NCBI GenBank assembly: GCA_016870995.1
Contig: VFZU01000004.1
Span: forward strand, 1 to 64,000
Direction: 5' to 3'
Length of the DNA stretch: 64,000 nt
DNA from: Acidobacteriota bacterium
GTDB taxonomy: Bacteria; Acidobacteriota; Terriglobia; Bryobacterales; Bryobacteraceae
The position numbers were made by a program, and so were the translations under genes. The notes beneath the pieces were generated by a model. The model was given only the letters and a program-made list of their open reading frames with translations, had not been told where the DNA came from and did no database searches. Positions 1-64,000 of the stretch are shown piece by piece; the first letter of the stretch is position 1, and each line of letters begins with the position of its first letter.

Positions 1-89
1 TCGCCCTGGCCAAACAAATCATCGCCGAGTTCGTCGACACCATGAACGCCAAGTACGATCCCCAACCAAAACCAACCGAAAAAAGCTAG
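1..89 (+). CDS. C-terminal tail of an unidentified protein (5' end outside window)
   Basis: An open frame runs from the window edge and ends at TAG 87-89, giving 28 residues that finish in a polar, proline- and lysine-rich tail. The visible part (ALAKQIIAEFVDTMNAKY) looks like a C-terminal amphipathic helix. The family cannot be recognised from so little sequence. It converges on the decayed amidohydrolase gene about 35 bases away. Confidence 0.5.
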   Translation, partial: ALAKQIIAEFVDTMNAKYDPQPKPTEKS

Positions 90-123
90 CAAACGAACCC
101 AAAACCCGAGGCCACCCGCAACC

Positions 124-1842
124 TCACCGCTCTTCGAAAACTGAATACTCGCAGGACTTGCTCACGCCGCCGCCCCGGGTGTCTCTACCGACAGAACACC
201 CGGCAAGGTATGCGATCCAACCCGATTCTTTGCGGTGCACGATCTTCCCATCGAGAATCGTCATCACCACATTCAGTTTGTCCAACTCTTTCGCTGGCAC
301 AGTAAACGGGTCCCGATCCAGTACAGCGATATCCGCAAGCTGTCCCACGGCCAGCCTGCCCTTGATCTTTTCCTCCCCGCTCGCATACGCGCCACCCGCT
401 GTGTAAGCGCGCAGCGCCTGAGTCAACGTCAGGCGTTGAGGACCCGGTCGATTCACCGCCTTCGAGATCAGAACTGCCGGATTCATTGGCACTTTAAATC
501 CTGTCCAATCACTAGCAAACGCCAAACGCGCGCCCGCCGCAACGAGACTCGCCCACGGCAAAGCCAATTGCCTCCGCTGTGCCCCAAGGATCTTTGGCCA
601 TTGCGCCAACTTGTCCGCATCCGCCTGCGTCGGCCTTACCACCGCCACGATCCCCGACTTCGCAAACCGCGGCAAGTCCGCCGTATCGATCACTCCAACA
701 TCTTCCACCCGATGCCGCGCGCCCTTGGTCTTGTTTTACAGCTTCGCTGCATCGTTCTGATCGAGGGTCACCCGCACTGCTTTGTCGCCGCCAGCATGCG
801 CCCTCACTTGCCATCCCGCCGCATCGGCTCGCTTCATCACCCATTCAAGATCTTTATCTTTGAAATTCACCGCTCCACCATGCGCCTCTCCCTCATACGG
901 AGCCAACATCGCCGCCGATTTTCCGTCAATCTTCCCATCCATGTCCAAACTAATTCCCCTCACTGCGAACATTGGCGACTGAGACTTCTTTCGCAGAGCT
1001 TCCAGCTTCGTCAGATCCGTCTTCGCGTCCACATCGATTGCGATCGAGGTCCGCAACAGCAGCCGCCTTTGCTCAAGCAGTGTGACAAACAACTCCAACT
1101 CTTCTTTATTGCGCACCGTTGGCTGAATACTGGTAATCCCCATTGAGGTGGCTTTCTTCATCCCCTCAACCAGTGCCCTCAGTTTCTCCTCCCGCGAAAG
1201 CTCCGGGACTTTCTGCCACATCATTCCGCTCGCCCCTTCCCGAAACAAGCCGGTTGGCCTTCCCCTTTCGTCTTTAATGATGTGCTCATTAGCAGCCTCT
1301 TTGCTACTGGACACACTCGCTAACTGTAGGGCCTTGGTATTCGCCCAGCCCGCCAGTCCTTCATATCCCGTCAGATACACAGGCCGGTCCCAAACCACCT
1401 CGTCGATAATCTCCCTGGTCGGCAATTGAAAATTCGGAAAGCACTTGTACTCCCAACCAAACCCAGAGATCCAGGCCCTTTCTGGATGGAGAGTCGCATA
1501 ATCCCGGATTGCCTTTTGCATTTCAGGGACGGAACAAATCCCGGTGAGATTCAGATAGTAAAGCCCCGGCGCCCCCGTCAAAAATCGCAAATCCGCATCG
1601 TTCAACCCCGGCATCGCGAACCGCCCCTTGAGCTCCACCACTCGCTTGGCTTTCATCTGCGACGCTGCGGGACCCACCGCGACAATCTTGTTCCCGCTTA
1701 TGGCCACTGCCGTGGTTCGACCGTCCCCGGTCCAGACTACTCCACCCCGCAATACGAGATCTGCCTCCTGCCCCATCATGGACAGCGCCAAATAGAAGGC
1801 CAGCAGCCTCAGTTTAGTTGTTGCCATAAACGATCTTCCCAT
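124..1842 (-). pseudogene. Decayed tandem copy of a YtcJ-like amidohydrolase
   Basis: This is a second copy of the adjacent amidohydrolase gene, similar along its whole length. The frame is interrupted by an in-frame TAA at about 733-735. The flanking residues align without any gap to the intact neighbour (AAMKGNQTKGARHR against AAKL-stop-NKTKGARHR), so this is a nonsense change and not a frameshift. Metal-site motifs are also gone: the HxH of NDAHTHF is now NDADLRF, and RIEHIEV is now VEDVGV. The C-terminus runs about 25 residues past the neighbour's stop. ATG 1827 gives a better signal peptide than the upstream start at 1842 and overlaps the neighbour's stop by 14 bases. A metal-dependent hydrolase activity is very unlikely. 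Confidence 0.85.
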
Positions 1843-3457
1843 CCATGATCGTCATCGCCACCTTTAACTGATGCAGGTCCTTCGCCGCCATCGCAAACGG
1901 GTTTTTGTCGAGCACCACAACATCCGCCAATTGGCCCACGGCCAACTTGCCCTTGATCTTTTCCTCGAAGCTCGCGTAAGCGCCACCATAGGTATAAAAC
2001 CGCAACGCCTGCTCAAGCGTCACTCGCTGCTCCGGCACCCATCCGCCTACCGGCTCGCCCTCCATCGTCATCCGATTCACCGCATTATGAATCCCTCGAA
2101 TCGGGTCCATCGCGATGCAAGCGGGCCAATCACTCGAGAACGTCACTGAAGCCCCGGTCGCAGCAATACTGGCCCACGGGAAAGCCAGCTTCTTGCGCTT
2201 GTCTCCCACCAGCTTTTCCCAAACCGCCACGGTCGCAGGGTATGCATGGATCGGCTGCATCACCGGCAACACCCCCAACTTTGCAAACCGGGGAACATCC
2301 TGTGGATCAATGACTTCGATGTGTTCAATCCGGTGCCGTGCCCCCTTGGTCTGATTCCCCTTCATGGCCGCCTCATACTCATTCAACGCCACGCGCACCG
2401 CTCGATCCCCGATTGCATGGGTGTAAACCTGCCAACCCGCCGCGTCTGCCTTTTGTACCGCCGCCGCATAATCCGCCTCGGGCAGATTCAACACCCCGGC
2501 CGTGGTCTCGCCCGTATACGCCTCCAGCATCGCCGCCGTCTTCGTCTCAATCACGCCATCCAGAAAGAACTTGATCGCTCGCACGGCCAGCATCGGCGAT
2601 TGATATTTCTTTCGCAGCAGGTCATACCGTTCAAAATCGATCTTCGCCCCGCCATCGAGCGCGAGCGAAGTCCTGACGGTCAACCGCCCCTGCGCGAGCA
2701 GGGCCGCATATAGCTCCACATCATCCTGCCCTCGCGACGCATTCTGAAGACTCGTGATCCCCATCGCCGCCGCCATCTTCAAACCCCGCGACAACGCCGC
2801 CAACTTCTCCTCCCGCGTCTCTTTGGGTACATGCTGTGAAACCAGTTGCATGGCTCCCTCTTTCAACACGCCCGTCGGGTTCCCAGCCGCGTCCTTCACG
2901 ATCTCCCCCGTTCGTGTCAGGGTCGCCGTTGCCAGCTCTGCAATCCGAACTGCCTTTGAATTCGCCCAGGCCGTATGCCCGTCGTAAGCAGTTAAGAACA
3001 CAGGCCGGTCTGCTACCACAGCGTCAATATCTTCGCGCGTCGGCAGCCGGTAGTTCGGAAAGCAAGTGTACTCCCACCCGCTCCCGGTAATCCAGGCCGC
3101 GTTTGGATGCGTCGTCGCATAATCCCGAATCGTCTTCTGAATCGCGGGCAGCGTGCAGATCCCCGTCAGATCAATCCGCTCAAGCCCCATCGACCCCTCA
3201 AGAAAGTGCGTATGCGCGTCATTAAACCCCGGCATCGCAAACCGCCCTTTCAAATCAACAACCCGCCTCGCCTTCATCCGCCCCGCCGCCTCGCCCACCG
3301 CGACAATCTTATTTCCTCGCACCGCCACAGCCGTCGACTTACCTTCCCCAGTCCAAACCACACCACCCCGCAACACGAGGTCCGCCTCCTGCCCCACAAA
3401 TGGGAGCGCCACAAACAAAGCCAACGATAGCCGCTTCATAGCGCTAAAGCGTAGCAA
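1814..3457 (-). CDS. Secreted YtcJ-like metal-dependent amidohydrolase
   Basis: The predicted protein has up to 547 residues. It carries the amidohydrolase layout of the YtcJ/N-substituted formamide deformylase type: an N-terminal beta-sandwich strand (ADLVLRGGVVWTG), the metal-binding HxH at H82-T-H84, THAIGDRAV, RHRIEHIEV, FSSDWP, and the closing sandwich strand DGKIV. A hydrophobic leader follows MKRL, so the enzyme is probably exported. ATG 3439 (MKRLSLAL) is an equally good start. It is the intact member of a tandem pair and lies divergent from gatB. The substrate cannot be deduced; family members hydrolyse cyclic or N-acyl amides. Confidence 0.85.
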   Translation of the reverse strand: MLRFSAMKRLSLALFVALPFVGQEADLVLRGGVVWTGEGKSTAVAVRGNKIVAVGEAAGRMKARRVVDLKGRFAMPGFNDAHTHFLEGSMGLERIDLTGICTLPAIQKTIRDYATTHPNAAWITGSGWEYTCFPNYRLPTREDIDAVVADRPVFLTAYDGHTAWANSKAVRIAELATATLTRTGEIVKDAAGNPTGVLKEGAMQLVSQHVPKETREEKLAALSRGLKMAAAMGITSLQNASRGQDDVELYAALLAQGRLTVRTSLALDGGAKIDFERYDLLRKKYQSPMLAVRAIKFFLDGVIETKTAAMLEAYTGETTAGVLNLPEADYAAAVQKADAAGWQVYTHAIGDRAVRVALNEYEAAMKGNQTKGARHRIEHIEVIDPQDVPRFAKLGVLPVMQPIHAYPATVAVWEKLVGDKRKKLAFPWASIAATGASVTFSSDWPACIAMDPIRGIHNAVNRMTMEGEPVGGWVPEQRVTLEQALRFYTYGGAYASFEEKIKGKLAVGQLADVVVLDKNPFAMAAKDLHQLKVAMTIMDGKIVYGNN

Positions 3458-3486
3458 AATACACCCCTTATGCCAAAATAAAAAAT

Positions 3487-4968
3487 ATGCCCACCGCTGA
3501 AGCGGCGCTCGCTACGCCCGAACAGGTCGCCACATACGAACCTGTCATTGGCCTCGAAGTGCACTGCCAACTCGCCACCAACACCAAGATTTTTTGCGGC
3601 TGCCCCACCAGCTTTGGCGAGAATCCCAACTCCAATACCTGTCCCGTATGTCTCGGTCTCCCCGGCGCACTGCCCGTTCTCAGCCGCCACGCTCTTGAGC
3701 TGGCCATCGAAGGCTCTCTCGCCCTGCATTGCGAGATCAACGCAAAGTCCGTCTTCGCCCGCAAGAACTACTTCTATCCCGACCTCCCCAAGGGCTATCA
3801 AATCTCTCAATACGATCAGCCTCTTGCCGAGCACGGTCACGTCGACATCAATGTCGAAGGCACCCACAAGCGTGTCGGCGTCACCCGCGTCCACATGGAG
3901 GACGACGCCGGCAAGAGCTCTCATGACGGCTTCAAGGACAGCGAGAAGTACAGCTACGTCGATCTCAACCGTGCCGGCACGCCTCTGATCGAAATCGTCT
4001 CCGAGCCCGACATGCGCAGCGCCGACGAAGCCTACGCTTACCTCACCGAGATCAAACAGGCCATGCAGTTCATCGAGGTTTCGGCCTGTGACATGGAGAA
4101 AGGCCAGCTCCGCTGCGACGCCAACGTCAGCGTCCGCCTCAAGGGTGCCGAACAGTTTGGCACCAAGGTCGAGATCAAAAACCTCAACAGCTTCCGTCAC
4201 GTCAAGCTAGGCATCGAGTACGAGATCCTCCGCCAGATCGGCCTGCTCGAATCCGGCCAGCGCGTCCGTCAGCAAACCCGCCTCTTCAACCCCGATTCTG
4301 GCGAAACCACGCTGATGCGCGACAAAGAGGAAGCCGCCGATTACCGCTACTTCCCCGAGCCCGACTTGCTCCCCGTTATCGTCACCGAAGAGTGGAAGAA
4401 CGAGATCCATTCGAAGATGGCCGAGCTGCCCTCTCCCCGCCGCGCCCGTTTCATCAATGAATATGGCCTGCGCGAATACGATGCTCAGGTCCTCACGCTC
4501 ACCCGCCCCATGGCTGACTACTATGAGCGCGCCGCCAAGGCCTCGCCCGATCCTAAAATCACCGCCAACTGGGTCATGGGTGAACTCGTCGGTCTCCTCA
4601 ACGCCGCCGGTAAATCCATCGAAGAATCGCCCATCCCCGCTGAGCACATCGGCGAACTCGTCGGCCTCATCCAGTCTGGAGAACTGTCCGGTAAGCTCGC
4701 CAAAGAGATCTTCCCCAAGATGTTCTCCGACGGGCTCGGCCCCAAGGCCATCATGGATCGCGATGGCCTCAAGCAAATTTCCGACACCGGCGCACTCGAC
4801 AAGATCATCGAAGAAGTGTTGGCAGCCAACCCCAAAGAAGTCGAGCAATACAAGGCGGGCAAAGTCGCCCTCCTCGGCTTCCTGGTGGGACAGGTAATGA
4901 AGGCCAGTAAAGGCCAGGCCAATCCTGGCGCCGTCAACGGCATCCTTAAGGCAAAACTCGAATCGTGA
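3487..4968 (+). CDS. gatB: Asp/Glu-tRNA amidotransferase subunit B
   Basis: The 493-residue product has the normal length for GatB, which with GatA and GatC converts misacylated Glu-tRNA(Gln) or Asp-tRNA(Asn) to the amide form. Visible signatures are YEPVIGLEVHCQL, a zinc-type cysteine set (FCGCP then TCPVC), GLPGALPVLS, NFYPDLPKGYQ-like residues near 93-104, and the GatB/YqeY helical tail with an ANPKEVEQYKAGK stretch near the end. gatA and gatC are not in the window. The stop overlaps the GTG start of the next gene, suggesting translational coupling. Confidence 0.97.
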   Translation: MPTAEAALATPEQVATYEPVIGLEVHCQLATNTKIFCGCPTSFGENPNSNTCPVCLGLPGALPVLSRHALELAIEGSLALHCEINAKSVFARKNYFYPDLPKGYQISQYDQPLAEHGHVDINVEGTHKRVGVTRVHMEDDAGKSSHDGFKDSEKYSYVDLNRAGTPLIEIVSEPDMRSADEAYAYLTEIKQAMQFIEVSACDMEKGQLRCDANVSVRLKGAEQFGTKVEIKNLNSFRHVKLGIEYEILRQIGLLESGQRVRQQTRLFNPDSGETTLMRDKEEAADYRYFPEPDLLPVIVTEEWKNEIHSKMAELPSPRRARFINEYGLREYDAQVLTLTRPMADYYERAAKASPDPKITANWVMGELVGLLNAAGKSIEESPIPAEHIGELVGLIQSGELSGKLAKEIFPKMFSDGLGPKAIMDRDGLKQISDTGALDKIIEEVLAANPKEVEQYKAGKVALLGFLVGQVMKASKGQANPGAVNGILKAKLES

Positions 4969-6077
4969 TCCGTCTTCTGTTTCTTGCGGCAATCGCATGG
5001 GTAGCTGTGGCTCAAACCACGCCGCTTCCCATGCGCTTCGCCAACCTCCCCGCCTGCGCGGGGCCAAGCGCCACCCCACGTCCCGCACCGGACAAGGATG
5101 GCAACTTCCACCTCATGCGCATCCAGGATCCCGCCGGTGGCGGCATCGACATCTGGTGCGTCAAAGAAGCTTCCGGCTACAACTATCAATACCGGCTCTT
5201 CGGCCCAGGTGGCACGTCCATTCGTCTTGATCGTTGCCAGATCTCAGACGGCATCAATTCCGCCGGTGTCGACCACGAAGGCCCAGTCGCCGAAGCTCCA
5301 CTTCCTAACGGTGGCCAATGGCTCCGCACCGCTGGCCGCCTCGTCAAGTTCCAGCATCACAACTGGGATTCGCGCCGCGGGCATCATGCCATCTACGACT
5401 TCCGCCGGCAGTACCTAACCACATACTCCTCCATCGCCATGCAGGATGCCGCTGGCCGCTGGGTGCGTGCCTTCGACGCGATCTACGGCTACCCACTCAA
5501 CGCGATTCCTCAGTCCGACCCCATCGCCGCTCTCGGCAAGACTCCTCCCGATCGCACTTTCGATCCCAACCGTGTCGGCTGCATCACTGCCCTGGCTGAC
5601 GAGGGGATGCGCATCCATGAAGAAGAGGTCGGTGCTTTTGTCGCCCCGCAACAAGCCGGCAAGCTCACCATCGCCTGGCCTGAAAGCTCACCCATCGAGA
5701 GCGTCAATTTCGATGCGGCCCGCCGTGAGCTCCACGTTAAGTTCTTGCCCAACACCCGCAAGGCCATCGTCTCGATTGCCATCCCCCGCACCATGCTTGG
5801 CCTCGGGAAAGAGCTTTCCCACGTCCGTCTCGACAATCGCTTCATCGAGAGCAACGAAACCACTACCGAGACGCACAAGTCGATCCGCTTCCGCATCGAC
5901 GAACCCGTCAAAGAGGCCCTCATCAATGAGTCTCAGGGCTTCCCCTTCTTCGCGGTCACCGGCATTGCCCTGCTGGGTGCAGTCCTCTTTGGCGGCATCA
6001 TCGGCATTCTCTTCCGCCGCAAGCTGCCTGCAGTCCCCGAAGACCCGCTGGACCCGCGCGACGCCACCCTCCGCTAA
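4965..6077 (+). CDS. Secreted, C-terminally membrane-anchored protein of unknown function
   Basis: The 370-residue protein starts at GTG 4965, overlapping the gatB stop by 4 bases. It has a clean signal peptide (MIRLLFLAAIAWVAVAQ) and a single hydrophobic segment close to the C-terminus (about 325-347, ending before FRRK). The bulk is therefore predicted to lie outside the cytoplasm with a short cytoplasmic tail. I recognise no enzymatic motif or family in the body. Confidence 0.75.
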   Translation: MIRLLFLAAIAWVAVAQTTPLPMRFANLPACAGPSATPRPAPDKDGNFHLMRIQDPAGGGIDIWCVKEASGYNYQYRLFGPGGTSIRLDRCQISDGINSAGVDHEGPVAEAPLPNGGQWLRTAGRLVKFQHHNWDSRRGHHAIYDFRRQYLTTYSSIAMQDAAGRWVRAFDAIYGYPLNAIPQSDPIAALGKTPPDRTFDPNRVGCITALADEGMRIHEEEVGAFVAPQQAGKLTIAWPESSPIESVNFDAARRELHVKFLPNTRKAIVSIAIPRTMLGLGKELSHVRLDNRFIESNETTTETHKSIRFRIDEPVKEALINESQGFPFFAVTGIALLGAVLFGGIIGILFRRKLPAVPEDPLDPRDATLR

Positions 6078-6087
6078 GCTAACTTGC

Positions 6088-6726
6088 ATGCGCATACTTC
6101 TCCTCAGCAGCTTGCTCCTCACAGGCTGCTCCTCAATCTATTACGAGGCCATGGAGAAGATCGGCAAAGAGAAACGTGACATCCTCGTCCAGCGAATCGT
6201 CGATGGCAAAAAGGATCAAGAGGAAGCCAAGAAGCAGCTTAAAACTACACTTGAAGCCTTCCAGGCTCTCACCGGCTTCAACGGCGGAGACCTCGAGAAA
6301 ACCTACAAGAAGCTGAACGGCGAATTCACCGAAGCCGAAAAGCGCTCTCAGGCCCTTTCAGACCGCATTGCAAGCATCGACAAAGTCGCCAAGGACCTCT
6401 TTGAAGAATGGGATAAAGAGGCCGGTGCAATGAAAGATAAATCCCTTCGCACCCGGAGTCTCCAAATGCTGCGAGAAACACGTACACGCCACCAGCAATA
6501 CCTCAAGCGCATGCAGCAAACAGAACGCAAAATCAAGCCAGTCCTCGACGGCTTTCGCGATCAGGTGCTCTTTCTCAAACACAACCTGAACGCTCGTGCC
6601 AGCGGTTCCCTCAAATCGACCGCCGCAAAGCTGGACGGCGAAGTCGGTACACTCATCAAAGACATCGAAGGGTCCATGCTCGAAGCCGATTCCTTCATCT
6701 CCACTCTCACTGCCCAACAGAGTTAA
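6088..6726 (+). CDS. DUF2959-family lipoprotein
   Basis: The 212-residue protein begins with a lipoprotein signal (MRILLLSSLLLTGCSS), so Cys13 should be lipidated. The rest is highly charged and almost entirely helical or coiled coil, matching my recollection of the DUF2959 family (YYEAMEKIGKEKRDILVQRI near the start, PVLDGFRDQVLFLKHNLNA near the end). The function of this family is unknown. ATG 6088 is preferred because it provides the lipobox. It lies 10 bases after the previous gene and 5 bases before the sulfatase. Confidence 0.85.
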   Translation: MRILLLSSLLLTGCSSIYYEAMEKIGKEKRDILVQRIVDGKKDQEEAKKQLKTTLEAFQALTGFNGGDLEKTYKKLNGEFTEAEKRSQALSDRIASIDKVAKDLFEEWDKEAGAMKDKSLRTRSLQMLRETRTRHQQYLKRMQQTERKIKPVLDGFRDQVLFLKHNLNARASGSLKSTAAKLDGEVGTLIKDIEGSMLEADSFISTLTAQQS

Positions 6727-6731
6727 CCCAC

Positions 6732-8039
6732 ATGCTCCGCCGCCACTTCCTTGCCACCGCCCTCGCCGCGCAACAACCCCCGCGCCGCAAGCCCAATATC
6801 GTCATTCTCTTCGCCGACGACCTCGGCTATGGCGAGCTCGGCTTCCAGGGCAACATAGAATTTCCAACGCCGCATCTCGATTCGATCGCCAATCGCGGCG
6901 TTCGATTCACCCAGGGCTACGTCAGTGCCCCCTTCTGTTGTCCTTCCCGCGCCGGCCTCATGACCGGCCGCTACCAAACCCGCTACGGCCATGAGCTCAA
7001 CGTCATCGGGAAACGCAATCTCGATCCCACCATTGGCCTCCCGCTCACCGAGCGAACCGTGGCCAATCACCTCAAGGACGCGGGCTATCGCACGAGCCTC
7101 GTCGGCAAGTGGCACCTGGGCGGCGTCGACAAATTCCACCCGCAAAGCCGCGGCTTCGATGAGTTCTACGGTTTCCTCCACGAGGGCCACTTCTACTACC
7201 CGCCCCCCTACCGCGGCGCGCTCACCCGCCTGCGCACCAACGAACCACCCTACGACGATGACAATCCGATCCTGCGTGGCAAAGATCCCGTCGAAGAGAA
7301 GGCCTATCTCACCGATGCCCTGGCCCGCGAGGCCACCAGCTTCATCGATCGCAATCGCGAGCAACCCTTCTTCCTCTACCTCGCCTTTAATGCCATCCAC
7401 AGTCCAATGCAGGCACCTGTCTCCATGCTGGGTGAGTTCGAAAACCTCAAAGGTGAACAGCGCCGCCTCTTCGCCGCCATGACCCGCTCCATGGACAACG
7501 CCACCGGCCAGGTTCTCAACGCACTCAAACGCCACAACCTCGAACAAGACACGCTTGTCTTCTTCTTAAGCGACAACGGTGGCCCCACCGCCGAACTCAC
7601 TTCCTCGAACAAACCCCTCCGAGGCGGCAAAGGCCAACTCTACGAAGGCGGCATCCGAGTTCCCTTTGCCATGCAATGGGCGGGCAAGGTCGCCCCCGCC
7701 GTCAACCACCAACCTGCCAGCTCCCTCGATATTCTTCCCACAGCACTCGCCGCTGCTGGCCTCAGCGCACCCAAGAATCTCGACGGCATCAACCTACTCG
7801 ACTCTCAAGCCCAAGCAAAGCGCGACACCATGTTCTGGCGCTACGGCCCAAATCTCGCTCTCCGCAAAGGGAGCCATAAGATCGTTCTGCAGCGCCCTGC
7901 CGACTACCAGGTCTTTGATCTCGACAAAGACCCCGGTGAGTCGACTGATCTCTCCGCTTCTCAACCCGCACTCAAATCGAGCCTCCTTGCCGAGCTCAAC
8001 ACTGTCAATCGACAGATGGCCCCACCCCTATGGACCTGA
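6732..8039 (+). CDS. Arylsulfatase-family hydrolase (sulfatase 1)
   Basis: The 435-residue sulfatase has PNIVILFADDLGYGELGF (metal-binding aspartates at 29-30). Its sulfatase signature CCPSRAGLMTGR has C69 as the residue to be oxidised to formylglycine. VGKWHLGG and FFLSDNGGP follow as the other conserved active-site blocks. The leader is short (MLRRHFLATALAAQQ), an arginine-containing export signal. The stop overlaps the next gene by 10 bases. Members cleave sulfate esters from carbohydrates or aryl substrates; the specificity is not readable here. No formylglycine-generating enzyme gene is in the window. Confidence 0.93.
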   Translation: MLRRHFLATALAAQQPPRRKPNIVILFADDLGYGELGFQGNIEFPTPHLDSIANRGVRFTQGYVSAPFCCPSRAGLMTGRYQTRYGHELNVIGKRNLDPTIGLPLTERTVANHLKDAGYRTSLVGKWHLGGVDKFHPQSRGFDEFYGFLHEGHFYYPPPYRGALTRLRTNEPPYDDDNPILRGKDPVEEKAYLTDALAREATSFIDRNREQPFFLYLAFNAIHSPMQAPVSMLGEFENLKGEQRRLFAAMTRSMDNATGQVLNALKRHNLEQDTLVFFLSDNGGPTAELTSSNKPLRGGKGQLYEGGIRVPFAMQWAGKVAPAVNHQPASSLDILPTALAAAGLSAPKNLDGINLLDSQAQAKRDTMFWRYGPNLALRKGSHKIVLQRPADYQVFDLDKDPGESTDLSASQPALKSSLLAELNTVNRQMAPPLWT

Positions 8040-8638
8040 TCCTCTTCCTCCTCCTTTCCGCCCAGGACAATCCCGCCCCTGGGCTGCCCCGAGTACTTCT
8101 TATCGGCGACTCCATTTCGATGGGCTACGAGATCCCAGTCCGCAAGCTGCTTGAAGGCAAAGCGGAAGTCCACCGCATCCCCGCCAATGGCGGCACCTCG
8201 GCCAACGGTGTGTTCATGGCCGAGTCCTGGCTTGGAAAAGAAAAATGGGATGTCATCCATTTCAACTTTGGCTTGCACGACTTGAAGCGCCTCGACGATG
8301 GCGAACCGCAGGTTCCACTGGAAGCCTACAAACGGTACCTCCGCCTCTTCACCGAGCGCCTCAAGCGAACCAAGGCCACACTGATCTTCGCCACCACAAC
8401 TCCGGTTCCCGAAGGCAAAGTCAGTCCCCCAAGGCAACCCGCCGACGTAGTCCTCTACAACGAAGCAGCGGTCAAAATCATGCAAGCCGAAGGCGTCTCA
8501 ATCAACGACCTCTTCGGCTTTGCCCAGCCTCGTCTCGCTAACATCCAGCGACCAGTCAACGTCCACTTTATCGACGAAGGATCCGAGCAGCTAGGTATAC
8601 AAGTCGCTAACGCGATCCTGCAATCGCTTACGAAATAA
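8030..8638 (+). CDS. SGNH/GDSL-type hydrolase
   Basis: This 202-residue protein overlaps the sulfatase gene by 10 bases and is probably co-translated with it. The nucleophile block is VLLIGDSISMGYE (S28). An oxyanion glycine block (NGGTSANG) and HFNFGLHD (in place of the usual GxND) follow. A C-terminal HFIDEGSEQLG carries the catalytic Asp and possible His. A weak hydrophobic leader suggests export. The pairing suggests removal of both sulfate and acyl or acetyl groups from the same polysaccharide, which is an inference. Confidence 0.8.
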   Translation: MDLILFLLLSAQDNPAPGLPRVLLIGDSISMGYEIPVRKLLEGKAEVHRIPANGGTSANGVFMAESWLGKEKWDVIHFNFGLHDLKRLDDGEPQVPLEAYKRYLRLFTERLKRTKATLIFATTTPVPEGKVSPPRQPADVVLYNEAAVKIMQAEGVSINDLFGFAQPRLANIQRPVNVHFIDEGSEQLGIQVANAILQSLTK

Positions 8639-8681
8639 GCCACGTTTGCTAAGATACGCACTGGTCCATACTCAGATTTTC

Positions 8682-9029
8682 ATGCCATTTGAACAACAGC
8701 GAATCGATCACGAAAGCGGCGTAGTTATCCTCGCCCTCAAGGGAACTTTGACCATGGGCAATCAGCTCATGTCTCTCGAATGGGTAGTCGAAGAGTTGCT
8801 CAAAGCCGAAAAGCTAAAGATTATCCTTGACCTGACAGAGATCAGCTACCTCGATAGCGCCGCAATCGGCGTAGTCATCAACTGCAACGGCAAGGTCAGC
8901 GCCGCCGACGGCAAGCTGCGCTTCGCCAATCCATCGGACCGGGTCGTAAGCATCTTCAAGCTAGCCCGCATCTATGATTTCCTCTCCCCGGATGCCACGG
9001 TGGATGCTGCCTTGCAACAACTCCAATGA
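8682..9029 (+). CDS. STAS-domain anti-sigma factor antagonist
   Basis: The 115-residue protein is a complete STAS domain of the SpoIIAA/RsbV type. LDLTEISYLDSAAIGVVI places the phosphorylatable serine at about S59 in the canonical DSxxxG position. Such proteins bind unphosphorylated switch kinases or anti-sigma factors. ATG 8682 (MPFEQQRID) is chosen over an upstream start because the STAS fold begins right there. It overlaps the next gene by 4 bases (ATGA). No cognate kinase is in the window. Confidence 0.88.
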   Translation: MPFEQQRIDHESGVVILALKGTLTMGNQLMSLEWVVEELLKAEKLKIILDLTEISYLDSAAIGVVINCNGKVSAADGKLRFANPSDRVVSIFKLARIYDFLSPDATVDAALQQLQ

Positions 9030-9286
9030 GTGCCCACCCCTCGTTGAGTGGAATTTTAGAGCCTCTCGGAAACTGCCTGGATGCTGAATCTGCCCGCCGT
9101 GTGCTGGCACTCAAGACAGATCCCGCCATCTCTGAGCGCGTAGCCGAACTTGCCCTTCAGGCGAATGAGGGCACCATTTCTGCCGCCGATCAGGCCGAAT
9201 ATGAATCCATCATCAACGCGATGGATTTCATCTCGATCCTCAAGCTCAAGGCGCGCCGTCGCCTCAACCTCACCGCATCCGCCTGA
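9026..9286 (+). CDS. Small helical protein paired with HNH nuclease
   Basis: The 86-residue acidic, helix-rich protein is held between its neighbours by overlaps of 4 bases upstream and 1 base downstream (TGATG). The stretch RVAELALQANEGTISAADQAEYES followed by ILKLKARRRL resembles, from memory, the small proteins found directly before HNH nuclease genes in cyanobacteria and planctomycetes. Function is unknown. It could be a partner or inhibitor of the nuclease. Confidence 0.7.
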   Translation: MSAHPSLSGILEPLGNCLDAESARRVLALKTDPAISERVAELALQANEGTISAADQAEYESIINAMDFISILKLKARRRLNLTASA

Positions 9287-9690
9287 TGCCGATCGACGCC
9301 GCCACCCGACGACGCGTTTGCACCCGAGCTCGATACCGCTGTGAGTATTGTCACCTCCATCAGGACTTCTCCGAACTCACCCACCACTTTGAGCACATCC
9401 GGCCCGTCAAGCATGGCGGCACCGACCAGCCGGACAATCTCGCTCTTGCCTGCCATCGCTGCAATTCCCACAAGGGCTCGAACCTATCCGGGATCGATCC
9501 TAAAACGGGTAAGCTCACTCCCCTGTTTCATCCCCGCAAACAGCGCTGGCCAGCCCACTTTCGCTTCGATGGCCCCTTACTGATAGGCCTGTCGCCGACA
9601 GGGCGCACGACGATTCAAACTCTCGCCATGAATGACCCGCGCCGTCTTGCTCTTCGCGCGGAGCTGCTTTCGATCGGCGAATTGACTTAG
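9286..9690 (+). CDS. HNH endonuclease
   Basis: The 134-residue protein has a typical HNH nuclease layout: zinc-knuckle pair CEYC (C19, C22), HHFEHIRPVKHGG with the catalytic histidine region at 33-37, the central Asn of DQPDNLALAC, and a second pair CHRC followed by NSHKG. The remaining 60 residues include a W/P-rich segment seen in stand-alone HNH proteins of this group. It is not associated with a phage or intron context here. Its start overlaps the preceding small gene by one base. Confidence 0.87.
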   Translation: MPIDAATRRRVCTRARYRCEYCHLHQDFSELTHHFEHIRPVKHGGTDQPDNLALACHRCNSHKGSNLSGIDPKTGKLTPLFHPRKQRWPAHFRFDGPLLIGLSPTGRTTIQTLAMNDPRRLALRAELLSIGELT

Positions 9691-9724
9691 ATTCGAGCCT
9701 CAAATCAAATAAGATGATCGCTTG

Positions 9725-11149
9725 ATGACGCGCCGATCCTTTCTATCCTCTCTCCCGGCAGCTTGCGCTGCCGCACAGCGCAAGCGCCGCCCCAACATCG
9801 TGGTCATCCTCATTGATGACTACGGCTGGCGCGACACCGGCTTCAATGGCAGCAAGTTCCACGAGACACCGAACATCGACCGCCTTGCGCGTGAAGGAAT
9901 GGTCTTCACCAATGGCTATTCCGCCAGCGCTGTCTGCTCCCCCACTCGCGCCGCCATCATGACCGGGAAGGCACCTGCCCGGCTCCATCTCACTTCTCAT
10001 CTCCAGGGTGCCTCCAACCGTTTCCATCACACCAAGGTGATCCAGCCCAGTGCGCGCCTTGCCTTGCCGCTTGATGAGGTCACCATCGCCGAACTGCTGC
10101 GCGGCCAGGGCTACCGCACCGCTTGCGTCGGCAAATGGCACCTTGGCACCCAAGGCTTCCTTCCCTCCGACCAGGGCTTCGATGTCTCGCTCGCCGGAGA
10201 CGAGGCGGGCTCCACCAACAGCTTCTTCTATCCAGATTGGCGGAAAAAGATCAACCTCGACGCCAAGCCCGGCGACTATCTGACCGACCGATTGACTACT
10301 CTCGCCGCCGACTTCATCCGCGAAAACAAAGCCCGCGAATTCTTCCTTTATCTTCCTCACTTCGCCGTCCACACACCCATTGAAGGCAAGCCGGACAAAG
10401 TGAAGAAGTACGACGCCAAATCGAATCCGAACGACCCCCAGAACTTCGGTGAATACGCCGCCATGATCGAAAGCGTCGACGAGAGCGTTGGGCAAATCAT
10501 GAAGACTCTTGAGGAGACAGGTGTTGCCGACAACACTCTCATCCTCTTCAGTGCCGATAACGGCGGGGTCACCTCAAGAGAATGGAAGAACCGCCCTGTC
10601 ACTTCAAATCTTCCTCTTAGATCCGGCAAGGGACATCTCTACGAAGGTGGCATTCGAGTGCCGACCGTGGTCCGTTGGCCGGGTGTGGTCAAACCAGGCA
10701 GCACCTGTTCCGATCCTGTGGTCAGCTACGACTACGCGCCCACCATCGCAGATGCCGCTGGGATCCCCACGCAGAAGTTACCCGCCATGGATGGCCGCAG
10801 TTTCACTTCTCTCCTGCGCGGTCGCGCTGGCAAAGTGCGCGATCTGTTCTGGCATTATCCCCACTACAGCCCCCAAAAAGGCCGCCCCGCTGCGGCAATC
10901 CGCAATGGCGACGACAAGCTGATTCTCTTCTTTGAAGACAATCACGCGGAGCTTTACAACTTGAAAGCCGACATTGGCGAGACCACCGACCTCGCCCAGT
11001 CTCAACCTGCCAAAGCCGCCGCCATGCGCAAACGCCTCGAAGCCTGGCTGAAGGAGACGAATGCTCAGATCCCGGCCCAAAACCCGAACTACGACGTGGC
11101 CCGAGAGTTTGAAGTCGGCGCCCCCATGGGTCCGTTGACAGCGAAGTAG
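9725..11149 (+). CDS. Arylsulfatase-family hydrolase (sulfatase 2)
   Basis: The 474-residue sulfatase starts at ATG 9725, in frame with a TTG one codon earlier. The leader MTRRSFLSSLPAACAAAQ is twin-arginine-like. Active-site blocks are NIVVILIDDYGWRDTGFNG, SAVCSPTRAAIMTG (C71 as formylglycine precursor), VGKWHLGTQGF and LILFSADNGG. YEGGIRVPTVVRWPG is the usual C-terminal half signature. It follows the HNH gene by 34 bases and precedes the beta-lactamase gene. The substrate is unknown; probably a periplasmic or extracellular sulfated sugar. Confidence 0.93.
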   Translation: MTRRSFLSSLPAACAAAQRKRRPNIVVILIDDYGWRDTGFNGSKFHETPNIDRLAREGMVFTNGYSASAVCSPTRAAIMTGKAPARLHLTSHLQGASNRFHHTKVIQPSARLALPLDEVTIAELLRGQGYRTACVGKWHLGTQGFLPSDQGFDVSLAGDEAGSTNSFFYPDWRKKINLDAKPGDYLTDRLTTLAADFIRENKAREFFLYLPHFAVHTPIEGKPDKVKKYDAKSNPNDPQNFGEYAAMIESVDESVGQIMKTLEETGVADNTLILFSADNGGVTSREWKNRPVTSNLPLRSGKGHLYEGGIRVPTVVRWPGVVKPGSTCSDPVVSYDYAPTIADAAGIPTQKLPAMDGRSFTSLLRGRAGKVRDLFWHYPHYSPQKGRPAAAIRNGDDKLILFFEDNHAELYNLKADIGETTDLAQSQPAKAAAMRKRLEAWLKETNAQIPAQNPNYDVAREFEVGAPMGPLTAK

Positions 11150-11198
11150 AGATCCATCCGAAGCTCCACTACACGAGCTCGCATGGGAAGATTGTGAA

Positions 11199-12356
11199 AT
11201 GTCCATTCGTACACTTCGCTTCCCCACGGCGCTGCTCTGCTGCGTCAGTTTATTGAGTGCTGCAAACGCGCCCAGCGAAGCAGAAGTGAAGAAGGCCATT
11301 GAGTCGGTCATCCAGCCCTTGCGCATGAAGCACGGCATTCCCGGCATGGCCGTGGGAGTGACGATCGAGGGTAAGCGTTACTTCGTCGAAGCCGGACTGG
11401 CTTCTCGTAGCCCCAAGATCAACGTCACGCGCGACACCCTCTTTGAACTGGGTTCCATCAGCAAGACCTTCACAGCCACTCTCGCCGCACGCGCCGAAGT
11501 GGATGGAAAGCTGTCACTCAACGATTTCGTCAGCCAGCATCTGCCTGAGTTGAAAGGCAGCGCTCTCGACCGCGTGCGACTGCTGGATCTGGCAACCCAT
11601 ACCGCGGGTGGCTTTCCGCTTCAGTTTCCAGACGGGGTGAAGACCCAGCAGGACCTGACGTCTTATTTTCGCCAGTGGAAGCCTCAGTTCGCTCCCGGTG
11701 TGCAGCGCCATTACGCAAATCCCAGCATCGGTCTGCTGGGCGTCGTCGCAGCCAGGGCTCTTGCGGCTGACTTCACAACCTTAATGGAGGGCAAGCTCTT
11801 TCCAGAAATCGGCCTGCAGCGGACCTACATCAAAGTGCCACAGAAGGCGATGGCCAACTATGCCTGGGGCCACAATCGCGAAGATAAGCCCGTTCGTGTT
11901 TCTCCCGGCCCTCTCGACTCTGAGGCCTATGGCGTAAAGTCCAACACCACCGACCTGCTGCGTTTCATTGAAGCCCACTTGGGGCTTGGCGACGTTTCGG
12001 CAAAACTGGCCAGCGCTTTGAAGACAACCCGCACCGGCTACTTCAAGGTAGGCGAAATGACTCAGGACATGATCTGGGAGCAATACCCATATCCGGCCTC
12101 AATCGAAAAGCTGTTGGCGGGCAACTCCCCCTCGGTCATCTTCGATCCACAACCGGTGCAGGCCATCGTTCCCCCAATGGCTCCCGGCAGTCCAGTCATT
12201 CTCAACAAGACGGGCTCCACCGGCGGCTTCGGCGCATACGTTGCATTCATCCCCACTCGCCGCATCGGCATTGTCATGCTGGCGAACAAGAACTACCCCA
12301 TCGACGCCCGCGTACGCGCGGCCCATGAGATTTTCTCGCAGTTCACGACCCATTAG
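11199..12356 (+). CDS. ampC: Class C (AmpC-type) serine beta-lactamase
   Basis: The 385-residue precursor has a signal peptide (first 22 residues or so) and the class C motif set in register: S86-I-S-K89 in LFELGSISKTFT, Y172-A-N in HYANPSIGLLG, and K337-T-G in NKTGSTGGFGAYVAFIP. Segments YAWGHNRED and SPGPLDSEAYGVKSN match the classical AmpC core, making this closer to a true cephalosporinase than to generic esterase or DD-peptidase relatives. The length is that of AmpC. No AmpR-like regulator is adjacent. Activity and spectrum are not known. Confidence 0.88.
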   Translation: MSIRTLRFPTALLCCVSLLSAANAPSEAEVKKAIESVIQPLRMKHGIPGMAVGVTIEGKRYFVEAGLASRSPKINVTRDTLFELGSISKTFTATLAARAEVDGKLSLNDFVSQHLPELKGSALDRVRLLDLATHTAGGFPLQFPDGVKTQQDLTSYFRQWKPQFAPGVQRHYANPSIGLLGVVAARALAADFTTLMEGKLFPEIGLQRTYIKVPQKAMANYAWGHNREDKPVRVSPGPLDSEAYGVKSNTTDLLRFIEAHLGLGDVSAKLASALKTTRTGYFKVGEMTQDMIWEQYPYPASIEKLLAGNSPSVIFDPQPVQAIVPPMAPGSPVILNKTGSTGGFGAYVAFIPTRRIGIVMLANKNYPIDARVRAAHEIFSQFTTH

Positions 12357-12447
12357 GCATCCAGCCCATCGCGATTGCGCGCACACGCAAACTGATATAC
12401 AGTTCTCCTCAGCGGTAATTCATTTCCGCTTACAGGGAGTTCTTCAC

Positions 12448-15400
12448 ATGTCTCGATCTGCTCGCCTCGGCCTTGCTGCCGTCGCTGTCCTCACTTTTGT
12501 CCCTTCCACCTCATATGCTCAGGTATTGAAGGGCCAGATCCTTGGCACCATCCAGGATCAGTCTGGCGCAATCGTCCCAGCGGTCAAGATCACACTCACG
12601 GAAACCCGCACCAATGCGCAGCGCATGGCGGAAACCAATGACGCCGGCAATTACTTCTTCGTGAACCTCGATCCCGGCCTCTATACTGTCGAAGCCGAGA
12701 AAGCAGGCTTTTCGAAGAGCTTGCGTTCCGGCATTGAGCTCCAGCCCAACTCCACAGCGCGTGTCAACTTCGATCTCACTCCAGGTCAGATCACGCAGGT
12801 CATCGACGTCAGCGCCACGGCTGCGCCCATCCTCCAGACTGATCGCGCCGATACTGGCGGACGCATTGAACAGCAGCAGTTGCAGAATATGCCCCTGCTC
12901 TTTAACCGCAATTATCAAGGCCTTCTCACGTTGGTTCCCGGTGTCGGTCGCCCCTCCCGGCAGCACTCCGAGTTCTACAACTCGCAGGATTCGCTCAGTG
13001 TCCGTGTGAACGGTCAGGGCCGCCAGTTCAATAACTTTCAGATCGAGGGGATTGAGAACAAGATCGACAACGGTAACCTCACGGCGCTCGTACCGCCCGC
13101 CGAAGCCATCGCCACCGTCGATGTCTCCACTTCCAACTTCGACCCCGAGTTCGGCAACGCCGGCGGCGCTGTGACCAACGTCACCCTCCGCTCCGGCTCC
13201 AACGATTTCCATGGCAGCCTCTTTCACTTCCACCGCAACGAGAACATCCAAGCCCGCAACACCTTCGCCCAATCGAAGGCGCCCACGGTCTATAACCAGT
13301 TCGGAGGTACCTTTGGCGGCCGCATCATCCGGGACAAGCTGTTCTTCTTCGGTGACTACCAGGGCAGCCGCGACCACTTAGGTCAAGTGAACCGGGGAAC
13401 TCTTCCCAGCTCGATCTTCCGCGGTGGCAACCTGGCCGCCGGCGGCGTCACCATCTACGACCCCAACACGGGCAATGCCACTGGAGGCGGCCGTACGCCA
13501 TTCCCCAACGCGCAGATCCCTGGTAGCCGTGTTAGCCCAATTGCACGCCGCATCCTCGAATTCGTTCCGCTTCCCAACCTCACCGGGCCCGAAGGCCAGA
13601 TCAACTACGACCAGAACAGCGTCCGCGTTAAGACTCTCGACCAGGCCGACTCCAAAGTGGATTGGGTCGTCACCTCCAATGACCGCCTCGCGGTTCGCTA
13701 TTCCATACAAAAGGCACTCGTGCTCGATCCCGGCCTGTTCGGCCCGGGCGGCATCTATGGCGGCTTCCGCAATGGCGGCTTCGGCGGCAGTGGACCAGCC
13801 CGCACGCAGTCTGCTGGGGCCACTTACTCCAAAGTCCTCAGCCCCACCCTCGTTTGGGAGTCTCGCGTTGGCCTGATCCGCAACCGTAATGACGCTCTGA
13901 ATTCCGACTATCGCAAGAAGACGTCCGAGGAAATCGGGATCCGGGGCGTGAACCTGGACGATTGGACCTCCGGTCTCACCCAGATCAATATCAACGGCTT
14001 CTCCGCTCCCCTGGTTGGGTTCTCGCCCAGTCTGCCTTGGGCCCGCGCCGTCACCAGCTTTGGCATTGTTAACAACTTTTCCAAGACCTTCTCGAAGCAC
14101 ATCGTCCGCTTCGGTGTCGACATCCGCCGTGAACGCAACGACCTGCTCCAGACCCAAGCCTTCAATCCCCGTGGCCGCTTTGAATATGCTCCGGGACAAA
14201 CCGGCGACTCCGCCGACACGCGCCGCAACTTCGCCAATTCCTTCGCCGCATTCCTGCTCGATGTACCGAACCAGAGCGGTCGCGACTTGCCCTTCGTCTT
14301 CCCAGCCCGCCGCGAGTTGATCTCCAACTTCTACGTGCAGGACAAGTTCCAATTCAGCCCCAAGCTCACCATCGATTTTGGCCTTCGCCTCGAAGTGGAA
14401 CGGGGTTCCCGTCCGCGCCTGCCCGGCGGCTTCTCCAACTACAACCCCTCTAACAACTCACTTGAAATATCAGGCGTCGGTAGCGTCCCCTTCCAAATCG
14501 CCAACACCAACTACAATTGGGGTCCGCGCCTTGGTATCTCCTACCGTCTCCAGGAAAAGACCGTCATTCGCACTGGCTACGGCATCAGCTTTTATCCCCG
14601 CCGCATGGGGCAGTTTAACTTCCCCATCCTGCAGAACAATGGCTTCCCTGCGTCCAACGCCTTTGTTTCATCCTCCGTCACCATGGGCACAGGCTTCCCT
14701 GCCTTTGTCCCCTTCAACATCCCCTCAAGCGGCATCATCGAGAATGCTCCGCTCAACCTTGGCATGGGCGTCACCCCGCGCAACCTCGCCAGCCCCTACG
14801 TCCAGAGTTGGAACTTCGCCATTCAGCGCGCCCTCCCCTGGCGCTTTGCCCTCGATGTCGCTTATGTGGGCAATCGGGGTGTCAACAATCAGTCGGACTA
14901 CAACATAAATGCTTCGCTAGTGCCAGGTTCAGGCAACAACGGTCGACCGCTCTTTCAGGCCTTCCGCAAGGCCACGGATGTAAACATCCCCATTGGCACC
15001 AATACCTGGTACAACGGCCTGCAGGTCAAACTGGATCGCCGCATGGCGGACGGCCTCTACATGACCACTGCCTATACATGGTCCAAAGGTATCAACTTCA
15101 CCGAAGATGTTGGCGGCATTGCGATCCCCATCAGCGTCGCCCTCAACCGTGCTCAAATGAGCGACAACCGGAACCATCTCTTGACCAGCAGCTACATGTA
15201 CCAACTGCCCTTCGGCAAAGGGAAGCGCTTGGCCAATTCTGGCCCCGCGGCCCAAATCCTCGGCGGTTGGGAACTCCAGGGCCTCGTCAGCATGATGTCC
15301 GGCACCTGGTTCACTCCCTCGGTGGCAGGCGTCGTCAATGCACCCGGAAATGCGGACCGGCCCAACTTCGTTGCCCCTGTCCGTTACATCAACAACCGCG

Positions 15401-15702
15401 GTCCTGGTCAGAAGTACTTTGACCCGGCCTCCTTCGCCATCCCTGCCCAGAACACCCTCGGCAACGCGGGCCGCAACATTCTCCGTGGCCCAGCTTTCTA
15501 CAATTGGGATTTCGCCCTCCACCGTACGTTCAAGTTCAGCGAGCGCTATAACTTGACCTTCCGGGCGGAGAGCTTCAACTTCACCAACACACCGCATTAC
15601 AACAACCCCAACGCGAATGCACAGTCCCCACAATTCGGCGAAATCAACGGCGCCGAGCAGGACCAGCGGCAGTATCAATTGGGTCTCACTCTCCGCTTCT
15701 AA
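12448..15702 (+). CDS. Oar-like TonB-dependent receptor 1
   Basis: The 1084-residue outer-membrane protein has a signal peptide ending near SYAQ. It then has a carboxypeptidase-regulatory-like (transthyretin-fold) domain (GQILGTIQDQSGAIVPAVKI to about residue 115), a plug-like region and a long beta-barrel ending in an aromatic residue (LRF). GLRLEVERGSRPR-type and NWGPRLGISYRL segments are typical of the acidobacterial Oar family. ATG 12448 is preferred: AGGGAG at 12434-12439 is correctly spaced, and the long in-frame extension upstream lies inside the beta-lactamase gene. It presumably imports oligomeric carbon sources. Confidence 0.9.
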   Translation: MSRSARLGLAAVAVLTFVPSTSYAQVLKGQILGTIQDQSGAIVPAVKITLTETRTNAQRMAETNDAGNYFFVNLDPGLYTVEAEKAGFSKSLRSGIELQPNSTARVNFDLTPGQITQVIDVSATAAPILQTDRADTGGRIEQQQLQNMPLLFNRNYQGLLTLVPGVGRPSRQHSEFYNSQDSLSVRVNGQGRQFNNFQIEGIENKIDNGNLTALVPPAEAIATVDVSTSNFDPEFGNAGGAVTNVTLRSGSNDFHGSLFHFHRNENIQARNTFAQSKAPTVYNQFGGTFGGRIIRDKLFFFGDYQGSRDHLGQVNRGTLPSSIFRGGNLAAGGVTIYDPNTGNATGGGRTPFPNAQIPGSRVSPIARRILEFVPLPNLTGPEGQINYDQNSVRVKTLDQADSKVDWVVTSNDRLAVRYSIQKALVLDPGLFGPGGIYGGFRNGGFGGSGPARTQSAGATYSKVLSPTLVWESRVGLIRNRNDALNSDYRKKTSEEIGIRGVNLDDWTSGLTQININGFSAPLVGFSPSLPWARAVTSFGIVNNFSKTFSKHIVRFGVDIRRERNDLLQTQAFNPRGRFEYAPGQTGDSADTRRNFANSFAAFLLDVPNQSGRDLPFVFPARRELISNFYVQDKFQFSPKLTIDFGLRLEVERGSRPRLPGGFSNYNPSNNSLEISGVGSVPFQIANTNYNWGPRLGISYRLQEKTVIRTGYGISFYPRRMGQFNFPILQNNGFPASNAFVSSSVTMGTGFPAFVPFNIPSSGIIENAPLNLGMGVTPRNLASPYVQSWNFAIQRALPWRFALDVAYVGNRGVNNQSDYNINASLVPGSGNNGRPLFQAFRKATDVNIPIGTNTWYNGLQVKLDRRMADGLYMTTAYTWSKGINFTEDVGGIAIPISVALNRAQMSDNRNHLLTSSYMYQLPFGKGKRLANSGPAAQILGGWELQGLVSMMSGTWFTPSVAGVVNAPGNADRPNFVAPVRYINNRGPGQKYFDPASFAIPAQNTLGNAGRNILRGPAFYNWDFALHRTFKFSERYNLTFRAESFNFTNTPHYNNPNANAQSPQFGEINGAEQDQRQYQLGLTLRF

Positions 15703-15800
15703 CTCCATCGGGGCGGGCCTGCTCCTTAGCAGTTCCGACCGTTTTATGAAGCTTTCCCGATTTGACTTGGCACTCTAAGCTTCGATATAACTCAGCCACC

Positions 15801-18800
15801 ATGCTTCATAAAACGAAAGCGGGGCTGCTCGCCCTATTGCTCGCCGCAATGTGTTTCGGACAAGACACGCGCGGAAAACTGCAAGGCATTGTGACAGACT
15901 CATCGGGCGCAGTCGTAGCAGGTGCGTCTGTCATCTTGACCAACGACGAAACCAACGTACAAAACCAGACGAAGACTTCCCCCAGCGGCCAGTATCTCTT
16001 CGACTTCGTAACGCCTGGTAACTACACAGTGCGCGTCGAACTGACCGGCTTCAAGAGCTTTATCCAGAAAAATATCCTGGTACAGGCGCGTGGCGACGTG
16101 ACGGTTAACGCTTCGCTTGCCATCGGTAATACCAACGAGCAGATCACCGTCGAGTCAGCACCCGTCAGTGTGGAATTCAACACATCGAGCATGGGCTTAA
16201 CGGTGAACACGAAGATGGCGAACAGCTTGCCGATCATTCACCGTAATCCATTCCTGTTGGTGAGCCTGAACCCGGCGACGGTCATCCGCTCGACAACTGA
16301 ACAGAGCCCATTCCATCACTGGGCGGCTTCGCAGTTTGATGTCGGCGGCAACACGAGCACGAAGAACGACATCATTCTCGATGGCGCTCCGTCGATGACC
16401 GCACAGAAATCCAGCTACACTCCGCCGATGGATGCAGTGCAGGAAGTGAACGTGCAGCAGAACGCCGTGGATGCTGAATTTGGTCACTCGGCGGGCGGTG
16501 TTCTGAGCGTCCAGATGAAGTCGGGGACGAACGCCTATCACGGTACGGCTTACTATCTAGGCCGTAACCCGGTATTGAATGCGCTGGCCGACCGTACGAC
16601 GGGGGCAAAAAATCTGACTCGCCAGCATACCTGGGGGGCGACCATGGGCAACCCGATTCGCAAGAACAAGATCTTTAACTTTGCGAGCTATGAGGGTTGG
16701 CGGACGATCGAGCCGCGTACGGCATTCAATACGCTGCCGACCGATGCGGAACGTACCGGCGACTTCTCGCGCAGCCTGAATACGGCCGGTGCACTGCGGA
16801 CGATTTTCGATCCTTACACAACGCAGGTGAGCGGCAACACAGTCACCCGGCAACCCTTTGCCGGAAATGTGATCCCGGCCAGCCGCATCGACCCGGTGGC
16901 GCGCACGATGATTGCCGATGTCTGGAAGCCGAACGGCGCGGGTACCGGCCCCACCGGAGTCAATAACTTTATCAGCGGCTTTGCAAATCGCTTCCGGTAC
17001 TGGAATTTTTCTGACCGTGTGGACTGGAACATCAGTGACAAGTTGAAGGTATTCGGGCGCTACAACCGCTTCAAGACCTACACGGCACAGGATGACTACA
17101 CGGGTTCTACCGCACAGCCGCCAGATGGATCAGAGCGCCACTCGACATCGTTCTCGGGTGACGCTGTGTACACGATCAACCCCACGACACTGATCAATGT
17201 CCGCGGCGCCTACAACGCGATCGTCGACAGCTTTGGCGTGCCTTCGGCCATATTGAAGGCTGACGATCTCAAGAGGTTTTGGGGTAACAACACGTGGTAT
17301 CAGCCTTACCTCGCGGAACTGCCTGATATCTACTATCCCGGCGTGACCGTGCAAGGCCCCTCGAACACCACGCTGGGACGTGGTGGCTACTGGTTCCAGG
17401 AGCCCTCTTCATGGAACATCGAAGCGAAGATGAGCAAGAACGTCGGTAAGCACTACCTGAAGGTCGGCGGCGAATTCCGGCGGGAATTAGTGGTTGCTTC
17501 GCGGCCGCGACCCATGAACTTTACGTTCTCGCGCGCAACGACGGCGAACACGTTCAATGCCCCCAACCTCAACCTGAGCGGAGATGCATGGGCATCGATG
17601 TTGTTGGGCGTGCTTGAAGGTAACTCTTCGATCGGGTCGATCCCGGTTCAACGGCCACAAGTGAACTACAACGGATTCTTCATCCAGGACGATTACAAGA
17701 TCACTTCAAAGCTGACCCTGAATCTGGGCTTGCGCTATGAATACTTCACTGGCATGCGCGACCCGCTCGGCCGTTTGAGCCGGTTTCTGGATCTGAACAA
17801 CCCGATCCCCGAGTTCCAAGGCGCGAACGCGCCCGTGATTCCGGCGGCGGCTGCCGCGCTACGGCAGGCGCCGCCCGTCTATAACGGCGCCTGGGTCTTC
17901 ACCGACGATAACAACCCGAACAGTTGGAATGCGCCGCGCACTCTGTTGATGCCTAGGCTCGGCTTGGCCTATGCGATCAACAACAAGACGGCGCTGCGCA
18001 TCGGTTGGGCACGCTATATCGTACCGGCACCGCTGACCGATGGCTTGAGCATTTTGGGCAGTGTGCCATATACAGGCTTCGATGCCACTTCGACCACGAT
18101 TGGCCTGATTCAGGGCATACCGCAGCAACAGTTGCAGAACCCCTTCCCGGGTGGACTGGTGCCCGTGCGCGGCAAGAGCTTCGGACGGTATACGGCGCTT
18201 GGCGATTCGGCGACTTGGTATCAACAGGATTTTTCGCCGGGCGTCAACGACCGTATCAACGTGAGCTTGCAGAGGCAATTGCCTGGCAAGATTCTCGCTG
18301 ATATTACGTTCTTCACGAACCTAGGGCGTAGCGCTCCTTATGCCTATGACCTGAACCAGGTGGACCCGAGGATCGGCTTTGCCGCCGGTAACGCCATCAA
18401 CCAGAGCGTGCCAAACCCGTTCTTCAATCGCTTACCACTCGAGCGGATGCCGGGTCAGTTGCGCACGCAGGCCAATGTGGCGGTATCGCAATTGCTGCGG
18501 CCCTACCCGCAGTATGGCTCGCTTGTCGAAACGTTGCGTGGAGGTTTCTCGAACCGTTACCGCAGCCTGCAGATGCAGTTCCAGCGGCCCTTTGCCAATG
18601 GCTTTAACTTTACGATCGGCTACAACTACAACCGGGAACAGAATGAAGAGTTCTACGATGTTGTGGACAACTTCTTAAACAAGCCCGCCTGGCAGCCGGC
18701 GACCAACGCCCGGCAACGCATTACCGGCGCGGCGATCTATGAGCTGCCATTCGGGCGCAAGCGTCAGTTTGCCAACCAGATGCACCCGCTGCTCGATGGA

Positions 18801-19223
18801 ATTTTGGGCGGCTGGTCGGTCAGCGGATTGATGTCGGCGAACACCGGCATCTTCATGCGACTGGGTAGCGTTGTGGTGGATAGCGACCCGACGTTGGCCA
18901 ACCCGACGCGGGATCGCTGGTTTGATACGAGCAAGGTTCGCATCCTGCCAGCATTTACGCGCCGGACGAACCCCGTGCAGTTCCCAGGTCTCGTAGGTCC
19001 CGGCTTCTTCAACATCGACACCACACTCGCGAAAGAGTTTGACATCGTCAAAGAGCGAGTGAAGTTTGAGTTGCGGGCCGAGAGCTACAACACCACCAAT
19101 CACTTTACGGGAACGGTAGCGCCGGTCATTGATCCGAACTCACCGAACTTCGGCCGCGTCTTCCAACAGCGGCCTGGAGTATTCGGTCGTCAGATTCAGT
19201 TCAGTGGTCGCATCGTTTTCTAG
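15801..19223 (+). CDS. Oar-like TonB-dependent receptor 2
   Basis: The 1140-residue receptor begins at ATG 15801 with a signal peptide (MLHKTKAGLLALLLAAMCFGQ). A carboxypeptidase-regulatory domain follows (GKLQGIVTDSSGAVVAGASV to about 110), then plug and barrel ending IQFSGRIVF with the C-terminal phenylalanine needed for barrel insertion. It sits 98 bases after receptor 1 but is only distantly similar to it, so this is not a recent duplication. Third positions are balanced for G and C here, unlike the C-rich third positions of receptor 1. Confidence 0.9.
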   Translation: MLHKTKAGLLALLLAAMCFGQDTRGKLQGIVTDSSGAVVAGASVILTNDETNVQNQTKTSPSGQYLFDFVTPGNYTVRVELTGFKSFIQKNILVQARGDVTVNASLAIGNTNEQITVESAPVSVEFNTSSMGLTVNTKMANSLPIIHRNPFLLVSLNPATVIRSTTEQSPFHHWAASQFDVGGNTSTKNDIILDGAPSMTAQKSSYTPPMDAVQEVNVQQNAVDAEFGHSAGGVLSVQMKSGTNAYHGTAYYLGRNPVLNALADRTTGAKNLTRQHTWGATMGNPIRKNKIFNFASYEGWRTIEPRTAFNTLPTDAERTGDFSRSLNTAGALRTIFDPYTTQVSGNTVTRQPFAGNVIPASRIDPVARTMIADVWKPNGAGTGPTGVNNFISGFANRFRYWNFSDRVDWNISDKLKVFGRYNRFKTYTAQDDYTGSTAQPPDGSERHSTSFSGDAVYTINPTTLINVRGAYNAIVDSFGVPSAILKADDLKRFWGNNTWYQPYLAELPDIYYPGVTVQGPSNTTLGRGGYWFQEPSSWNIEAKMSKNVGKHYLKVGGEFRRELVVASRPRPMNFTFSRATTANTFNAPNLNLSGDAWASMLLGVLEGNSSIGSIPVQRPQVNYNGFFIQDDYKITSKLTLNLGLRYEYFTGMRDPLGRLSRFLDLNNPIPEFQGANAPVIPAAAAALRQAPPVYNGAWVFTDDNNPNSWNAPRTLLMPRLGLAYAINNKTALRIGWARYIVPAPLTDGLSILGSVPYTGFDATSTTIGLIQGIPQQQLQNPFPGGLVPVRGKSFGRYTALGDSATWYQQDFSPGVNDRINVSLQRQLPGKILADITFFTNLGRSAPYAYDLNQVDPRIGFAAGNAINQSVPNPFFNRLPLERMPGQLRTQANVAVSQLLRPYPQYGSLVETLRGGFSNRYRSLQMQFQRPFANGFNFTIGYNYNREQNEEFYDVVDNFLNKPAWQPATNARQRITGAAIYELPFGRKRQFANQMHPLLDGILGGWSVSGLMSANTGIFMRLGSVVVDSDPTLANPTRDRWFDTSKVRILPAFTRRTNPVQFPGLVGPGFFNIDTTLAKEFDIVKERVKFELRAESYNTTNHFTGTVAPVIDPNSPNFGRVFQQRPGVFGRQIQFSGRIVF

Positions 19224-20070
19224 CCTGTTGATGGCCGCATGCCTCCTGGCGCAGCAGTATGTGGGCGCCGGGGCCTGCGGTCGTTGTCATAACAGCATTG
19301 CTTCCAGCCAGGAGAAGTCGGGCCATGCTCGCGCTCTGGCACCAGCCGATGCGCGGGCCGATTGGGAGTTCGGCTCGGGAACTCATGCCAAGACGTGGGT
19401 GAAGCAACTCGACGAGAAGCACTATCTGGAACTGCCGCAATCCTGGTTCCGGCAGACCAACCGGATGGGGCTAACGCCGGGACACACCACGCAAGATGGC
19501 GTGCGCTATCGCGTGTTTGACCCGGGTGCCCAAATCTTGCGCTGCTTTTCTTGCCATTCAACGGGCGGGCCTGCAGTGCGAGAAGGCGGCAAGATACATC
19601 CGCATGAAAACGGTGTGCGTTGTGAGAGTTGCCACGGGCCTGGGGCGGCGCACGTGAAGGCGGGCGGCGGCAAGTACAACATCGAAAACCCAGGACAGTA
19701 TCAGGCCACTGCAATCAACGAACAGTGTGGAAACTGCCACCGGCAACCGGGAGCCGATGCCCGTTGGGACGACCCTTGGAATGTGCGGCACCAGCCCGTG
19801 TATCTGGCTGAGAGTGCCTGCTTTCTGAAAAGCGGCGGGAAGCTCTCGTGCCTATCGTGTCACCAACCGCACCAGGCGCTGTCGCGAGATCGCGGCGCGT
19901 ATGCTGCCGTCTGTGCCAGCTGTCATGCGCAGGTACAGCATCGGGTCAAAGTAAGTGGGGATTGCATCGGGTGCCACATGCCAGCCGTGGCGGCGAGCCC
20001 CGATTTGAGCTTTACGAATCACTGGATCGGAATCTACTCAGCGGGGCCGAAGCTGCGTCCGCGGCAGTGA
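19204..20070 (+). CDS. Seven-heme c-type cytochrome
   Basis: Seven CxxCH motifs are visible in order: CGRCH, CFSCH, CESCH, CGNCH, CLSCH, CASCH and CIGCH. The arrangement (CESCHGPGAAHVKAGG, CLSCHQPHQA) is that of the cytochrome c554/NrfA-related multiheme group. The start is uncertain. GTG 19204 provides a hydrophobic leader (MVASFSSLLMAACLLAQQ) but overlaps the upstream receptor by 20 bases; ATG 19231 leaves almost no signal sequence although heme attachment requires export. The 3' end overlaps the convergent TPR gene by 33 bases. It is probably periplasmic and electron-transferring. Confidence 0.87.
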   Translation: MVASFSSLLMAACLLAQQYVGAGACGRCHNSIASSQEKSGHARALAPADARADWEFGSGTHAKTWVKQLDEKHYLELPQSWFRQTNRMGLTPGHTTQDGVRYRVFDPGAQILRCFSCHSTGGPAVREGGKIHPHENGVRCESCHGPGAAHVKAGGGKYNIENPGQYQATAINEQCGNCHRQPGADARWDDPWNVRHQPVYLAESACFLKSGGKLSCLSCHQPHQALSRDRGAYAAVCASCHAQVQHRVKVSGDCIGCHMPAVAASPDLSFTNHWIGIYSAGPKLRPRQ

Positions 20071-20898
20071 CTGCAGTGCGGCGGCGGCCTCTTGCGTCCA
20101 CGGGTGAGAAGCGCCGAGACGTTGCGTGAAAACGGTGTAGGCACGCTCATACATTTGGCGCGCCTCTGGTAGTCTGCCTCGCGCACGCACGATATCGGCG
20201 AGGTTACTCAGAGCGAGTGCCGTTCGAGGATGACCGGCGCCCAGGGTGTTACGCAAGAGAGTATGTGCCTCACGCTCGAATCGTTCGGCCGCAGGCAAGC
20301 GGCCCGCTTCAAGCAGGGCACTGGCAAGGTTGTTGAGTGTAGCCCCTGTTTCTGGATCGCGACGGGTCGGGTCAAGCAGAAGAGCCTTCTCAAAGGCGGC
20401 AATCGCCTCGGGGAGATGATTGGTTTCGCGCTGGCAAAGGCCGAGATCGTTCCATCGGGGGATGGTGGCCTGACGGTTGAGAGCCTGCTGATACCAGCGG
20501 CAGGCGGCGGGGCGATCCGCCGAGAGATCACCGAGCGCTGTCATCGCGTGGGCAGCGCGAGCGGGCGTAGTGGATCGCGCCAACCGCTGCCACGTCTCGA
20601 TCGCCTGAGGGGTGCGATCGGAGCGGCGGTAGGCCTCGGCAAGAGCCTCGGCTGAAGCTTCTTCGGGTTGCACTGCCTCGGCCCACTCCAGAGCCTTGAC
20701 GGCGGCGGCATAGTTCTTCTGGCGCAACTCAAACAAGCCCCAATCGCGAGCCGCTGCAGCGGCCTCTGAGGACTGATCGCCATGCGCAGACTTCTGTCGC
20801 TCCCATTCCATGCGATACAGTTCGCCAAACGCGTTTGCCAGCGGTTGCCAGGCCCAGAAGAGCAAAGCCAGCTCAAAGACCATCGAGGATGCTCCCAT
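20038..20898 (-). CDS. Exported TPR-repeat protein
   Basis: The 286-residue protein has a short hydrophobic N-terminus and at least five TPR-like helical pairs (for example WGLFELRQKNYAAAVKALEWA, LGLCQRETNHLPEAIAAFEKA, LNNLASALLEAGRLPAAERFE, LSNLADIVRARGRLPEARQMY). It is the last gene of a minus-strand operon and overlaps the di-heme peroxidase gene by 26 bases. TPR proteins are scaffolds; here the likely partner is another periplasmic product of this operon. Confidence 0.82.
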   Translation of the reverse strand: MGASSMVFELALLFWAWQPLANAFGELYRMEWERQKSAHGDQSSEAAAAARDWGLFELRQKNYAAAVKALEWAEAVQPEEASAEALAEAYRRSDRTPQAIETWQRLARSTTPARAAHAMTALGDLSADRPAACRWYQQALNRQATIPRWNDLGLCQRETNHLPEAIAAFEKALLLDPTRRDPETGATLNNLASALLEAGRLPAAERFEREAHTLLRNTLGAGHPRTALALSNLADIVRARGRLPEARQMYERAYTVFTQRLGASHPWTQEAAAALQSLPRTQLRPR

Positions 20899-21736
20899 TC
20901 AGGGAAACGAGAAAGCGCATCAGCCGCCGCTTCTCGACGGGGGTGAGGCGCAGCGGCTGCATTTCCGAATCGAGACGAGGATGAGGCTTGCCCCCTTCGT
21001 TGTAGAAGTCGACCACGGCGTCGAGGCTTTCGAGCGAGCCATCATGCATGTAAGGCGGCGTACGGGCGACATCGCGAAGGCTGGGCGTCTTGAAGCCCTG
21101 CTGTTTGCGACCCGCATCGTTGGGCGTGCGGCCGGCGCCGGTGTAGTGAAACTCTTCATCGGTGAGGTTGGGGCCGAGATGACAATTCGTGCAGCCAGCC
21201 TTGCCGCGAAACAGGGCTAGCCCCTCTTTCTGCTCCTCATCGAGAGCCTGCTGGTTGCCAGCAAGGTACCGGTCGTAGGCTGAGCCTCCGCTGCGGATCG
21301 TGCGGACGTAAGAGGCCAGGGCAGCCTGCATATCTTCGACCTTGAGGCCGAGCCGGCGGGCGGCGACGGCAGGGTCAAGATCCATTTCGAGCGGATTGGC
21401 AATGGGGTCGAGGACCTGCTGCTCCAATGTGGCGGCACGGCCATCCCAGAAAAAGGTACGGCCCCAGGCGCGGTTGGCGATGCGAGGAGTGCGACGCGGG
21501 CCGATCTGTCCGCGAATGCCTTTGGCACGAGGCGCGCCGTCACTGAAGGCGAAGGCGGGGTCGTGGCAAGTAGCGCAAGAAACCGTCTCGTCGCGCGAAA
21601 GGCGCTTGTCGAAGAAGAGCTTTCGACCGAGGGCAACTTTCTCAGCGGTGAGAGGATTGTCAGGCGGTACGGGCAGAAAGCGGTCGAGCCCAAGCGGGAT
21701 CTCAATTAGAAAGCCAAACAGCAGGATGAAAATCAT
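20873..21736 (-). CDS. Di-heme cytochrome c peroxidase / MauG-family protein
   Basis: The 287-residue protein has two heme-binding motifs, CATCH (C54-H58) and CTNCH (C182-H186), in the two-domain arrangement of bacterial cytochrome c peroxidases and MauG/MbnH enzymes. TPPYMHDGSLESL near residue 230 is the conserved loop carrying the distal-side Met/His. The N-terminus is a hydrophobic anchor or signal. It overlaps the beta-propeller gene by 4 bases. The sequence alone does not decide between hydrogen peroxide reduction and protein side-chain oxidation. Confidence 0.9.
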   Translation of the reverse strand: MIFILLFGFLIEIPLGLDRFLPVPPDNPLTAEKVALGRKLFFDKRLSRDETVSCATCHDPAFAFSDGAPRAKGIRGQIGPRRTPRIANRAWGRTFFWDGRAATLEQQVLDPIANPLEMDLDPAVAARRLGLKVEDMQAALASYVRTIRSGGSAYDRYLAGNQQALDEEQKEGLALFRGKAGCTNCHLGPNLTDEEFHYTGAGRTPNDAGRKQQGFKTPSLRDVARTPPYMHDGSLESLDAVVDFYNEGGKPHPRLDSEMQPLRLTPVEKRRLMRFLVSLNGSILDGL

Positions 21737-23307
21737 GGGCGCACCCGAAGCGCCCAGATTTCTTCACTGCCCTGGCTGAGGGTTACTGCCAACTGCTTGC
21801 CGCCGGGCGAAAGGCTGATCGGGCCTTCTCGTGAGGCGGGGCCAGCAACCGCGCCACCGGGCAATTTCACAAGCGTCTTCGGGCCTGCACCGACAAGCGC
21901 GCCAGCCCACGCGAGTTCAGTGCAGGCAGGGCAGGAATGCTGGGCTGTGACCGCGAGAGTTTTTTCGTTGAGGACGGTGACCACGTCATTCTCTAAGAGA
22001 GCCAGCTGTTCGCTTTCGGTAGCAAGCGCAATCGCAGACAAGGCCGTGGGCTCAAGCTCTCCCTCAGGAGACTTACGCCACAACTTTCCTTGCTTGATGA
22101 GGAAAAGCGATCCGCTGGCAGTCACAACTGCAGGGTAGCCGCGAAACGGGCCTGCCGGCTCCGCATGGAGAGCGGTGAGGCGGCCGTTTGCTGTATCGAG
22201 ACGGAATACACCTGCGCGTCCGCGGCCATCACTCCCACTGATGAGCAGCCCGCCAGGGCCCCAGTGCAAACGGTCGAGACAGGCGAGGCGGGGTGCAAGA
22301 TCGCGTTCGGCGCCAGTCGCAAGATCACGCAAAAGTACAGTTCGCGATTCCTGGCCATAATTCTCCGCGCCGCGCCGCGAAAGATACGCGAGCGAGCGGC
22401 CATCGGGAGAATAAACTGCGCCTCGATTCATGCCACGAAAAGATCCCGACAGCGGGCTCAGCCGGGATGGCGCTGCGGGATCCACGGCGAAAACATCGGA
22501 AGCCCCATTACGCCGTCCAAACAGCAGCAGCCCAGCCTCGGTGATCCCAAGGGGCAGCGCACGGCCAAGCGAACTCGCCACACGTGTGGGTGGGCCACCC
22601 TCGAGAGGCCTGCGCCAAAGGTCGAGCGAATCGGCATCGCCGCCTGTATAGAAAACACTCTTGCCATCCGGAGAAATCAGAGGAAAGAGCCAGGAGCCAG
22701 GTTCCGGGGTCAGAACGCGTTCGGATGAGCCGTCGGTGGAAAGGACATAAACGGCTCGTTCTGTTTTTGAATTGGGGCGGAAGGAGTCATAGACAATCCA
22801 GCGTCCATCGGGGGAAACGTCCATGCGCTTGGGGTAAACCCAGTTCAGAGAACGCAGAGTTTCGATCGCCCCGCTCGCAACATCGATCAGGACAATCTGG
22901 CTCGTGTTGTCGCGGCGAAACAGCAGCGTGAGCACCTTGCGATCATCCGCGGTGAAGGCGCACGGCTGTACGAAGCCCGCTTCGGGATTCCGAAACAGGA
23001 CACGGTGTGGGCCTCCGCTAAAGGGAACGATCCGCAATTCATAAAACTGCTGCTCGTTGAACCAGGCGTAGGCGACGTGGGTGGCCCGACGGGAGGGAAC
23101 GCTGAAGTAGGCGAACTCCGATCCGGTGATCTGTGTCAGAAGACGATCCCGGCCGCTGGAGAGGTCCCGCACGGCGAGATCCCCCTTGCGGACGTGAGTG
23201 AGAAACTTACCGTCGTGAGTGGGTGCGCCGAGGCTCAGAACATCGGTTGCGATCTTTTCTGGCCCTTCCGCGGCGACAAGCGACAACCAGACGATCCACT
23301 TCCACAT
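21733..23307 (-). CDS. TolB-like beta-propeller protein
   Basis: The 524-residue exported protein has repeated blades of the WD40-like PD40/TolB kind, with recurrent SPDGRW, SPDGKSVFYTGG and SPDGRSLAYLS motifs spaced every 40-50 residues. The signal sequence is short (MWKWIVWLSLVAAEG). It is not the canonical TolB of the Tol-Pal system, because it lacks that context and sits 19 bases after a TonB receptor gene. It is likely a periplasmic binding or scaffold partner in this operon. Confidence 0.82.
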   Translation of the reverse strand: MWKWIVWLSLVAAEGPEKIATDVLSLGAPTHDGKFLTHVRKGDLAVRDLSSGRDRLLTQITGSEFAYFSVPSRRATHVAYAWFNEQQFYELRIVPFSGGPHRVLFRNPEAGFVQPCAFTADDRKVLTLLFRRDNTSQIVLIDVASGAIETLRSLNWVYPKRMDVSPDGRWIVYDSFRPNSKTERAVYVLSTDGSSERVLTPEPGSWLFPLISPDGKSVFYTGGDADSLDLWRRPLEGGPPTRVASSLGRALPLGITEAGLLLFGRRNGASDVFAVDPAAPSRLSPLSGSFRGMNRGAVYSPDGRSLAYLSRRGAENYGQESRTVLLRDLATGAERDLAPRLACLDRLHWGPGGLLISGSDGRGRAGVFRLDTANGRLTALHAEPAGPFRGYPAVVTASGSLFLIKQGKLWRKSPEGELEPTALSAIALATESEQLALLENDVVTVLNEKTLAVTAQHSCPACTELAWAGALVGAGPKTLVKLPGGAVAGPASREGPISLSPGGKQLAVTLSQGSEEIWALRVRP

Positions 23308-23326
23308 CGACCGCTATTGTATGAGA

Positions 23327-25726
23327 CTAGAAGCGCGCGAGGATACCGACGAAGACGGTGCGGCCATCGGCGGGGATGATTCCAGGACCGGGGTAGCCAG
23401 TGGCGCGGCGCGTGAAGTAGTAATTGTCAGTGAGGTTATTGACGCCGGCGCGGAGTTGATAACGGTGGAAACGATAGGTGCCGGCGAGATCCCAGACGCG
23501 GAACGCAGGGTTGAGACCCTGTGTGCCATCGACACTGGTGAAGGTGTTGGTGGCGTTCGTAAAGATGGACGACATGTGCGTGTGCGAGAGCGTCATGCTG
23601 AAGGACGAACGCACATAGGTGGCGCCGTAGCGGTCGTTCCAGCGTGGTGCCAGTTCCACGCGGTTACGATTGAAAGAACCCGACGTGTAGCGGGCATCGG
23701 TGAAACCAGTGGATTGAAAGAGGTTCAAACTGCCCCAGCCCGCGTTGCCGCGTACCGCGCGAAGAACGTCGAACTCGATGTAGCCTTCCGCTCCGCGATT
23801 GCGGCTGTCGGCGACGTTGGTGACCCGTTGGACGCCGCCCTGCACCACGGTGCCGATGCGGTCCCCGTAGTTGATCTGGAAGAGGCTGAAGTCGTAACGC
23901 AGCACGGAACCGATGCGGCCGCGCACGCCGAGGTCGCTGTTGGAGCCTCGTACGTCGCGAAGGTTGGGGTCGACGACGATTGCGGGATCCACACGCCAGA
24001 TGTCGTTGAAGTGAGTGGCGCGATAGGCCTGCGTGTAGTTAGCGTAGAGCTCGCTCGATTCCGTCAGGCGGAAGGCGAGGCCGATGCCGCCCAGGGGGAC
24101 ATGCCGCGTGATTTCACGACGACCCACGACCGGTGCGCCCGTGGCTGAGGTGGTGATCCGTTCCATACGGAAGCCGGGCGTGATCGTGAGGCGGTTGGTG
24201 AGCCGCAGAGAAGTTTCGACATAAGCGGCATGGTTGTGTGTACCGAAGAGAAGGTCGAGCGCGAGGGGCTGGCCCGGCAGGAAGCGGAAGTCGCTATCTC
24301 CCAGCCCAGAGCCCGGGCCGCGCTGCCGGAAGGTGCGGCCACGGAAGTACCGATAGCCGCCCGCAACACTCGACATGCGGCCACGGAAATTGAAGCTGTG
24401 TACGAAGCGGGCCTCAGTGCCGCCATTGTTGTAAGTGTCGCGGTCGGTTTGGCGGTTGCGGCCGACGATGTCAGCCACGTTTGGGGCGGCGAGGTTGCCA
24501 ACGCTATTGCGTTCGCCGTAGAGGCCGAAGGCTTGCAACTGCACGCGGGTGCGCGTGGACGGAAGATAGCTGACGGTAAATGCGGGCATGAACCAGCGCA
24601 CGTTGAACCAGTTGCGGCCGCGTACACTCTGGCGCGGATCGGCGGCGAATTGCGTTGGCGTCAGGCCGCCCGCCTGTTGCATCAGGTATTCCATGCCGCT
24701 GAGCTCAAGGCGCATCTTCCAGCGTTGCGAGGGAGCAAAGCCGATGCTGCCATAGCCCGTGTTCGTATTGAAGCCATTGTTTTGCCGCCATCCGTCGCCC
24801 TGCCGGCGGTGGAAGTAGCTGGCGTAGTCCCATTTGCCGGCCGTGCCGCCGATGCCGTTGTACGTATCGAACAAGCCGAGGTTGCCGAAGCTCTGCTGCG
24901 TTTCGAGGCTGAACTTGCGGTTCTGCGGGGCGGGCTTGGTGATGAAGTTCACAACGCCGCCAAACTGGGTGCCGTATTGGAGCGAGCCCGAACCACGCAC
25001 GATTTCCACGCGCTCGAGTGCTTCGAGCGGCGGCGTGTAGTAGGCCTCCGGGTAGCCGAGCGCATCGGAAGCAATGTCGTAGCCATTCTGGCGCGTGTTG
25101 AATTCCCAGCTGCGATTCGGGCTGAGACCGCGCGTGGCGAGATTGAGCTGCACACCGCTGGAATCGTTTTCCCAGAAGCTGATGCCAGGGACTTTGGCGA
25201 AGGCCTGACGCTGGTTGTTGCCAGCGAGGTTGGCATCGAGGTCGTCGATCAGAACCACGTCGTTCTTCTTGCCGGTGTTGATCTGGACGCCCTGAATGTC
25301 TTCGAGCCGGCCCCGACCCTGAAAGCCGTCCACCACGCCGGGGGCTGCCCAGCGTTCCGCCGTCACCGTGACGGAGATGTTGTTGCCTTGCGGGTAAAGA
25401 GTGATGCGGGTCTTGGTGCGCTGGTTGGCACTGACCATGAGTGGGGTGTCGACGGCAGTGAAATCCTTTTGTTCGGCGCGGAGAATGTACTTGCCGGGGG
25501 GAAGGCTTTGGAAGGAGAAGTTTCCTTCCACGCTTGAGGTGACTCGAGAGACAACGCGCTGCGAAGCAGCGTCGAGGATGCTGACCTTCACGCCCGATAC
25601 GATGGCACCGCTGGCATCCCGAACTTCACCTTGTACCTGGCTCTCGGGCGTGGGCTCTGCGGACAAACGCAATGAAACTACTAAAATAAAAACGACGGAT
25701 TTGAGTACGACAAGGAACTTACCCAT
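23327..25726 (-). CDS. FecA-like TonB-dependent receptor
   Basis: The 799-residue receptor has a signal peptide, a carboxypeptidase-regulatory domain (about 30-115), a TonB plug and a 22-strand-type barrel with a terminal Phe (GILARF). The plug carries GVQLNLATRGLSPNRSWEFNTRQNGY-type residues, then EALERVEIVRGSGSLQYGTQFGGVVNF, which is the hallmark of the FecA-like (ferric-chelate) receptors of Bacteroidetes and Acidobacteria. It is the first gene of a four-gene operon with a Fur-like box about 100 bases upstream. Iron or another metal chelate is the best guess for the ligand. Confidence 0.88.
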   Translation of the reverse strand: MGKFLVVLKSVVFILVVSLRLSAEPTPESQVQGEVRDASGAIVSGVKVSILDAASQRVVSRVTSSVEGNFSFQSLPPGKYILRAEQKDFTAVDTPLMVSANQRTKTRITLYPQGNNISVTVTAERWAAPGVVDGFQGRGRLEDIQGVQINTGKKNDVVLIDDLDANLAGNNQRQAFAKVPGISFWENDSSGVQLNLATRGLSPNRSWEFNTRQNGYDIASDALGYPEAYYTPPLEALERVEIVRGSGSLQYGTQFGGVVNFITKPAPQNRKFSLETQQSFGNLGLFDTYNGIGGTAGKWDYASYFHRRQGDGWRQNNGFNTNTGYGSIGFAPSQRWKMRLELSGMEYLMQQAGGLTPTQFAADPRQSVRGRNWFNVRWFMPAFTVSYLPSTRTRVQLQAFGLYGERNSVGNLAAPNVADIVGRNRQTDRDTYNNGGTEARFVHSFNFRGRMSSVAGGYRYFRGRTFRQRGPGSGLGDSDFRFLPGQPLALDLLFGTHNHAAYVETSLRLTNRLTITPGFRMERITTSATGAPVVGRREITRHVPLGGIGLAFRLTESSELYANYTQAYRATHFNDIWRVDPAIVVDPNLRDVRGSNSDLGVRGRIGSVLRYDFSLFQINYGDRIGTVVQGGVQRVTNVADSRNRGAEGYIEFDVLRAVRGNAGWGSLNLFQSTGFTDARYTSGSFNRNRVELAPRWNDRYGATYVRSSFSMTLSHTHMSSIFTNATNTFTSVDGTQGLNPAFRVWDLAGTYRFHRYQLRAGVNNLTDNYYFTRRATGYPGPGIIPADGRTVFVGILARF

Positions 25727-25824
25727 GAGGAGGAAACACCATAAACGATAGAAATAATTCAGGTTATTAACGGAGTGGAATCAATTTTCAATCCCGGACC
25801 GAACAAGTCTAGGATAGCTTCAGT

Positions 25825-25839
25825 TGATAATCAATTGCA
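25825..25839. promoter_or_regulatory. Fur-like operator before the FecA-like receptor operon
   Basis: The 15-mer TGATAATCAATTGCA matches the 7-1-7 Fur consensus (TGATAATnATTATCA) at 11 of 14 defined positions, with the left half perfect. It lies in the 224-base AT-rich gap between the receptor gene (start 25726, leftward) and the PhyH gene (start 25951, rightward). That is a suitable place for an iron-responsive operator. No Fur gene is visible in the window. Confidence 0.45.
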
Positions 25840-25950
25840 ATAGAATTGCGAAAAATAAGATCAGATCGGTCCTGTATCGGTTGTTTGCCCTAGAAGCCCT
25901 GCCCGCATTCGCTTGTCCCCAATCTTCCCCACTGATATGATGCAGTCCGA

Positions 25951-26850
25951 ATGGAGCAATCCTGCCTCGCCCACCGTCTTTCAAGCGAAGAGCGCACCTT
26001 CTTTGAAACCCACGGCTACCTCATCTTTGAAAACGCTATCCCGCCGGAACTTCTCCTGCGCCTCATCGACGTTGCGGACCGTGTTGATGCCCGTGAGCGC
26101 ACTCCCGCCATGGCTGGCAAGCTTCTCTCGAAATCGAATGTTGTCCACGAAGACGATGCCATGGTCGACCTGCTCGACCTGCCCACGGTCTTTCCCAAGG
26201 TATGGGGCATCCTTGGTTGGAACATCTACCTCTACCACTCGCACCTCGACGTCACTCCGCGCGAAAACGCCACTGCCCAGAACTGGTCTGTTGCCTGGCA
26301 TCAGGACAGCATGCGCGTCAACGACGAAATCGAATCGAACCCGCGCCCGCGCCTGTCTCTCAAGGTTGGCTACTACCTCACCGATGTGAGCCAGCCCGGC
26401 CGTGGAAATACCCTACTTGTGCCCGGCACTCAACTCCAGAACGAGATCGATGTCCCGCAGGACGGCATATCGAATCCTGAGGGCACCATTCCGCTCTGCG
26501 TCCCGGCTGGCTCCGCACTGATCCTCGATCGGCGCACCTGGCATTCCCGCAGCGCCAACTCCTCAGACCTCACCCGCAAGGTGATCTGGTACGGCTACAG
26601 CTACCGCTGGCTCCGCCCCAAGGACGAAATGACTGTCTCGCATTTACTCCCGGGTCTTGATCCCATTCGTCGCCAGATCCTCGGCGCCTCCCAATCAGCC
26701 AACGGCACCTATGACCCCGCCGATTCCGATGTTCCTCTCAAGACGTGGCTTGAGCAGTATGACCCACAGGCGGCCACTGGGTCGCCCCATGGCCGCTCGC
26801 AATCTCGTCCTCCAGCAATGGTTCGCGGCCAGAACCTCGGGCGTAACTAA
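25951..26850 (+). CDS. Phytanoyl-CoA dioxygenase (PhyH) family oxygenase
   Basis: The 299-residue protein is a non-heme Fe(II)/2-oxoglutarate oxygenase of the PhyH family. The facial triad is visible as H117-x-D119 (AWHQDSMR) and H198 (RTWHSRSAN), with the 2-oxoglutarate-binding arginine in the following RKVIWYGYSYRW segment. It has no signal peptide and is therefore cytoplasmic. It stands alone between the FecA-like operon and a convergent Oar receptor. The substrate is unknown; members hydroxylate lipids, osmolytes and secondary metabolites. Confidence 0.88.
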   Translation: MEQSCLAHRLSSEERTFFETHGYLIFENAIPPELLLRLIDVADRVDARERTPAMAGKLLSKSNVVHEDDAMVDLLDLPTVFPKVWGILGWNIYLYHSHLDVTPRENATAQNWSVAWHQDSMRVNDEIESNPRPRLSLKVGYYLTDVSQPGRGNTLLVPGTQLQNEIDVPQDGISNPEGTIPLCVPAGSALILDRRTWHSRSANSSDLTRKVIWYGYSYRWLRPKDEMTVSHLLPGLDPIRRQILGASQSANGTYDPADSDVPLKTWLEQYDPQAATGSPHGRSQSRPPAMVRGQNLGRN

Positions 26851-26868
26851 TTCGACCCGAGCGCTGAC

Positions 26869-29800
26869 TCAAAACGTAAGCCGCGCGGCTACAGTGATCT
26901 TGCGTTGTTCGCTCCAAATGGTGCCATTGACAGTGCCGAATAGCGTGTTGGTGGGGGTGGTATTCGGGCCACCAAAATGAGCGTGATTCAATGCGTCAAC
27001 AGCTTCGGCACGCAACTGAAGTTTCCACCGCTCCGTGATCGAGAGCGTCTTGTAGAGCGAGAGATCCCAGTTGTTCCAGCCATCTGCACGCAGACCTGTG
27101 AATCGCAGCGGGAAGGTTCGCAAGTTGCTCTCCAGTTGGAGCTGCGGGTTGACCTCAAATCCGCTCGTGTTGAACCAGCGTTCCACCGTGCGGTCTGCAT
27201 AGGGGATAACCATGTCCTTGATGTTGCCGCGGAATAGGACGTTGCCGAATCCGATTGGGCCACCGCTCTGCCATTGGTAAATGGCGTTGATGCTCCAACC
27301 GCCAGCGATCCCATCAAGCCAACGGGAGTTGCCGTTCATCCACTTGCGGCCTTTGCCGAAGGGAAGGTCCCACATGCCATTGAGAGCGATGTGATGCGGC
27401 CGATCCTGCGGGGAAACCACATTATGCGGGTGCAGGTCCTGCGGGTTGAGGCGTTCGACGGCTTCCATGAATTTCGACCAAGTCCAGTGGCCGCCAACAG
27501 AGAAGCCGCTTGCGAACCGGCGCTCCAGCCGAAGCGTGCCGGCGTGATACCAGGAATAGCCATCGTTGATCGTCATCTGAAGTGCATTGAAATGCGGGTA
27601 GGGACGCAAGAGGGCGGCCCGCGATGTGAACTGATTGTTCAAGAACGCCGGGCTTGTCGAAAATGCGGGAATGCCGCGGAAAGGATTGACGACGTTGGCG
27701 GTGAGGAAGTTGATCCGATTGTTGTCACGCTCTGGGCTGGTGCTCAACAACTCGCGGGGTGTGAGGTTGTAATCGTAAGGCACACCCAAGGCGGTGCCGC
27801 GGTTACCGATGTAACCGACTTCGAGCACCAGATTGCGAGCCAATTGGCGCTGCACGTTGAAGCTCCAGCGCTGCATGTAAGCATTGCGCCGTTGCGGATA
27901 GAACGAGGAGAGGCCCAGGCCAAGGTTGGTGGCCAGTCCCTGCGAGGAACCCTGCGCGGGGATGAAACCGTCTGGGTATGGATTCGCTAAAGTGGCGCGG
28001 AAGGTCTGCCCATTATCCACCGAAGGATTCATGTTGGTGCGCTGGCTAAAACCGAGTTGCGTCGAGTCGGCGCGATCCGCGCCCAGGGGTTCGAAGAAGA
28101 TCCCGTAGCCCGCCCGGATCACCGTAGTTGGCGTCAACTGATACGCCAAGCCGAAACGAGGCGAGAAGTTATTGCGATCCGGATCCCACAAGCCGCGCGG
28201 CTGACCGCCCACTCCTGCAAAAAGAAGACCGCCGCGGAGGTTGAAGTTTGCGGGTGAAAGTTCTGGAATCGGATTTTGCGCATACGCAGCTCTGGCGGCG
28301 GCATTGACGGGGTTGATGGTGGTAAGGTCGATACCGCGGTTGCTTCGATTGAAGCGCTCCCGGATGCCCTGCTCAAGTTCATAGCGCAAGCCAATGTTGA
28401 GAGTGAGTTTGCGCGAGACTTTCCAATCGTCATGAACAAAGAAGCCGGCATAGCCGGATTTTTCGGCGATCGAATCCTGCACATCCAAGAAGCCGCTGGT
28501 GGGCAAGCCGAAGAGGAATGAAGCCATGCCTTGCCCCATGGGGGCGACCGGCGAATTGTCGAGTGGTCCCCGGGTCCAGGCGTTGGCGAACGAATACTGA
28601 CCGGAGTAATTGCCGTAGTTGAAAGAGTTATCGAGGATGACTCGATACTCGCCGCCATAACGAAGCGTGTGGCTGCCCTTGGTTTGAGAGAGCGTGCCGC
28701 TCAAGATCTGAGCGGTGAAGCCACCTTTGCTGGGCGGATTATTACCGATGGTGGCCATGCCGCCGATGTCGATTTCAGGAATCGAAGTGAGCGTGCGGTC
28801 CAGGCGGTTGGCGAACGAAGCGGGGAATCCAAGGCTGGTGAGATCGAGGCCCGCTGTGGGGCCATTGCTGCGGTTGGCCTGGCGAGTGACGCCATAGCGA
28901 AAGTTCAGAACTGAGGCGGGATTGAGCGTCCAGACATAATCGAGACCAATCGAGTTGAAGCGATTTACAGAAATGCTGGCACGGGCGTCGTTGTTGAGGG
29001 TGCGATCCTGGTCGCCGAGCGTGCGCATCGTGCTGAAAGATACGTAGAAGCGATGCCGGTCATTGATCACCTGGTCGGCGCGCAGCATGTGGCTCCAATA
29101 GTCGATCAGGGCCGGAGTGGCCGTGACGAAGTTGTTGCGGAAGTCAGCGGTGCCGGTCGTGTTGGGAAGCGGATAGTAGGTGAGGAGTCTTTGCGAGATC
29201 GGGCTGATGCGGCTGGTGGGCACGATATTGCCAGGCAGCGGAGACCTTTGGAAGCGCCCGCCCGCCACCGGAACCACGGAGGCGGGATCGTAGATTTGAT
29301 AGCTCGTACCCAGGGCCAGCAGGCGTGAGAAATCGCCGCGGCGCTGTTCTTCGGTCGGAACTGTCGTATTGGACTGATTGTTGAAATTGCGCTCCATCAA
29401 CTCGTTGCCGTAACTGAAGAAGGTTTTGTTGCGGCCGTTATAGAGCTTGGGGATTTGAACGGGGCCGCCGATTTGCGCGCGGTAGCGGTTGGTGCGAGAA
29501 GCTGGCCACAGGCGAGAGCGCTTGGCTTCGAAGGATTCGCCAGGCCGGTCGGTGGCGGTGTTGTACAGATTACTGTTGATGAAGAAGGGATGCGTCATCA
29601 AGGGACGGCTCAAATGCGAGGCCCACAGCGTGCCATGGTAGGCATTGGAACCTGACTTCAACACCATGTTGACGTTGGCGCCAGCGAAGCGGCCAAGAGA
29701 GGCGTCATAAGCAGCGGTTTGCACGCGGAACTCCTGGATCATTTCCGGCGGCGGCTGGAAGGCGATCGCGCCTCCGCTGGCCATGTTGGGGATGCCGTCG

Positions 29801-30384
29801 AGCGTGAACTCGCTCGACCTCGTCCGCGTTCCCGCCACAGCGACGTCTGAGACCGAACCGCGGGCCTGGGGCAACCATCCGTGCATCGGTGCGTTGGTCG
29901 AAACGGCTCCGGGCGAAAGTTGCATCAGGTAGTTCACGCCGCGTCCCGCGAGTGGCATTTCGCTGATCATGCGATTGTCGACCACTTGTCCGAGGCTGGC
30001 CGTGCTGGTTTCGAGAATGGGTGATTCGCTGGTGATGGAAACGCTGTCGGTTACGGCACCCAATTCCAGCTTGACGTTGAGCTCTGCGATGTCGCCGACG
30101 CGGAGTATCAGCCCGGAACGCGTGTACTTCTTGAAGCCAGAGAACTCCACGGTGAGAACGTAGGAACCAGGCAATTGGTTCAGGAAGTCGAAAACTCCCT
30201 CGTTGTTGGTGACGGTATTGGCGCTGATGTTTGTTTCCGTCTGTTGAACGGTCACTTTGGCACCAACAATGACGGCTCCTTGTTCATCCGAGATGCGGCC
30301 GGTGAAACGGCCGTAGGAATTTTGCGCATGAGCTGCCAATGCGAAAAGCAGTGTCAACAAGAGGAGTTTGGTCCAGTGAATCAT
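26869..30384 (-). CDS. Oar-like TonB-dependent receptor 3
   Basis: The 1171-residue receptor has a signal peptide (MIHWTKLLLLTLLFALAAHAQ). A carboxypeptidase-regulatory domain follows (GRFTGRISDEQGAVIVGAKV to about 115), then plug motifs such as GGAIAFQPPPEMIQEFRVQT, and a large barrel ending AARLTF. The architecture matches receptors 1 and 2. Its 3' end is 18 bases from the PhyH gene end (convergent). No SusD-like partner is adjacent, as is usual for acidobacterial Oar proteins. Confidence 0.9.
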   Translation of the reverse strand: MIHWTKLLLLTLLFALAAHAQNSYGRFTGRISDEQGAVIVGAKVTVQQTETNISANTVTNNEGVFDFLNQLPGSYVLTVEFSGFKKYTRSGLILRVGDIAELNVKLELGAVTDSVSITSESPILETSTASLGQVVDNRMISEMPLAGRGVNYLMQLSPGAVSTNAPMHGWLPQARGSVSDVAVAGTRTRSSEFTLDGIPNMASGGAIAFQPPPEMIQEFRVQTAAYDASLGRFAGANVNMVLKSGSNAYHGTLWASHLSRPLMTHPFFINSNLYNTATDRPGESFEAKRSRLWPASRTNRYRAQIGGPVQIPKLYNGRNKTFFSYGNELMERNFNNQSNTTVPTEEQRRGDFSRLLALGTSYQIYDPASVVPVAGGRFQRSPLPGNIVPTSRISPISQRLLTYYPLPNTTGTADFRNNFVTATPALIDYWSHMLRADQVINDRHRFYVSFSTMRTLGDQDRTLNNDARASISVNRFNSIGLDYVWTLNPASVLNFRYGVTRQANRSNGPTAGLDLTSLGFPASFANRLDRTLTSIPEIDIGGMATIGNNPPSKGGFTAQILSGTLSQTKGSHTLRYGGEYRVILDNSFNYGNYSGQYSFANAWTRGPLDNSPVAPMGQGMASFLFGLPTSGFLDVQDSIAEKSGYAGFFVHDDWKVSRKLTLNIGLRYELEQGIRERFNRSNRGIDLTTINPVNAAARAAYAQNPIPELSPANFNLRGGLLFAGVGGQPRGLWDPDRNNFSPRFGLAYQLTPTTVIRAGYGIFFEPLGADRADSTQLGFSQRTNMNPSVDNGQTFRATLANPYPDGFIPAQGSSQGLATNLGLGLSSFYPQRRNAYMQRWSFNVQRQLARNLVLEVGYIGNRGTALGVPYDYNLTPRELLSTSPERDNNRINFLTANVVNPFRGIPAFSTSPAFLNNQFTSRAALLRPYPHFNALQMTINDGYSWYHAGTLRLERRFASGFSVGGHWTWSKFMEAVERLNPQDLHPHNVVSPQDRPHHIALNGMWDLPFGKGRKWMNGNSRWLDGIAGGWSINAIYQWQSGGPIGFGNVLFRGNIKDMVIPYADRTVERWFNTSGFEVNPQLQLESNLRTFPLRFTGLRADGWNNWDLSLYKTLSITERWKLQLRAEAVDALNHAHFGGPNTTPTNTLFGTVNGTIWSEQRKITVAARLTF

Positions 30385-30450
30385 ATGGGGAGTATACAGA
30401 AGTCAAGGATCTGTGATAGCTTCGCGAAGATACGGAGTTCCGCAAGCAGA

Positions 30451-31873
30451 ATGCCGCTTGAATCGAATCGCCGTCGCTTCCTCAAGTTTGCCGTCGCTGC
30501 TACGGCCGCGCCGGGCGCAGCGGCACCAGCCGATCCGCTCGACCCGCAAGCTCTCAAGAAACTCCGTACTCAATTGAGCGGCTCAATCATTGTCCCCTCC
30601 GATGCCGCCTACGATTCAGCGCGTCGCGTCTACTACTGGAATCCAACCACCGAAAAAACGCCCTGCACTGATCGTCCAATGCGCGAACACCGGCGACGTC
30701 CAGCGGGCGCTGGAGTTTGCGAATCGAAGGCAGCTTGAAATCGCCGTTTGAGGTGGCGGGCACAGCTTCATGGGCTGGGGTACATCGAGCGGGCTTGTTG
30801 TCGATCTCACTGACATGAAGCGCGTCGCGGTTGATCCCGTCCAACGCATTGCGCAAGTGGATGCGGGCGTGCTGGGCCGCGAGGTCATGCGCGCCGCCGG
30901 GCCCTATGGGCTGGCTCCTGTTCTTGGGCAGTTGCCGCCGGGGTGACGCTTGGCGGTGGTTTGGGTTGGCTGTCTGGGGTTCACGGAGCTTGCTGCGACA
31001 ATCTCATTTCCGCTCGTCTCATCACCGCCGATGGGCGGATTCACTCTGTGGATTCCACGCGCAATCCAGATCTGTTCTGGGGGCTCCAGGGTGCTGGTGC
31101 CAACTTCGGCGTGGTCTCAAGCTTGCGGACTCGCCTACATCCCATCGGTGCTGTCACTGCTGGAGACATCCATTACTCTGGCCGCGAATCGAGGTTGATC
31201 CTGCGCTTCTTCCGCGACTTCATGCAACGAGGCGCCCGACACGTTTCAAGCCACTTTCAACCTGACGCCCACCGAACGCGGTGCCTTCATCAGTCTCTGT
31301 CATTGCGGCGATCCTTCTGAAGCCGATGTTCTGCTTCGACGCTTGCGCAAGATCAGCACACCGACCAAAGACACCGTCAGGCGGCAGCAATTTCAGGATC
31401 TCGCCGCCATCGCCCCGTCCGGTGCGGCTGGCGTTAACTTCAGATACATTGCCTGCGTTTACCGGGAAGCGATCTCGGACGCTCTCATCGACACTACGCT
31501 TGAGCGCCTTGCGGTGGCACCGGCAGAAACCGTCATCGGCTTCAGCCATTTCGTCCACGGCCAGGTGAGCCGCATCGCGCCGGATGCCACTTCGTTCCCG
31601 CTCAGGCAATCCGGCGGGGTTCACATCCGCGTGAGTATGGATTGGAATGATACCGCCGCATCGCAGCCCTTGATGGCTTGGGCTGACAATGCCCGCCAAC
31701 TTCTGCGGCCTCAAGCCAACGAACGCATCTACGCCAACTACCAGAGCCATGTTGACAAAGGCTCATCCAAAGCGGTCTTCGGGCAGAGCTTGTCGAAGTT
31801 GATTGCCCTCAAAACCAAATACGACCCGAGCAACGCGCTTCGGCGAAACTCAAACGTCGAGCCACTGGTGTAG
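30451..31873 (+). pseudogene. Berberine-bridge-type FAD-linked oxidase, multiply disrupted
   Basis: Joining three frames reconstructs a nearly complete FAD-binding oxidoreductase of the BBE group. It has a twin-arginine leader (RRRFLKFAVAATAAPGA), the FAD pyrophosphate loop as V-stop-GGGHSFMGWG, GVTLGGGLGWL, and the C-terminal BBE motif IYANYQSHVD. Four lesions are visible: an extra A in the A-run at about 30656-30661, CGA to TGA at about 30749 (Arg to stop just before GGGHS), a frame change at about 30929-30935, and an extra C at about 31229. With this many breaks a sequencing artefact is unlikely, although the A-run lesion alone could be one. Confidence 0.85.
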
Positions 31874-31882
31874 CATTTGGTC

Positions 31883-32560
31883 ATGAAGCCCAACCAGAGC
31901 ACTCGCCGCATTTTCCGCCACCTCGTCGTCACTTCCGCCTCTCTTCTGTTGGCAGCCACATTTTCGCAACCCCTACTCGCTGCGGACTTCTCCCAGTTCC
32001 GCCGCATTGAACCCCAATTCATCGCCGCTCTTGCCACCCCCGGCTCCACTTCTGGCAACAATGCCCAATCCTGGGGCCTCTGGCCTTTGGACCCCGGCCC
32101 GCGCGGTGCCCGCCTCGACCGGTTCGATCAGCTCAAAGCCGCTGGCGGTGTCGCCCCCGCCGCCTGGAAGTTCGATTCGTCAGACTGGTGGCTTGAAGAA
32201 CACGGTCTGATTATGGAGCCCCCCATGTTCCCGCTGGCCCCGGGCAAGTACCTCGTTACCGGCGATCGCAAAGTCACAACCGTCCTCACCATCTATCCCA
32301 AAGACAGCAAAGGGAATCAGCGCTGGCAGCTGGCTGACGGCGCAACCCTTTACGACGTCACCCATCTGGGCTGCCGCGCCGCCCGCTACCAGCCCAACAA
32401 GGCGAACAACGCCTGTTCTCCGTCGGGTGTCCCGGCTTCTGGCTTCCCGGTCTACCCGGAAGCTTCCATGCCCGCCGTTAATGGCTGCAGCAAGCAGGAT
32501 TACGCCGTCCTCATCATCATTGGCCTTCCCAACTCGCCATCTAAGCCCAAGGCAGAGTAG
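31883..32560 (+). CDS. Secreted protein of unknown function
   Basis: The 225-residue protein (ATG 31883, with an in-frame TTG two codons upstream) has a strong signal peptide cleaving near LLAADFSQ. The mature part is rich in W, P and G and has four cysteines near the C-terminal half (CRAARY, NNACSPSG, NGCSKQ), which may form disulfides. I recognise no family with confidence. It begins 9 bases after the oxidase pseudogene and may once have been co-transcribed with it. Confidence 0.7.
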   Translation: MKPNQSTRRIFRHLVVTSASLLLAATFSQPLLAADFSQFRRIEPQFIAALATPGSTSGNNAQSWGLWPLDPGPRGARLDRFDQLKAAGGVAPAAWKFDSSDWWLEEHGLIMEPPMFPLAPGKYLVTGDRKVTTVLTIYPKDSKGNQRWQLADGATLYDVTHLGCRAARYQPNKANNACSPSGVPASGFPVYPEASMPAVNGCSKQDYAVLIIIGLPNSPSKPKAE

Positions 32561-32683
32561 TCACCACGACTCCCCGCCGCTTTTGTAGGGGCGATTCGGG
32601 TACGCACAGCAATCAGCAGAGCAAAACTAATTACACCCGCATGGGTCACTACAGTCCGACCCAGCCACGACCTACCGCCTACC

Positions 32684-34198
32684 TCAGTTTTTCTGCTTGA
32701 TCGCGATCGTGCGTGTATCGGTGTTACCGCCCATGGTCAAAACCAACGGCACGTCGTCTCCAGTGATTCCCGCCGGTACTTGAAAGTTCACTTGATACAG
32801 CCCGGGGAATCCCGGCACGATGCCGGAATAGAGCACCTGCGCCCCAATCCCTCCAAGAGTGATCGATGGCGTCTCGACAGTCCTGTACAACACTCTTCCA
32901 TCGACCGGAGGTATATCGCCGGTTCTCAACTGCGCACCGTTTGGGTCCCCATCGGGCGTCGCCTTGCCCAGCCCGGTGGTGTAGAGCACCAGGAAATCCC
33001 CGGCTGCCGCCGGCTGACCGCATATTGCCGCCGCGTTGACTCGATCTTCGGCGCAGTTGCCAGGAATTTTCAGTGCTGCAGCCATGCTGTCGGGCATCGC
33101 CAGCCACGCGGTGTTGCTGAATTGAGCGATCACATTGATGCGTGTCTTCACCGCGGGATCGGCGATCGTATAGAGCCCAGGTGTTGCTGCCGCCACGGTG
33201 ACTGGAAAGTTGCCTAACGTCCCAGTGGGCGTCCTGAGCTGAACGTTCACCGTCCCAGTCGGCGGTAACTCGTAGGGGACAAGCGCGTTGATCTGCCCCA
33301 CGGTTCCACCCAGATAGAACAGCGGTGCCGGTACTCCGTTGATCAGCACAGAATAACCCTGGAATGTGGTGGACGGGAATCCCGTTGTCTGGGTCGTCGT
33401 GCCGATTCCATTCGCAAAGATGCTCACAATGGAGCCAGCTGATATGCTTCCCGACGAGACCAGGCTCGCGTTATTGGTCACCGCGCCGATTCCTGCAACC
33501 GGCAACGAAACGTTTGCCGTGTTGGTCACGCCGCCGATGGTGAGCTTGATCGGCAGGCTTCCTTGCACGTTCGGCGGAACCTTGAAGTTGATTTGATACG
33601 CTGCGGCGATGCCAGCACCGCCTGCATAGGAAATTTCGGCGGGGACTCCACCGACCGTCAAAACGGGACGCACCGGAAGAGGGTTCGCCGCGGTGCCGCC
33701 GGTCGGAGTTACTGGCGTTGTTGGGCCGAGTCCTACCGCGAAGGCCGATACTGTATCGCCGATCTTGGCAGGGGCGGTAATCGAAAGCCTGGCGTTCGTT
33801 GTCGCATCGATTGCAACGATGGTGCCAGCGCCCGAGCCGTCCGCAGCGAGAAACGCGGGAGCATGCGCTGCCAGGGTGATGGCGAACGGTGCCGAGCTTG
33901 TATTGCTTACTGTTGTTGTCATGGTCGTGGCGCCCGCTGGCACATCCACCGGTAGTTGAACTGTCAGCTGATTGGCTGTCACCACTAGCACCGTTGCCGG
34001 CCGGCCACCAACGGTGATAGTGACGCTGGAGGTCGGGCCTGTGCCAACGTTGGTCCCGAAGACAGCAACCAGCAGCCTGGAGGAGAGGTTCCGGCTGAAA
34101 TCCGCCGCGTTGAGTACGCCGCCAATCGGAGGCGCTTGGGCAAAGGCGGTAGAAGCCAGAACCAGGGAAGAAATGAGAGACAGAATTAACGTGGGCAT
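32684..34198 (-). CDS. Secreted protein with two TIGR03437-like (Solibacter C-terminal) domains
   Basis: The 504-residue exported protein has a signal peptide (MPTLILSLISSLVLASTAFAQ) and two tandem copies, each about 230 residues, of the module seen at the C-terminus of many Solibacter secreted proteins. Both contain GVLNAADF/GAVTNNASL starts, IFANGIGTTTQ/VFGTNVGTGP, VGQINALVPYELP/YQINFKVPPNVQ and VLYTTGLG-type strands. The fold is probably immunoglobulin-like. Start ATG 34198 is chosen because GAGGA precedes it at correct spacing and a signal peptide follows; a 70-codon upstream extension has neither. It probably acts as a surface or polysaccharide-binding scaffold. Confidence 0.85.
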   Translation of the reverse strand: MPTLILSLISSLVLASTAFAQAPPIGGVLNAADFSRNLSSRLLVAVFGTNVGTGPTSSVTITVGGRPATVLVVTANQLTVQLPVDVPAGATTMTTTVSNTSSAPFAITLAAHAPAFLAADGSGAGTIVAIDATTNARLSITAPAKIGDTVSAFAVGLGPTTPVTPTGGTAANPLPVRPVLTVGGVPAEISYAGGAGIAAAYQINFKVPPNVQGSLPIKLTIGGVTNTANVSLPVAGIGAVTNNASLVSSGSISAGSIVSIFANGIGTTTQTTGFPSTTFQGYSVLINGVPAPLFYLGGTVGQINALVPYELPPTGTVNVQLRTPTGTLGNFPVTVAAATPGLYTIADPAVKTRINVIAQFSNTAWLAMPDSMAAALKIPGNCAEDRVNAAAICGQPAAAGDFLVLYTTGLGKATPDGDPNGAQLRTGDIPPVDGRVLYRTVETPSITLGGIGAQVLYSGIVPGFPGLYQVNFQVPAGITGDDVPLVLTMGGNTDTRTIAIKQKN

Positions 34199-34505
34199 GG
34201 GCGAATCCTCGCTATTCTTTGGTCGACCGCGGTCAGTCTGAGCGTGTACCAATTGCGACAGTCGGCTGGGAACATCTCCAGGGGCGGCGTTGTTTTGATG
34301 AGCTTCTAATGGGATATTCGTGGACGACGCCGAAAATGACTCAGGGCCGTCCAGTTCAGGAGTGATCCGCGCGTCCGCCGTCGCGCAACGTCCTTTTGGC
34401 GTCTTCACGTCTGAGCCACCAAACTTGAGCCTGGATAAATTCAGAACTCCGGTTGATCAACAGGCCGCAGTCTTGCGCAATGCTCTGCGTTCCCGCCTCC
34501 CGACG
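34199..34505. other. Intergenic gap without a convincing gene
   Basis: About 300 bases separate the two minus-strand genes. A 65-codon plus-strand frame at 34320-34517 has no ribosome binding site or recognisable motif and overlaps the creatininase-family gene end. I see no strong hairpin with a T-run. The region probably holds the promoter for the TIGR03437-like gene; its GAGGA ribosome binding site is at the left edge. Confidence 0.5.
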
Positions 34506-35291
34506 CTACCGCCGTGAATCCTGGATCGCCGCGCGAATTCGCTTTGCCGTGTCATTGACCAGCATCTCGATCCCTTTTTTTCCATAAGCCACGCTGGCCC
34601 GCTCTGGATTCCCGACGACACCCGAACCTTGGTAGCCGCCACCGTTTTTCATCTTGTCTTTACGCACGAGTTTCGGGTCGACTCCGAGCAGCAGCGATGT
34701 ATCCTTGATCCCCGCGTGCGTACCGATGTCTGCCTTCGTCTCGCCCTGCTTCATGAGCCACTCATCGAACTCGGTCGATCCGTAGTATTCGGGAATGAAG
34801 TGAATGCGCGTGCCGGACTTCGGCCACTCCTGGTTCAGCATTTCCGCGACGGCTTTCATGCCAGGTTGATTCGGTCCGCTGTCGCCGAGGAACACGATAT
34901 CGCGGAAGCCATGCTGGGCCAGACTTCGGGCGGTCGCCTCCAGCACCTTGCGGTACACATCGTCTGGAATCGAGATCGTACCCGCCATGCGCATGTGTCC
35001 TTCGGGCGGATTGATTTTGCCTTCGGGAACGTAAGACATCACAGGGGCCACAAGCGCATTGCCTAGCATTCGCGCGATAAGGTTCGACGTGTAGTGGATC
35101 CGGAAATTGTGCTTGCCAAGAACCATATGCGGTCCGTTCTGTTCGGTGCCGCCGGTCGGCACGATTATGGTGGTTTTGCCTGCCTTTATCGCGTCGCGGC
35201 ACTCGGTCCAGGTGAGTTCATCGAGAAACACAGTGTCGGGAACTTGCGCGATGGCGCAAAGCGCAATCATAAACAACAGCAACCGCTTCAT
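34506..35291 (-). CDS. Exported creatininase-family protein
   Basis: The 261-residue protein has a signal peptide (MKRLLLFMIALCAIAQ) and the creatininase fold signatures IIVPTGGTEQNGPHM (E50, H55), PEGHMRMAGTIS and DIVFLGDSGPNQPGM. GTHAGIKDTSLLLG stands where canonical enzymes have HAGExETS. Two usual metal ligands differ: N in EQN replaces His, and GKHN replaces the Asp site. It is therefore a variant subfamily, common in environmental genomes, whose substrate is not creatinine as far as can be told. It lies 22 bases downstream of a sulfatase gene on the same strand. Confidence 0.82.
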   Translation of the reverse strand: MKRLLLFMIALCAIAQVPDTVFLDELTWTECRDAIKAGKTTIIVPTGGTEQNGPHMVLGKHNFRIHYTSNLIARMLGNALVAPVMSYVPEGKINPPEGHMRMAGTISIPDDVYRKVLEATARSLAQHGFRDIVFLGDSGPNQPGMKAVAEMLNQEWPKSGTRIHFIPEYYGSTEFDEWLMKQGETKADIGTHAGIKDTSLLLGVDPKLVRKDKMKNGGGYQGSGVVGNPERASVAYGKKGIEMLVNDTAKRIRAAIQDSRR

Positions 35292-35313
35292 GGCTTCGTA
35301 TGGCGGCTCGCCA

Positions 35314-36822
35314 CTACACTTCTTTCACCGGCGGCATGTTGTCGGTAAAGCCGCACTTGGTTCGACGCAACTCTGCGATCGCTTGTTCGCGCATGCGCCG
35401 CAATCGCGTCTTGTGCGCTGGCTTGACTGCCAGGTTGTCCAGTTCTTCCGGGTCCGTCTGCAGGTCGTACAACTCTTCCAAGTCGGTGACCAGCGGGCGC
35501 ACATACTTGTAGCGCTTGTCGCGAATCATCACGTACCACGGCACGCCGGCGTGCAGCACGCCATCGCCCGTCGGAATCTTGTTTGTGTCCGAGCCATAGG
35601 TCTGCCCCGTGGCCACCATCAGCGCCGGGTGATCCCACTTCGCGTTCGGGTCGAGAATCAGCGGTGTCAGATCACGCCCATGCATCTCCCAGGGATGCTT
35701 CATGCCCGCGAAGCGCAGCATCGTTGGCACCAGGTCGGCCCCTGACACTGGTATGTCGCACACACGGTTCTGGGGAATCTTCCCTGGCATCGAGAAGATT
35801 AGCGGTGAGCGGATATTGGCGTCATAAGCTGCGATCTTCGTCCCGCGGAATCCATGCTGGCCGAACGCCAGCCCTTGATCTGACGTGAAAATCACGAAGG
35901 TGTTCTTGCGCTGTCCGGTCTCGTCGAGCGTCTTCGTCAGTCGTCCCACGGCCTCATCCAGCGCGTACACGCCTTGATGATACTGCCGCACCCATTCGAT
36001 GAAAGACTTGTTCTCGGCCACTGGCTGGCCGTTGGCGTCTTTGCTCCATTGGTTAATCTTTTGCGCCCAATCCGGCTTGCCGGGACGCGGCGGGAAGATG
36101 TCCTTCGGCGTATCCAGGTCGATACCCGCCAGCTCCTTCATATGGCGATCAGCCGGCGTATACGGCCCATGCACTGCGCCGTAGCAGAGCCACAAGTACC
36201 AGGGCTTGTTCGCGTCGCGCCCCTCGCCGCGAATGAAGTCCGTGGCCCAGTCCGTATATTGGTCTGTCGAGTAGCGTTTCAGTATCTCCGTCTTGCCGCC
36301 GTGATACGTGATTGGCTGGTCGTAGTAATAGTGAGTGCTCGTCTCCGGATACTTCGGCCGGTTCCACACCAGCTGATAATCCCAATCCCGTCCGTAGCCC
36401 GTGTCGGTGCCCGTGTGCCACTTGCCGATCTGCGCCGTCGTGTAGCCGTGCTTGCGCATCTCCTTCGGCCAGAACGGACACTTCTCCGGATCGTAGGAAC
36501 TCCCCGGATAGCTCCCCTTCATCGACATCGACTCGACACCGTGTTGGTAGTGGCCCGTGAGCAATGTAGCCCGCGACGGCATGCACCAGGCCCCGTTGTA
36601 AGAGGCCAGGAATCGCACGCCCTGTTGCGACAGCCGGTCAATGTTCGGCGTCTTCACCCACGGGTAGGCTTCTTTGTAACAGCTCAGCGTGCGATAAGAA
36701 TGATCGTCGGTGTAGATGAACAGAATGTTTGGACGATCCGGTGTCGCTGGCGGCGCGGCCTGCGCGGCGGCTCCGGCGCCCAGCAGCGAAAGCAGTTGAC
36801 GGCGGGAAACGGGATTGGGCAT
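35314..36822 (-). CDS. Arylsulfatase-family hydrolase (sulfatase 3)
   Basis: The 502-residue sulfatase has a twin-arginine-like leader (VSRRQLLSLLGAGAAAQA) and metal-site NILFIYTDDHSYRTLS. The signature is NGAWCMPSRATLLTGHY, with C80 as formylglycine precursor. QIGKWHTGTDTGYG and FVIFTSDQGLAFGQHG complete the active-site blocks. The HSYRT start and long WAQKINQW insert place it with the heparan or choline-sulfatase-like branch, judged by eye. It precedes the creatininase-family gene and probably forms an operon with it. Confidence 0.92.
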   Translation of the reverse strand: MPNPVSRRQLLSLLGAGAAAQAAPPATPDRPNILFIYTDDHSYRTLSCYKEAYPWVKTPNIDRLSQQGVRFLASYNGAWCMPSRATLLTGHYQHGVESMSMKGSYPGSSYDPEKCPFWPKEMRKHGYTTAQIGKWHTGTDTGYGRDWDYQLVWNRPKYPETSTHYYYDQPITYHGGKTEILKRYSTDQYTDWATDFIRGEGRDANKPWYLWLCYGAVHGPYTPADRHMKELAGIDLDTPKDIFPPRPGKPDWAQKINQWSKDANGQPVAENKSFIEWVRQYHQGVYALDEAVGRLTKTLDETGQRKNTFVIFTSDQGLAFGQHGFRGTKIAAYDANIRSPLIFSMPGKIPQNRVCDIPVSGADLVPTMLRFAGMKHPWEMHGRDLTPLILDPNAKWDHPALMVATGQTYGSDTNKIPTGDGVLHAGVPWYVMIRDKRYKYVRPLVTDLEELYDLQTDPEELDNLAVKPAHKTRLRRMREQAIAELRRTKCGFTDNMPPVKEV

Positions 36823-36934
36823 GAGTACCTACTCCTACTGCCCGGCGGCAAATTCTAGTGCGGGGGTATGCCGGGATTTGTTTGTTTTTCCCGCACCGAA
36901 GAAGTATATACTTGCGCGTCGGAGCTTGCTGCCT

Positions 36935-38434
36935 CTATGTTACCGGCCCGGGGTTAAACGGCGCCAGCGCATTATGCAAACCCCAATGCTCCGCCCACGT
37001 CTTCTTCCTCCCGCTCGCCACATCCAGCATCAGCCGGAACAGCTCCCACCCCACGTTCTCAATTGTCGCTTTACCGGTCGCGATTCTCCCGGCATCAAGG
37101 TCAATTAAATCTGGCCACTTTTCTGCAAGCGTCGTCCTTGAGGACACCTTGATCACCGGCGTCATTGCCAGCCCATAGGGCGTTCCTTCTCCGGTCGTAA
37201 ACACATGCAAGTTCATCGATGCCAACTGTTGCGTTCCGCAAATGAAGTCGCTCGCCGGCGTCGCTGCAAACACCAGGCCCTTGGACTTTACCTTCTCGCC
37301 CTGCGCCGCCACTGACATGATCGCGCTCGACCCTGATTTCGCGACGCTGCCCAAACTCTTCTCGACGATATTCACCAGCCCCCCGCGCTTATTGCCCGGC
37401 GTTGTGTTCGCGCTGCGGTCCGCATAGCCGCGCGCCAGATATTCGTCATACCAACGCATCTCCCGAATCAGATCCTTCGCTACCTCTGTCGTCGCGCAGC
37501 GCGGCGTCAACAAGTGGATCGCATCGCGCACCTCAGTCACTTCACTGAACATCACTGTCGCCCCGGCCCTCACCAACAAATCCGCCGCGTAACCTACAGC
37601 CGGATTGCAAGTGACTCCGGAGAACGCATCGCTACCACCGCACTGCAAGCCCACGACAAGCTCTGCCGCTGGTACCGTTTGCCGCCGTCTTTCATTTAGG
37701 ATCGACAACTTCCGCTCCGCCGCCCTCAGGATCGCTGCCACCGTCTCGCCAAAGCCGCGCTCATCCTGCAGGCGAACCAGATCGCGCTCCGCCTCGAACA
37801 CCGGCAACAAAGGATCATTCGTCATCAGCCTCGCCGGCTGCATCTTTTCGCATCCGAGGCTCACAACCAGTGGCGACCCCGCGATGTTTGCATGACGGCT
37901 GATGTGTCTCAAGGTCGCAATCGGCACTGCGGCACCCGGCGCATCAATCGCAACCCCGCATCCATAGGTATGCGTGATTGCCACGACATCATCGACATTC
38001 GCGAACCGGGGCAACAACTCTTCCCGAATCCGCCTCACAGCATAATCCACCGTCGGCGCCACGCACTGCACCGTCGTTGTGATCCCCAATAGATTCTTGG
38101 TCCCCACTGACCCATCTGGGTTCACATACCCTTCAAACGTATAACCCTCCAGAGGCTCCATTGGATCTGGCACCTGGGTCGCCAGCTCGAGCTCATCGAG
38201 CCCCGGAGCTTCCGGCATCCCCACTGCATCTTCCCGAACCCAACTGCCCTCCGGCAGATCCCGCAGCGCCGTCCCGATCACCTGCCCATAGCGAATCACC
38301 GGGTCCCCAACGCGCAGATCGACGAGCGAAACCTTGTGCGATTGCGGCACTCGTTCCCGCGCCATCATTCCATCCGGACTCACGACAATCGCGACATTGT
38401 CGCGCGCATGCACTTTTACGAAAAGAGGTTCCAA
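36935..38434 (-). CDS. garD: Galactarate dehydratase (UxaA/GarD family)
   Basis: The 499-residue protein has an N-terminal SAF-like domain (about 1-75) followed by the UxaA/GarD catalytic part. The segments [74 protein letters not shown] and the terminal [23 protein letters not shown] match galactarate dehydratase better than altronate dehydratase. It dehydrates galactarate to 5-keto-4-deoxyglucarate. The start lies only 18 bases from the start of the divergent oxidoreductase gene. Confidence 0.85.
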
Positions 38435-38452
38435 TTCGATAGTCTAGATCCT

Positions 38453-39709
38453 ATGAGTATTTCCCGCCGCTCCCTGCTTGCCTCTTCGGCCGTCGTCTAT
38501 AAGCTCAAAGGCGCCGCCGCCCCCGCTCCTGCATTGAAAGACAGCGTCAACGTCGGCTTTATCGGCAGCGGCATCCGCGGCAAACAACTCATCGATGAGT
38601 TCATGGCTGTCCCCGCCATGCGCGGTATCGCCGTCGCTGACCTCTACGACGGCTGCCTTGAACGCGCCAAGGAACAACTCGGCGACAAGATCACAACCTC
38701 CAAAGACTACCGCCGTATCCTCGACAACAAAGACGTCGACGCTGTAGTGATCGCCACCCCTGACCACCTGCACGAACGCATCACTCTCGATGCCCTCTCG
38801 GCCGGCAAGCACGTCTATGTCGAAAAGCCGATGACCTGGTCGATCGCGGAAGGCCCGCGCATCATCGCAGCCACGAAGGCCTCCGGCAAGGTGCTGCAAG
38901 TTGGCAGCCAAGCCAAGACCAGCGCTCTCACCGCCAAGGCCAAAGAGCTCATCAAGGAAGGTGTGCTCGGTAAGGTCAACATGATCCGCATGGGCAACCA
39001 TCGCAACTCGCCTGAAGGTGCGTGGGTGTACCCCATCCCGCCCGATGCCAGTGAAAAAACGATCGACTGGGCGAAGTTCATCGGCAAGTCGAAGAAGATC
39101 CCCTTCAGCGCGGAACGCTTCTTCCGTTGGCGTTGCTGGTGGGATTATTCCGGCGGTGTCGCCGGCGACCTCTTTGTCCATCAGTTCACCCAGATGCACG
39201 AAGTCATGGGTACCAAGGCTCCCAAGTCTGCTGTCTCGCTGGGAGGCATTTTTAAGTTCAATGATGGCCGCACCGTTCCCGACATCATGAACAGCTTGCT
39301 TGAGTACCCCGAGGGCTTCCTTGTTGACGTCTATGTCACCCAGGCCAACACCTTTGCTCCTCGCGGCATCATCATCATGGGCGACCAGGGCACCATGCAG
39401 CTTGAATATCGCAAGCTCACGATCTTCCCTGAAGCCAAGGCCGGCGAAGCCCAGCTCTACGGCAGCCTCAACTTCCCCAAGCGCTTGCGCGAAGAGTATC
39501 TCGCCAAGTACAAGAATGCTCCTGCGCCAACGCGGCCCGAGCCGAAGGAGATCGCCGTCGAGGCTGGCCCCAGCCATAACTGGTTCTTCATCGATTCGAT
39601 CCTGAACAACAAGCCCAGCCGCGAGAATGCTGAAGAAGGCCACTGGGCCGCTGCCGCTGCTCACATCTGCAACATGGCTTACCGCAAAGGCACACGCATC
39701 ACTTTATGA
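38453..39709 (+). CDS. Gfo/Idh/MocA-family oxidoreductase, exported type
   Basis: The 418-residue protein starts with a twin-arginine-like leader (MSISRRSLLASSAVV). Its NAD(P)-binding region reads VNVGFIGSGIRGKQL, and DAVVIATPDHLHERI and KHVYVEKPMTWSIAEG carry the family's catalytic EKP motif. ATG 38453 is chosen over a 39-codon upstream extension that would run into garD. Its stop overlaps the next sulfatase start (ATGA), so the two are translationally coupled. Such enzymes interconvert sugar hydroxyls and ketones; the coupling suggests the substrate is released by the sulfatase. Confidence 0.88.
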   Translation: MSISRRSLLASSAVVYKLKGAAAPAPALKDSVNVGFIGSGIRGKQLIDEFMAVPAMRGIAVADLYDGCLERAKEQLGDKITTSKDYRRILDNKDVDAVVIATPDHLHERITLDALSAGKHVYVEKPMTWSIAEGPRIIAATKASGKVLQVGSQAKTSALTAKAKELIKEGVLGKVNMIRMGNHRNSPEGAWVYPIPPDASEKTIDWAKFIGKSKKIPFSAERFFRWRCWWDYSGGVAGDLFVHQFTQMHEVMGTKAPKSAVSLGGIFKFNDGRTVPDIMNSLLEYPEGFLVDVYVTQANTFAPRGIIIMGDQGTMQLEYRKLTIFPEAKAGEAQLYGSLNFPKRLREEYLAKYKNAPAPTRPEPKEIAVEAGPSHNWFFIDSILNNKPSRENAEEGHWAAAAAHICNMAYRKGTRITL

Positions 39710-41088
39710 TGCAGCGCAGGACGTTCCTCTCTACCCTTGCGGCAGGGTCGCTCCGCGCTGCGGATCGAAAAATGAACGTCCTGTTTATCCTCGTTGACGA
39801 CCTGAATCGAAACCTGCAATGCTTCGGCAACAATCAGGTTCAGACCCCAAACCTCGACCGCCTCGCCGGCTGTAGCATGCGCTTCACAGGCGCGTTTTCT
39901 AACTACGCTGCTTGCCTACCGTCGAGAATCTCTTTCTTGAGCGGCTGGTATCCAGAGAAGACCGGCGTGATCACGTTCACGCCAAATCCTCGCGACCGGC
40001 AGTTGCGCGATGTCGTTTACCTCCCGCAGCACTTTAAGAATCAGGGCTATCGAACCGGTCGCGTGGACAAGGTTTTTCACATCGGTGGCGATGAACCCTC
40101 CTGTTGGGATCAAAGCGAAGAACCCATCAAGAACGCCGAGGGCAAGAACGTAGTTGTCTACACGCCTCGTGAGATTGAAGCTCAATCTTTGCGGCCGCAC
40201 GTGCTGAAAGAAGGAAGCTTTGAGAAGGCAATGAGCGAAAAGGGAGTATTTGCCGTAGTCGACCGCGAAGATAAGGATCTGATCGATAGCCTGAACGTTG
40301 GCATCGGTTCGCGCATGATGGAGCAGTTCAGCTTTGAAGGCAAACCGTTCTTTGTGGCTTGCGGCCTACGTCGCCCCCATTTGCCACACATCGTCCCGAA
40401 GAAGTATGTCGACATGTATCCTCCAGAACGGATCGAGCTCACCGACCATCCTCCCAACTGCGATCCCAATACCTGGATGAGCGAAGCCAACCGTCGGGAG
40501 CTTATTTCGCACTACTATGCTTCGGTTACCTACATGGATGCTCGCGTTGGAGAATTGCTGGCGACTCTGGACCGCTTGAAGCAAGCCGAAAACACGATCA
40601 TCGTTCTGTTTGGTGACAACGGTTACGCTCTGGGCCAGCGAGACAACCACTACGGCAAAGGCACCGTCGGCGATCTTTCTTTCGTGGTTCCCTTGATGAT
40701 TCATGTCCCGGGCATGAAACGGGCCGGACAATCTTGCTCCAAAGTTGTGGAGCTTCTGGACCTCTACCCGACTCTTGTGGACTTGTGTGGTTTGTCGCAG
40801 CCGGCCAGTGGGTTACAAGGTCGCAGTCTCCGCCCATTGCTTGAGAATCCGAAACAGCCCAAGTGGGAAGAACGAGCCATTGGAGCTACTGGAAACAAAG
40901 ATTACTCGCGCCCGAAGTTGTCCGTGCGAAACTCCCGCTACCGACATTCCGAAGATGAGGATCGCAAGCCGATCGAACTCTTCGACTACGCAAAAGACCC
41001 GCTTGAGTGGAACAACTTGGTTCAGGATCCGAACCACAGTGCTCTGCGCAAGCAGATGTCAGCCATCCTTGCTCAAAACCGCAACTGA
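39706..41088 (+). CDS. Arylsulfatase-family hydrolase (sulfatase 4, iduronate-sulfatase-like)
   Basis: The 460-residue sulfatase has a short arginine-containing leader (MMQRRTFLSTLAAG) and NVLFILVDDLNRNLQCFG at the metal site. The signature is NYAACLPSRISFLSGWYPEKTGV with C70 as formylglycine precursor. GRVDKVFHIGG, ACGLRRPHLP and VLFGDNGYALGQRDNHYGKGT are characteristic of the iduronate-2-sulfatase branch. The start overlaps the stop of the preceding oxidoreductase gene by 4 bases. Confidence 0.92.
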   Translation: MMQRRTFLSTLAAGSLRAADRKMNVLFILVDDLNRNLQCFGNNQVQTPNLDRLAGCSMRFTGAFSNYAACLPSRISFLSGWYPEKTGVITFTPNPRDRQLRDVVYLPQHFKNQGYRTGRVDKVFHIGGDEPSCWDQSEEPIKNAEGKNVVVYTPREIEAQSLRPHVLKEGSFEKAMSEKGVFAVVDREDKDLIDSLNVGIGSRMMEQFSFEGKPFFVACGLRRPHLPHIVPKKYVDMYPPERIELTDHPPNCDPNTWMSEANRRELISHYYASVTYMDARVGELLATLDRLKQAENTIIVLFGDNGYALGQRDNHYGKGTVGDLSFVVPLMIHVPGMKRAGQSCSKVVELLDLYPTLVDLCGLSQPASGLQGRSLRPLLENPKQPKWEERAIGATGNKDYSRPKLSVRNSRYRHSEDEDRKPIELFDYAKDPLEWNNLVQDPNHSALRKQMSAILAQNRN

Positions 41089-41092
41089 ACCA

Positions 41093-41716
41093 CTACTTGC
41101 GGTCGACAACAGTGACGTTGCGAAAGTGAGCATCGGTACCCGGGCCAATCCAGAGAGCCACCCCAGTGCCTCCCCCAGCTTTCACGTCGTTGACTACTAG
41201 CGTCGGCTGTGCTGCCCCATGAACGTAGAGCCTGGCTTTGCCCCCATTCAGTTCGACGCGGACTTTGGTCCAAACGCCTGGCTCCAGATCCACATAGCTT
41301 TCAAAAGTCTCTGGAAACTCCTTGCGCAGCCGTTGCCAGGGCCAATCGGGATGCGAGATGTATTGAGCGCTGTGATTACGCCGGACTTGATCGTCAGCCC
41401 GACCATTGGTGGGTCTCAGGTAAAAAGCTTCGTAACGTTTGGCATCGGCGACATGAAATGCAACTCCCACAAATCCCCGCGCTCCGCCTCCGGCTTGAGC
41501 GCCGGGCGATCCTGAAATCTCGAGCTCGATGGTGCCGTTCTCAAGCGATACTCCCTCGAGCATGACCATCCCATTCTCCGCACCCTTTGGGGTTGCATAG
41601 ATCCCCTTCAACCCCCGATGCATGGCGGGCTTCACTTCTGCTCCTTCAGGCTTCAGTTTCTCCATCGTCTCGAGCGGAAAGCTCTGGGTCAGGATCAACA
41701 AGGGGAGCATGTACAT
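41093..41716 (-). CDS. Secreted concanavalin-like (LamG/DUF1080-type) domain protein
   Basis: The 207-residue protein has a hydrophobic N-terminus (MYMLPLLILTQSFPL) and a single beta-sandwich domain. It shows LENGTIELEISG, RGFVGVAFHVADAKRYEAFYLRP, WTKVRVELNGGKARLYV and the terminal GTDAHFRNVTV, typical of LamG/3-keto-glycoside hydrolase-like jelly rolls. It converges on sulfatase 4 (4 bases apart) and overlaps the end of the Rsm22-like gene by 71 bases. It probably binds or processes a carbohydrate. Confidence 0.75.
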   Translation of the reverse strand: MYMLPLLILTQSFPLETMEKLKPEGAEVKPAMHRGLKGIYATPKGAENGMVMLEGVSLENGTIELEISGSPGAQAGGGARGFVGVAFHVADAKRYEAFYLRPTNGRADDQVRRNHSAQYISHPDWPWQRLRKEFPETFESYVDLEPGVWTKVRVELNGGKARLYVHGAAQPTLVVNDVKAGGGTGVALWIGPGTDAHFRNVTVVDRK

Positions 41717-42650
41717 CCCCCCATCCTAGCTTCCTCGCCCGTCGAAATTCAGCCTTGTTCTTCTTCGTCGCCACAACCTTGTGCCGGTCCGGCGCTTCGC
41801 ACACTTGTGCCTCAATCCGCCCAGGCTGAATGAGTGGATGCCGCAAGACCCTTGGCAGCCCCGGCCTCAAATCACCCCGCCAGGCTGCGACATAGCTGAA
41901 CTTCTCATCTTCATGGCCCAAGGCCCCACCTTTGAGCCGACGATGCAGAGCGCTACGGTTCAACCGCGCCGCAAAGTGGCACCAATCGTCATTTCCCATT
42001 GGACAGGCCTCGCTGCTCGGGCAAGGAGCCACAATCGATGCCCCCAATCGGATCAGCTTCTCCCTCGCTTCCCGGATGCCCGCAAAGCCGCTCATTGTTC
42101 CCGGTTCCACCAGGATTAACAACCGCCCCGTAGCAGCCCAGGCCTTCTCGACAAACAAGCTGTCTGCTCGTCCTTCTCCCATCGAATAGCTGGCTACGAC
42201 CACATCATGCTGGGGCCAGTCCTGGACAACCTCGAAACGCGTCATCCGCCAGATCGCCTGCGGCAGAATCTGCTTGCCCATCCGTGCCATTGCTGGAATC
42301 TGCTCTACGGCCGTGATGACCTCAATCGACTCCCAGACTGACTGCAAGGCCAGACTGGCCGCGCCGCATCCAGCTCCCAAATCGAGAAGCGAGTCCGGTT
42401 GAAAAGATTCCAGCCCGCTGCGCCAGGCCACCGCCTCTTCTACCCACTGCCCGACGGCAAGATTCGCTGCATGGGTCGCCGGAAGCCGTACTGCGAGGTA
42501 TGCCGCTACGAGTAACTCCTTATCGAGCCGGGGCGCCAATGTCGTTTTCCCTGCCCGGTAGCTTTCGGATAGGGCTTCCACGGCCGCCCTCATCCGTTCT
42601 CCGCCATAACGGCTTGCCTGGATTTCGGCCTCTGCCTGCCAATCAAACAT
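41646..42650 (-). CDS. Rsm22-family methyltransferase-like protein
   Basis: The 334-residue protein carries an SAM-binding motif (SLLDLGAGCGAASLAL). In the C-terminal half it has a cysteine-containing segment (APCPSSEACPMGNDDWCHFAARL followed by LKGGALGHEDEKFSYVA) that is diagnostic for the Rsm22 family, in which the cysteines hold an iron-sulfur cluster. Rsm22 proteins act in small-subunit ribosome assembly. It is encoded divergently from the sigma factor gene. Confidence 0.85.
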   Translation of the reverse strand: MFDWQAEAEIQASRYGGERMRAAVEALSESYRAGKTTLAPRLDKELLVAAYLAVRLPATHAANLAVGQWVEEAVAWRSGLESFQPDSLLDLGAGCGAASLALQSVWESIEVITAVEQIPAMARMGKQILPQAIWRMTRFEVVQDWPQHDVVVASYSMGEGRADSLFVEKAWAATGRLLILVEPGTMSGFAGIREAREKLIRLGASIVAPCPSSEACPMGNDDWCHFAARLNRSALHRRLKGGALGHEDEKFSYVAAWRGDLRPGLPRVLRHPLIQPGRIEAQVCEAPDRHKVVATKKNKAEFRRARKLGWGDVHAPLVDPDPELSARDDGETEA

Positions 42651-42731
42651 GAGTTGAACTTAGCAGGAACCTGCGTCCCCCTGCCGGTGTCCAACTCAGC
42701 AAGCGGTAAGATTACTGTCAGGAGCCGTCAT

Positions 42732-43403
42732 ATGGCCGAGAACAGTTTGGGATTTCGTAACGACGGCGGCGAGCCAGCCGCACAGGTTTTTCGCGACGCG
42801 CTTCTTGTGGAGCGGCTTCGGCAGGGCGAGGATGCTGCTTTTGAAGAGCTCCTGCGTACCTACGAAGACCCCGTCTATAACCTCGTCTACCGGCTGCTCA
42901 ACCAGCCCTCCGACGCACCCGATGTCGTACAAGAGATTTTTGTGAAGGTCTATCGCAATCTCGGCCACTTCCAGGGCAAGTCTACGCTCAAGACCTGGAT
43001 TTACCGGATTGCTGTGAACGAGGCCTACAACCACCGGCGCTGGTTCAGCCGGCACAAGAAGCAAGAGGTTGGCATTGGCGGAGAAGACAACTCCATCAGC
43101 CTGGCCGATGTGCTCCCCGATCGCTGCCGGTCTCCCTTTGACCTGACCAGCGATCATGAAACCCGGGCGCTGATCGAAGAGGCACTGCTTAAGATCAACC
43201 CCGTCTTCCGGTCCGCAGTCGTCCTGCGCGATATCGAAGATCTGAGCTATGAAGAAATCGCCGAGGTTCTGCAGATTTCCCTTGGCACTGTGAAGTCCCG
43301 CATCCTGCGTGGCCGCGAGTCCTTACGCGTAGAACTCGAAGCCATGCTCAAACCTTCCCACAGCTTTGGCTGGTCCACCCAAACAGCCGAGGGCCAGTCT
43401 TAG
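42732..43403 (+). CDS. ECF-type RNA polymerase sigma factor
   Basis: The 223-residue protein has sigma region 2 (EELLRTYEDPVYNLVYRLL, DVVQEIFVKVYRNLGHFQGKSTLKTWIYRIAVNEAYNHRRW) and region 4 (INPVFRSAVVLRDIEDLSYEEIAEVLQISLGTVKSRILRGRESLR), as in RpoE-like factors. ATG 42732 is selected because AGGAG at 42720-42724 is well spaced; a 26-codon upstream extension lacks this. It is followed 13 bases later by a membrane protein in the usual anti-sigma position, so the pair is likely a regulatory unit. Confidence 0.93.
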   Translation: MAENSLGFRNDGGEPAAQVFRDALLVERLRQGEDAAFEELLRTYEDPVYNLVYRLLNQPSDAPDVVQEIFVKVYRNLGHFQGKSTLKTWIYRIAVNEAYNHRRWFSRHKKQEVGIGGEDNSISLADVLPDRCRSPFDLTSDHETRALIEEALLKINPVFRSAVVLRDIEDLSYEEIAEVLQISLGTVKSRILRGRESLRVELEAMLKPSHSFGWSTQTAEGQS

Positions 43404-43416
43404 AAAAGGAGATCCG

Positions 43417-44004
43417 ATGCAGAATCAATCCGCTCACCAGGAAGTACGCGCATTGCTCAAAGCCCTGCCACGCCGCCGGGCTACGCACGAACTCAGTCTC
43501 GACCTTCACATCTCGGCCAGCAAAGAGGCCGCCCGTCGTCAGAAATGGGCCAGCGCACCGGCCTTGCTCGTTCGGATGAACAACACCTTCCAGCTTTGGA
43601 AGACCAATATGGCCCGTCCCCTCGCCCTGCCCTGTGCTGGCGGTATCGTCTCGGCCGTGGTTGTGTTCGCCATGTTCGTCCACATACATCCGGTTCGCGC
43701 CAACAGTCTCGCCGATGATCGTCCTACGGCACTTTACACCGAACCGGCCGCCAAGACGCTGGCTCCGTTTGAGCCTCCAACCGCCGATGCAGAAATTGAA
43801 GTTTCCATCGATGAGCAGGGTCGGGTTGCTGATTATCGCGTCGTCGAAGGCAACCTCGAAATGAATCTCGAAGTCCGTCGCAGCGTCGAGCGTACTCTTC
43901 TGTTCACCGAGTTCGTACCCGCTACAAGTTTTGGTCAGGCGATCCCTTCTAAACTTCGCCTGAGTCTCCGCCGTGGCGCTTCGGCCATCACCGTGAAGGG
44001 CTGA
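43417..44004 (+). CDS. Membrane protein, probable anti-sigma factor with TonB-like C-terminal domain
   Basis: The 195-residue protein begins at ATG 43417 behind an AAAAGGAG ribosome binding site. About 70 cytoplasmic residues are followed by one transmembrane segment (about 68-88, GGIVSAVVVFAMFVHIHPV). The periplasmic domain (DAEIEVSIDEQGRVADYRVVEG to LRLSLRR) resembles TonB/energy-transducer C-terminal folds. The position directly after an ECF sigma gene suggests an anti-sigma role, but no zinc-binding HxxxCxxC motif is present, so this is inference. Confidence 0.7.
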   Translation: MQNQSAHQEVRALLKALPRRRATHELSLDLHISASKEAARRQKWASAPALLVRMNNTFQLWKTNMARPLALPCAGGIVSAVVVFAMFVHIHPVRANSLADDRPTALYTEPAAKTLAPFEPPTADAEIEVSIDEQGRVADYRVVEGNLEMNLEVRRSVERTLLFTEFVPATSFGQAIPSKLRLSLRRGASAITVKG

Positions 44005-44005
44005 T

Positions 44006-44752
44006 TTGCCTCGTAAGTTCGGACAACACTTCCTTCGCGATCAATTGATTCTGGCTCGCATTGCAGAGGCCGCATGTCCAGACGGCGAAACCCCGAACGT
44101 TCTCGAGATTGGCCCTGGCAAAGGTGCGCTGACCCGCTTTCTGCTGCTACGCGCCGTCAAAGTGACTGCCATTGAAGTGGATCCCGAGATGGTTGCGCAC
44201 CTCGCGCAGTACTTCGCGAACGAGCCCAACCTGGAGGTTCGGCATCAGGACGTACTGGCTGCCAACTTCCATGAGTTTGCTCCCTGTGTGATCGCTGGCA
44301 ACCTGCCCTACTACATCAGTTCGCCGATCGCCACCAAGGTCTTTGAGGCGATCGGCACCTGGACCCGAGCCGTGTTCCTTGTCCAGAAGGAAGTTGCCCT
44401 ACGCATGGCTGCTCCTCATGGCAATCGTGACTATGGGTATCTGAGCGTCTTGACGCAAGTACATTCTGAGGCGAAGATCCTCTTCAACGTTCCCCCCTCG
44501 GCCTTCTCTCCACCACCCAAAGTGGATTCAGCCGTCATCCAGCTCACTCCCAAGGTCATCGACAAGGTTGCTGCCGATCGCTTTCTCAAGTTTGCCAGCC
44601 GCGCATTCGCCCACAAGCGCAAAACCCTGCGCAACAACCTCGCCCCTTTTTATGGCAAAGCCGCGATCGACGCGCAGCCGGAGGCGGGCCTTCGCGCGGA
44701 GCAGCTCTCGCCAGACGAGCTACGCAGCCTGGAAGAGCGCTTGCTATCCTGA
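44006..44752 (+). CDS. rsmA: 16S rRNA dimethyladenosine transferase
   Basis: The 248-residue enzyme starts at TTG 44006, one base after the previous stop, and opens directly with the family hallmark [21 protein letters not shown] motif [16 protein letters not shown] and catalytic [14 protein letters not shown] follow, and the C-terminal helical domain contains [15 protein letters not shown]. It dimethylates two adjacent adenosines in helix 45 of 16S rRNA. The length is typical. Confidence 0.95.
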
Positions 44753-44759
44753 CCGTTTG

Positions 44760-45005
44760 ATGCCCCGAGTTCGCTTCGCCCCGTCGCCCACGGGCGACCT
44801 TCACATAGGCTCCGCTCGCACCTTTATCTTCAATTGGCTGTGCGCACGTCGACGTAACGGCACGATGATTCTACCTATCGATGACACCGATGTGGAGCGC
44901 AATCAAAATGCCTCGCTGAACTCGATTTTTGATGGCCTCAACTGGCTTGGCCTGGGCTCCCGAGCTGCTCTGACGGAATCGCTCGAAAGGCTCAAGAGAG
45001 TATGA
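44760..45005 (+). pseudogene. gltX: Truncated 5' fragment of glutamyl-tRNA synthetase gene
   Basis: This 81-codon frame encodes only the first part of a glutamyl-tRNA synthetase catalytic domain. It keeps [17 protein letters not shown] (HIGH-type motif at 15-18) and IDDTDVERN, and ends at DGLNWLGLG plus an unrelated 15-residue tail. The full enzyme is about 470-500 residues, so the KMSKS loop and anticodon domains are absent. It lies 7 bases after rsmA and overlaps the carbamoyltransferase start as ATGA. It cannot charge tRNA alone. It may survive as a coupling leader or be a deletion remnant; a full gltX must exist elsewhere. Confidence 0.8.
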
Positions 45006-46564
45006 ATGTTATTGGACTTGGCGGACTTCTCGATGATGCCGCCTGTGCCCTGGCTGTTGACGGGGAAATTGTAGCGGCCGTCGAGCAAAAGAAAATTGCC
45101 CGCCGAACTCAGCCCGGCACGCTACCGACGGAGGCCATCGAGGCAACTCTTGAGATCGCCAAGCTGAGCGCAGCCGATGTCCACTGCGTTGCCATTTCGC
45201 GGCCATTGAGTGCATCGCCCGATAGTCTGCTCAGCCTGCGCGTAAAGCAGATCTTTCCGAATGCGCGGTTGCTGATCCTCGATCATCAGACGGCGCATGC
45301 GGCGAGTGCTTTTTACGCCTCGGGATTTAGTGAGGCCACAGTGCTGACGATTGACCGCGCCGGGGACTTGCGCTGCTCTTCTCGGTGGACGGCGAAAGAC
45401 GGCAAGTTGGAGCTGGAGCGCGAATCCTATTTTCCTGATTCGATTGGCGACCTCTACGGTCGAGTGACCGAGTTGCTTGGCTTTACCGCTCGTGCCGATG
45501 AACACAAAGTTCAATGGATGTCGGCTTCAGGCGAGCCCCGTTTCTTGTCGCTGTTTACGGACATTCTTGGCTACACGGCAGATTCCTGGCCTGCTCTCAA
45601 CCGTGAGTATTTTGATCGCGACCGGATGGGCGTGGGAGGATTTAGTGCGAAGTTCTATGCTGGTCTCGGCCTTGCGGATGGAGCCGCAACACCCGCGGCT
45701 TTGCAGCCCCACATCGCCACCAGCCTGCAGCGGGCCATTGAGCAATGCGTTCTAGCTATGGCCGGTAAAGGGACTCATCTGTGCCTGGCCGGTGGCGTCG
45801 CATTCAACGCAATCCTCATACAGGCACTCGAGGCTTCCAACCACTTTCAAGCAATTTACGTCCAGCCTGCCTCGGGCAACGCGGGTACTGCCATCGGCGC
45901 CGCCTACGCTGCAAGTGTGAAGCCCTGCCAGCCCATGCAATCTCTTGCGCTTGGCCCTGCCTACAGCGCTGAAGCCGTCAAAGAGGTGCTCGAGAATTGC
46001 AAGCTCAGCCCCAAGTTCCTCCTCACTACGGACGAGTTGATTCAAGCGGCCCTCACCGAACTTGGTGAGCATCGCATCATCGCCTGGTTTCAAGACCGTA
46101 TGGAATTCGGCCCGCGCGCCCTGGGCAACCGCAGCATTCTTGCTTCTCCGCTGGACCCCTACGCCACCGAGAATCTCAATAGCTTTATTAAGCGCCGCGA
46201 GACCTTTCGCAAGTTCGCAGCTTCGGTGCCTGCCGAGCATGCTGCCACATACTTCGATTGGGGCCCCAACGCCGTGAATCTCTCGAGCATCTCCACCGTT
46301 AAGCCCGAGTACCGCGAGCGATTTGCCCCGGCATTGCTGGGCGAAGACGGCATTCGCCTGCAGGTGGTTCACAAGCAGGACAATCCTCTGTTTCACCGAT
46401 TGCTGATCGCAGCAGGTGAACGTACCGGACTCCCTGTGCTGTACAACACAAGCTTCAATCTCTTTGGGGACGCACTGGTGTGCAGCCCAAGAGATGCGGT
46501 TCGCAGCTTCTATTCAAGCGGCATCGACGTGATGTTCGTGGGGCAGTTCCTACTTCGCAAATAG
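45002..46564 (+). CDS. NodU/CmcH-type carbamoyltransferase
   Basis: The 520-residue protein has the two-part architecture of O-carbamoyltransferases. The N-terminal Kae1-like domain has the iron-binding [12 protein letters not shown] (H95, H99) and [21 protein letters not shown] and [13 protein letters not shown] are the ATP-site motifs. A YrdC-like C-terminal part contains [15 protein letters not shown] and [22 protein letters not shown]. It is somewhat shorter than NodU. These enzymes move carbamoyl from carbamoyl phosphate via an adenylate onto a hydroxyl of a sugar or natural product. No acceptor pathway is visible nearby. The 3' end overlaps the convergent aminopeptidase gene by 15 bases. 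Confidence 0.9.
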
Positions 46565-48373
46565 GGCTTCGACGGCAGCCGCCGAGATGGGGTGGTAGTT
46601 GGCTTTGTTCTTCGCGAACAGGGCCTTTGCTTTCACCTTTCCTTCGGGCGTCTTCGCCATCTCGGCATAGAGTGGCTTGATGAACTTCTGCCGGCCGACG
46701 CGCGACAGAAAGTTCTCAAGCGCAGCCTGGGCCGGCGCATACTTGTTGCGCACCGAGAGCAGCAGCCAGGCGTCGAGTAGTTCGCTGTTCTTCGATTGCG
46801 TGAACTTGAATTCCTGATCGAGCTTGGTCATTTGGGCCACGGTCAGATCTTGAGGTAAGCCCCGCAGGAAGTGCAACCACTGTTGCGCAACCCATTCTTT
46901 GGTGTCGAGTGCTTCGCCTTTCTTCCAGCTGGCCAATTGATCGTCTACCACTTTCAATAGATAGGCGTCGATCTTCGGAGTGGAAGCCGGCAAGCCTGGT
47001 TGATAGATCCATTCCTTTACATTCAGCTTCAGCTCGGGCAGCTTCTCTTTCAGGTAGCTCTCAAACATCGCCGTTGTGATGCTGGTGAATGCAAACTTCT
47101 CAAAGTAACCGCGAATGAAGCCATCCCACTTTTCGCGGCCCACTTCTTCTTCGATCGCCCGCAGCATCAGCGCCCCTTTGACGTAAGGAACCAGCGTGAC
47201 GCCTTCTTCCGGGTCTCGCCCTTTGAGGTTCACAAACAAGTGCTGATCCTTGGGTTCAAGCTTCGCCATCTCGGCCTTTAATTCAGCAATCTCGATTGCG
47301 AATTCCATTTCGCTGCGCTGCTTGCCGTAGAGTTGCTCCTGGATGCGGCGTTCGACGTAAACCGTAAATCCTTCATTCAGCCAGAAATCGCTCCAGGTCG
47401 CATTCGTCACGAGGTTTCCACTCCAACTATGGGCCAGCTCATGGGAAATTAAAGAAACGAGGCTCTTGTCGCCGGCGAGAATCGTCGGAGTTGCAAATGT
47501 CAGGCGGGGGTTTTCCATGCCGCCGATTGGAAAGCTCGGCGGAAGCACGAGCACGTCATGGCGGTCCCAGCGATAGGTGCCATAGAGGCGTTCGGCTTCA
47601 GAGACCATCTGGTCGAGATCTTCGAACTCTTTGGCCGATGCATCGAGCATCGCCTTTTCGGTGTAGACACCAGTGCGAGCCCCGATCATGCGGAACTGCA
47701 GTTCTCCGACGGCCAAAGCGATCAGATAGGGCGGAATTGGCTGCGTCATGTCGAAGGAATAATCGCCACTCGGCACGGAAGTCCGCTGATCGTTGTTGGC
47801 ACTCATGAGGGCAAAGAAATTAGGCTGGGTATGGATGCGAGCTCGGTAGGTGATGCGAATGCCTGGAGAGTCCTGCAAGGGAATCCAGCTGCGCGTGTAA
47901 ATTGGCTGGCCTTGGGTGTAGAGATAAGGCGATTTCTTGCCTGCGGTTTGCGATGCCTCAAGCCACTGCAGTGCCACAGCAGAAGGGCTGGTGGCGTAAG
48001 TGATCTTGATGAACTTGGTCCCTTCCGGGAGGGTCACCTCAAGCGGGGCGCCGAGGATTTTGTCCGTTTGGCCAAGCGCGAATCGTGCACTATCGAATTT
48101 CTGCCCATCGGCAGAGGCTTCGACTTTGTCGATGTGAAGATCTTTGGTGTCGAGCACGATGCGGCCCTTGCCATCGATCTTGTGTACAACAGAACCTTCG
48201 AGGATTTTCTTTTCAAAGTCGACCTTAAGATCGAGTTCGCTATGCAACACCCTCGCCTCTGCTGGTTTGGCATAGGAATGAACGTCCTCGGCAAATGTCA
48301 CGTTTGTTTTCACCTCTTCGATCTTCGGCGCGCACCCAGCCAGCAGCAGCGCCACTCCAACAAGAAATCGCAT
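46550..48373 (-). CDS. M1-family aminopeptidase, leukotriene A4 hydrolase-like lipoprotein
   Basis: The 607-residue protein starts with a lipobox (LVGVALLLAGCAPK, Cys14), so it is probably anchored to a membrane. Exopeptidase motif GGMEN lies at 284-288 and the zinc site HELAH at 311-315 with the third ligand E334 in WLNEGFTVY. LVLPPSFPIGGMENPRLTF and the C-terminal armadillo-like helical region make it closest to LTA4H/aminopeptidase B. The length matches that branch (about 610). It removes N-terminal residues from peptides; epoxide hydrolase activity cannot be judged. Confidence 0.93.
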   Translation of the reverse strand: MRFLVGVALLLAGCAPKIEEVKTNVTFAEDVHSYAKPAEARVLHSELDLKVDFEKKILEGSVVHKIDGKGRIVLDTKDLHIDKVEASADGQKFDSARFALGQTDKILGAPLEVTLPEGTKFIKITYATSPSAVALQWLEASQTAGKKSPYLYTQGQPIYTRSWIPLQDSPGIRITYRARIHTQPNFFALMSANNDQRTSVPSGDYSFDMTQPIPPYLIALAVGELQFRMIGARTGVYTEKAMLDASAKEFEDLDQMVSEAERLYGTYRWDRHDVLVLPPSFPIGGMENPRLTFATPTILAGDKSLVSLISHELAHSWSGNLVTNATWSDFWLNEGFTVYVERRIQEQLYGKQRSEMEFAIEIAELKAEMAKLEPKDQHLFVNLKGRDPEEGVTLVPYVKGALMLRAIEEEVGREKWDGFIRGYFEKFAFTSITTAMFESYLKEKLPELKLNVKEWIYQPGLPASTPKIDAYLLKVVDDQLASWKKGEALDTKEWVAQQWLHFLRGLPQDLTVAQMTKLDQEFKFTQSKNSELLDAWLLLSVRNKYAPAQAALENFLSRVGRQKFIKPLYAEMAKTPEGKVKAKALFAKNKANYHPISAAAVEALFAK

Positions 48374-48406
48374 GTCACCATTATGGACCTGTTCTAAAAA
48401 GCAAAA

Positions 48407-48430
48407 GCCCCCCGCCTAAAGGCGGGGGGC
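48407..48430 (-). terminator. Rho-independent terminator after the SYLF gene
   Basis: A perfect 10-bp GC stem (GCCCCCCGCC / GGCGGGGGGC) with a 4-base loop lies 18 bases beyond the stop of the SYLF gene. Read on the minus strand, the stem is followed by TTTTGCTTTTT. It protects the aminopeptidase gene, which starts at 48373, from read-through. Confidence 0.9.
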
Positions 48431-48447
48431 CATTTATTGATGCCAGT

Positions 48448-49125
48448 TTACTTCGCTTTGCGTGGCGAGTATTTGTTGAGTTCCCCAATGAGATTCTTCG
48501 CGGCCGCGGGAGCGGCGGGATTGCCTTCGATGATCTCTTTGTTGGTCATGGTCTTGCCGTAGAGGTCCTTGTTGGCATCGAGATCTTGACGGAGCGTGGC
48601 ACCTTCAAGAGAGAGGCCAGCGAAGACGCCGCGACTGCGGGAATAGCTAAGGATCTCGGCCGTCATGAGAACGTCGGTTTGAGCGCTGGAGGTGCGGCCA
48701 ACGGGGCCGGCTGCGACACTCGCTTCGCCGCCGAGCTTGAACTGATTGTTCAACAACCGGTTTGCGCCTTTCTTGTTCATTACCAGCAGAATGACGTCGC
48801 TTTCGCTGCCGCCGATCTGGAAGCCGACACTGCCACCTTCAACACGCACACTTGCCGGAGAACCCCAACCATCGCCGCCAGCCTTACGGCAAACGAAGAA
48901 TCCACGGCCAAACTTGCCACCAAGGATGAAGGCTCCCTTCTTCAAGCCGGGTACCACAACGGCACATTCGCTCTTGTCGAGCAGCTCCTGTGGGATGGCC
49001 TTGTCCTTGACATCCATAATCTCTTTCAGCACATCACCGGCCGCGGCCAGACGCTTCTCCTCGTTGCTCTGGGCAAACAAGCTCACAGAAACAAGCAAGC
49101 CGGTCACGGCAAAAAATTTATTCAT
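48448..49125 (-). CDS. SYLF-domain (Ysc84-like) secreted lipid-binding protein
   Basis: The 225-residue protein has a signal peptide (MNKFFAVTGLLVSVSLFAQ) and the SYLF/DUF500 pattern: IPQELLDKSECAVVVPGLKKGAFILGGKFGRG, GSVGFQIGGSESDVILLVMN, FKLGGEASVAAGPVGR, ILSYSRSRGVFAGLSLEG. The fold binds phosphoinositides in eukaryotes; bacterial forms are exported and poorly understood. It is monocistronic, with a strong terminator downstream and a divergent dehydrogenase gene upstream. Confidence 0.92.
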   Translation of the reverse strand: MNKFFAVTGLLVSVSLFAQSNEEKRLAAAGDVLKEIMDVKDKAIPQELLDKSECAVVVPGLKKGAFILGGKFGRGFFVCRKAGGDGWGSPASVRVEGGSVGFQIGGSESDVILLVMNKKGANRLLNNQFKLGGEASVAAGPVGRTSSAQTDVLMTAEILSYSRSRGVFAGLSLEGATLRQDLDANKDLYGKTMTNKEIIEGNPAAPAAAKNLIGELNKYSPRKAK

Positions 49126-49202
49126 AAATCTCCTCTTCAGATTTGATTATCTCTGACCTGAACTCGTTTCATTTGAATCTGTCGGGACGATAGAATAGCC
49201 GC

Positions 49203-50801
49203 ATGACCTACGACGCGATCGTTGTCGGCAGCGGCCCTGGCGGGGGAATTGCCGCATATTCCCTTGCGACGCAAGGCCTCAAAGTAGCGCTGGTCGAGGC
49301 TGGCCGGCGGCTGGTGCCCGGCAAAGACTATGGCCGCGATCTTCCCCCTCTGGATCTGCTGGCGCGCAGGCTGAAGGAAGGTAAGTCGGGCGGGTTTGAT
49401 TCCGCTTGGGATTACCGCGAACAGGATCACTTCACCGGGGTTGGCGATCGCCCAGGGCATGGGCTCGTAAAGGCGCTGGGTGGCCGCAGCCTCTGCTGGG
49501 CGGGGCATAGTTTGCGTTTTGGGCCGCTCGACTTTACCAAGTGGCCGATTTCCTACAACGAGGTTGCTCCCTACTATGCGCGTGCGGAGCGGTTCATGGG
49601 CGTCTATGGCTACAAAGACGGCTTGTCGAATCTGCCGGATGGCGAGTTTCTCGCGCCGGTGCCGATGCGGGCGGGGGAGTCCTTGTTGCGGCGTGGCGTG
49701 AGATCTCTCAAGAAAAAGGGTCGCGAAATGGACTTCATCGCCTTGCGCAAGGCGATGGTGACGTCGAAGCATTCTTCAGGGCGGGCCATTTGCCAGTATT
49801 GCGGCAATTGCGGCGGCTGCCCGATCGATTCGAAGTACACTTCAGCGAACACGCCGATTCCGCGCGCGTTCAAGACCGGCAACCTGACTGTCTTTACCAA
49901 TGCGATGATGACGCGCATCGCGATGGCGCCGGGAACCAATCGTGTGGCTTCGATTGAATACACGAATCAGACTGGCCAGACGGAGAAGCTCGCTTGCCGC
50001 ACACTGGTGCTGGCTTGCAGCGCAATCGAGACCGCGCGGATGTTGCTGGCTAACAATGTGGCGAATTCTTCAGGGCTGGTGGGGCGCAATTTAACGAGCC
50101 ACTTCGGCATCACGGTGCTTGGGTTGTTTCCAGAGTTGGCCCATCGCAAGCACTCCGATGATGCAGGGACCGCCTACTATCACTCGCTGTTGACGGGATT
50201 GTATTGGAAGCAGGAGAACCCGAACTTCACCGGCACGTATCAGGTACAGTGTGGAGCGGGTGCGCCGCCACAACGGCTGTTTTATCGAGGAGAAAAGGGA
50301 TTCGGCGCGGCCTACAAGCAGGAGCTGCTGCGTAAGAACGTCTGCCACGCTGGTATGAATATGCAGGGTTCGCTTCTGGTGAGCGATCGCAAGTACATCG
50401 ATCTCGACCCGAGCCGGAAGGATGCTTACGGCATCCCGTTTCCGCGCATTCATCTGCACTACGAAGATTCTGATATCGCCATGGCGCAGGATTGCGTGAA
50501 CACTTGCGAGGAGATCATCCGGGCCGGTAAGGGCGAAGTGATATCCAGCCCTGGCCGTGTGCGCCGGGAGGATTTGGTGATCGACCTCAATCACTGGGTG
50601 GGGACCACCAAGATGGGCCGCGACCCGAAGCGCAGTGTCGTTAACACCGATTGCCAGTCGCATGATGTGCCGAATCTGTTTATCGGTGATGCGAGCGTAT
50701 TCCCCGACTATCCGGAAAAGAATCCCACGCTCACCAACATTGCACTGAGCTGGCGCATGTCCGAGCGTCTGGCCGAGAAGCTGCGGAAGAAGGAGGTCTA
50801 A
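49203..50801 (+). CDS. GMC-family FAD-dependent dehydrogenase, large subunit
   Basis: The 532-residue flavoprotein begins with the ADP-binding motif AIVVGSGPGGGIAAYSL. GHGLVKALGGRSLCWAGHSLRFG follows, and near the C-terminus come IDLNHWVGTTKMG and NLFIGDASVFPDYPEKNPTLTN, which carry the catalytic His/Asn region. A tight cysteine cluster CQYCGNCGGC at about residues 198-207 is typical of the gluconate/sorbose-type membrane dehydrogenases. Adjacent is the small subunit gene, with an AGGAGGT ribosome binding site inside the end of this gene. The sugar or alcohol substrate is not predictable. Confidence 0.9.
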   Translation: MTYDAIVVGSGPGGGIAAYSLATQGLKVALVEAGRRLVPGKDYGRDLPPLDLLARRLKEGKSGGFDSAWDYREQDHFTGVGDRPGHGLVKALGGRSLCWAGHSLRFGPLDFTKWPISYNEVAPYYARAERFMGVYGYKDGLSNLPDGEFLAPVPMRAGESLLRRGVRSLKKKGREMDFIALRKAMVTSKHSSGRAICQYCGNCGGCPIDSKYTSANTPIPRAFKTGNLTVFTNAMMTRIAMAPGTNRVASIEYTNQTGQTEKLACRTLVLACSAIETARMLLANNVANSSGLVGRNLTSHFGITVLGLFPELAHRKHSDDAGTAYYHSLLTGLYWKQENPNFTGTYQVQCGAGAPPQRLFYRGEKGFGAAYKQELLRKNVCHAGMNMQGSLLVSDRKYIDLDPSRKDAYGIPFPRIHLHYEDSDIAMAQDCVNTCEEIIRAGKGEVISSPGRVRREDLVIDLNHWVGTTKMGRDPKRSVVNTDCQSHDVPNLFIGDASVFPDYPEKNPTLTNIALSWRMSERLAEKLRKKEV

Positions 50802-50804
50802 CCG

Positions 50805-51314
50805 ATGAATCGACGCGAACTATTTCCGATCCTTGCCGCCGCTGCGCAGCACCAGCACCACAAGCCGGCTGCGGTTTTAACCGATAGCTATCAATTGAAG
50901 GCGTTGTCGAGTGAGCAGAACCAGATTCTGTCGCAGCTTGCCGATGTCATCATCCCGGCCGACACCAGGTCGCCCGGTGCCGCTGAGGCCCGAGTGAGTC
51001 AGTATTTCGATTTACTTGCTGAGCATGTCGCGCCGCTGAAGAAGGCGTTCCTCGAAGGGCTTGAAGATTTCAACACGCTCGCGCAGTCGCGCTTTGAAGT
51101 GCCGCTGGCCAAGCTGACTCGGGCGCAAATGACCACACTACTCGAAGTGGTGTCGCAGCATGAAGGCAACCCGACCAACGGAGCCGAGTCCTTCTTTGAG
51201 CTGCTCAAGTTTCATACCGTGGAGGGCTACCGGCTCAGCCATGTCGGCCAAACTCAATGGCTGGGCTACCAGCCACATCCGCCCGGTCTGTACCCGGACC
51301 TCACGCTAGACTAG
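50805..51314 (+). CDS. Gluconate 2-dehydrogenase subunit 3-family protein
   Basis: The 169-residue small subunit has the family pattern LSSEQNQILSQLADVIIPADTRSPGAAEA, with LKFHTVEGYRLSHVGQTQWLGYQPHPPG at the C-terminus. It starts 3 bases after the GMC gene with a perfect AGGAGGT at 50791-50797. The leader (MNRRELFPILAAAAQ) is twin-arginine-like, so it may carry the large subunit through Tat. A cytochrome c third subunit is not next to it. Confidence 0.88.
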   Translation: MNRRELFPILAAAAQHQHHKPAAVLTDSYQLKALSSEQNQILSQLADVIIPADTRSPGAAEARVSQYFDLLAEHVAPLKKAFLEGLEDFNTLAQSRFEVPLAKLTRAQMTTLLEVVSQHEGNPTNGAESFFELLKFHTVEGYRLSHVGQTQWLGYQPHPPGLYPDLTLD

Positions 51315-51320
51315 AAGTTT

Positions 51321-52455
51321 ATGACCCTCGAAGAAATCGAGCGGGAGTACGATCAGCTCCGCCAGCAAGCCGAATCTGTGCGGAGCTATCTTTGACGCCC
51401 CCAAAAAGAAAGCCCAACTTGCCGAACTCGAAACGGTAATCAGCGACCCCGAGTTCTGGAACAATCCCGAGAAGAGTCAGGAAGTGATGCAGAAGCGCAA
51501 GCGTCTGGAAGAGACGGTTGCGCAGGATCTTCGTGTGGCGACGATGTCTTCTGACGTCGCGGCGCTCATCGAGCTCGGCCGCGAAGGCGAAGACGTACTG
51601 TCGATGTTGAATGGCGAGCTTGGTGGCCTGCGCGATGAGTTGTCGTGCCTCGAAACGGGCATGCTCTTGAGTGGGGAACACGATCACCGTTCGGCGATCC
51701 TCAACATCCACCCCGGTGCTGGCGGCACCGAGAGCCAGGATTGGGCCGAGATGCTGATGCGTATGTATCTGCGTTGGGCCGAGCGCAATGGCTTTAAGTC
51801 GACCGTGACGGATCAGCAGGACGGCGACGGCGCAGGCATCAAGAGCGCGACGATCGAAATCGAGGGCGAGAATGTTTACGGCTTGATGTCGAGCGAGATC
51901 GGCGTGCATCGATTGGTGCGCATTTCGCCATTTGACTCGGCCGCGCGGCGACATACATCCTTTGCCAGCGTCTACGTCTATCCGATGATCGATGACGAGA
52001 TCAAGATCGAGATCAAACCGGAAGATGTGCGTACGGATGTGTTTCGCGCCTCTGGCGCTGGCGGCCAACACGTGAACCGGACAGAGAGCGCGGTTCGCAT
52101 GACGCATATCCCGACGGGTATCGTAGTGCAATGCCAAAACGAGCGATCTCAACACAAGAATCGCGCGAGTGCCATGAAGCAGCTGAAGGCTCGGCTCTTT
52201 GAGCATGAGATGGAGAAGCGACGGGCTGAAGACAAGAAGAGCGAAGATTCGAAGCTCGAAATCAACTTTGGCAGCCAGATTCGCAGCTATGTGCTTGCGC
52301 CGTATCGCATGATCAAGGATCACCGTACGAAGTTCAGCGTCGGGGATGTGGACCGGGTTCTCGATGGCGATATCGAAGGCTTTATGCACGCTTGGCTGGT
52401 TTACAAGCGGACCGGGAAGACGGCTGGTGACGGCAAAGACGATCTACCAGAATGA
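51321..52455 (+). CDS. prfB: Peptide chain release factor 2 (programmed +1 frameshift)
   Basis: Twenty-four codons from ATG 51321 end at TGA 51393-51395, and translation continues in +1 after CTT by skipping base 51393. The joined product has 377 residues. It shows the codon-recognition tripeptide SPF (about 202-204, RISPFDSAARRHTSF) and GGQ (about 247-249, SGAGGQHVNRTESAVRMTHIPTG). SPF identifies RF2, which reads UGA and UAA. It is followed by an overlapping Sua5-type gene. The initiator ATG lies 6 bases after the previous stop. Confidence 0.96.
51381..51396 (+). promoter_or_regulatory. prfB programmed +1 frameshift site
   Basis: The slippery CTT-TGA-C is preceded by an internal Shine-Dalgarno-like CGGAG four bases upstream. 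This resembles the classical AGGGGG-TAT-CTT-TGA-C of enteric prfB but with a weaker stimulator and one extra spacer base. Low RF2 lets the ribosome pause at UGA and shift forward, so RF2 controls its own synthesis. Confidence 0.93.
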
Positions 52456-53360
52456 TCGAGAGAGCTGCCAGCATCCTTCGTGAGGGAGGGATCGTTGCCT
52501 TTCCTACGGAGACGGTTTATGGCCTTGGGGCGAATGCGCTCAATGCGCAGGCGATCCAGAAGATTTACGAGATCAAGGGTCGCCCGAGTACTTCGCCCTT
52601 GATCGTGCATGTAAACAGCGTAAACATGGCGAAGGAGCTTGTGACGGATTGGCCCGAAGCGGCGCAGAGATTGGTGGACGCTTTTTGGCCTGGGCCCTTG
52701 ACGCTGGTGTTACCAAAGGCAGAGCAGGTACCTGGGGAACTGACGGCTGGGCTCGGGACGGTTGGTATCCGGATGCCGGCGCATCAGCTTGCCTTGAAGT
52801 TGATCGAGGCGGCGGGAGTTCCGATTGCGGCGCCGAGTGCGAACCGTTTTATGGAGTTATCGCCGACCACGGCGGAACATGTGTGGGCGAGCCTGGGGGA
52901 TCGCGTGGACTTGATCTTGGATGGGGGCCCGACGGTGGTTGGGATCGAGTCGACGGTGTTGAGCCTGGCGGGGCCGAAGCCAGTGTTGTTGAGGCCGGGA
53001 ATGATCACGCAGGCGCAGATTGAAGCTGTGATTGGACCGATTGTTACCACCGTAAACATTACAGAAGCGCATGCTTCGCCAGGGCTGCATGACCGGCACT
53101 ATGCACCGAGGACTCCTCTTTATCTGACAACGACGGTGCCGCGGGAGGGGCGTGGGATTTATTTGCACCATACTGTGCCGCTGGCGGGGGCTCATCCGCG
53201 AATGATGCCAAGTGAGGCGGGCCGCTATGCGGCGGTTTTGTATGACGTGCTGCATGAATGCGACCAGGAGGGCTGGGACTGGATTGCGGTCGAGCCGCCG
53301 GCCGAAGGGGTGGAGTGGGCCGGGATCCTGGACCGACTGAAGCGGGCCAGTGTTCGCTAA
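52452..53360 (+). CDS. tsaC: L-threonylcarbamoyladenylate synthase, Sua5 type
   Basis: The 302-residue protein has a YrdC domain (GGIVAFPTETVYGLGANALN, IYEIKGRPSTSPLIVHV, FWPGPLTLVLP, GIRMPAHQLAL, PIAAPSANRFMELSPTTAEHV). A linker SPGLHDRHYAPRTPLYL leads to an additional C-terminal Sua5 domain. It makes threonylcarbamoyl-AMP for the t6A modification of tRNA position 37. The two-domain length distinguishes it from short TsaC. It overlaps the prfB stop by 4 bases. Confidence 0.93.
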   Translation: MIERAASILREGGIVAFPTETVYGLGANALNAQAIQKIYEIKGRPSTSPLIVHVNSVNMAKELVTDWPEAAQRLVDAFWPGPLTLVLPKAEQVPGELTAGLGTVGIRMPAHQLALKLIEAAGVPIAAPSANRFMELSPTTAEHVWASLGDRVDLILDGGPTVVGIESTVLSLAGPKPVLLRPGMITQAQIEAVIGPIVTTVNITEAHASPGLHDRHYAPRTPLYLTTTVPREGRGIYLHHTVPLAGAHPRMMPSEAGRYAAVLYDVLHECDQEGWDWIAVEPPAEGVEWAGILDRLKRASVR

Positions 53361-53376
53361 ATCTTCTCCGATTCTT

Positions 53377-53403
53377 TAAAGCCTCACTACTCCGTACCGA
53401 TAA
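53377..53403 (+). promoter_or_regulatory. Sigma-28 (FliA)-type promoter before fliW
   Basis: TAAAGCCT, 11 bases, then ACCGATAA matches the sigma-28 consensus TAAAGTTT-N11-GCCGATAA at 13 of 16 positions with exact spacing. The -10 element ends 8 bases before the fliW ATG, so a transcript from it would be almost leaderless unless initiation is further upstream. It is the best of three such sites in this flagellar module. Confidence 0.65.
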
Positions 53404-53411
53404 GGACTTCG

Positions 53412-53876
53412 ATGCAGTCCCTAGAAACGGCTCGCTTTGGTACCGTCCGCTTTGAAGAACACGAAGTCATTGAGTTTCCGGCCGGTTTGCCTGGCTTTGA
53501 GAACGAGCATCGATTTCTACTGATCGAGGCGGCGGAGAGTGTGCCGCTGAAGTTTCTGCAGAGCGTGACGACGGCTTCGCTGTCGTTTGTTTGCGCACCA
53601 GTGTCTCTGGTCGCAGCTCGATATGAAATGGTCTTGCCGCGTGGGGATCGGGAGCTTTTGGGGATGCCCACTGAGGGGATCGCAGCCGGATTGTCGCTTG
53701 AGTGGTTGGCGATCCTGTGTTTTGCTCGACCCGAGGAGCCGACGGCAAATTTGCTTGGGCCTGTCGTGATTCGGCGGGATGTCGGGCTTGGGGTGCAATC
53801 GATCCGGGAAAACGCGCGCTATTCTGCGCGCCAGCCGCTCTTCAGCGGTACTCAGGAGCAAGCCATATGCTCGTGA
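53412..53876 (+). CDS. fliW: Flagellar assembly factor FliW
   Basis: The 154-residue protein has the FliW pattern LETARFGTVRFEEHEVIEFPAGLPGFENEHRFLLIEA and a C-terminal NLLGPVVIRRDVGLGVQSI segment. FliW binds flagellin in the cytoplasm and, when free, binds and inhibits CsrA, coupling flagellin translation to its export. The gene overlaps csrA by 10 bases, the arrangement seen in Bacillus and many other phyla. Confidence 0.93.
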   Translation: MQSLETARFGTVRFEEHEVIEFPAGLPGFENEHRFLLIEAAESVPLKFLQSVTTASLSFVCAPVSLVAARYEMVLPRGDRELLGMPTEGIAAGLSLEWLAILCFARPEEPTANLLGPVVIRRDVGLGVQSIRENARYSARQPLFSGTQEQAICS

Positions 53877-54130
53877 TTCGCAGACGCGCGGGAGAAGGCT
53901 TTCTCATTGGGGACACGATCGAGGTGGACATCCTTGAGATCGATGGCAATCAGGTGAAGATCGGGATTCGTGCGCCGCGGGAGACGGCGATCTTGCGTCG
54001 TGAGATTGCGGCGACGCGGGACACGAACCTCGATTCAGCGCAAACCGTGGAAGACAAAGCGCTTGAACAAGCCTCGAAGCGGCTGCGCCTGACCCCCCCC
54101 TCCAAAACAGGATTAAGTCCTCGCCTCTAA
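53867..54130 (+). CDS. csrA: Carbon storage regulator CsrA
   Basis: The 87-residue protein opens with MLVIRRRAGEGFLIGDTIEVDILEIDGNQ and VKIGIRAPRETAILRREI, the RNA-binding CsrA dimer core with the critical Arg in strand 5. About 25 residues of polar C-terminal extension follow. It starts within fliW at ATG 53867. Its likely target is the flagellin leader immediately downstream, where a GGA site covers the ribosome binding site. Confidence 0.95.
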   Translation: MLVIRRRAGEGFLIGDTIEVDILEIDGNQVKIGIRAPRETAILRREIAATRDTNLDSAQTVEDKALEQASKRLRLTPPSKTGLSPRL

Positions 54131-54144
54131 GGCGATTTTCTGTT

Positions 54145-54171
54145 TCAAGTTGAACCACACGGTTCCGATAT
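54145..54171 (+). promoter_or_regulatory. Sigma-28-type promoter of the flagellin gene
   Basis: TCAAGTTG, 11 bases, then TCCGATAT matches the sigma-28 consensus at 12 of 16 positions with exact spacing. Transcription would start near 54178, giving a leader of about 80 bases that contains the CsrA-type site. A short hairpin (54121-54135, TCGCC/GGCGA then TTTT) just upstream may weakly terminate csrA transcripts. Confidence 0.6.
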
Positions 54172-54204
54172 GGCCTTTATCAGCAACCCTGCCGAGGTGG
54201 TGCA

Positions 54205-54257
54205 AGGCCACTCTCCCGGAGAGGACCTCTGGGTGCACAGAAACAACGGAGTGAATC
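54205..54257 (+). promoter_or_regulatory. Flagellin leader with candidate CsrA-binding site
   Basis: ACGGA at 54246-54250 is an ANGGA CsrA site that overlaps the ribosome binding sequence ACGGAG, as in the Bacillus hag leader. About 30 bases upstream lie two nested inverted repeats (CTCTCC-C-GGAGAG and AGAGG-A-CCTCT) that expose further GGA triplets. Only the first site fits the full consensus, so the second binding point is speculative. Confidence 0.5.
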
Positions 54258-57200
54258 ATGGCTTTCTCATCAAATACCAACATTGCGTCCCTTCAGGCGC
54301 AGAGCTACATCAACAACACGAGTGAATTTCAGGGTAAGACGATCAACCGCGTCACCAGCGGCCTGCGCATCGTAAACTCGGGCGACGACGCCGCAGGTCT
54401 TGCGATTGCCAACGGACTGCGCAGCGACCAGGCTGTGCTTACCCAAGGTATCCGTAACGCCAATGACGGCTTGAGCCAATTGCAGATCGTCGACGGTGGC
54501 ATCAACAACATCTCGAAGCTTCTCGATCGTGCTCGTACTCTGGCTACACAGTCGGCCTCTGGCACCTTTACGGGTTCTCGCTCGGTGCTGAACAGCGAAT
54601 TTACTTCCGTACTGCAGGAAGTTGACCGCCAGGCGCAGGCCATTGGCCTGAACACGGGCGGTAGCTTTGCGCGTTCGCTTGCGGTTTTCATCGGTGGTGG
54701 TAAGACTTCGAACGGAATTTCGGCGATCACGAACGGTTCGGCTTCGTTGGACTTGTCGCGCTCGACTGTGGACTCACAAAGCCTCGGTCTCAAGGGTGTG
54801 CAGGCCAAGGGTACCGACGCAACGGATATTGGCTCGGGTTCGTCCACGACCTCGCTTTCGCAGATCCTGGCCAACACTAGCAACACGAATTCGCAGGGAG
54901 CAGCCAACACTACGCGGTTCACGCTGCGTGGCCCCGGATTCTCCGGTGCCGGTGTGGAGATTGACGTCAACACCAACGCCGTTGGGGGTACTTCCGATCT
55001 CGTGGCGCGAATCAACGCAGCCATTGATGGCGCCGCAAATGGTGGCACCCAGGCGGCCACGGCCTTGAAGAACGCCAACATCAAGGCCTCGGTTGTGACG
55101 GATTCCTCCGGACGCCAACAAGTTGCCTTCACCTCTGCGACCACCGCCTTCCAGGTGGAAGCCGGGGATCGAACCGCAAACGCCCTGTTGGGCAAGTTTG
55201 AACGCAACGCGAGCCTGACGGGGAGCGACACGGCGGTGAGCTTCAATACGGAACCAGCTGGTGCCGATACGCTTTCCATTGCTTTCGACGGAGGATCTTC
55301 CTTCAACGTTGTCATCGCTGACAACGGTTCGGGTGGCACCACTTCGAAGGGTTCGATCGTGGCCCAGTTGAATCAAGATTCGGGATTTTCCGCCAAGGGT
55401 GTTGCCTATCTCGAAGGCAATCAGGTTGTCATTAAGTCAAAGAGCAACACTGCCGATTCAAAGGTGCAGATCAGCTCGACGGCTCTCTCGGTTGGCCTTG
55501 GCCTGAGCACAACGGCGGCAACGGCAGCCTCGGAATCAACCGGTGCCGACGTGAAGACCCGAGTGCAGGGCGCTCGCGCCGTTGCTGGGGGAGCCAACTA
55601 TGTTTCCACCGACACAAACGCGACACGAACAGTTCTCAACACCAACAATGTGTTGAATTTCACTGTGGACGGGGTTACGGCGAGCATCACCCTGAACGAG
55701 GGGACGGCCATCACCAAGGAACGCTTGGTGGAGGATATCAATGACAAGATTGCAGCTGGAACTCTGGCCAACAAGTTGACGGCTAGCCTCGATGGCGGCC
55801 GACTGGTGTTCACCGCCAACAACGCAGGCGATACGGTTGCCGTGAATACAGTTTCCAACAACGCTTACGCGCTGCTGGGACTCACGGCAGGCACTGTTGC
55901 CAACAACAATGTGTTCTTGACCTCGGACAGCATTAAGGTTCGGGTGCAGGGTGGCGGGTTGCAGAGCCCGGTTGACATTGACTTGAATGCGATCACCGCG
56001 GGTACGACGACGGTGAACAGCGTAGTGACCGATCTGGCCAGCCGCGTGGCGAATAACAGCGCGCTGAAGGCTGCTGGGATCACGTTGAGCAGCTCAAGTG
56101 TTGGAAACAACCTTGTGTTCGAGAGTGCGAGCGGGGAGACCTTCCAGGTGTCGGTGACCGGCGATACGCAGAACAGGCTTGGGCTCGGCGCCTTCACGGC
56201 CGATTCGAGTGCCGCCTTCGATTACTCGACCATCACCGCGAGCAGCAACTACACCGGAGCGTTTGCAGCGGGCAATTCGACACGCACTGGCAGTTTCCAG
56301 ATTTCGCTGAACGGTGGGGCGAGCTCTTCGAACGCAATCAATGTGACGGCACTGTCCGATGTTGGCCAGGTGACGGGCACAGCGATCGGTTCTAGCGCGA
56401 TCACTCTCGGCGCGAACGTGAATCTGCGGCTCACCATCGATGGCGCGGCGACGACTAACATCACGCTGACGAATTTGGACACCATTGAAGACATCGCTGC
56501 TGACATCAATCTCGCGCTTGGTGGAGCCGGCACCGCGGATATCGTCGGAACGGGAGCTGGTGCGAAGCTGCGGCTGCGCTCGTCATCGACAGGCGCGGAT
56601 TCGTCGATCGTTGTGACGGGTGGTGCCACAAACGCCGCCACGGCTTTGGGTTTGACGATTGGACAAACCGGCCAAGGCAACTCGACCGCTACGATCCAGA
56701 CTGATCTGGCCAATCAGATTAACACCGCGATCGCTAACGACAGTGAATTGCGCAATGCGGGTTTGGCGGCAAGCTTTACGACGAACCAACTCACAATTGC
56801 CTCTAACAACGGCACGAACTTCCGGCTGACGACCTTTGGCAACACCAATTTTGGTTTTGGCATCGCCGGATCCAGCTTTACGGGCACAACGGCGCAGGGG
56901 GCTTCTGCGACGAGCGCGACCGTGAACTCCGGCGGAGCAGACTCCACCAGCTCGTTGACCTTTAATCCGATTGCCTACGGTGGCGACGACCAGATCGTCA
57001 GCGTCACGGCGAGCGATGCAACGGGCGCCAAGCAGAGCTTGAGCGTCACACTTCGCAACGATGGATCGGGCCGCTCGGGCCGTTCGATCGACGAAGCCGT
57101 GAAGGCGATCAACGATTCGCTGCAGCAATCGAATAACGATACGTTGAAGCGCATCTTTGCTGTGAAGGAGAACACGGGCGGGGCTGAGAAGATCAGGTTC

Positions 57201-57617
57201 CTGTCGACAGTGAAGGGCTTTGAAGTGGCCATCGGCTCGACGGCCGGCGGCACTGGCTTCACCCAGCCGACCGGCGGAATCGACAAGTCGGCGGTGGTTG
57301 GCACTGGTGCCAACTCCACAATCGACACGCAGGCTGCTGCGGAAGCCGCAGTAACGGCTCTGGCCAACGCCGTCTCGGCCTTGGGCGATGCCCAAGCCGT
57401 TGTCGGTCGCGGTCAGAACCAGTTCAGCTTTGCCGTGAACCTGGCCCAAAGCCAGCTGACCAACCTGGCCGCTAGCGAAAGCCGGATCCGTGATGCGGAT
57501 CTCGCACAAGAAGCGGCTAACCTGTCGAAAGCCCAGATCCAGCTGCAGGCCGGCATCGCCGCCCTGGCGCAGGCCAACTCGGCTCCTCAGCAGGTTCTGA
57601 GTCTCCTCCGGGGATAG
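54258..57617 (+). CDS. fliC: Giant flagellin
   Basis: The 1119-residue protein has the conserved flagellin ends. The N-terminal D0/D1 reads NTNIASLQAQSYINNTSEF, then NRVTSGLRIVNSGDDAAGLAIANGLRSD. C-terminal ASESRIRDADLAQEAANLSKAQIQLQAG precedes a QQVLSLLRG end. Between them lie about 850 residues of T/S/N/A/G-rich sequence with at least four degenerate copies of the flagellin hook-IN type module (LTIDGAATTNITL followed by IEDIAADINLAL; FTVDGVTASITL followed by LVEDINDKI). Typical flagellins are 270-500 residues. The middle should form large surface domains rich in possible O-glycosylation sites. Confidence 0.95.
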   Translation: MAFSSNTNIASLQAQSYINNTSEFQGKTINRVTSGLRIVNSGDDAAGLAIANGLRSDQAVLTQGIRNANDGLSQLQIVDGGINNISKLLDRARTLATQSASGTFTGSRSVLNSEFTSVLQEVDRQAQAIGLNTGGSFARSLAVFIGGGKTSNGISAITNGSASLDLSRSTVDSQSLGLKGVQAKGTDATDIGSGSSTTSLSQILANTSNTNSQGAANTTRFTLRGPGFSGAGVEIDVNTNAVGGTSDLVARINAAIDGAANGGTQAATALKNANIKASVVTDSSGRQQVAFTSATTAFQVEAGDRTANALLGKFERNASLTGSDTAVSFNTEPAGADTLSIAFDGGSSFNVVIADNGSGGTTSKGSIVAQLNQDSGFSAKGVAYLEGNQVVIKSKSNTADSKVQISSTALSVGLGLSTTAATAASESTGADVKTRVQGARAVAGGANYVSTDTNATRTVLNTNNVLNFTVDGVTASITLNEGTAITKERLVEDINDKIAAGTLANKLTASLDGGRLVFTANNAGDTVAVNTVSNNAYALLGLTAGTVANNNVFLTSDSIKVRVQGGGLQSPVDIDLNAITAGTTTVNSVVTDLASRVANNSALKAAGITLSSSSVGNNLVFESASGETFQVSVTGDTQNRLGLGAFTADSSAAFDYSTITASSNYTGAFAAGNSTRTGSFQISLNGGASSSNAINVTALSDVGQVTGTAIGSSAITLGANVNLRLTIDGAATTNITLTNLDTIEDIAADINLALGGAGTADIVGTGAGAKLRLRSSSTGADSSIVVTGGATNAATALGLTIGQTGQGNSTATIQTDLANQINTAIANDSELRNAGLAASFTTNQLTIASNNGTNFRLTTFGNTNFGFGIAGSSFTGTTAQGASATSATVNSGGADSTSSLTFNPIAYGGDDQIVSVTASDATGAKQSLSVTLRNDGSGRSGRSIDEAVKAINDSLQQSNNDTLKRIFAVKENTGGAEKIRFLSTVKGFEVAIGSTAGGTGFTQPTGGIDKSAVVGTGANSTIDTQAAAEAAVTALANAVSALGDAQAVVGRGQNQFSFAVNLAQSQLTNLAASESRIRDADLAQEAANLSKAQIQLQAGIAALAQANSAPQQVLSLLRG

Positions 57618-57633
57618 TTCCTAGTAACCGTTA

Positions 57634-57702
57634 ACTGAAGTAGCGAGCGCTCCCGGCGGCCAGGCAACCTGGTCTGGCCGCAAGGGAGCGTTCGTCTTCA
57701 GT
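57634..57702 (+). promoter_or_regulatory. Long three-tier hairpin between flagellin and glycosyltransferase genes
   Basis: Three nested stems are visible: ACTGAAG (57634-57640) with CTTCAGT (57696-57702); an 11-bp stem CGAGCGCTCCC (57644-57654) with GGGAGCGTTCG (57684-57694, one G-T pair); and GCGGCCAG (57656-57663) with CTGGCCGC (57674-57681) around a 10-base loop. No T-run follows. The AAAGGAG ribosome binding site of the next gene begins 4 bases downstream. It may be an intrinsic transcript stabiliser, a partial terminator or a regulated 5' leader. Confidence 0.75.
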
Positions 57703-57721
57703 CTCAAAGGAGCTACCCAGG

Positions 57722-59422
57722 ATGAACACCGCACAAATCGAAGCCAAGGGAGAGCGGCTCCTCCGCAGGCTCGAAACCAATCAAAAAGACGGAGCCCCTT
57801 ACGACGCTTTGGGAATCATCGCCTTGGACCACCAGTCCTCTGGTGAGGCGATTGAACTCTTCACAAAAGCGATCGAGCTCGATGGTCCCGTGCCGGCCTA
57901 CTGCGCCCATTTGGGCGAAGCATTTGCCCGGCTGGGAGACTATCGCAGCGCTTCGGCCTGCATTGGCCAGGCACTTGTCGGCGAACCCTCGAGTGCAGAC
58001 CTGCGCTGGGCTTATGCCAACTTGCTTCATCTGCAAGGCGAAAACGAAAGGGCGGCGCGCAACTACGAACTGCTGGTGGCGCAATCGCCACGCCATGCGG
58101 AAGCCTGGTTCAATCTTGGCGTCACGCGCGCCAGGCAGAATCGGCCATCAGAAGCACGAAAAGCCTATGAGCAAACTGTGACCATTAGTCCGACATACGC
58201 CGAAGCCTGGAACAACCTCGCGTTGCTTGAAGTTGCCGCAGGCAATCTCTCAGCGGCGGAATCCAGCTATCGGCGTGCGCTGCTGGTGAAGCCGGACTAT
58301 CGCGATGCACTTTACAACTTCGCGGTTTTGCTGCAGGAAGAAGAACGTCTGCAGGAAGCCGTGACGATTAATGAGCGTCTGGTTTCGATCGATCCTGGCT
58401 TTAGCGAGGCCCACAACAACCTCGGTAACTGCTACCTCAAGCTAAACCGATTGGCTGAGGCGCAGAACCAATATCTTGAAACGCTGGCAATCCATGCTTC
58501 GCATCGGGAAGCGCCGATGAACCTCGGGCTGGCTGCCTTGCTGATGGGAGATTTTTCCCGTGGCTGGGTCGGCTACGAACATCGACTGGCGCAGCGAGAA
58601 ATCGAGAAGTGGGATTGGAAGATCCCGCGATGGGACGGCAAACTGCGTCCGGGTGAGAACATCCTGGTTCACGCCGAACAGGGCTTTGGAGATTCCATCC
58701 ACTTTGCGCGTTATGTTCGACTTCTCGTTGAAGCCGAAATGAAGGTCCATCTATTCTGCCAGCCGGCGATTCAGCCGTTGCTCGCCTCGATTGATGGGCT
58801 GGAGCGTTGCGTGAGTGAGATTGAAGCCCTCGACCCGGTGGATTGGCAGGTTCCCTTTCCCAGCTTGCCCTACTGTTTCAAGACCCGACTCGAAACCATT
58901 CCGAATCAGGTTCCCTATCTCAAAGTGGATGAGGCACGAAGGGCAAACTGGAGCAAGCTCTATGCGGAGCTTCCCCAGACGGGCCGACGCGTCGGTCTGG
59001 TGTGGCAAGGCAATCCGAACCACCGCAATGATCGCAATCGATCCCTACCGCTGAGCGTGCTGGCACCCTTGTTGAATACGGCTGGATTCCAGTTTCTGAG
59101 TTTGCAGAAGGGTGGCGCGGGAACGCGTATACCGGAAGGTATTTTCGATTTGGCACCGTTGCTCGGCAACTTCGCCGAGACGGCGGCGGCTATCGAAGGC
59201 CTTGATCTCGTGATCTCGGTGGACACGGCCGTCGCGCACCTGGCTGGATCATTGGGCAAACCCGTGTGGACGTTGTTGCCCTATGCACCGGACTGGCGCT
59301 GGTTGTTGTATCGGGAAGACTCGCCTTGGTATCCATCGATGCGGCTGTTCCGTCAGCCGATCGCGGGAGATTGGTCGAGTGTGGTGAGAGAAGTGAAGCG
59401 CGCTCTGAATGAGCTTGCCTAA
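57722..59422 (+). CDS. TPR-repeat glycosyltransferase, probable flagellin-modifying enzyme
   Basis: The 566-residue protein has about seven TPR units in its first 280 residues (for example AEAWFNLGVTRARQNRPSEARKAYEQ, SEAHNNLGNCYLKLNRLAEAQNQYLE). After GDFSRGWVGYEHRL comes a GT9/OGT-like C-terminal domain with ILVHAEQGFGDSIHFARYVRLL, GRRVGLVWQGNPNHRNDRNRS and DLVISVDTAVAHLAGSLGKPVW. This TPR-plus-glycosyltransferase arrangement is that of FlbA-like and O-GlcNAc-transferase-like enzymes. The position after flagellin makes flagellin O-glycosylation the likely job. Confidence 0.82.
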   Translation: MNTAQIEAKGERLLRRLETNQKDGAPYDALGIIALDHQSSGEAIELFTKAIELDGPVPAYCAHLGEAFARLGDYRSASACIGQALVGEPSSADLRWAYANLLHLQGENERAARNYELLVAQSPRHAEAWFNLGVTRARQNRPSEARKAYEQTVTISPTYAEAWNNLALLEVAAGNLSAAESSYRRALLVKPDYRDALYNFAVLLQEEERLQEAVTINERLVSIDPGFSEAHNNLGNCYLKLNRLAEAQNQYLETLAIHASHREAPMNLGLAALLMGDFSRGWVGYEHRLAQREIEKWDWKIPRWDGKLRPGENILVHAEQGFGDSIHFARYVRLLVEAEMKVHLFCQPAIQPLLASIDGLERCVSEIEALDPVDWQVPFPSLPYCFKTRLETIPNQVPYLKVDEARRANWSKLYAELPQTGRRVGLVWQGNPNHRNDRNRSLPLSVLAPLLNTAGFQFLSLQKGGAGTRIPEGIFDLAPLLGNFAETAAAIEGLDLVISVDTAVAHLAGSLGKPVWTLLPYAPDWRWLLYREDSPWYPSMRLFRQPIAGDWSSVVREVKRALNELA

Positions 59423-59895
59423 GCAAGCCTGTTGAGGAGGGGCATATCTGTGGCAGCTGGTCCTGAAAATGGGCTCGGTCTGCCGCAGGTGTGTTTTGAG
59501 CGGAAAGCAGGGTAGAGTCGATTGCGGTGAGGCTGCCCCTTTCGCTGATCGCGGGAGAAAGATCCAGCTTGGTTCGAGTAGCGGAGTCCGCTCTCAATGA
59601 GCTTGCCCAGGTAAGTCGGTTGAGGAGGGGCTCATCTGCGGCTGTCAATGGTTATGTGGAATCTAGTTGGTGCAGGTGCGTTTTGAGGGAAGAGGGTAGA
59701 TTGCACTCGATGCGGCAGTTTCTTGAGTTCGTGGCGGGAGATAGAGCTAATTCCGTTAGAGAAGTGGTGCCTGCCTCGAATGCACGCGCCTAGGCGAGCC
59801 GGTTGAGGAGGGGCTCATCTGCAGCTGCCGGCACTGAAAAGGACTTTAGCTGTTGGAGGTGCGCTTTGAGGGATCGCAGCGCGGATTGGATCTCG
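59339..59895. repeat. Three tandem ~185-bp copies of a convergent gene-end junction
   Basis: Diverged direct repeats begin at 59339, 59527 and 59710. Each starts with about 28 codons resembling the end of the glycosyltransferase (RQPIAGDWSSVVREVKRALNELA; SLIAGERSSLVRVAESALNELA; EFVAGDRANSVREVVPASNARA). Each continues into sequence that, on the minus strand, encodes the end of the small gene beyond fliD (AADEPLLNRLA). GGTTGAGGAGGGGCTCATCTG is shared almost exactly by copies 2 and 3. Copy 1 contains the functional stop of the plus-strand gene and copy 3 that of the minus-strand gene; copy 2 is remnant for both. Confidence 0.85.
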
Positions 59896-60101
59896 GCGCG
59901 CTCCTGCTCGGCAGCTACGCGAAGCTGAGCCGTGCGTGCTAAAGCCTGGTTCAATAACGGCAAGTGTTGTGCAGCCGCTTCGGGATCCGCCAAACAGGCA
60001 GCAGCAATGGCGGCGATGGCTTGTTCGCGTGCGGAAAGGTAGTCGTGGGTTGGGTTGCGGTCGAGCTCTGAGAGCTCGTCAAGCAGCGATGCGAGGGTCA
60101 A
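59790..60101 (-). CDS. Small helical flagellar protein, FliT/FliS position
   Basis: The 103-residue, almost wholly helical protein begins at TTG 60101 immediately after the fliD stop and is therefore co-translated with it. In other bacteria the gene after fliD is fliS or fliT, export chaperones for flagellin and FliD. The sequence (SAREQAIAAIAAACLADPEAAAQHLPLLNQAL, then a long coiled segment) looks more like a FliT-type or FlgN-type chaperone than FliS, but similarity is too weak to name it. Its 3' end is inside repeat copy 3. Confidence 0.6.
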   Translation of the reverse strand: MTLASLLDELSELDRNPTHDYLSAREQAIAAIAAACLADPEAAAQHLPLLNQALARTAQLRVAAEQERAEIQSALRSLKAHLQQLKSFSVPAAADEPLLNRLA

Positions 60102-61457
60102 CTAGCCTTCTCGCTTGCCGTAGAGCACCAGATTCAAGCTGTCCACAGAAGCCTTGATGATGCCCTGCTGGGATTCAAAGCGCGACAACAAAACGTCAGC
60201 AGCCTGAAGCTTTGCCTGATAGTTTTGCTGAATTACATTGATTCGATCTTCGAGACTGGCGACTTGATCATCGATCCTGCGATCGGACTTGTCATATTGG
60301 GCAAGCTGGACGCCGGCCAGGCCGGTGACGTCCTCACTGAAGGTACTCACTTGCCGCTCAAGCGACCCCAAACCTGTTTCGGCCTTGAAAAAATCGAACG
60401 CATCGCGAAGATTTTGCTCCCCGAGAGAGTTGAACACGCCGCTATCGAAGCTGATGGTGCCGCTCGATGAAAAGGTGACGCCAAGGTCGGACCAGTTCTT
60501 GATGGTGCCTTGCCCGATGCTGAAGCTCGAAGATTTTCGCAGGATGTCCTGCGCCTCGCGCACCAGATAGTCGCCGCTTAGCAAACCAGCTGTCTTGCCC
60601 ACCTGGCCATTCACTTTGTCCTGAAGCGCGTTATAGGCATCGATGAAGCCACTGATCGCGCCCGATAGTTTTGAGCGGTCGCTCGAGAGCCCAATGGTAA
60701 GCGTCTCGCCGCTCGTTGTGGTTTGCTTGATCGAGAAGGTGACACCAGGCACCAGGTTGTTGACTTGATTGGATTTGCGACTGACCGATACACCGTTCAG
60801 CTTGAACTGCAGGTCACTGCCCTGATTTGTGGCCGTGAGCAGGTCTGTATTGGCTCCGTTGGGGTCCTCTTTGAGGGTGAGTGCGTTGGCTCCCGCACCG
60901 TTGGCCGTGATACTCAGGTAGTTCGTGTTCGCGTCAACGGTGAGAATGGAAGCCGTCACTCCTACCCCGAGAGTATTGATCTTGTCCCGAAGCCCGAGAA
61001 GGTTGTTCTGCCCGCTCGCAAGACTGATGTCGTAACCGGTGGTGCCTACCTTGAGGCGCACATTGCCGCTCGCCGAAACTTGTGTGGTTGCGGAATTCGC
61101 GAAAGAGCTGACTGAAGTTTCTGAAGCAGCTTTGGCCGTCGAGATCACATCCGTAATGTTGTAGTTGGTGAGGATGTCTGTGTTCACCGAGTCGATCGTG
61201 AGCTTGGATGTGTTGGAGCTGGATGCCGACACTGCCCGGTTGCCCGCAATGTCCTTGAGATTCTGCAGCCGGCTACCAAAAAGCTTCATGCTGCTGTTGA
61301 GCTCAGAGGTGAGTTGGCGCTTGGTGGCGATATCGGCCTGCTCGTTCTTTAACTGTGTGAGAGGAAAAGAGGCAATGGTAACGACGCGCTTCAGGATCGT
61401 CTGAAAGTCGGCCGAATAACTGCTGACTCCCGAAAATGTTAAGGGTGTAAGGCTCAT
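60102..61457 (-). CDS. fliD: Flagellar filament cap protein FliD (HAP2)
   Basis: The 451-residue protein has the FliD N-terminal domain (TFSGVSSYSADFQTILKRVVTIASFPLTQLKNEQADIATKRQ) and a hook-IN-like module near LRDKINTLGVGVTASILTVD. The C-terminal domain ends with YDKSDRRIDDQVASLEDRINVIQQNYQAKLQAADVLLSRFESQQ. FliD forms the cap under which flagellin polymerises. GGAG precedes the ATG by 7 bases. It is transcribed toward the flagellin cluster from a sigma-28-like site. Confidence 0.94.
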   Translation of the reverse strand: MSLTPLTFSGVSSYSADFQTILKRVVTIASFPLTQLKNEQADIATKRQLTSELNSSMKLFGSRLQNLKDIAGNRAVSASSSNTSKLTIDSVNTDILTNYNITDVISTAKAASETSVSSFANSATTQVSASGNVRLKVGTTGYDISLASGQNNLLGLRDKINTLGVGVTASILTVDANTNYLSITANGAGANALTLKEDPNGANTDLLTATNQGSDLQFKLNGVSVSRKSNQVNNLVPGVTFSIKQTTTSGETLTIGLSSDRSKLSGAISGFIDAYNALQDKVNGQVGKTAGLLSGDYLVREAQDILRKSSSFSIGQGTIKNWSDLGVTFSSSGTISFDSGVFNSLGEQNLRDAFDFFKAETGLGSLERQVSTFSEDVTGLAGVQLAQYDKSDRRIDDQVASLEDRINVIQQNYQAKLQAADVLLSRFESQQGIIKASVDSLNLVLYGKREG

Positions 61458-61484
61458 GGGGCTGCTCCGCCGCTTCTACCTAAC

Positions 61485-61511
61485 ATTTCGACTGCGCAGA
61501 AAGAATCTTGA
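61485..61511 (-). promoter_or_regulatory. Sigma-28-type promoter of fliD
   Basis: On the minus strand TCAAGATT, 11 bases, then GTCGAAAT matches the sigma-28 consensus at 11 of 16 positions. It has the same spacing as, and a similar -35 element to, the flagellin promoter. The predicted start lies about 20 bases before the fliD ATG. Confidence 0.5.
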
Positions 61512-61543
61512 GAGAAAAATTGTTCCGGCCACACTAGTCCGGC

Positions 61544-62608
61544 ATGAACGCGAGAACACTCTCTCCCCTGGCGGTGATTGCCCAGCAGCTTGAGAAAAAG
61601 AACGGAGCTGGATCTGTGGTTGTGATGGGTTCACGCTCGGCGGAATCGACGCCGGTGATCCCGACCGGATCGGTGATGCTGGACCATGCGTTGGGTTGTG
61701 GGGGATTGCCGAGGGGGCGCGTGATTGAAATCTACGGGCCGGAATCGTCCGGCAAGACGACCCTCGCCCTGCATGTGATCGCAGAGACGCAAAAGCTGGG
61801 CGGCTATGCGGGCTTCATCGATGTGGAGCATGCGCTCGATGCGAACTACGCCTACAAGCTCGGAATAGATCCGGAACGAGTGCTGTTGTCCCAGCCCGAT
61901 TACGGCGAGCAAGCGCTGGACATTGCACAATCGATGGTGGCCAGCGGGCAAATCGATCTGGTGGTGATCGATAGCGTGGCGGCGCTAGTGCCGAAGGCGG
62001 AGTTGGATGGTGAGATGGGCGATGCCTTTGTGGGCGTGCATGCCCGGCTGATGTCCCAGGCGCTGCGCAAGCTCACGGCGCTCACGGCGCAGAACAATTG
62101 CACGATTATCTTCATCAATCAGATTCGCGAAAAAATTGGGGTGATGTTTGGGAGCCCTGAGACGACGACAGGCGGCAGGGCACTGAAGTTCTTCGCCTCG
62201 CAGCGGCTGGAGGTGCGTAGGATGACTGCAGTGAAGGATGGAGACGAAATTCGCGGAAACCGGACCAAGGTCAAAGTAGTGAAGAACAAAATGGCAGCTC
62301 CGTTCCGCGAAGTTGAGTTTGAGATCCGCTTTGGCATCGGGATTGACCGTTTGGGCGAAATTCTCGACTCGGCGGTGGAATCGGAAATCGTCAACAAGGC
62401 CGGGTCCTGGTACAGCTTTGGCGAACAGCGGCTGGGGCAGGGACGGGAGCAGGCTCGAGAAGCGCTGGAGGCCTCGCCAGCGATGCGCGGAGCGATTGAA
62501 AGCGCAGTGCTGCGCAAGATGGGGCTCGATTACATCGACGCTGGTACTTCCACGCAGCGGATTCGGCCGAGCCGCGACGAGCATCGAGCCGCTGCGGCGG
62601 CCGTTTAG
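61544..62608 (+). CDS. recA: Recombinase RecA
   Basis: The 354-residue protein has Walker A GPESSGKT (65-72), [16 protein letters not shown], Walker [36 protein letters not shown] (L1 region), [28 protein letters not shown] (L2) and the C-terminal helical domain. It drives strand exchange and SOS cleavage of LexA. Small departures from the usual text are VEHALD for AEHALD and GVHARLMS for GLQARLMS. No LexA-like box was identified in the 86-base gap shared with fliD. No recX follows. Confidence 0.96.
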
Positions 62609-62925
62609 CCCAGGATCGAGAGCGCAGCTTCGAGTTCGCCGCGGGTGTGGGCATCGCCGGACTTGCGTGTAGCGTCGATTCCCGCTGCGTACATGACCTT
62701 CGCCTCATCGATCAGGTTCAACTTCTCCAGGGTTTGTCCGCCGTGATAGTAGGCCGGCCCGTAGGATGCGTCCGCTGCGAGAATGGCGCGAAACTCCCGG
62801 ATGGCTTCTTCGAGTTGGCCCGCGTTCTTGAATTCGCTCGCGAGCATGTAGCGGAGGCGGCTGTCGGTGGGGGCTTGGGCGAGAAGATTCTCAAGGGTTG
62901 CAATACGGTTTGACACTGTTCTCAT
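62605..62925 (-). CDS. Small TPR protein
   Basis: The 106-residue protein consists of an N-terminal helix and about two TPR units ([28 protein letters not shown] and [28 protein letters not shown]). No signal peptide is present, so it is cytoplasmic. It converges on recA with a 4-base overlap and is divergent from the thioesterase gene. Function unknown. Confidence 0.82.
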
Positions 62926-62942
62926 GGTAGCGTCGAATCAAT

Positions 62943-63467
62943 ATGTCAGGCTGGAAGCTCGAAACAAGCGGAACCCCACCCACGGAGGGCCGCACCGTCA
63001 AGGAAAGCATCTCGGAGATCTCTGAGCTCGCGCTGTTGAATGACGCCAATCCGTTGGGCTATCTGATCGGCGGCCGCGTAATGCACCTGGTGGATATTGC
63101 GGGGGCGATCGCCGCCAGCAGGCATGCACGCTCGCCAGTTGTAACCGCCTCGGTCGATTACATGAACTTCCTGCACCCGATCCAGATTGGCGAGCTGGTG
63201 ATTGTACGCAGCTCGGTGAACCGCGCCTGGAAGACATCGATGGAAGTGGGCGTCAAGGTGATCGTCGAGAACCTGATGACCGGGCAGGTTCGCCACACAA
63301 CATCGGCCTATCTGACGTTTGTGGCGGTGGATGGTAAAGGCGGCAAGCTGCCGGTGGCCGAGCTGATCCCGGAGACCGAAGAAGAGAAAAGACGATACGA
63401 ACAGGCGGGAGCCCGCCGCGCGTATCGCCTTGAAATGAAAGCAAAACTAAAGGCCGGGGATTACTAG
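62943..63467 (+). CDS. Acyl-CoA thioesterase, hotdog fold (YciA/BFIT-like)
   Basis: The 174-residue protein has the hotdog-thioesterase pattern [55 protein letters not shown] with the probable catalytic Asp in [29 protein letters not shown] forms the second half. A charged tail ([25 protein letters not shown]) is typical of cytosolic acyl-CoA hydrolases. It hydrolyses acyl-CoA thioesters to free acids. Its 3' end overlaps the convergent hfq-like gene by 4 bases. Confidence 0.9.
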
Positions 63468-63793
63468 CTTTCGTCCTCGTCCTCATCCTTATACATGTAT
63501 TTAATGCTGGACTTGTAGACGAGCAGATTGGGCGCACCATCGCGGTTGACCTTCAGCGAACCCTTGTCGTACCACTCAATGACACCGTGCAGGATTTCGC
63601 CATCCTTGAGAACGATCACCATGGGGGTCTTGGTGTTCATCTGCTTGATGTAATAGAAGTTTTCAGCGTTGGTTTGATCCGGTGGGATCTGTTTTTTGGG
63701 GGCTGCGGACGGAGCAGACTTAGCCGCCGAGTGAGGCTTATCTCTCGTCTCGGAGAGTGGGGCCCGCAAACCACGGCGAATGGGTGTATCCAA
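63464..63793 (-). CDS. hfq: Hfq-like Sm-fold RNA chaperone with extended ends
   Basis: The 109-residue protein has an Sm core at about 45-101: [28 protein letters not shown] (Sm1) and [16 protein letters not shown] (Sm2). The Hfq hallmark YKHA reads YKSS. A 40-residue polar, proline/lysine-rich N-terminal extension precedes the core, and the C-terminus is strongly acidic (DEDEDES). The start is TTG 63793, supported by AAGGAG at 63801-63806 with 7-base spacing. Hfq binds small RNAs and mRNAs as a hexamer; the acidic tip in other Hfqs helps release RNA. Confidence 0.8.
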
Positions 63794-63820
63794 GGTATGA
63801 CTCCTTATTCGTCAATTATA

Positions 63821-64000
63821 CTAAGCCCCGACTGGGACCAATTCCCGCAGTTCAATGGCAAAGGCATCGAGAGCAATGCCCTTCTGGATATTCCGGCGGA
63901 GCAAGCGGTTCATCTCGTCAGTCAATTCGACAGCCCGACGCATCCATTTGAGGCTCACCGCATCAGCGATAGCTTTAAGTTGGCGTGCAAGGTCTGGGTT
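63821..64000 (-). CDS. C-terminal part of probable DNA polymerase III delta' subunit (5' end outside window)
   Basis: Fifty-nine residues are visible up to TAG 63821-63823. The helical text LKWMRRAVELTDEMNRLLRRNIQKGIALDAFAIELRELV resembles the C-terminal collar domain of delta' (HolB), in which RNIQKxIALDA motifs are common. This is recognition from a short segment, so the call is tentative. The hfq-like gene follows 28 bases downstream on the same strand. Confidence 0.5.
   Translation of the reverse strand, partial: NPDLARQLKAIADAVSLKWMRRAVELTDEMNRLLRRNIQKGIALDAFAIELRELVPVGA

Follow-up and report, generated by a model that had tools for sequence, protein, structure and literature searches.

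A convergent overlap makes one segment of DNA encode the end of a protein and the end of a transcript together. In Escherichia coli, according to the available part of one report (PMC2174442), there are 58 convergent overlaps, of which 19 have a Rho-independent terminator used by one of the two genes and 2 have one used by both; because the coding sequences overlap, such terminators must be situated within the coding sequence of the partner. A convergent overlap of 4 nt can be CTAA, TTAA, CTAG, or TTAG, according to the same part of that report. The formation of overlaps by moving stop codons is discussed in the accessible portion of another paper (PMC4161906). In Rickettsia prowazekii, as described in the available part of a third (PMC3027695), convergent genes without a sharp terminator give antisense transcripts, and most transcripts lacked a specific stop.

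The locus described here is the meeting point of two convergent genes in a 64-kb stretch of DNA (called the window throughout) from an Acidobacteriota genome of 5.7 Mb, G000. Its Bryobacter-type genus comprises eight genomes, seven of which are congeners of G000. One congener, G001, has a bifunctional junction of the kind already described for E. coli overlaps with an embedded terminator; in contrast, the window and five congeners hold the two roles on separate copies, and duplication is unmentioned in the accessible part of PMC2174442. As in the R. prowazekii pairs, read-through at this convergent meeting point would make antisense RNA; unlike those pairs, as far as the available text of PMC3027695 describes them, the window keeps a strong hairpin behind one of its genes.

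Embedded terminators in convergent partners are already known; as far as our searches of open-access text show, their uncoupling through junction duplication is the new element. Among the papers retrieved by these searches, no title or opening abstract gave an account of the separation of a convergent overlap through junction duplication, and to that extent the undoing of such an overlap had yet to be followed in a natural example. In duplication-degeneration-complementation (subfunctionalization), each of two duplicates loses a different one of two functions. The junction resembles that process in this pattern of complementary loss, but differs in that what is copied is the meeting point of two genes, and the functions divided are a C-terminal coding end on one strand and an RNA 3′ element on the opposite strand. 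Because a single genus holds bifunctional, split, and decayed states, the conflict between the two functions and its release become testable.

The features of the locus are given in Table 1. The flagellin encoded upstream of the glycosyltransferase gene (GT) has 1119 aa, and the coding sequences of GT and of its convergent partner are 367 nt apart in the window. Like the flagellar chaperone FliT, the partner is a small helical protein encoded after fliD; however, its best Pfam match, to FliT (PF05400), reached 18.9 bits, under the gathering cut-off of 29.5, and this match was found in one of eight homologues. The structure model of the partner was confident and helical (mean pLDDT 88.1) except for the last ~13 residues (pLDDT 50–53); a structural search with this model gave a best match of Z 6.0, and FliT was absent among the best 50 matches listed. 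The C-terminus LLNRLA, or a close variant, was kept throughout the eight genomes although its codons vary, and it is therefore conserved as protein. To judge from the model, the last ~13 residues, with their low pLDDT, could tolerate a dual role.

Table 1 Features of the junction locus and its surroundings (positions in the window)
Feature	Position	Strand	Description
Hairpin after flagellin gene	57630–57695	+	z −8.2, MFE −46.0; strongest of 45 window gene ends
GT (TPR / glycosyltransferase-family-9)	57722–59422	+	ORF; Pfam TPR and Glyco_transf_9 over cut-off; downstream of flagellin
Copy 1	59336–59520 (end approximate)	+	3′-terminal 87 nt of GT, two overlapping stops, partner 3′-end remnant with intact hairpin
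CTAA in copy 1	59419–59422		GT stop TAA (+) overlaps remnant partner stop TAG (−)
Hairpin element	59434–59500	+	11 nt past GT stop; 18-bp stem running into U-tract; putative GT mRNA 3′-end element
Copy 2	59524–59703		Double remnant; both stops gone, hairpin decayed
Copy 3	59707–59880		Dead GT tail, CTAG double stop, real 3′ end of partner, decayed hairpin
Partner gene after fliD	59790–60101	−	ORF, 103 aa, TTG start; homologues in congeners; weakly FliT-like
fliD	60102–61457	−	Pfam FliD_N and FliD_C over cut-off

A first-pass annotation of the sequence had proposed that this junction was triplicated in tandem. The proposal was borne out, and the place and the offsets that it gave for the copies were correct. 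Three copies in direct orientation, each of ~180 nt and ~70% identical, occupy 59336–59880. The repeat search placed a 134-nt unit at 59336, 59524, and 59707 (spacings of 188 and 183 nt) and a 33-nt continuation at 59471, 59658, and 59841. Local alignments scored 101 for copies 1 and 2 (133 of 184 columns identical), 79 for copies 2 and 3 (103 of 144), and 83 for copies 1 and 3 (126 of 178), compared with a maximum of 31–34 in 1000 dinucleotide-preserving shuffles per pair. An ungapped self-scan of the whole window (80-nt windows, at least 70% identity, offsets of 40–400) flagged the array region only, and a search of the genome with 59500–59900 gave two matches at E ≤ 0.001, both in the array locus. 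Tandem Repeats Finder at score 30 missed the array, as expected from its documentation because the copies are so diverged. An assembly artefact was ruled out, since copies ~30% diverged carry differences that neither sequencing error nor collapse could produce. With that divergence, it is doubtful that the triplication was recent, as had been supposed, and we regard it as old.

The same annotation held that copies 1 and 3 supply the actual stops and that copy 2 is a double remnant, and this reading stands. The minus frame at the CTAA of copy 1 ends in PLLNRLA followed by a stop. In copy 3, the CTAG at 59790–59793 supplies the minus-strand stop of the partner, with a plus-strand stop overlapping it. 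Copy 2 has CCAG at the corresponding place (59607–59610), and thus both stops have been lost. Relative to copy 1, differences in the GT remnants were spread over the three codon positions without bias (11, 7, and 7 in copy 2; 8, 10, and 12 in copy 3); those between copy 1 and five intact GT orthologues were biased to third positions (e.g., 9, 1, and 20). From the absence of codon-position bias we conclude that the GT tail is dead coding sequence in copy 2 and in copy 3. Two open reading frames were considered as genes and rejected: one spanning copies 2 and 3 (59527–59793, 88 aa), which had no Pfam match and no codon bias in its GT-tail part, and one on the minus strand (59190–59648), which had no Pfam match.

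The hairpin of copy 1 had an MFE of −36.4 kcal/mol and a z score of −6.1, and none of 500 shuffles was as stable. The GT hairpin (z −7.6) ranked second in strength among the 45 called gene ends of the window. With the covariance model R1, which was built from copy 1 and five other sequences, the copy 1 hairpin scored 74.0 bits; the homologous elements of copy 2 (59622–59687) and copy 3 (59805–59870) scored 30.2 and 40.7 bits and had z scores of 0.0 and −0.3, respectively. Bidirectional termination, which had been suggested for the junction, found no support: the copy 1 hairpin was strong on the GT strand alone, the opposite strand reaching −15.1 kcal/mol. The GT strand was the more stable one in all seven GT-proximal hairpins, with the widest difference in the window, and this strand bias of folding speaks for an RNA on that strand. 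The U-tract GUGUGUUUU follows the stem but is able to pair with an upstream GGGG. A simple terminator scan left the hairpin unflagged and found 7 sites in the region, compared with 10.8 in shuffles. Rfam gave no match at E ≤ 1 in 58500–60500, and a known RNA family was therefore rejected. The place, strand bias, and strength of the element suggest that it terminates or stabilizes the GT mRNA.

A hairpin directly behind GT was present in seven of the eight genomes (window, G001, G003, G005, G007, G002, and G004), with z scores of −3.5 to −6.6 and 0 of 500 dinucleotide shuffles as stable in each. The seven partner coding ends that are separated from GT (window copy 3, G003, G005, G007, G002, G004, and G006) had no hairpin, their z scores ranging from −1.3 to +0.9 under the same kind of shuffle. 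The distance from the GT stop to the hairpin was 11 nt in the window, G001, and G003, 26 nt in G005, G007, and G002, and 16 nt in G004. This spacing deserves notice, since the ribosome that translates a gene can repress a terminator placed immediately after it, as stated in the available part of PMC4824070. A GGAGGG in the 5′ arm of the stem (59434–59445 and homologous places) was invariant in all seven GT-proximal elements, even where noncoding; it resembles a Shine-Dalgarno sequence, and a start codon at the usual distance was absent.

A single plain junction had been expected in relatives, but was seen in only one of the seven congeners. In that genome, G001, GT and the partner overlap by 4 nt (CTAG), and the hairpin lies within the partner's coding end. 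In G003, G005, G007, and G002, 85–169 nt lie between the stops, and a GT-proximal segment resembling the partner 3′ end is followed by the real end. In G004 the fliD block is ~20 kb away (L067, L068) and turned relative to GT, and a similar hairpin segment is found behind the GT stop. In G006 an insert of ~1 kb lies between GT and the partner (L071). By eye this insert looks like a broken transposase gene; a Pfam scan of three pieces of it was empty. The G005 locus (L064) has 19-nt tandem units, GCAAGCCAGGCGATCTACT and decayed forms of it, at the partner's stop, ~100–190 nt past the GT stop; two neighboring units are identical at 19 of 19 positions.

Self-comparison of 14 junctions gave a score of 101 for the window, against a shuffle maximum of 27, and scores of 18–38 for the other 13. 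Beyond the window, a junction exceeded its own shuffle maximum solely in G005 (38 vs. 24), G003 (28 vs. 25), and G001 (28 vs. 27), the G001 score reflecting a 14-nt match within the partner gene; the relatives compared thus lack the tandem array. Copies 1–3 formed one group (support 95/95) in the GT-tail tree, and copies 2 and 3 were sisters within it (95/89). The triplication therefore took place within the window lineage, once this had separated from the sampled congeners. When the array DNA was searched against 61 genomes, the matches at E < 0.001 outside the window were GT-tail matches in G006, G004, and G007 alone; chance-level matches at E ≤ 1 occurred in 52 of the 61. A DNA tree of rpoB-rpoC had the form (G000,G004), ((G006,G001),(G003,(G002,G005))), with a midpoint root only; it covered seven genomes, G007 having no rpoB match, and the column fill was 12% for G001 and 34% for G005.

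Synonymous recoding was done with each genome's own GT codon usage, except for the G004 coding end, for which that of G003 was used. The hairpin inside the partner coding end of G001 exceeds what the protein requires: only 3 of 500 recodings over 30 codons, and 13 of 500 over 25 codons, were as stable. For the GT-proximal segments of G003 and window copy 1, 8–15 of 500 recodings were as stable; for the coding ends the number was 51–500 of 500. Separated coding ends gave z scores of up to +4.3 under recoding. Selection against structure in these ends was considered and rejected, since the same ends were near zero under dinucleotide shuffles and base-composition skew suffices as an explanation.

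Convergent overlap of the two genes was also found in other genera, in G009 (24 nt), G020 (13 nt), and G183 (29 nt). Recodings at least as stable as these overlapping ends numbered 28, 186, and 469 of 500, respectively. Because the overlapping ends outside the genus lack a clear hairpin, the embedded one does not go back to the ancestor of the family. Among 19 loci, of which G158 and G160 were left out of the overlap count and G006 was read by eye, four had sure overlaps, five had 1.1–1.5 kb between GT and the partner (G173, G141, G143, G244, and G118), and seven had gaps of 62–367 nt (e.g., 275 nt in G159 and 62 nt in G073).

The reading that we favor, and consider somewhat better than an even bet, is that the junction was duplicated and that the hairpin and the coding end were then divided between the copies. 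In the ancestor, GT and the partner would have been convergent and overlapping at their stops, and the last ~25 codons of the partner, read on the GT strand, would have doubled as the 3′-end hairpin of the GT mRNA, acting as a terminator or stabilizer. Tandem duplication of the junction would then have provided a separate copy for each function. The copy next to GT would have retained the hairpin and been freed of its coding duty, its frame decayed or irrelevant; the distal copy would have lost the hairpin but retained the C-terminus of the partner; and the middle copy of the window would have lost both functions. The window displays all of these outcomes: copy 1 has the GT stop and the hairpin, copy 2 has neither function, and copy 3 has the partner coding end. 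The split between hairpin and coding end is seen in six genomes (window, G003, G005, G007, G002, and G004), which are not independent, G005, G007, and G002 being one group. We infer that the single-junction state is ancestral and that selection, not drift, kept the hairpin; the single state occurs in one of eight genomes, G001, where it could be the collapse of an older duplication.

Descent of a GT-proximal segment from coding sequence is clearest in G003, which has two partner 3′ ends, the GT-adjacent one with a hairpin and the real one without. On the partner strand, the GT-proximal segment of G003 reads ETNLRQLSLFAETAAADASLLIRLA followed by a stop. Against a profile of separated partner ends it scored 60 over 25 residues, a value reached by none of 17,144 control windows (maximum 11.8), and we conclude that it descends from a partner 3′ end. 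For the segments of G005, G007, G002, and G004, the best 12-mer was reached by 55–570 of 22,566 controls; this protein-level signal is weak, and descent in these genomes therefore rests on similarity of the hairpin sequence. In annotation it should be borne in mind that a conserved "spacer" behind such genes can have once been a coding end and have been retained for its RNA element.

A search of 237 family genomes with R1 gave six matches above 70 bits, which were the six sequences from which the model was built, each directly behind GT; the next matches were window copies 3 and 2. Outside the GT/partner junction, nothing exceeded 26 bits in the 237 genomes (strict filters, 22 candidates scored per genome). 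A dispersed palindromic (REP-like) repeat was rejected on the same ground, no many-copy pattern being found. The held-out G004 element was matched at the homologous place with 19.5 bits and an E value of 0.0024 in 177 kb of junction loci; in the genome-wide family search its E value was 0.068, below many chance-level matches, and 84 of the 237 genomes had some match at E ≤ 1. Covariation was modest, with 3 of 18 pairs changed on both sides and the observed values reached by 27–100 of 500 shuffles. Pairing fell from 96% to 40–54% when the pairing was slid by 1–3 columns.

Four other explanations were weighed against a division of labor between duplicated junctions. The array could be a neutral relic, in which replication slippage copied a tolerant junction, the copies are decaying, and copy 1 inherited a hairpin without a role. 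Both genes stay intact when a convergent junction is duplicated, the decay of copies 2 and 3 with their unbiased GT tails is as expected for a relic, and the locus is a restless one, as the 19-nt units of G005, the large insert of G006, and the relocation in G004 attest. However, the decay is one-sided, with the hairpin found in seven of seven GT-proximal places and in none of seven separated ends despite wide differences between the genomes, and we regard a neutral relic as unlikely. A palindrome that acts as DNA, as a cruciform or slippage hot spot, and that causes rearrangements without being conserved for RNA would also fit the variety of rearrangements seen at this single place within the genus. 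G-U pairs of the stem exist on one strand only, and the large difference in stability between the two strands of copy 1 likewise argues against a DNA-level role, which seems to us improbable. Reversal of the order of events, in which the hairpin was at first a plain terminator of GT and the partner gene extended into it afterwards in G001 and the window, would accord with the absence of a clear hairpin from overlapping ends of other genera; it is very improbable in view of the homology of the G003 segment, over 25 residues, to separated partner ends.

The remaining alternative differs in the number of duplications. It holds that one duplication preceded the diversification of the genus, that G001 collapsed to a single copy, and that in the lineage of the window the distal copy disappeared before the proximal one was triplicated. 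The GT-proximal segments do resemble G001 and window copy 1 more closely than they resemble the coding end in the same genome (77–78% vs. 66% identity in G005, and 71–76% vs. 66% in G003), and an 85-column tree parts the coding ends from the hairpin copies. However, the tree support (62/28) is negligible, and constraint on the hairpin of one copy together with drift of the other would give the same pattern. In addition, the duplicated units differ, being ~185 nt with a GT tail in the window and ~85 nt without one in G003, G005, G007, and G002. A single old duplication has some chance of being correct, though well short of an even one. The differing unit sizes favor at least two duplication events. 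That junction duplication is a recurrent escape from the conflict between coding and regulation in convergent overlaps, the roles having segregated at least twice in the genus in units of ~185 and 85 nt, is a tentative proposal to which we give slightly less than even weight.

Two further observations were made. In G002 (L070), FliD groups with its counterparts in G005 and G007, but GT branches outside those of the two genomes despite a resemblance to them in the final 50 residues; the G002 GT is perhaps a mosaic. The window also contains two more overlapping convergent pairs, at 15762–19223 / 19220–19714 (4 nt) and 45002–46564 / 46550–48373 (15 nt). Their partner coding ends hold fairly stable hairpins (minimum z scores of −2.8, −3.8, −3.4, and −3.8), and embedded hairpins may be common here.
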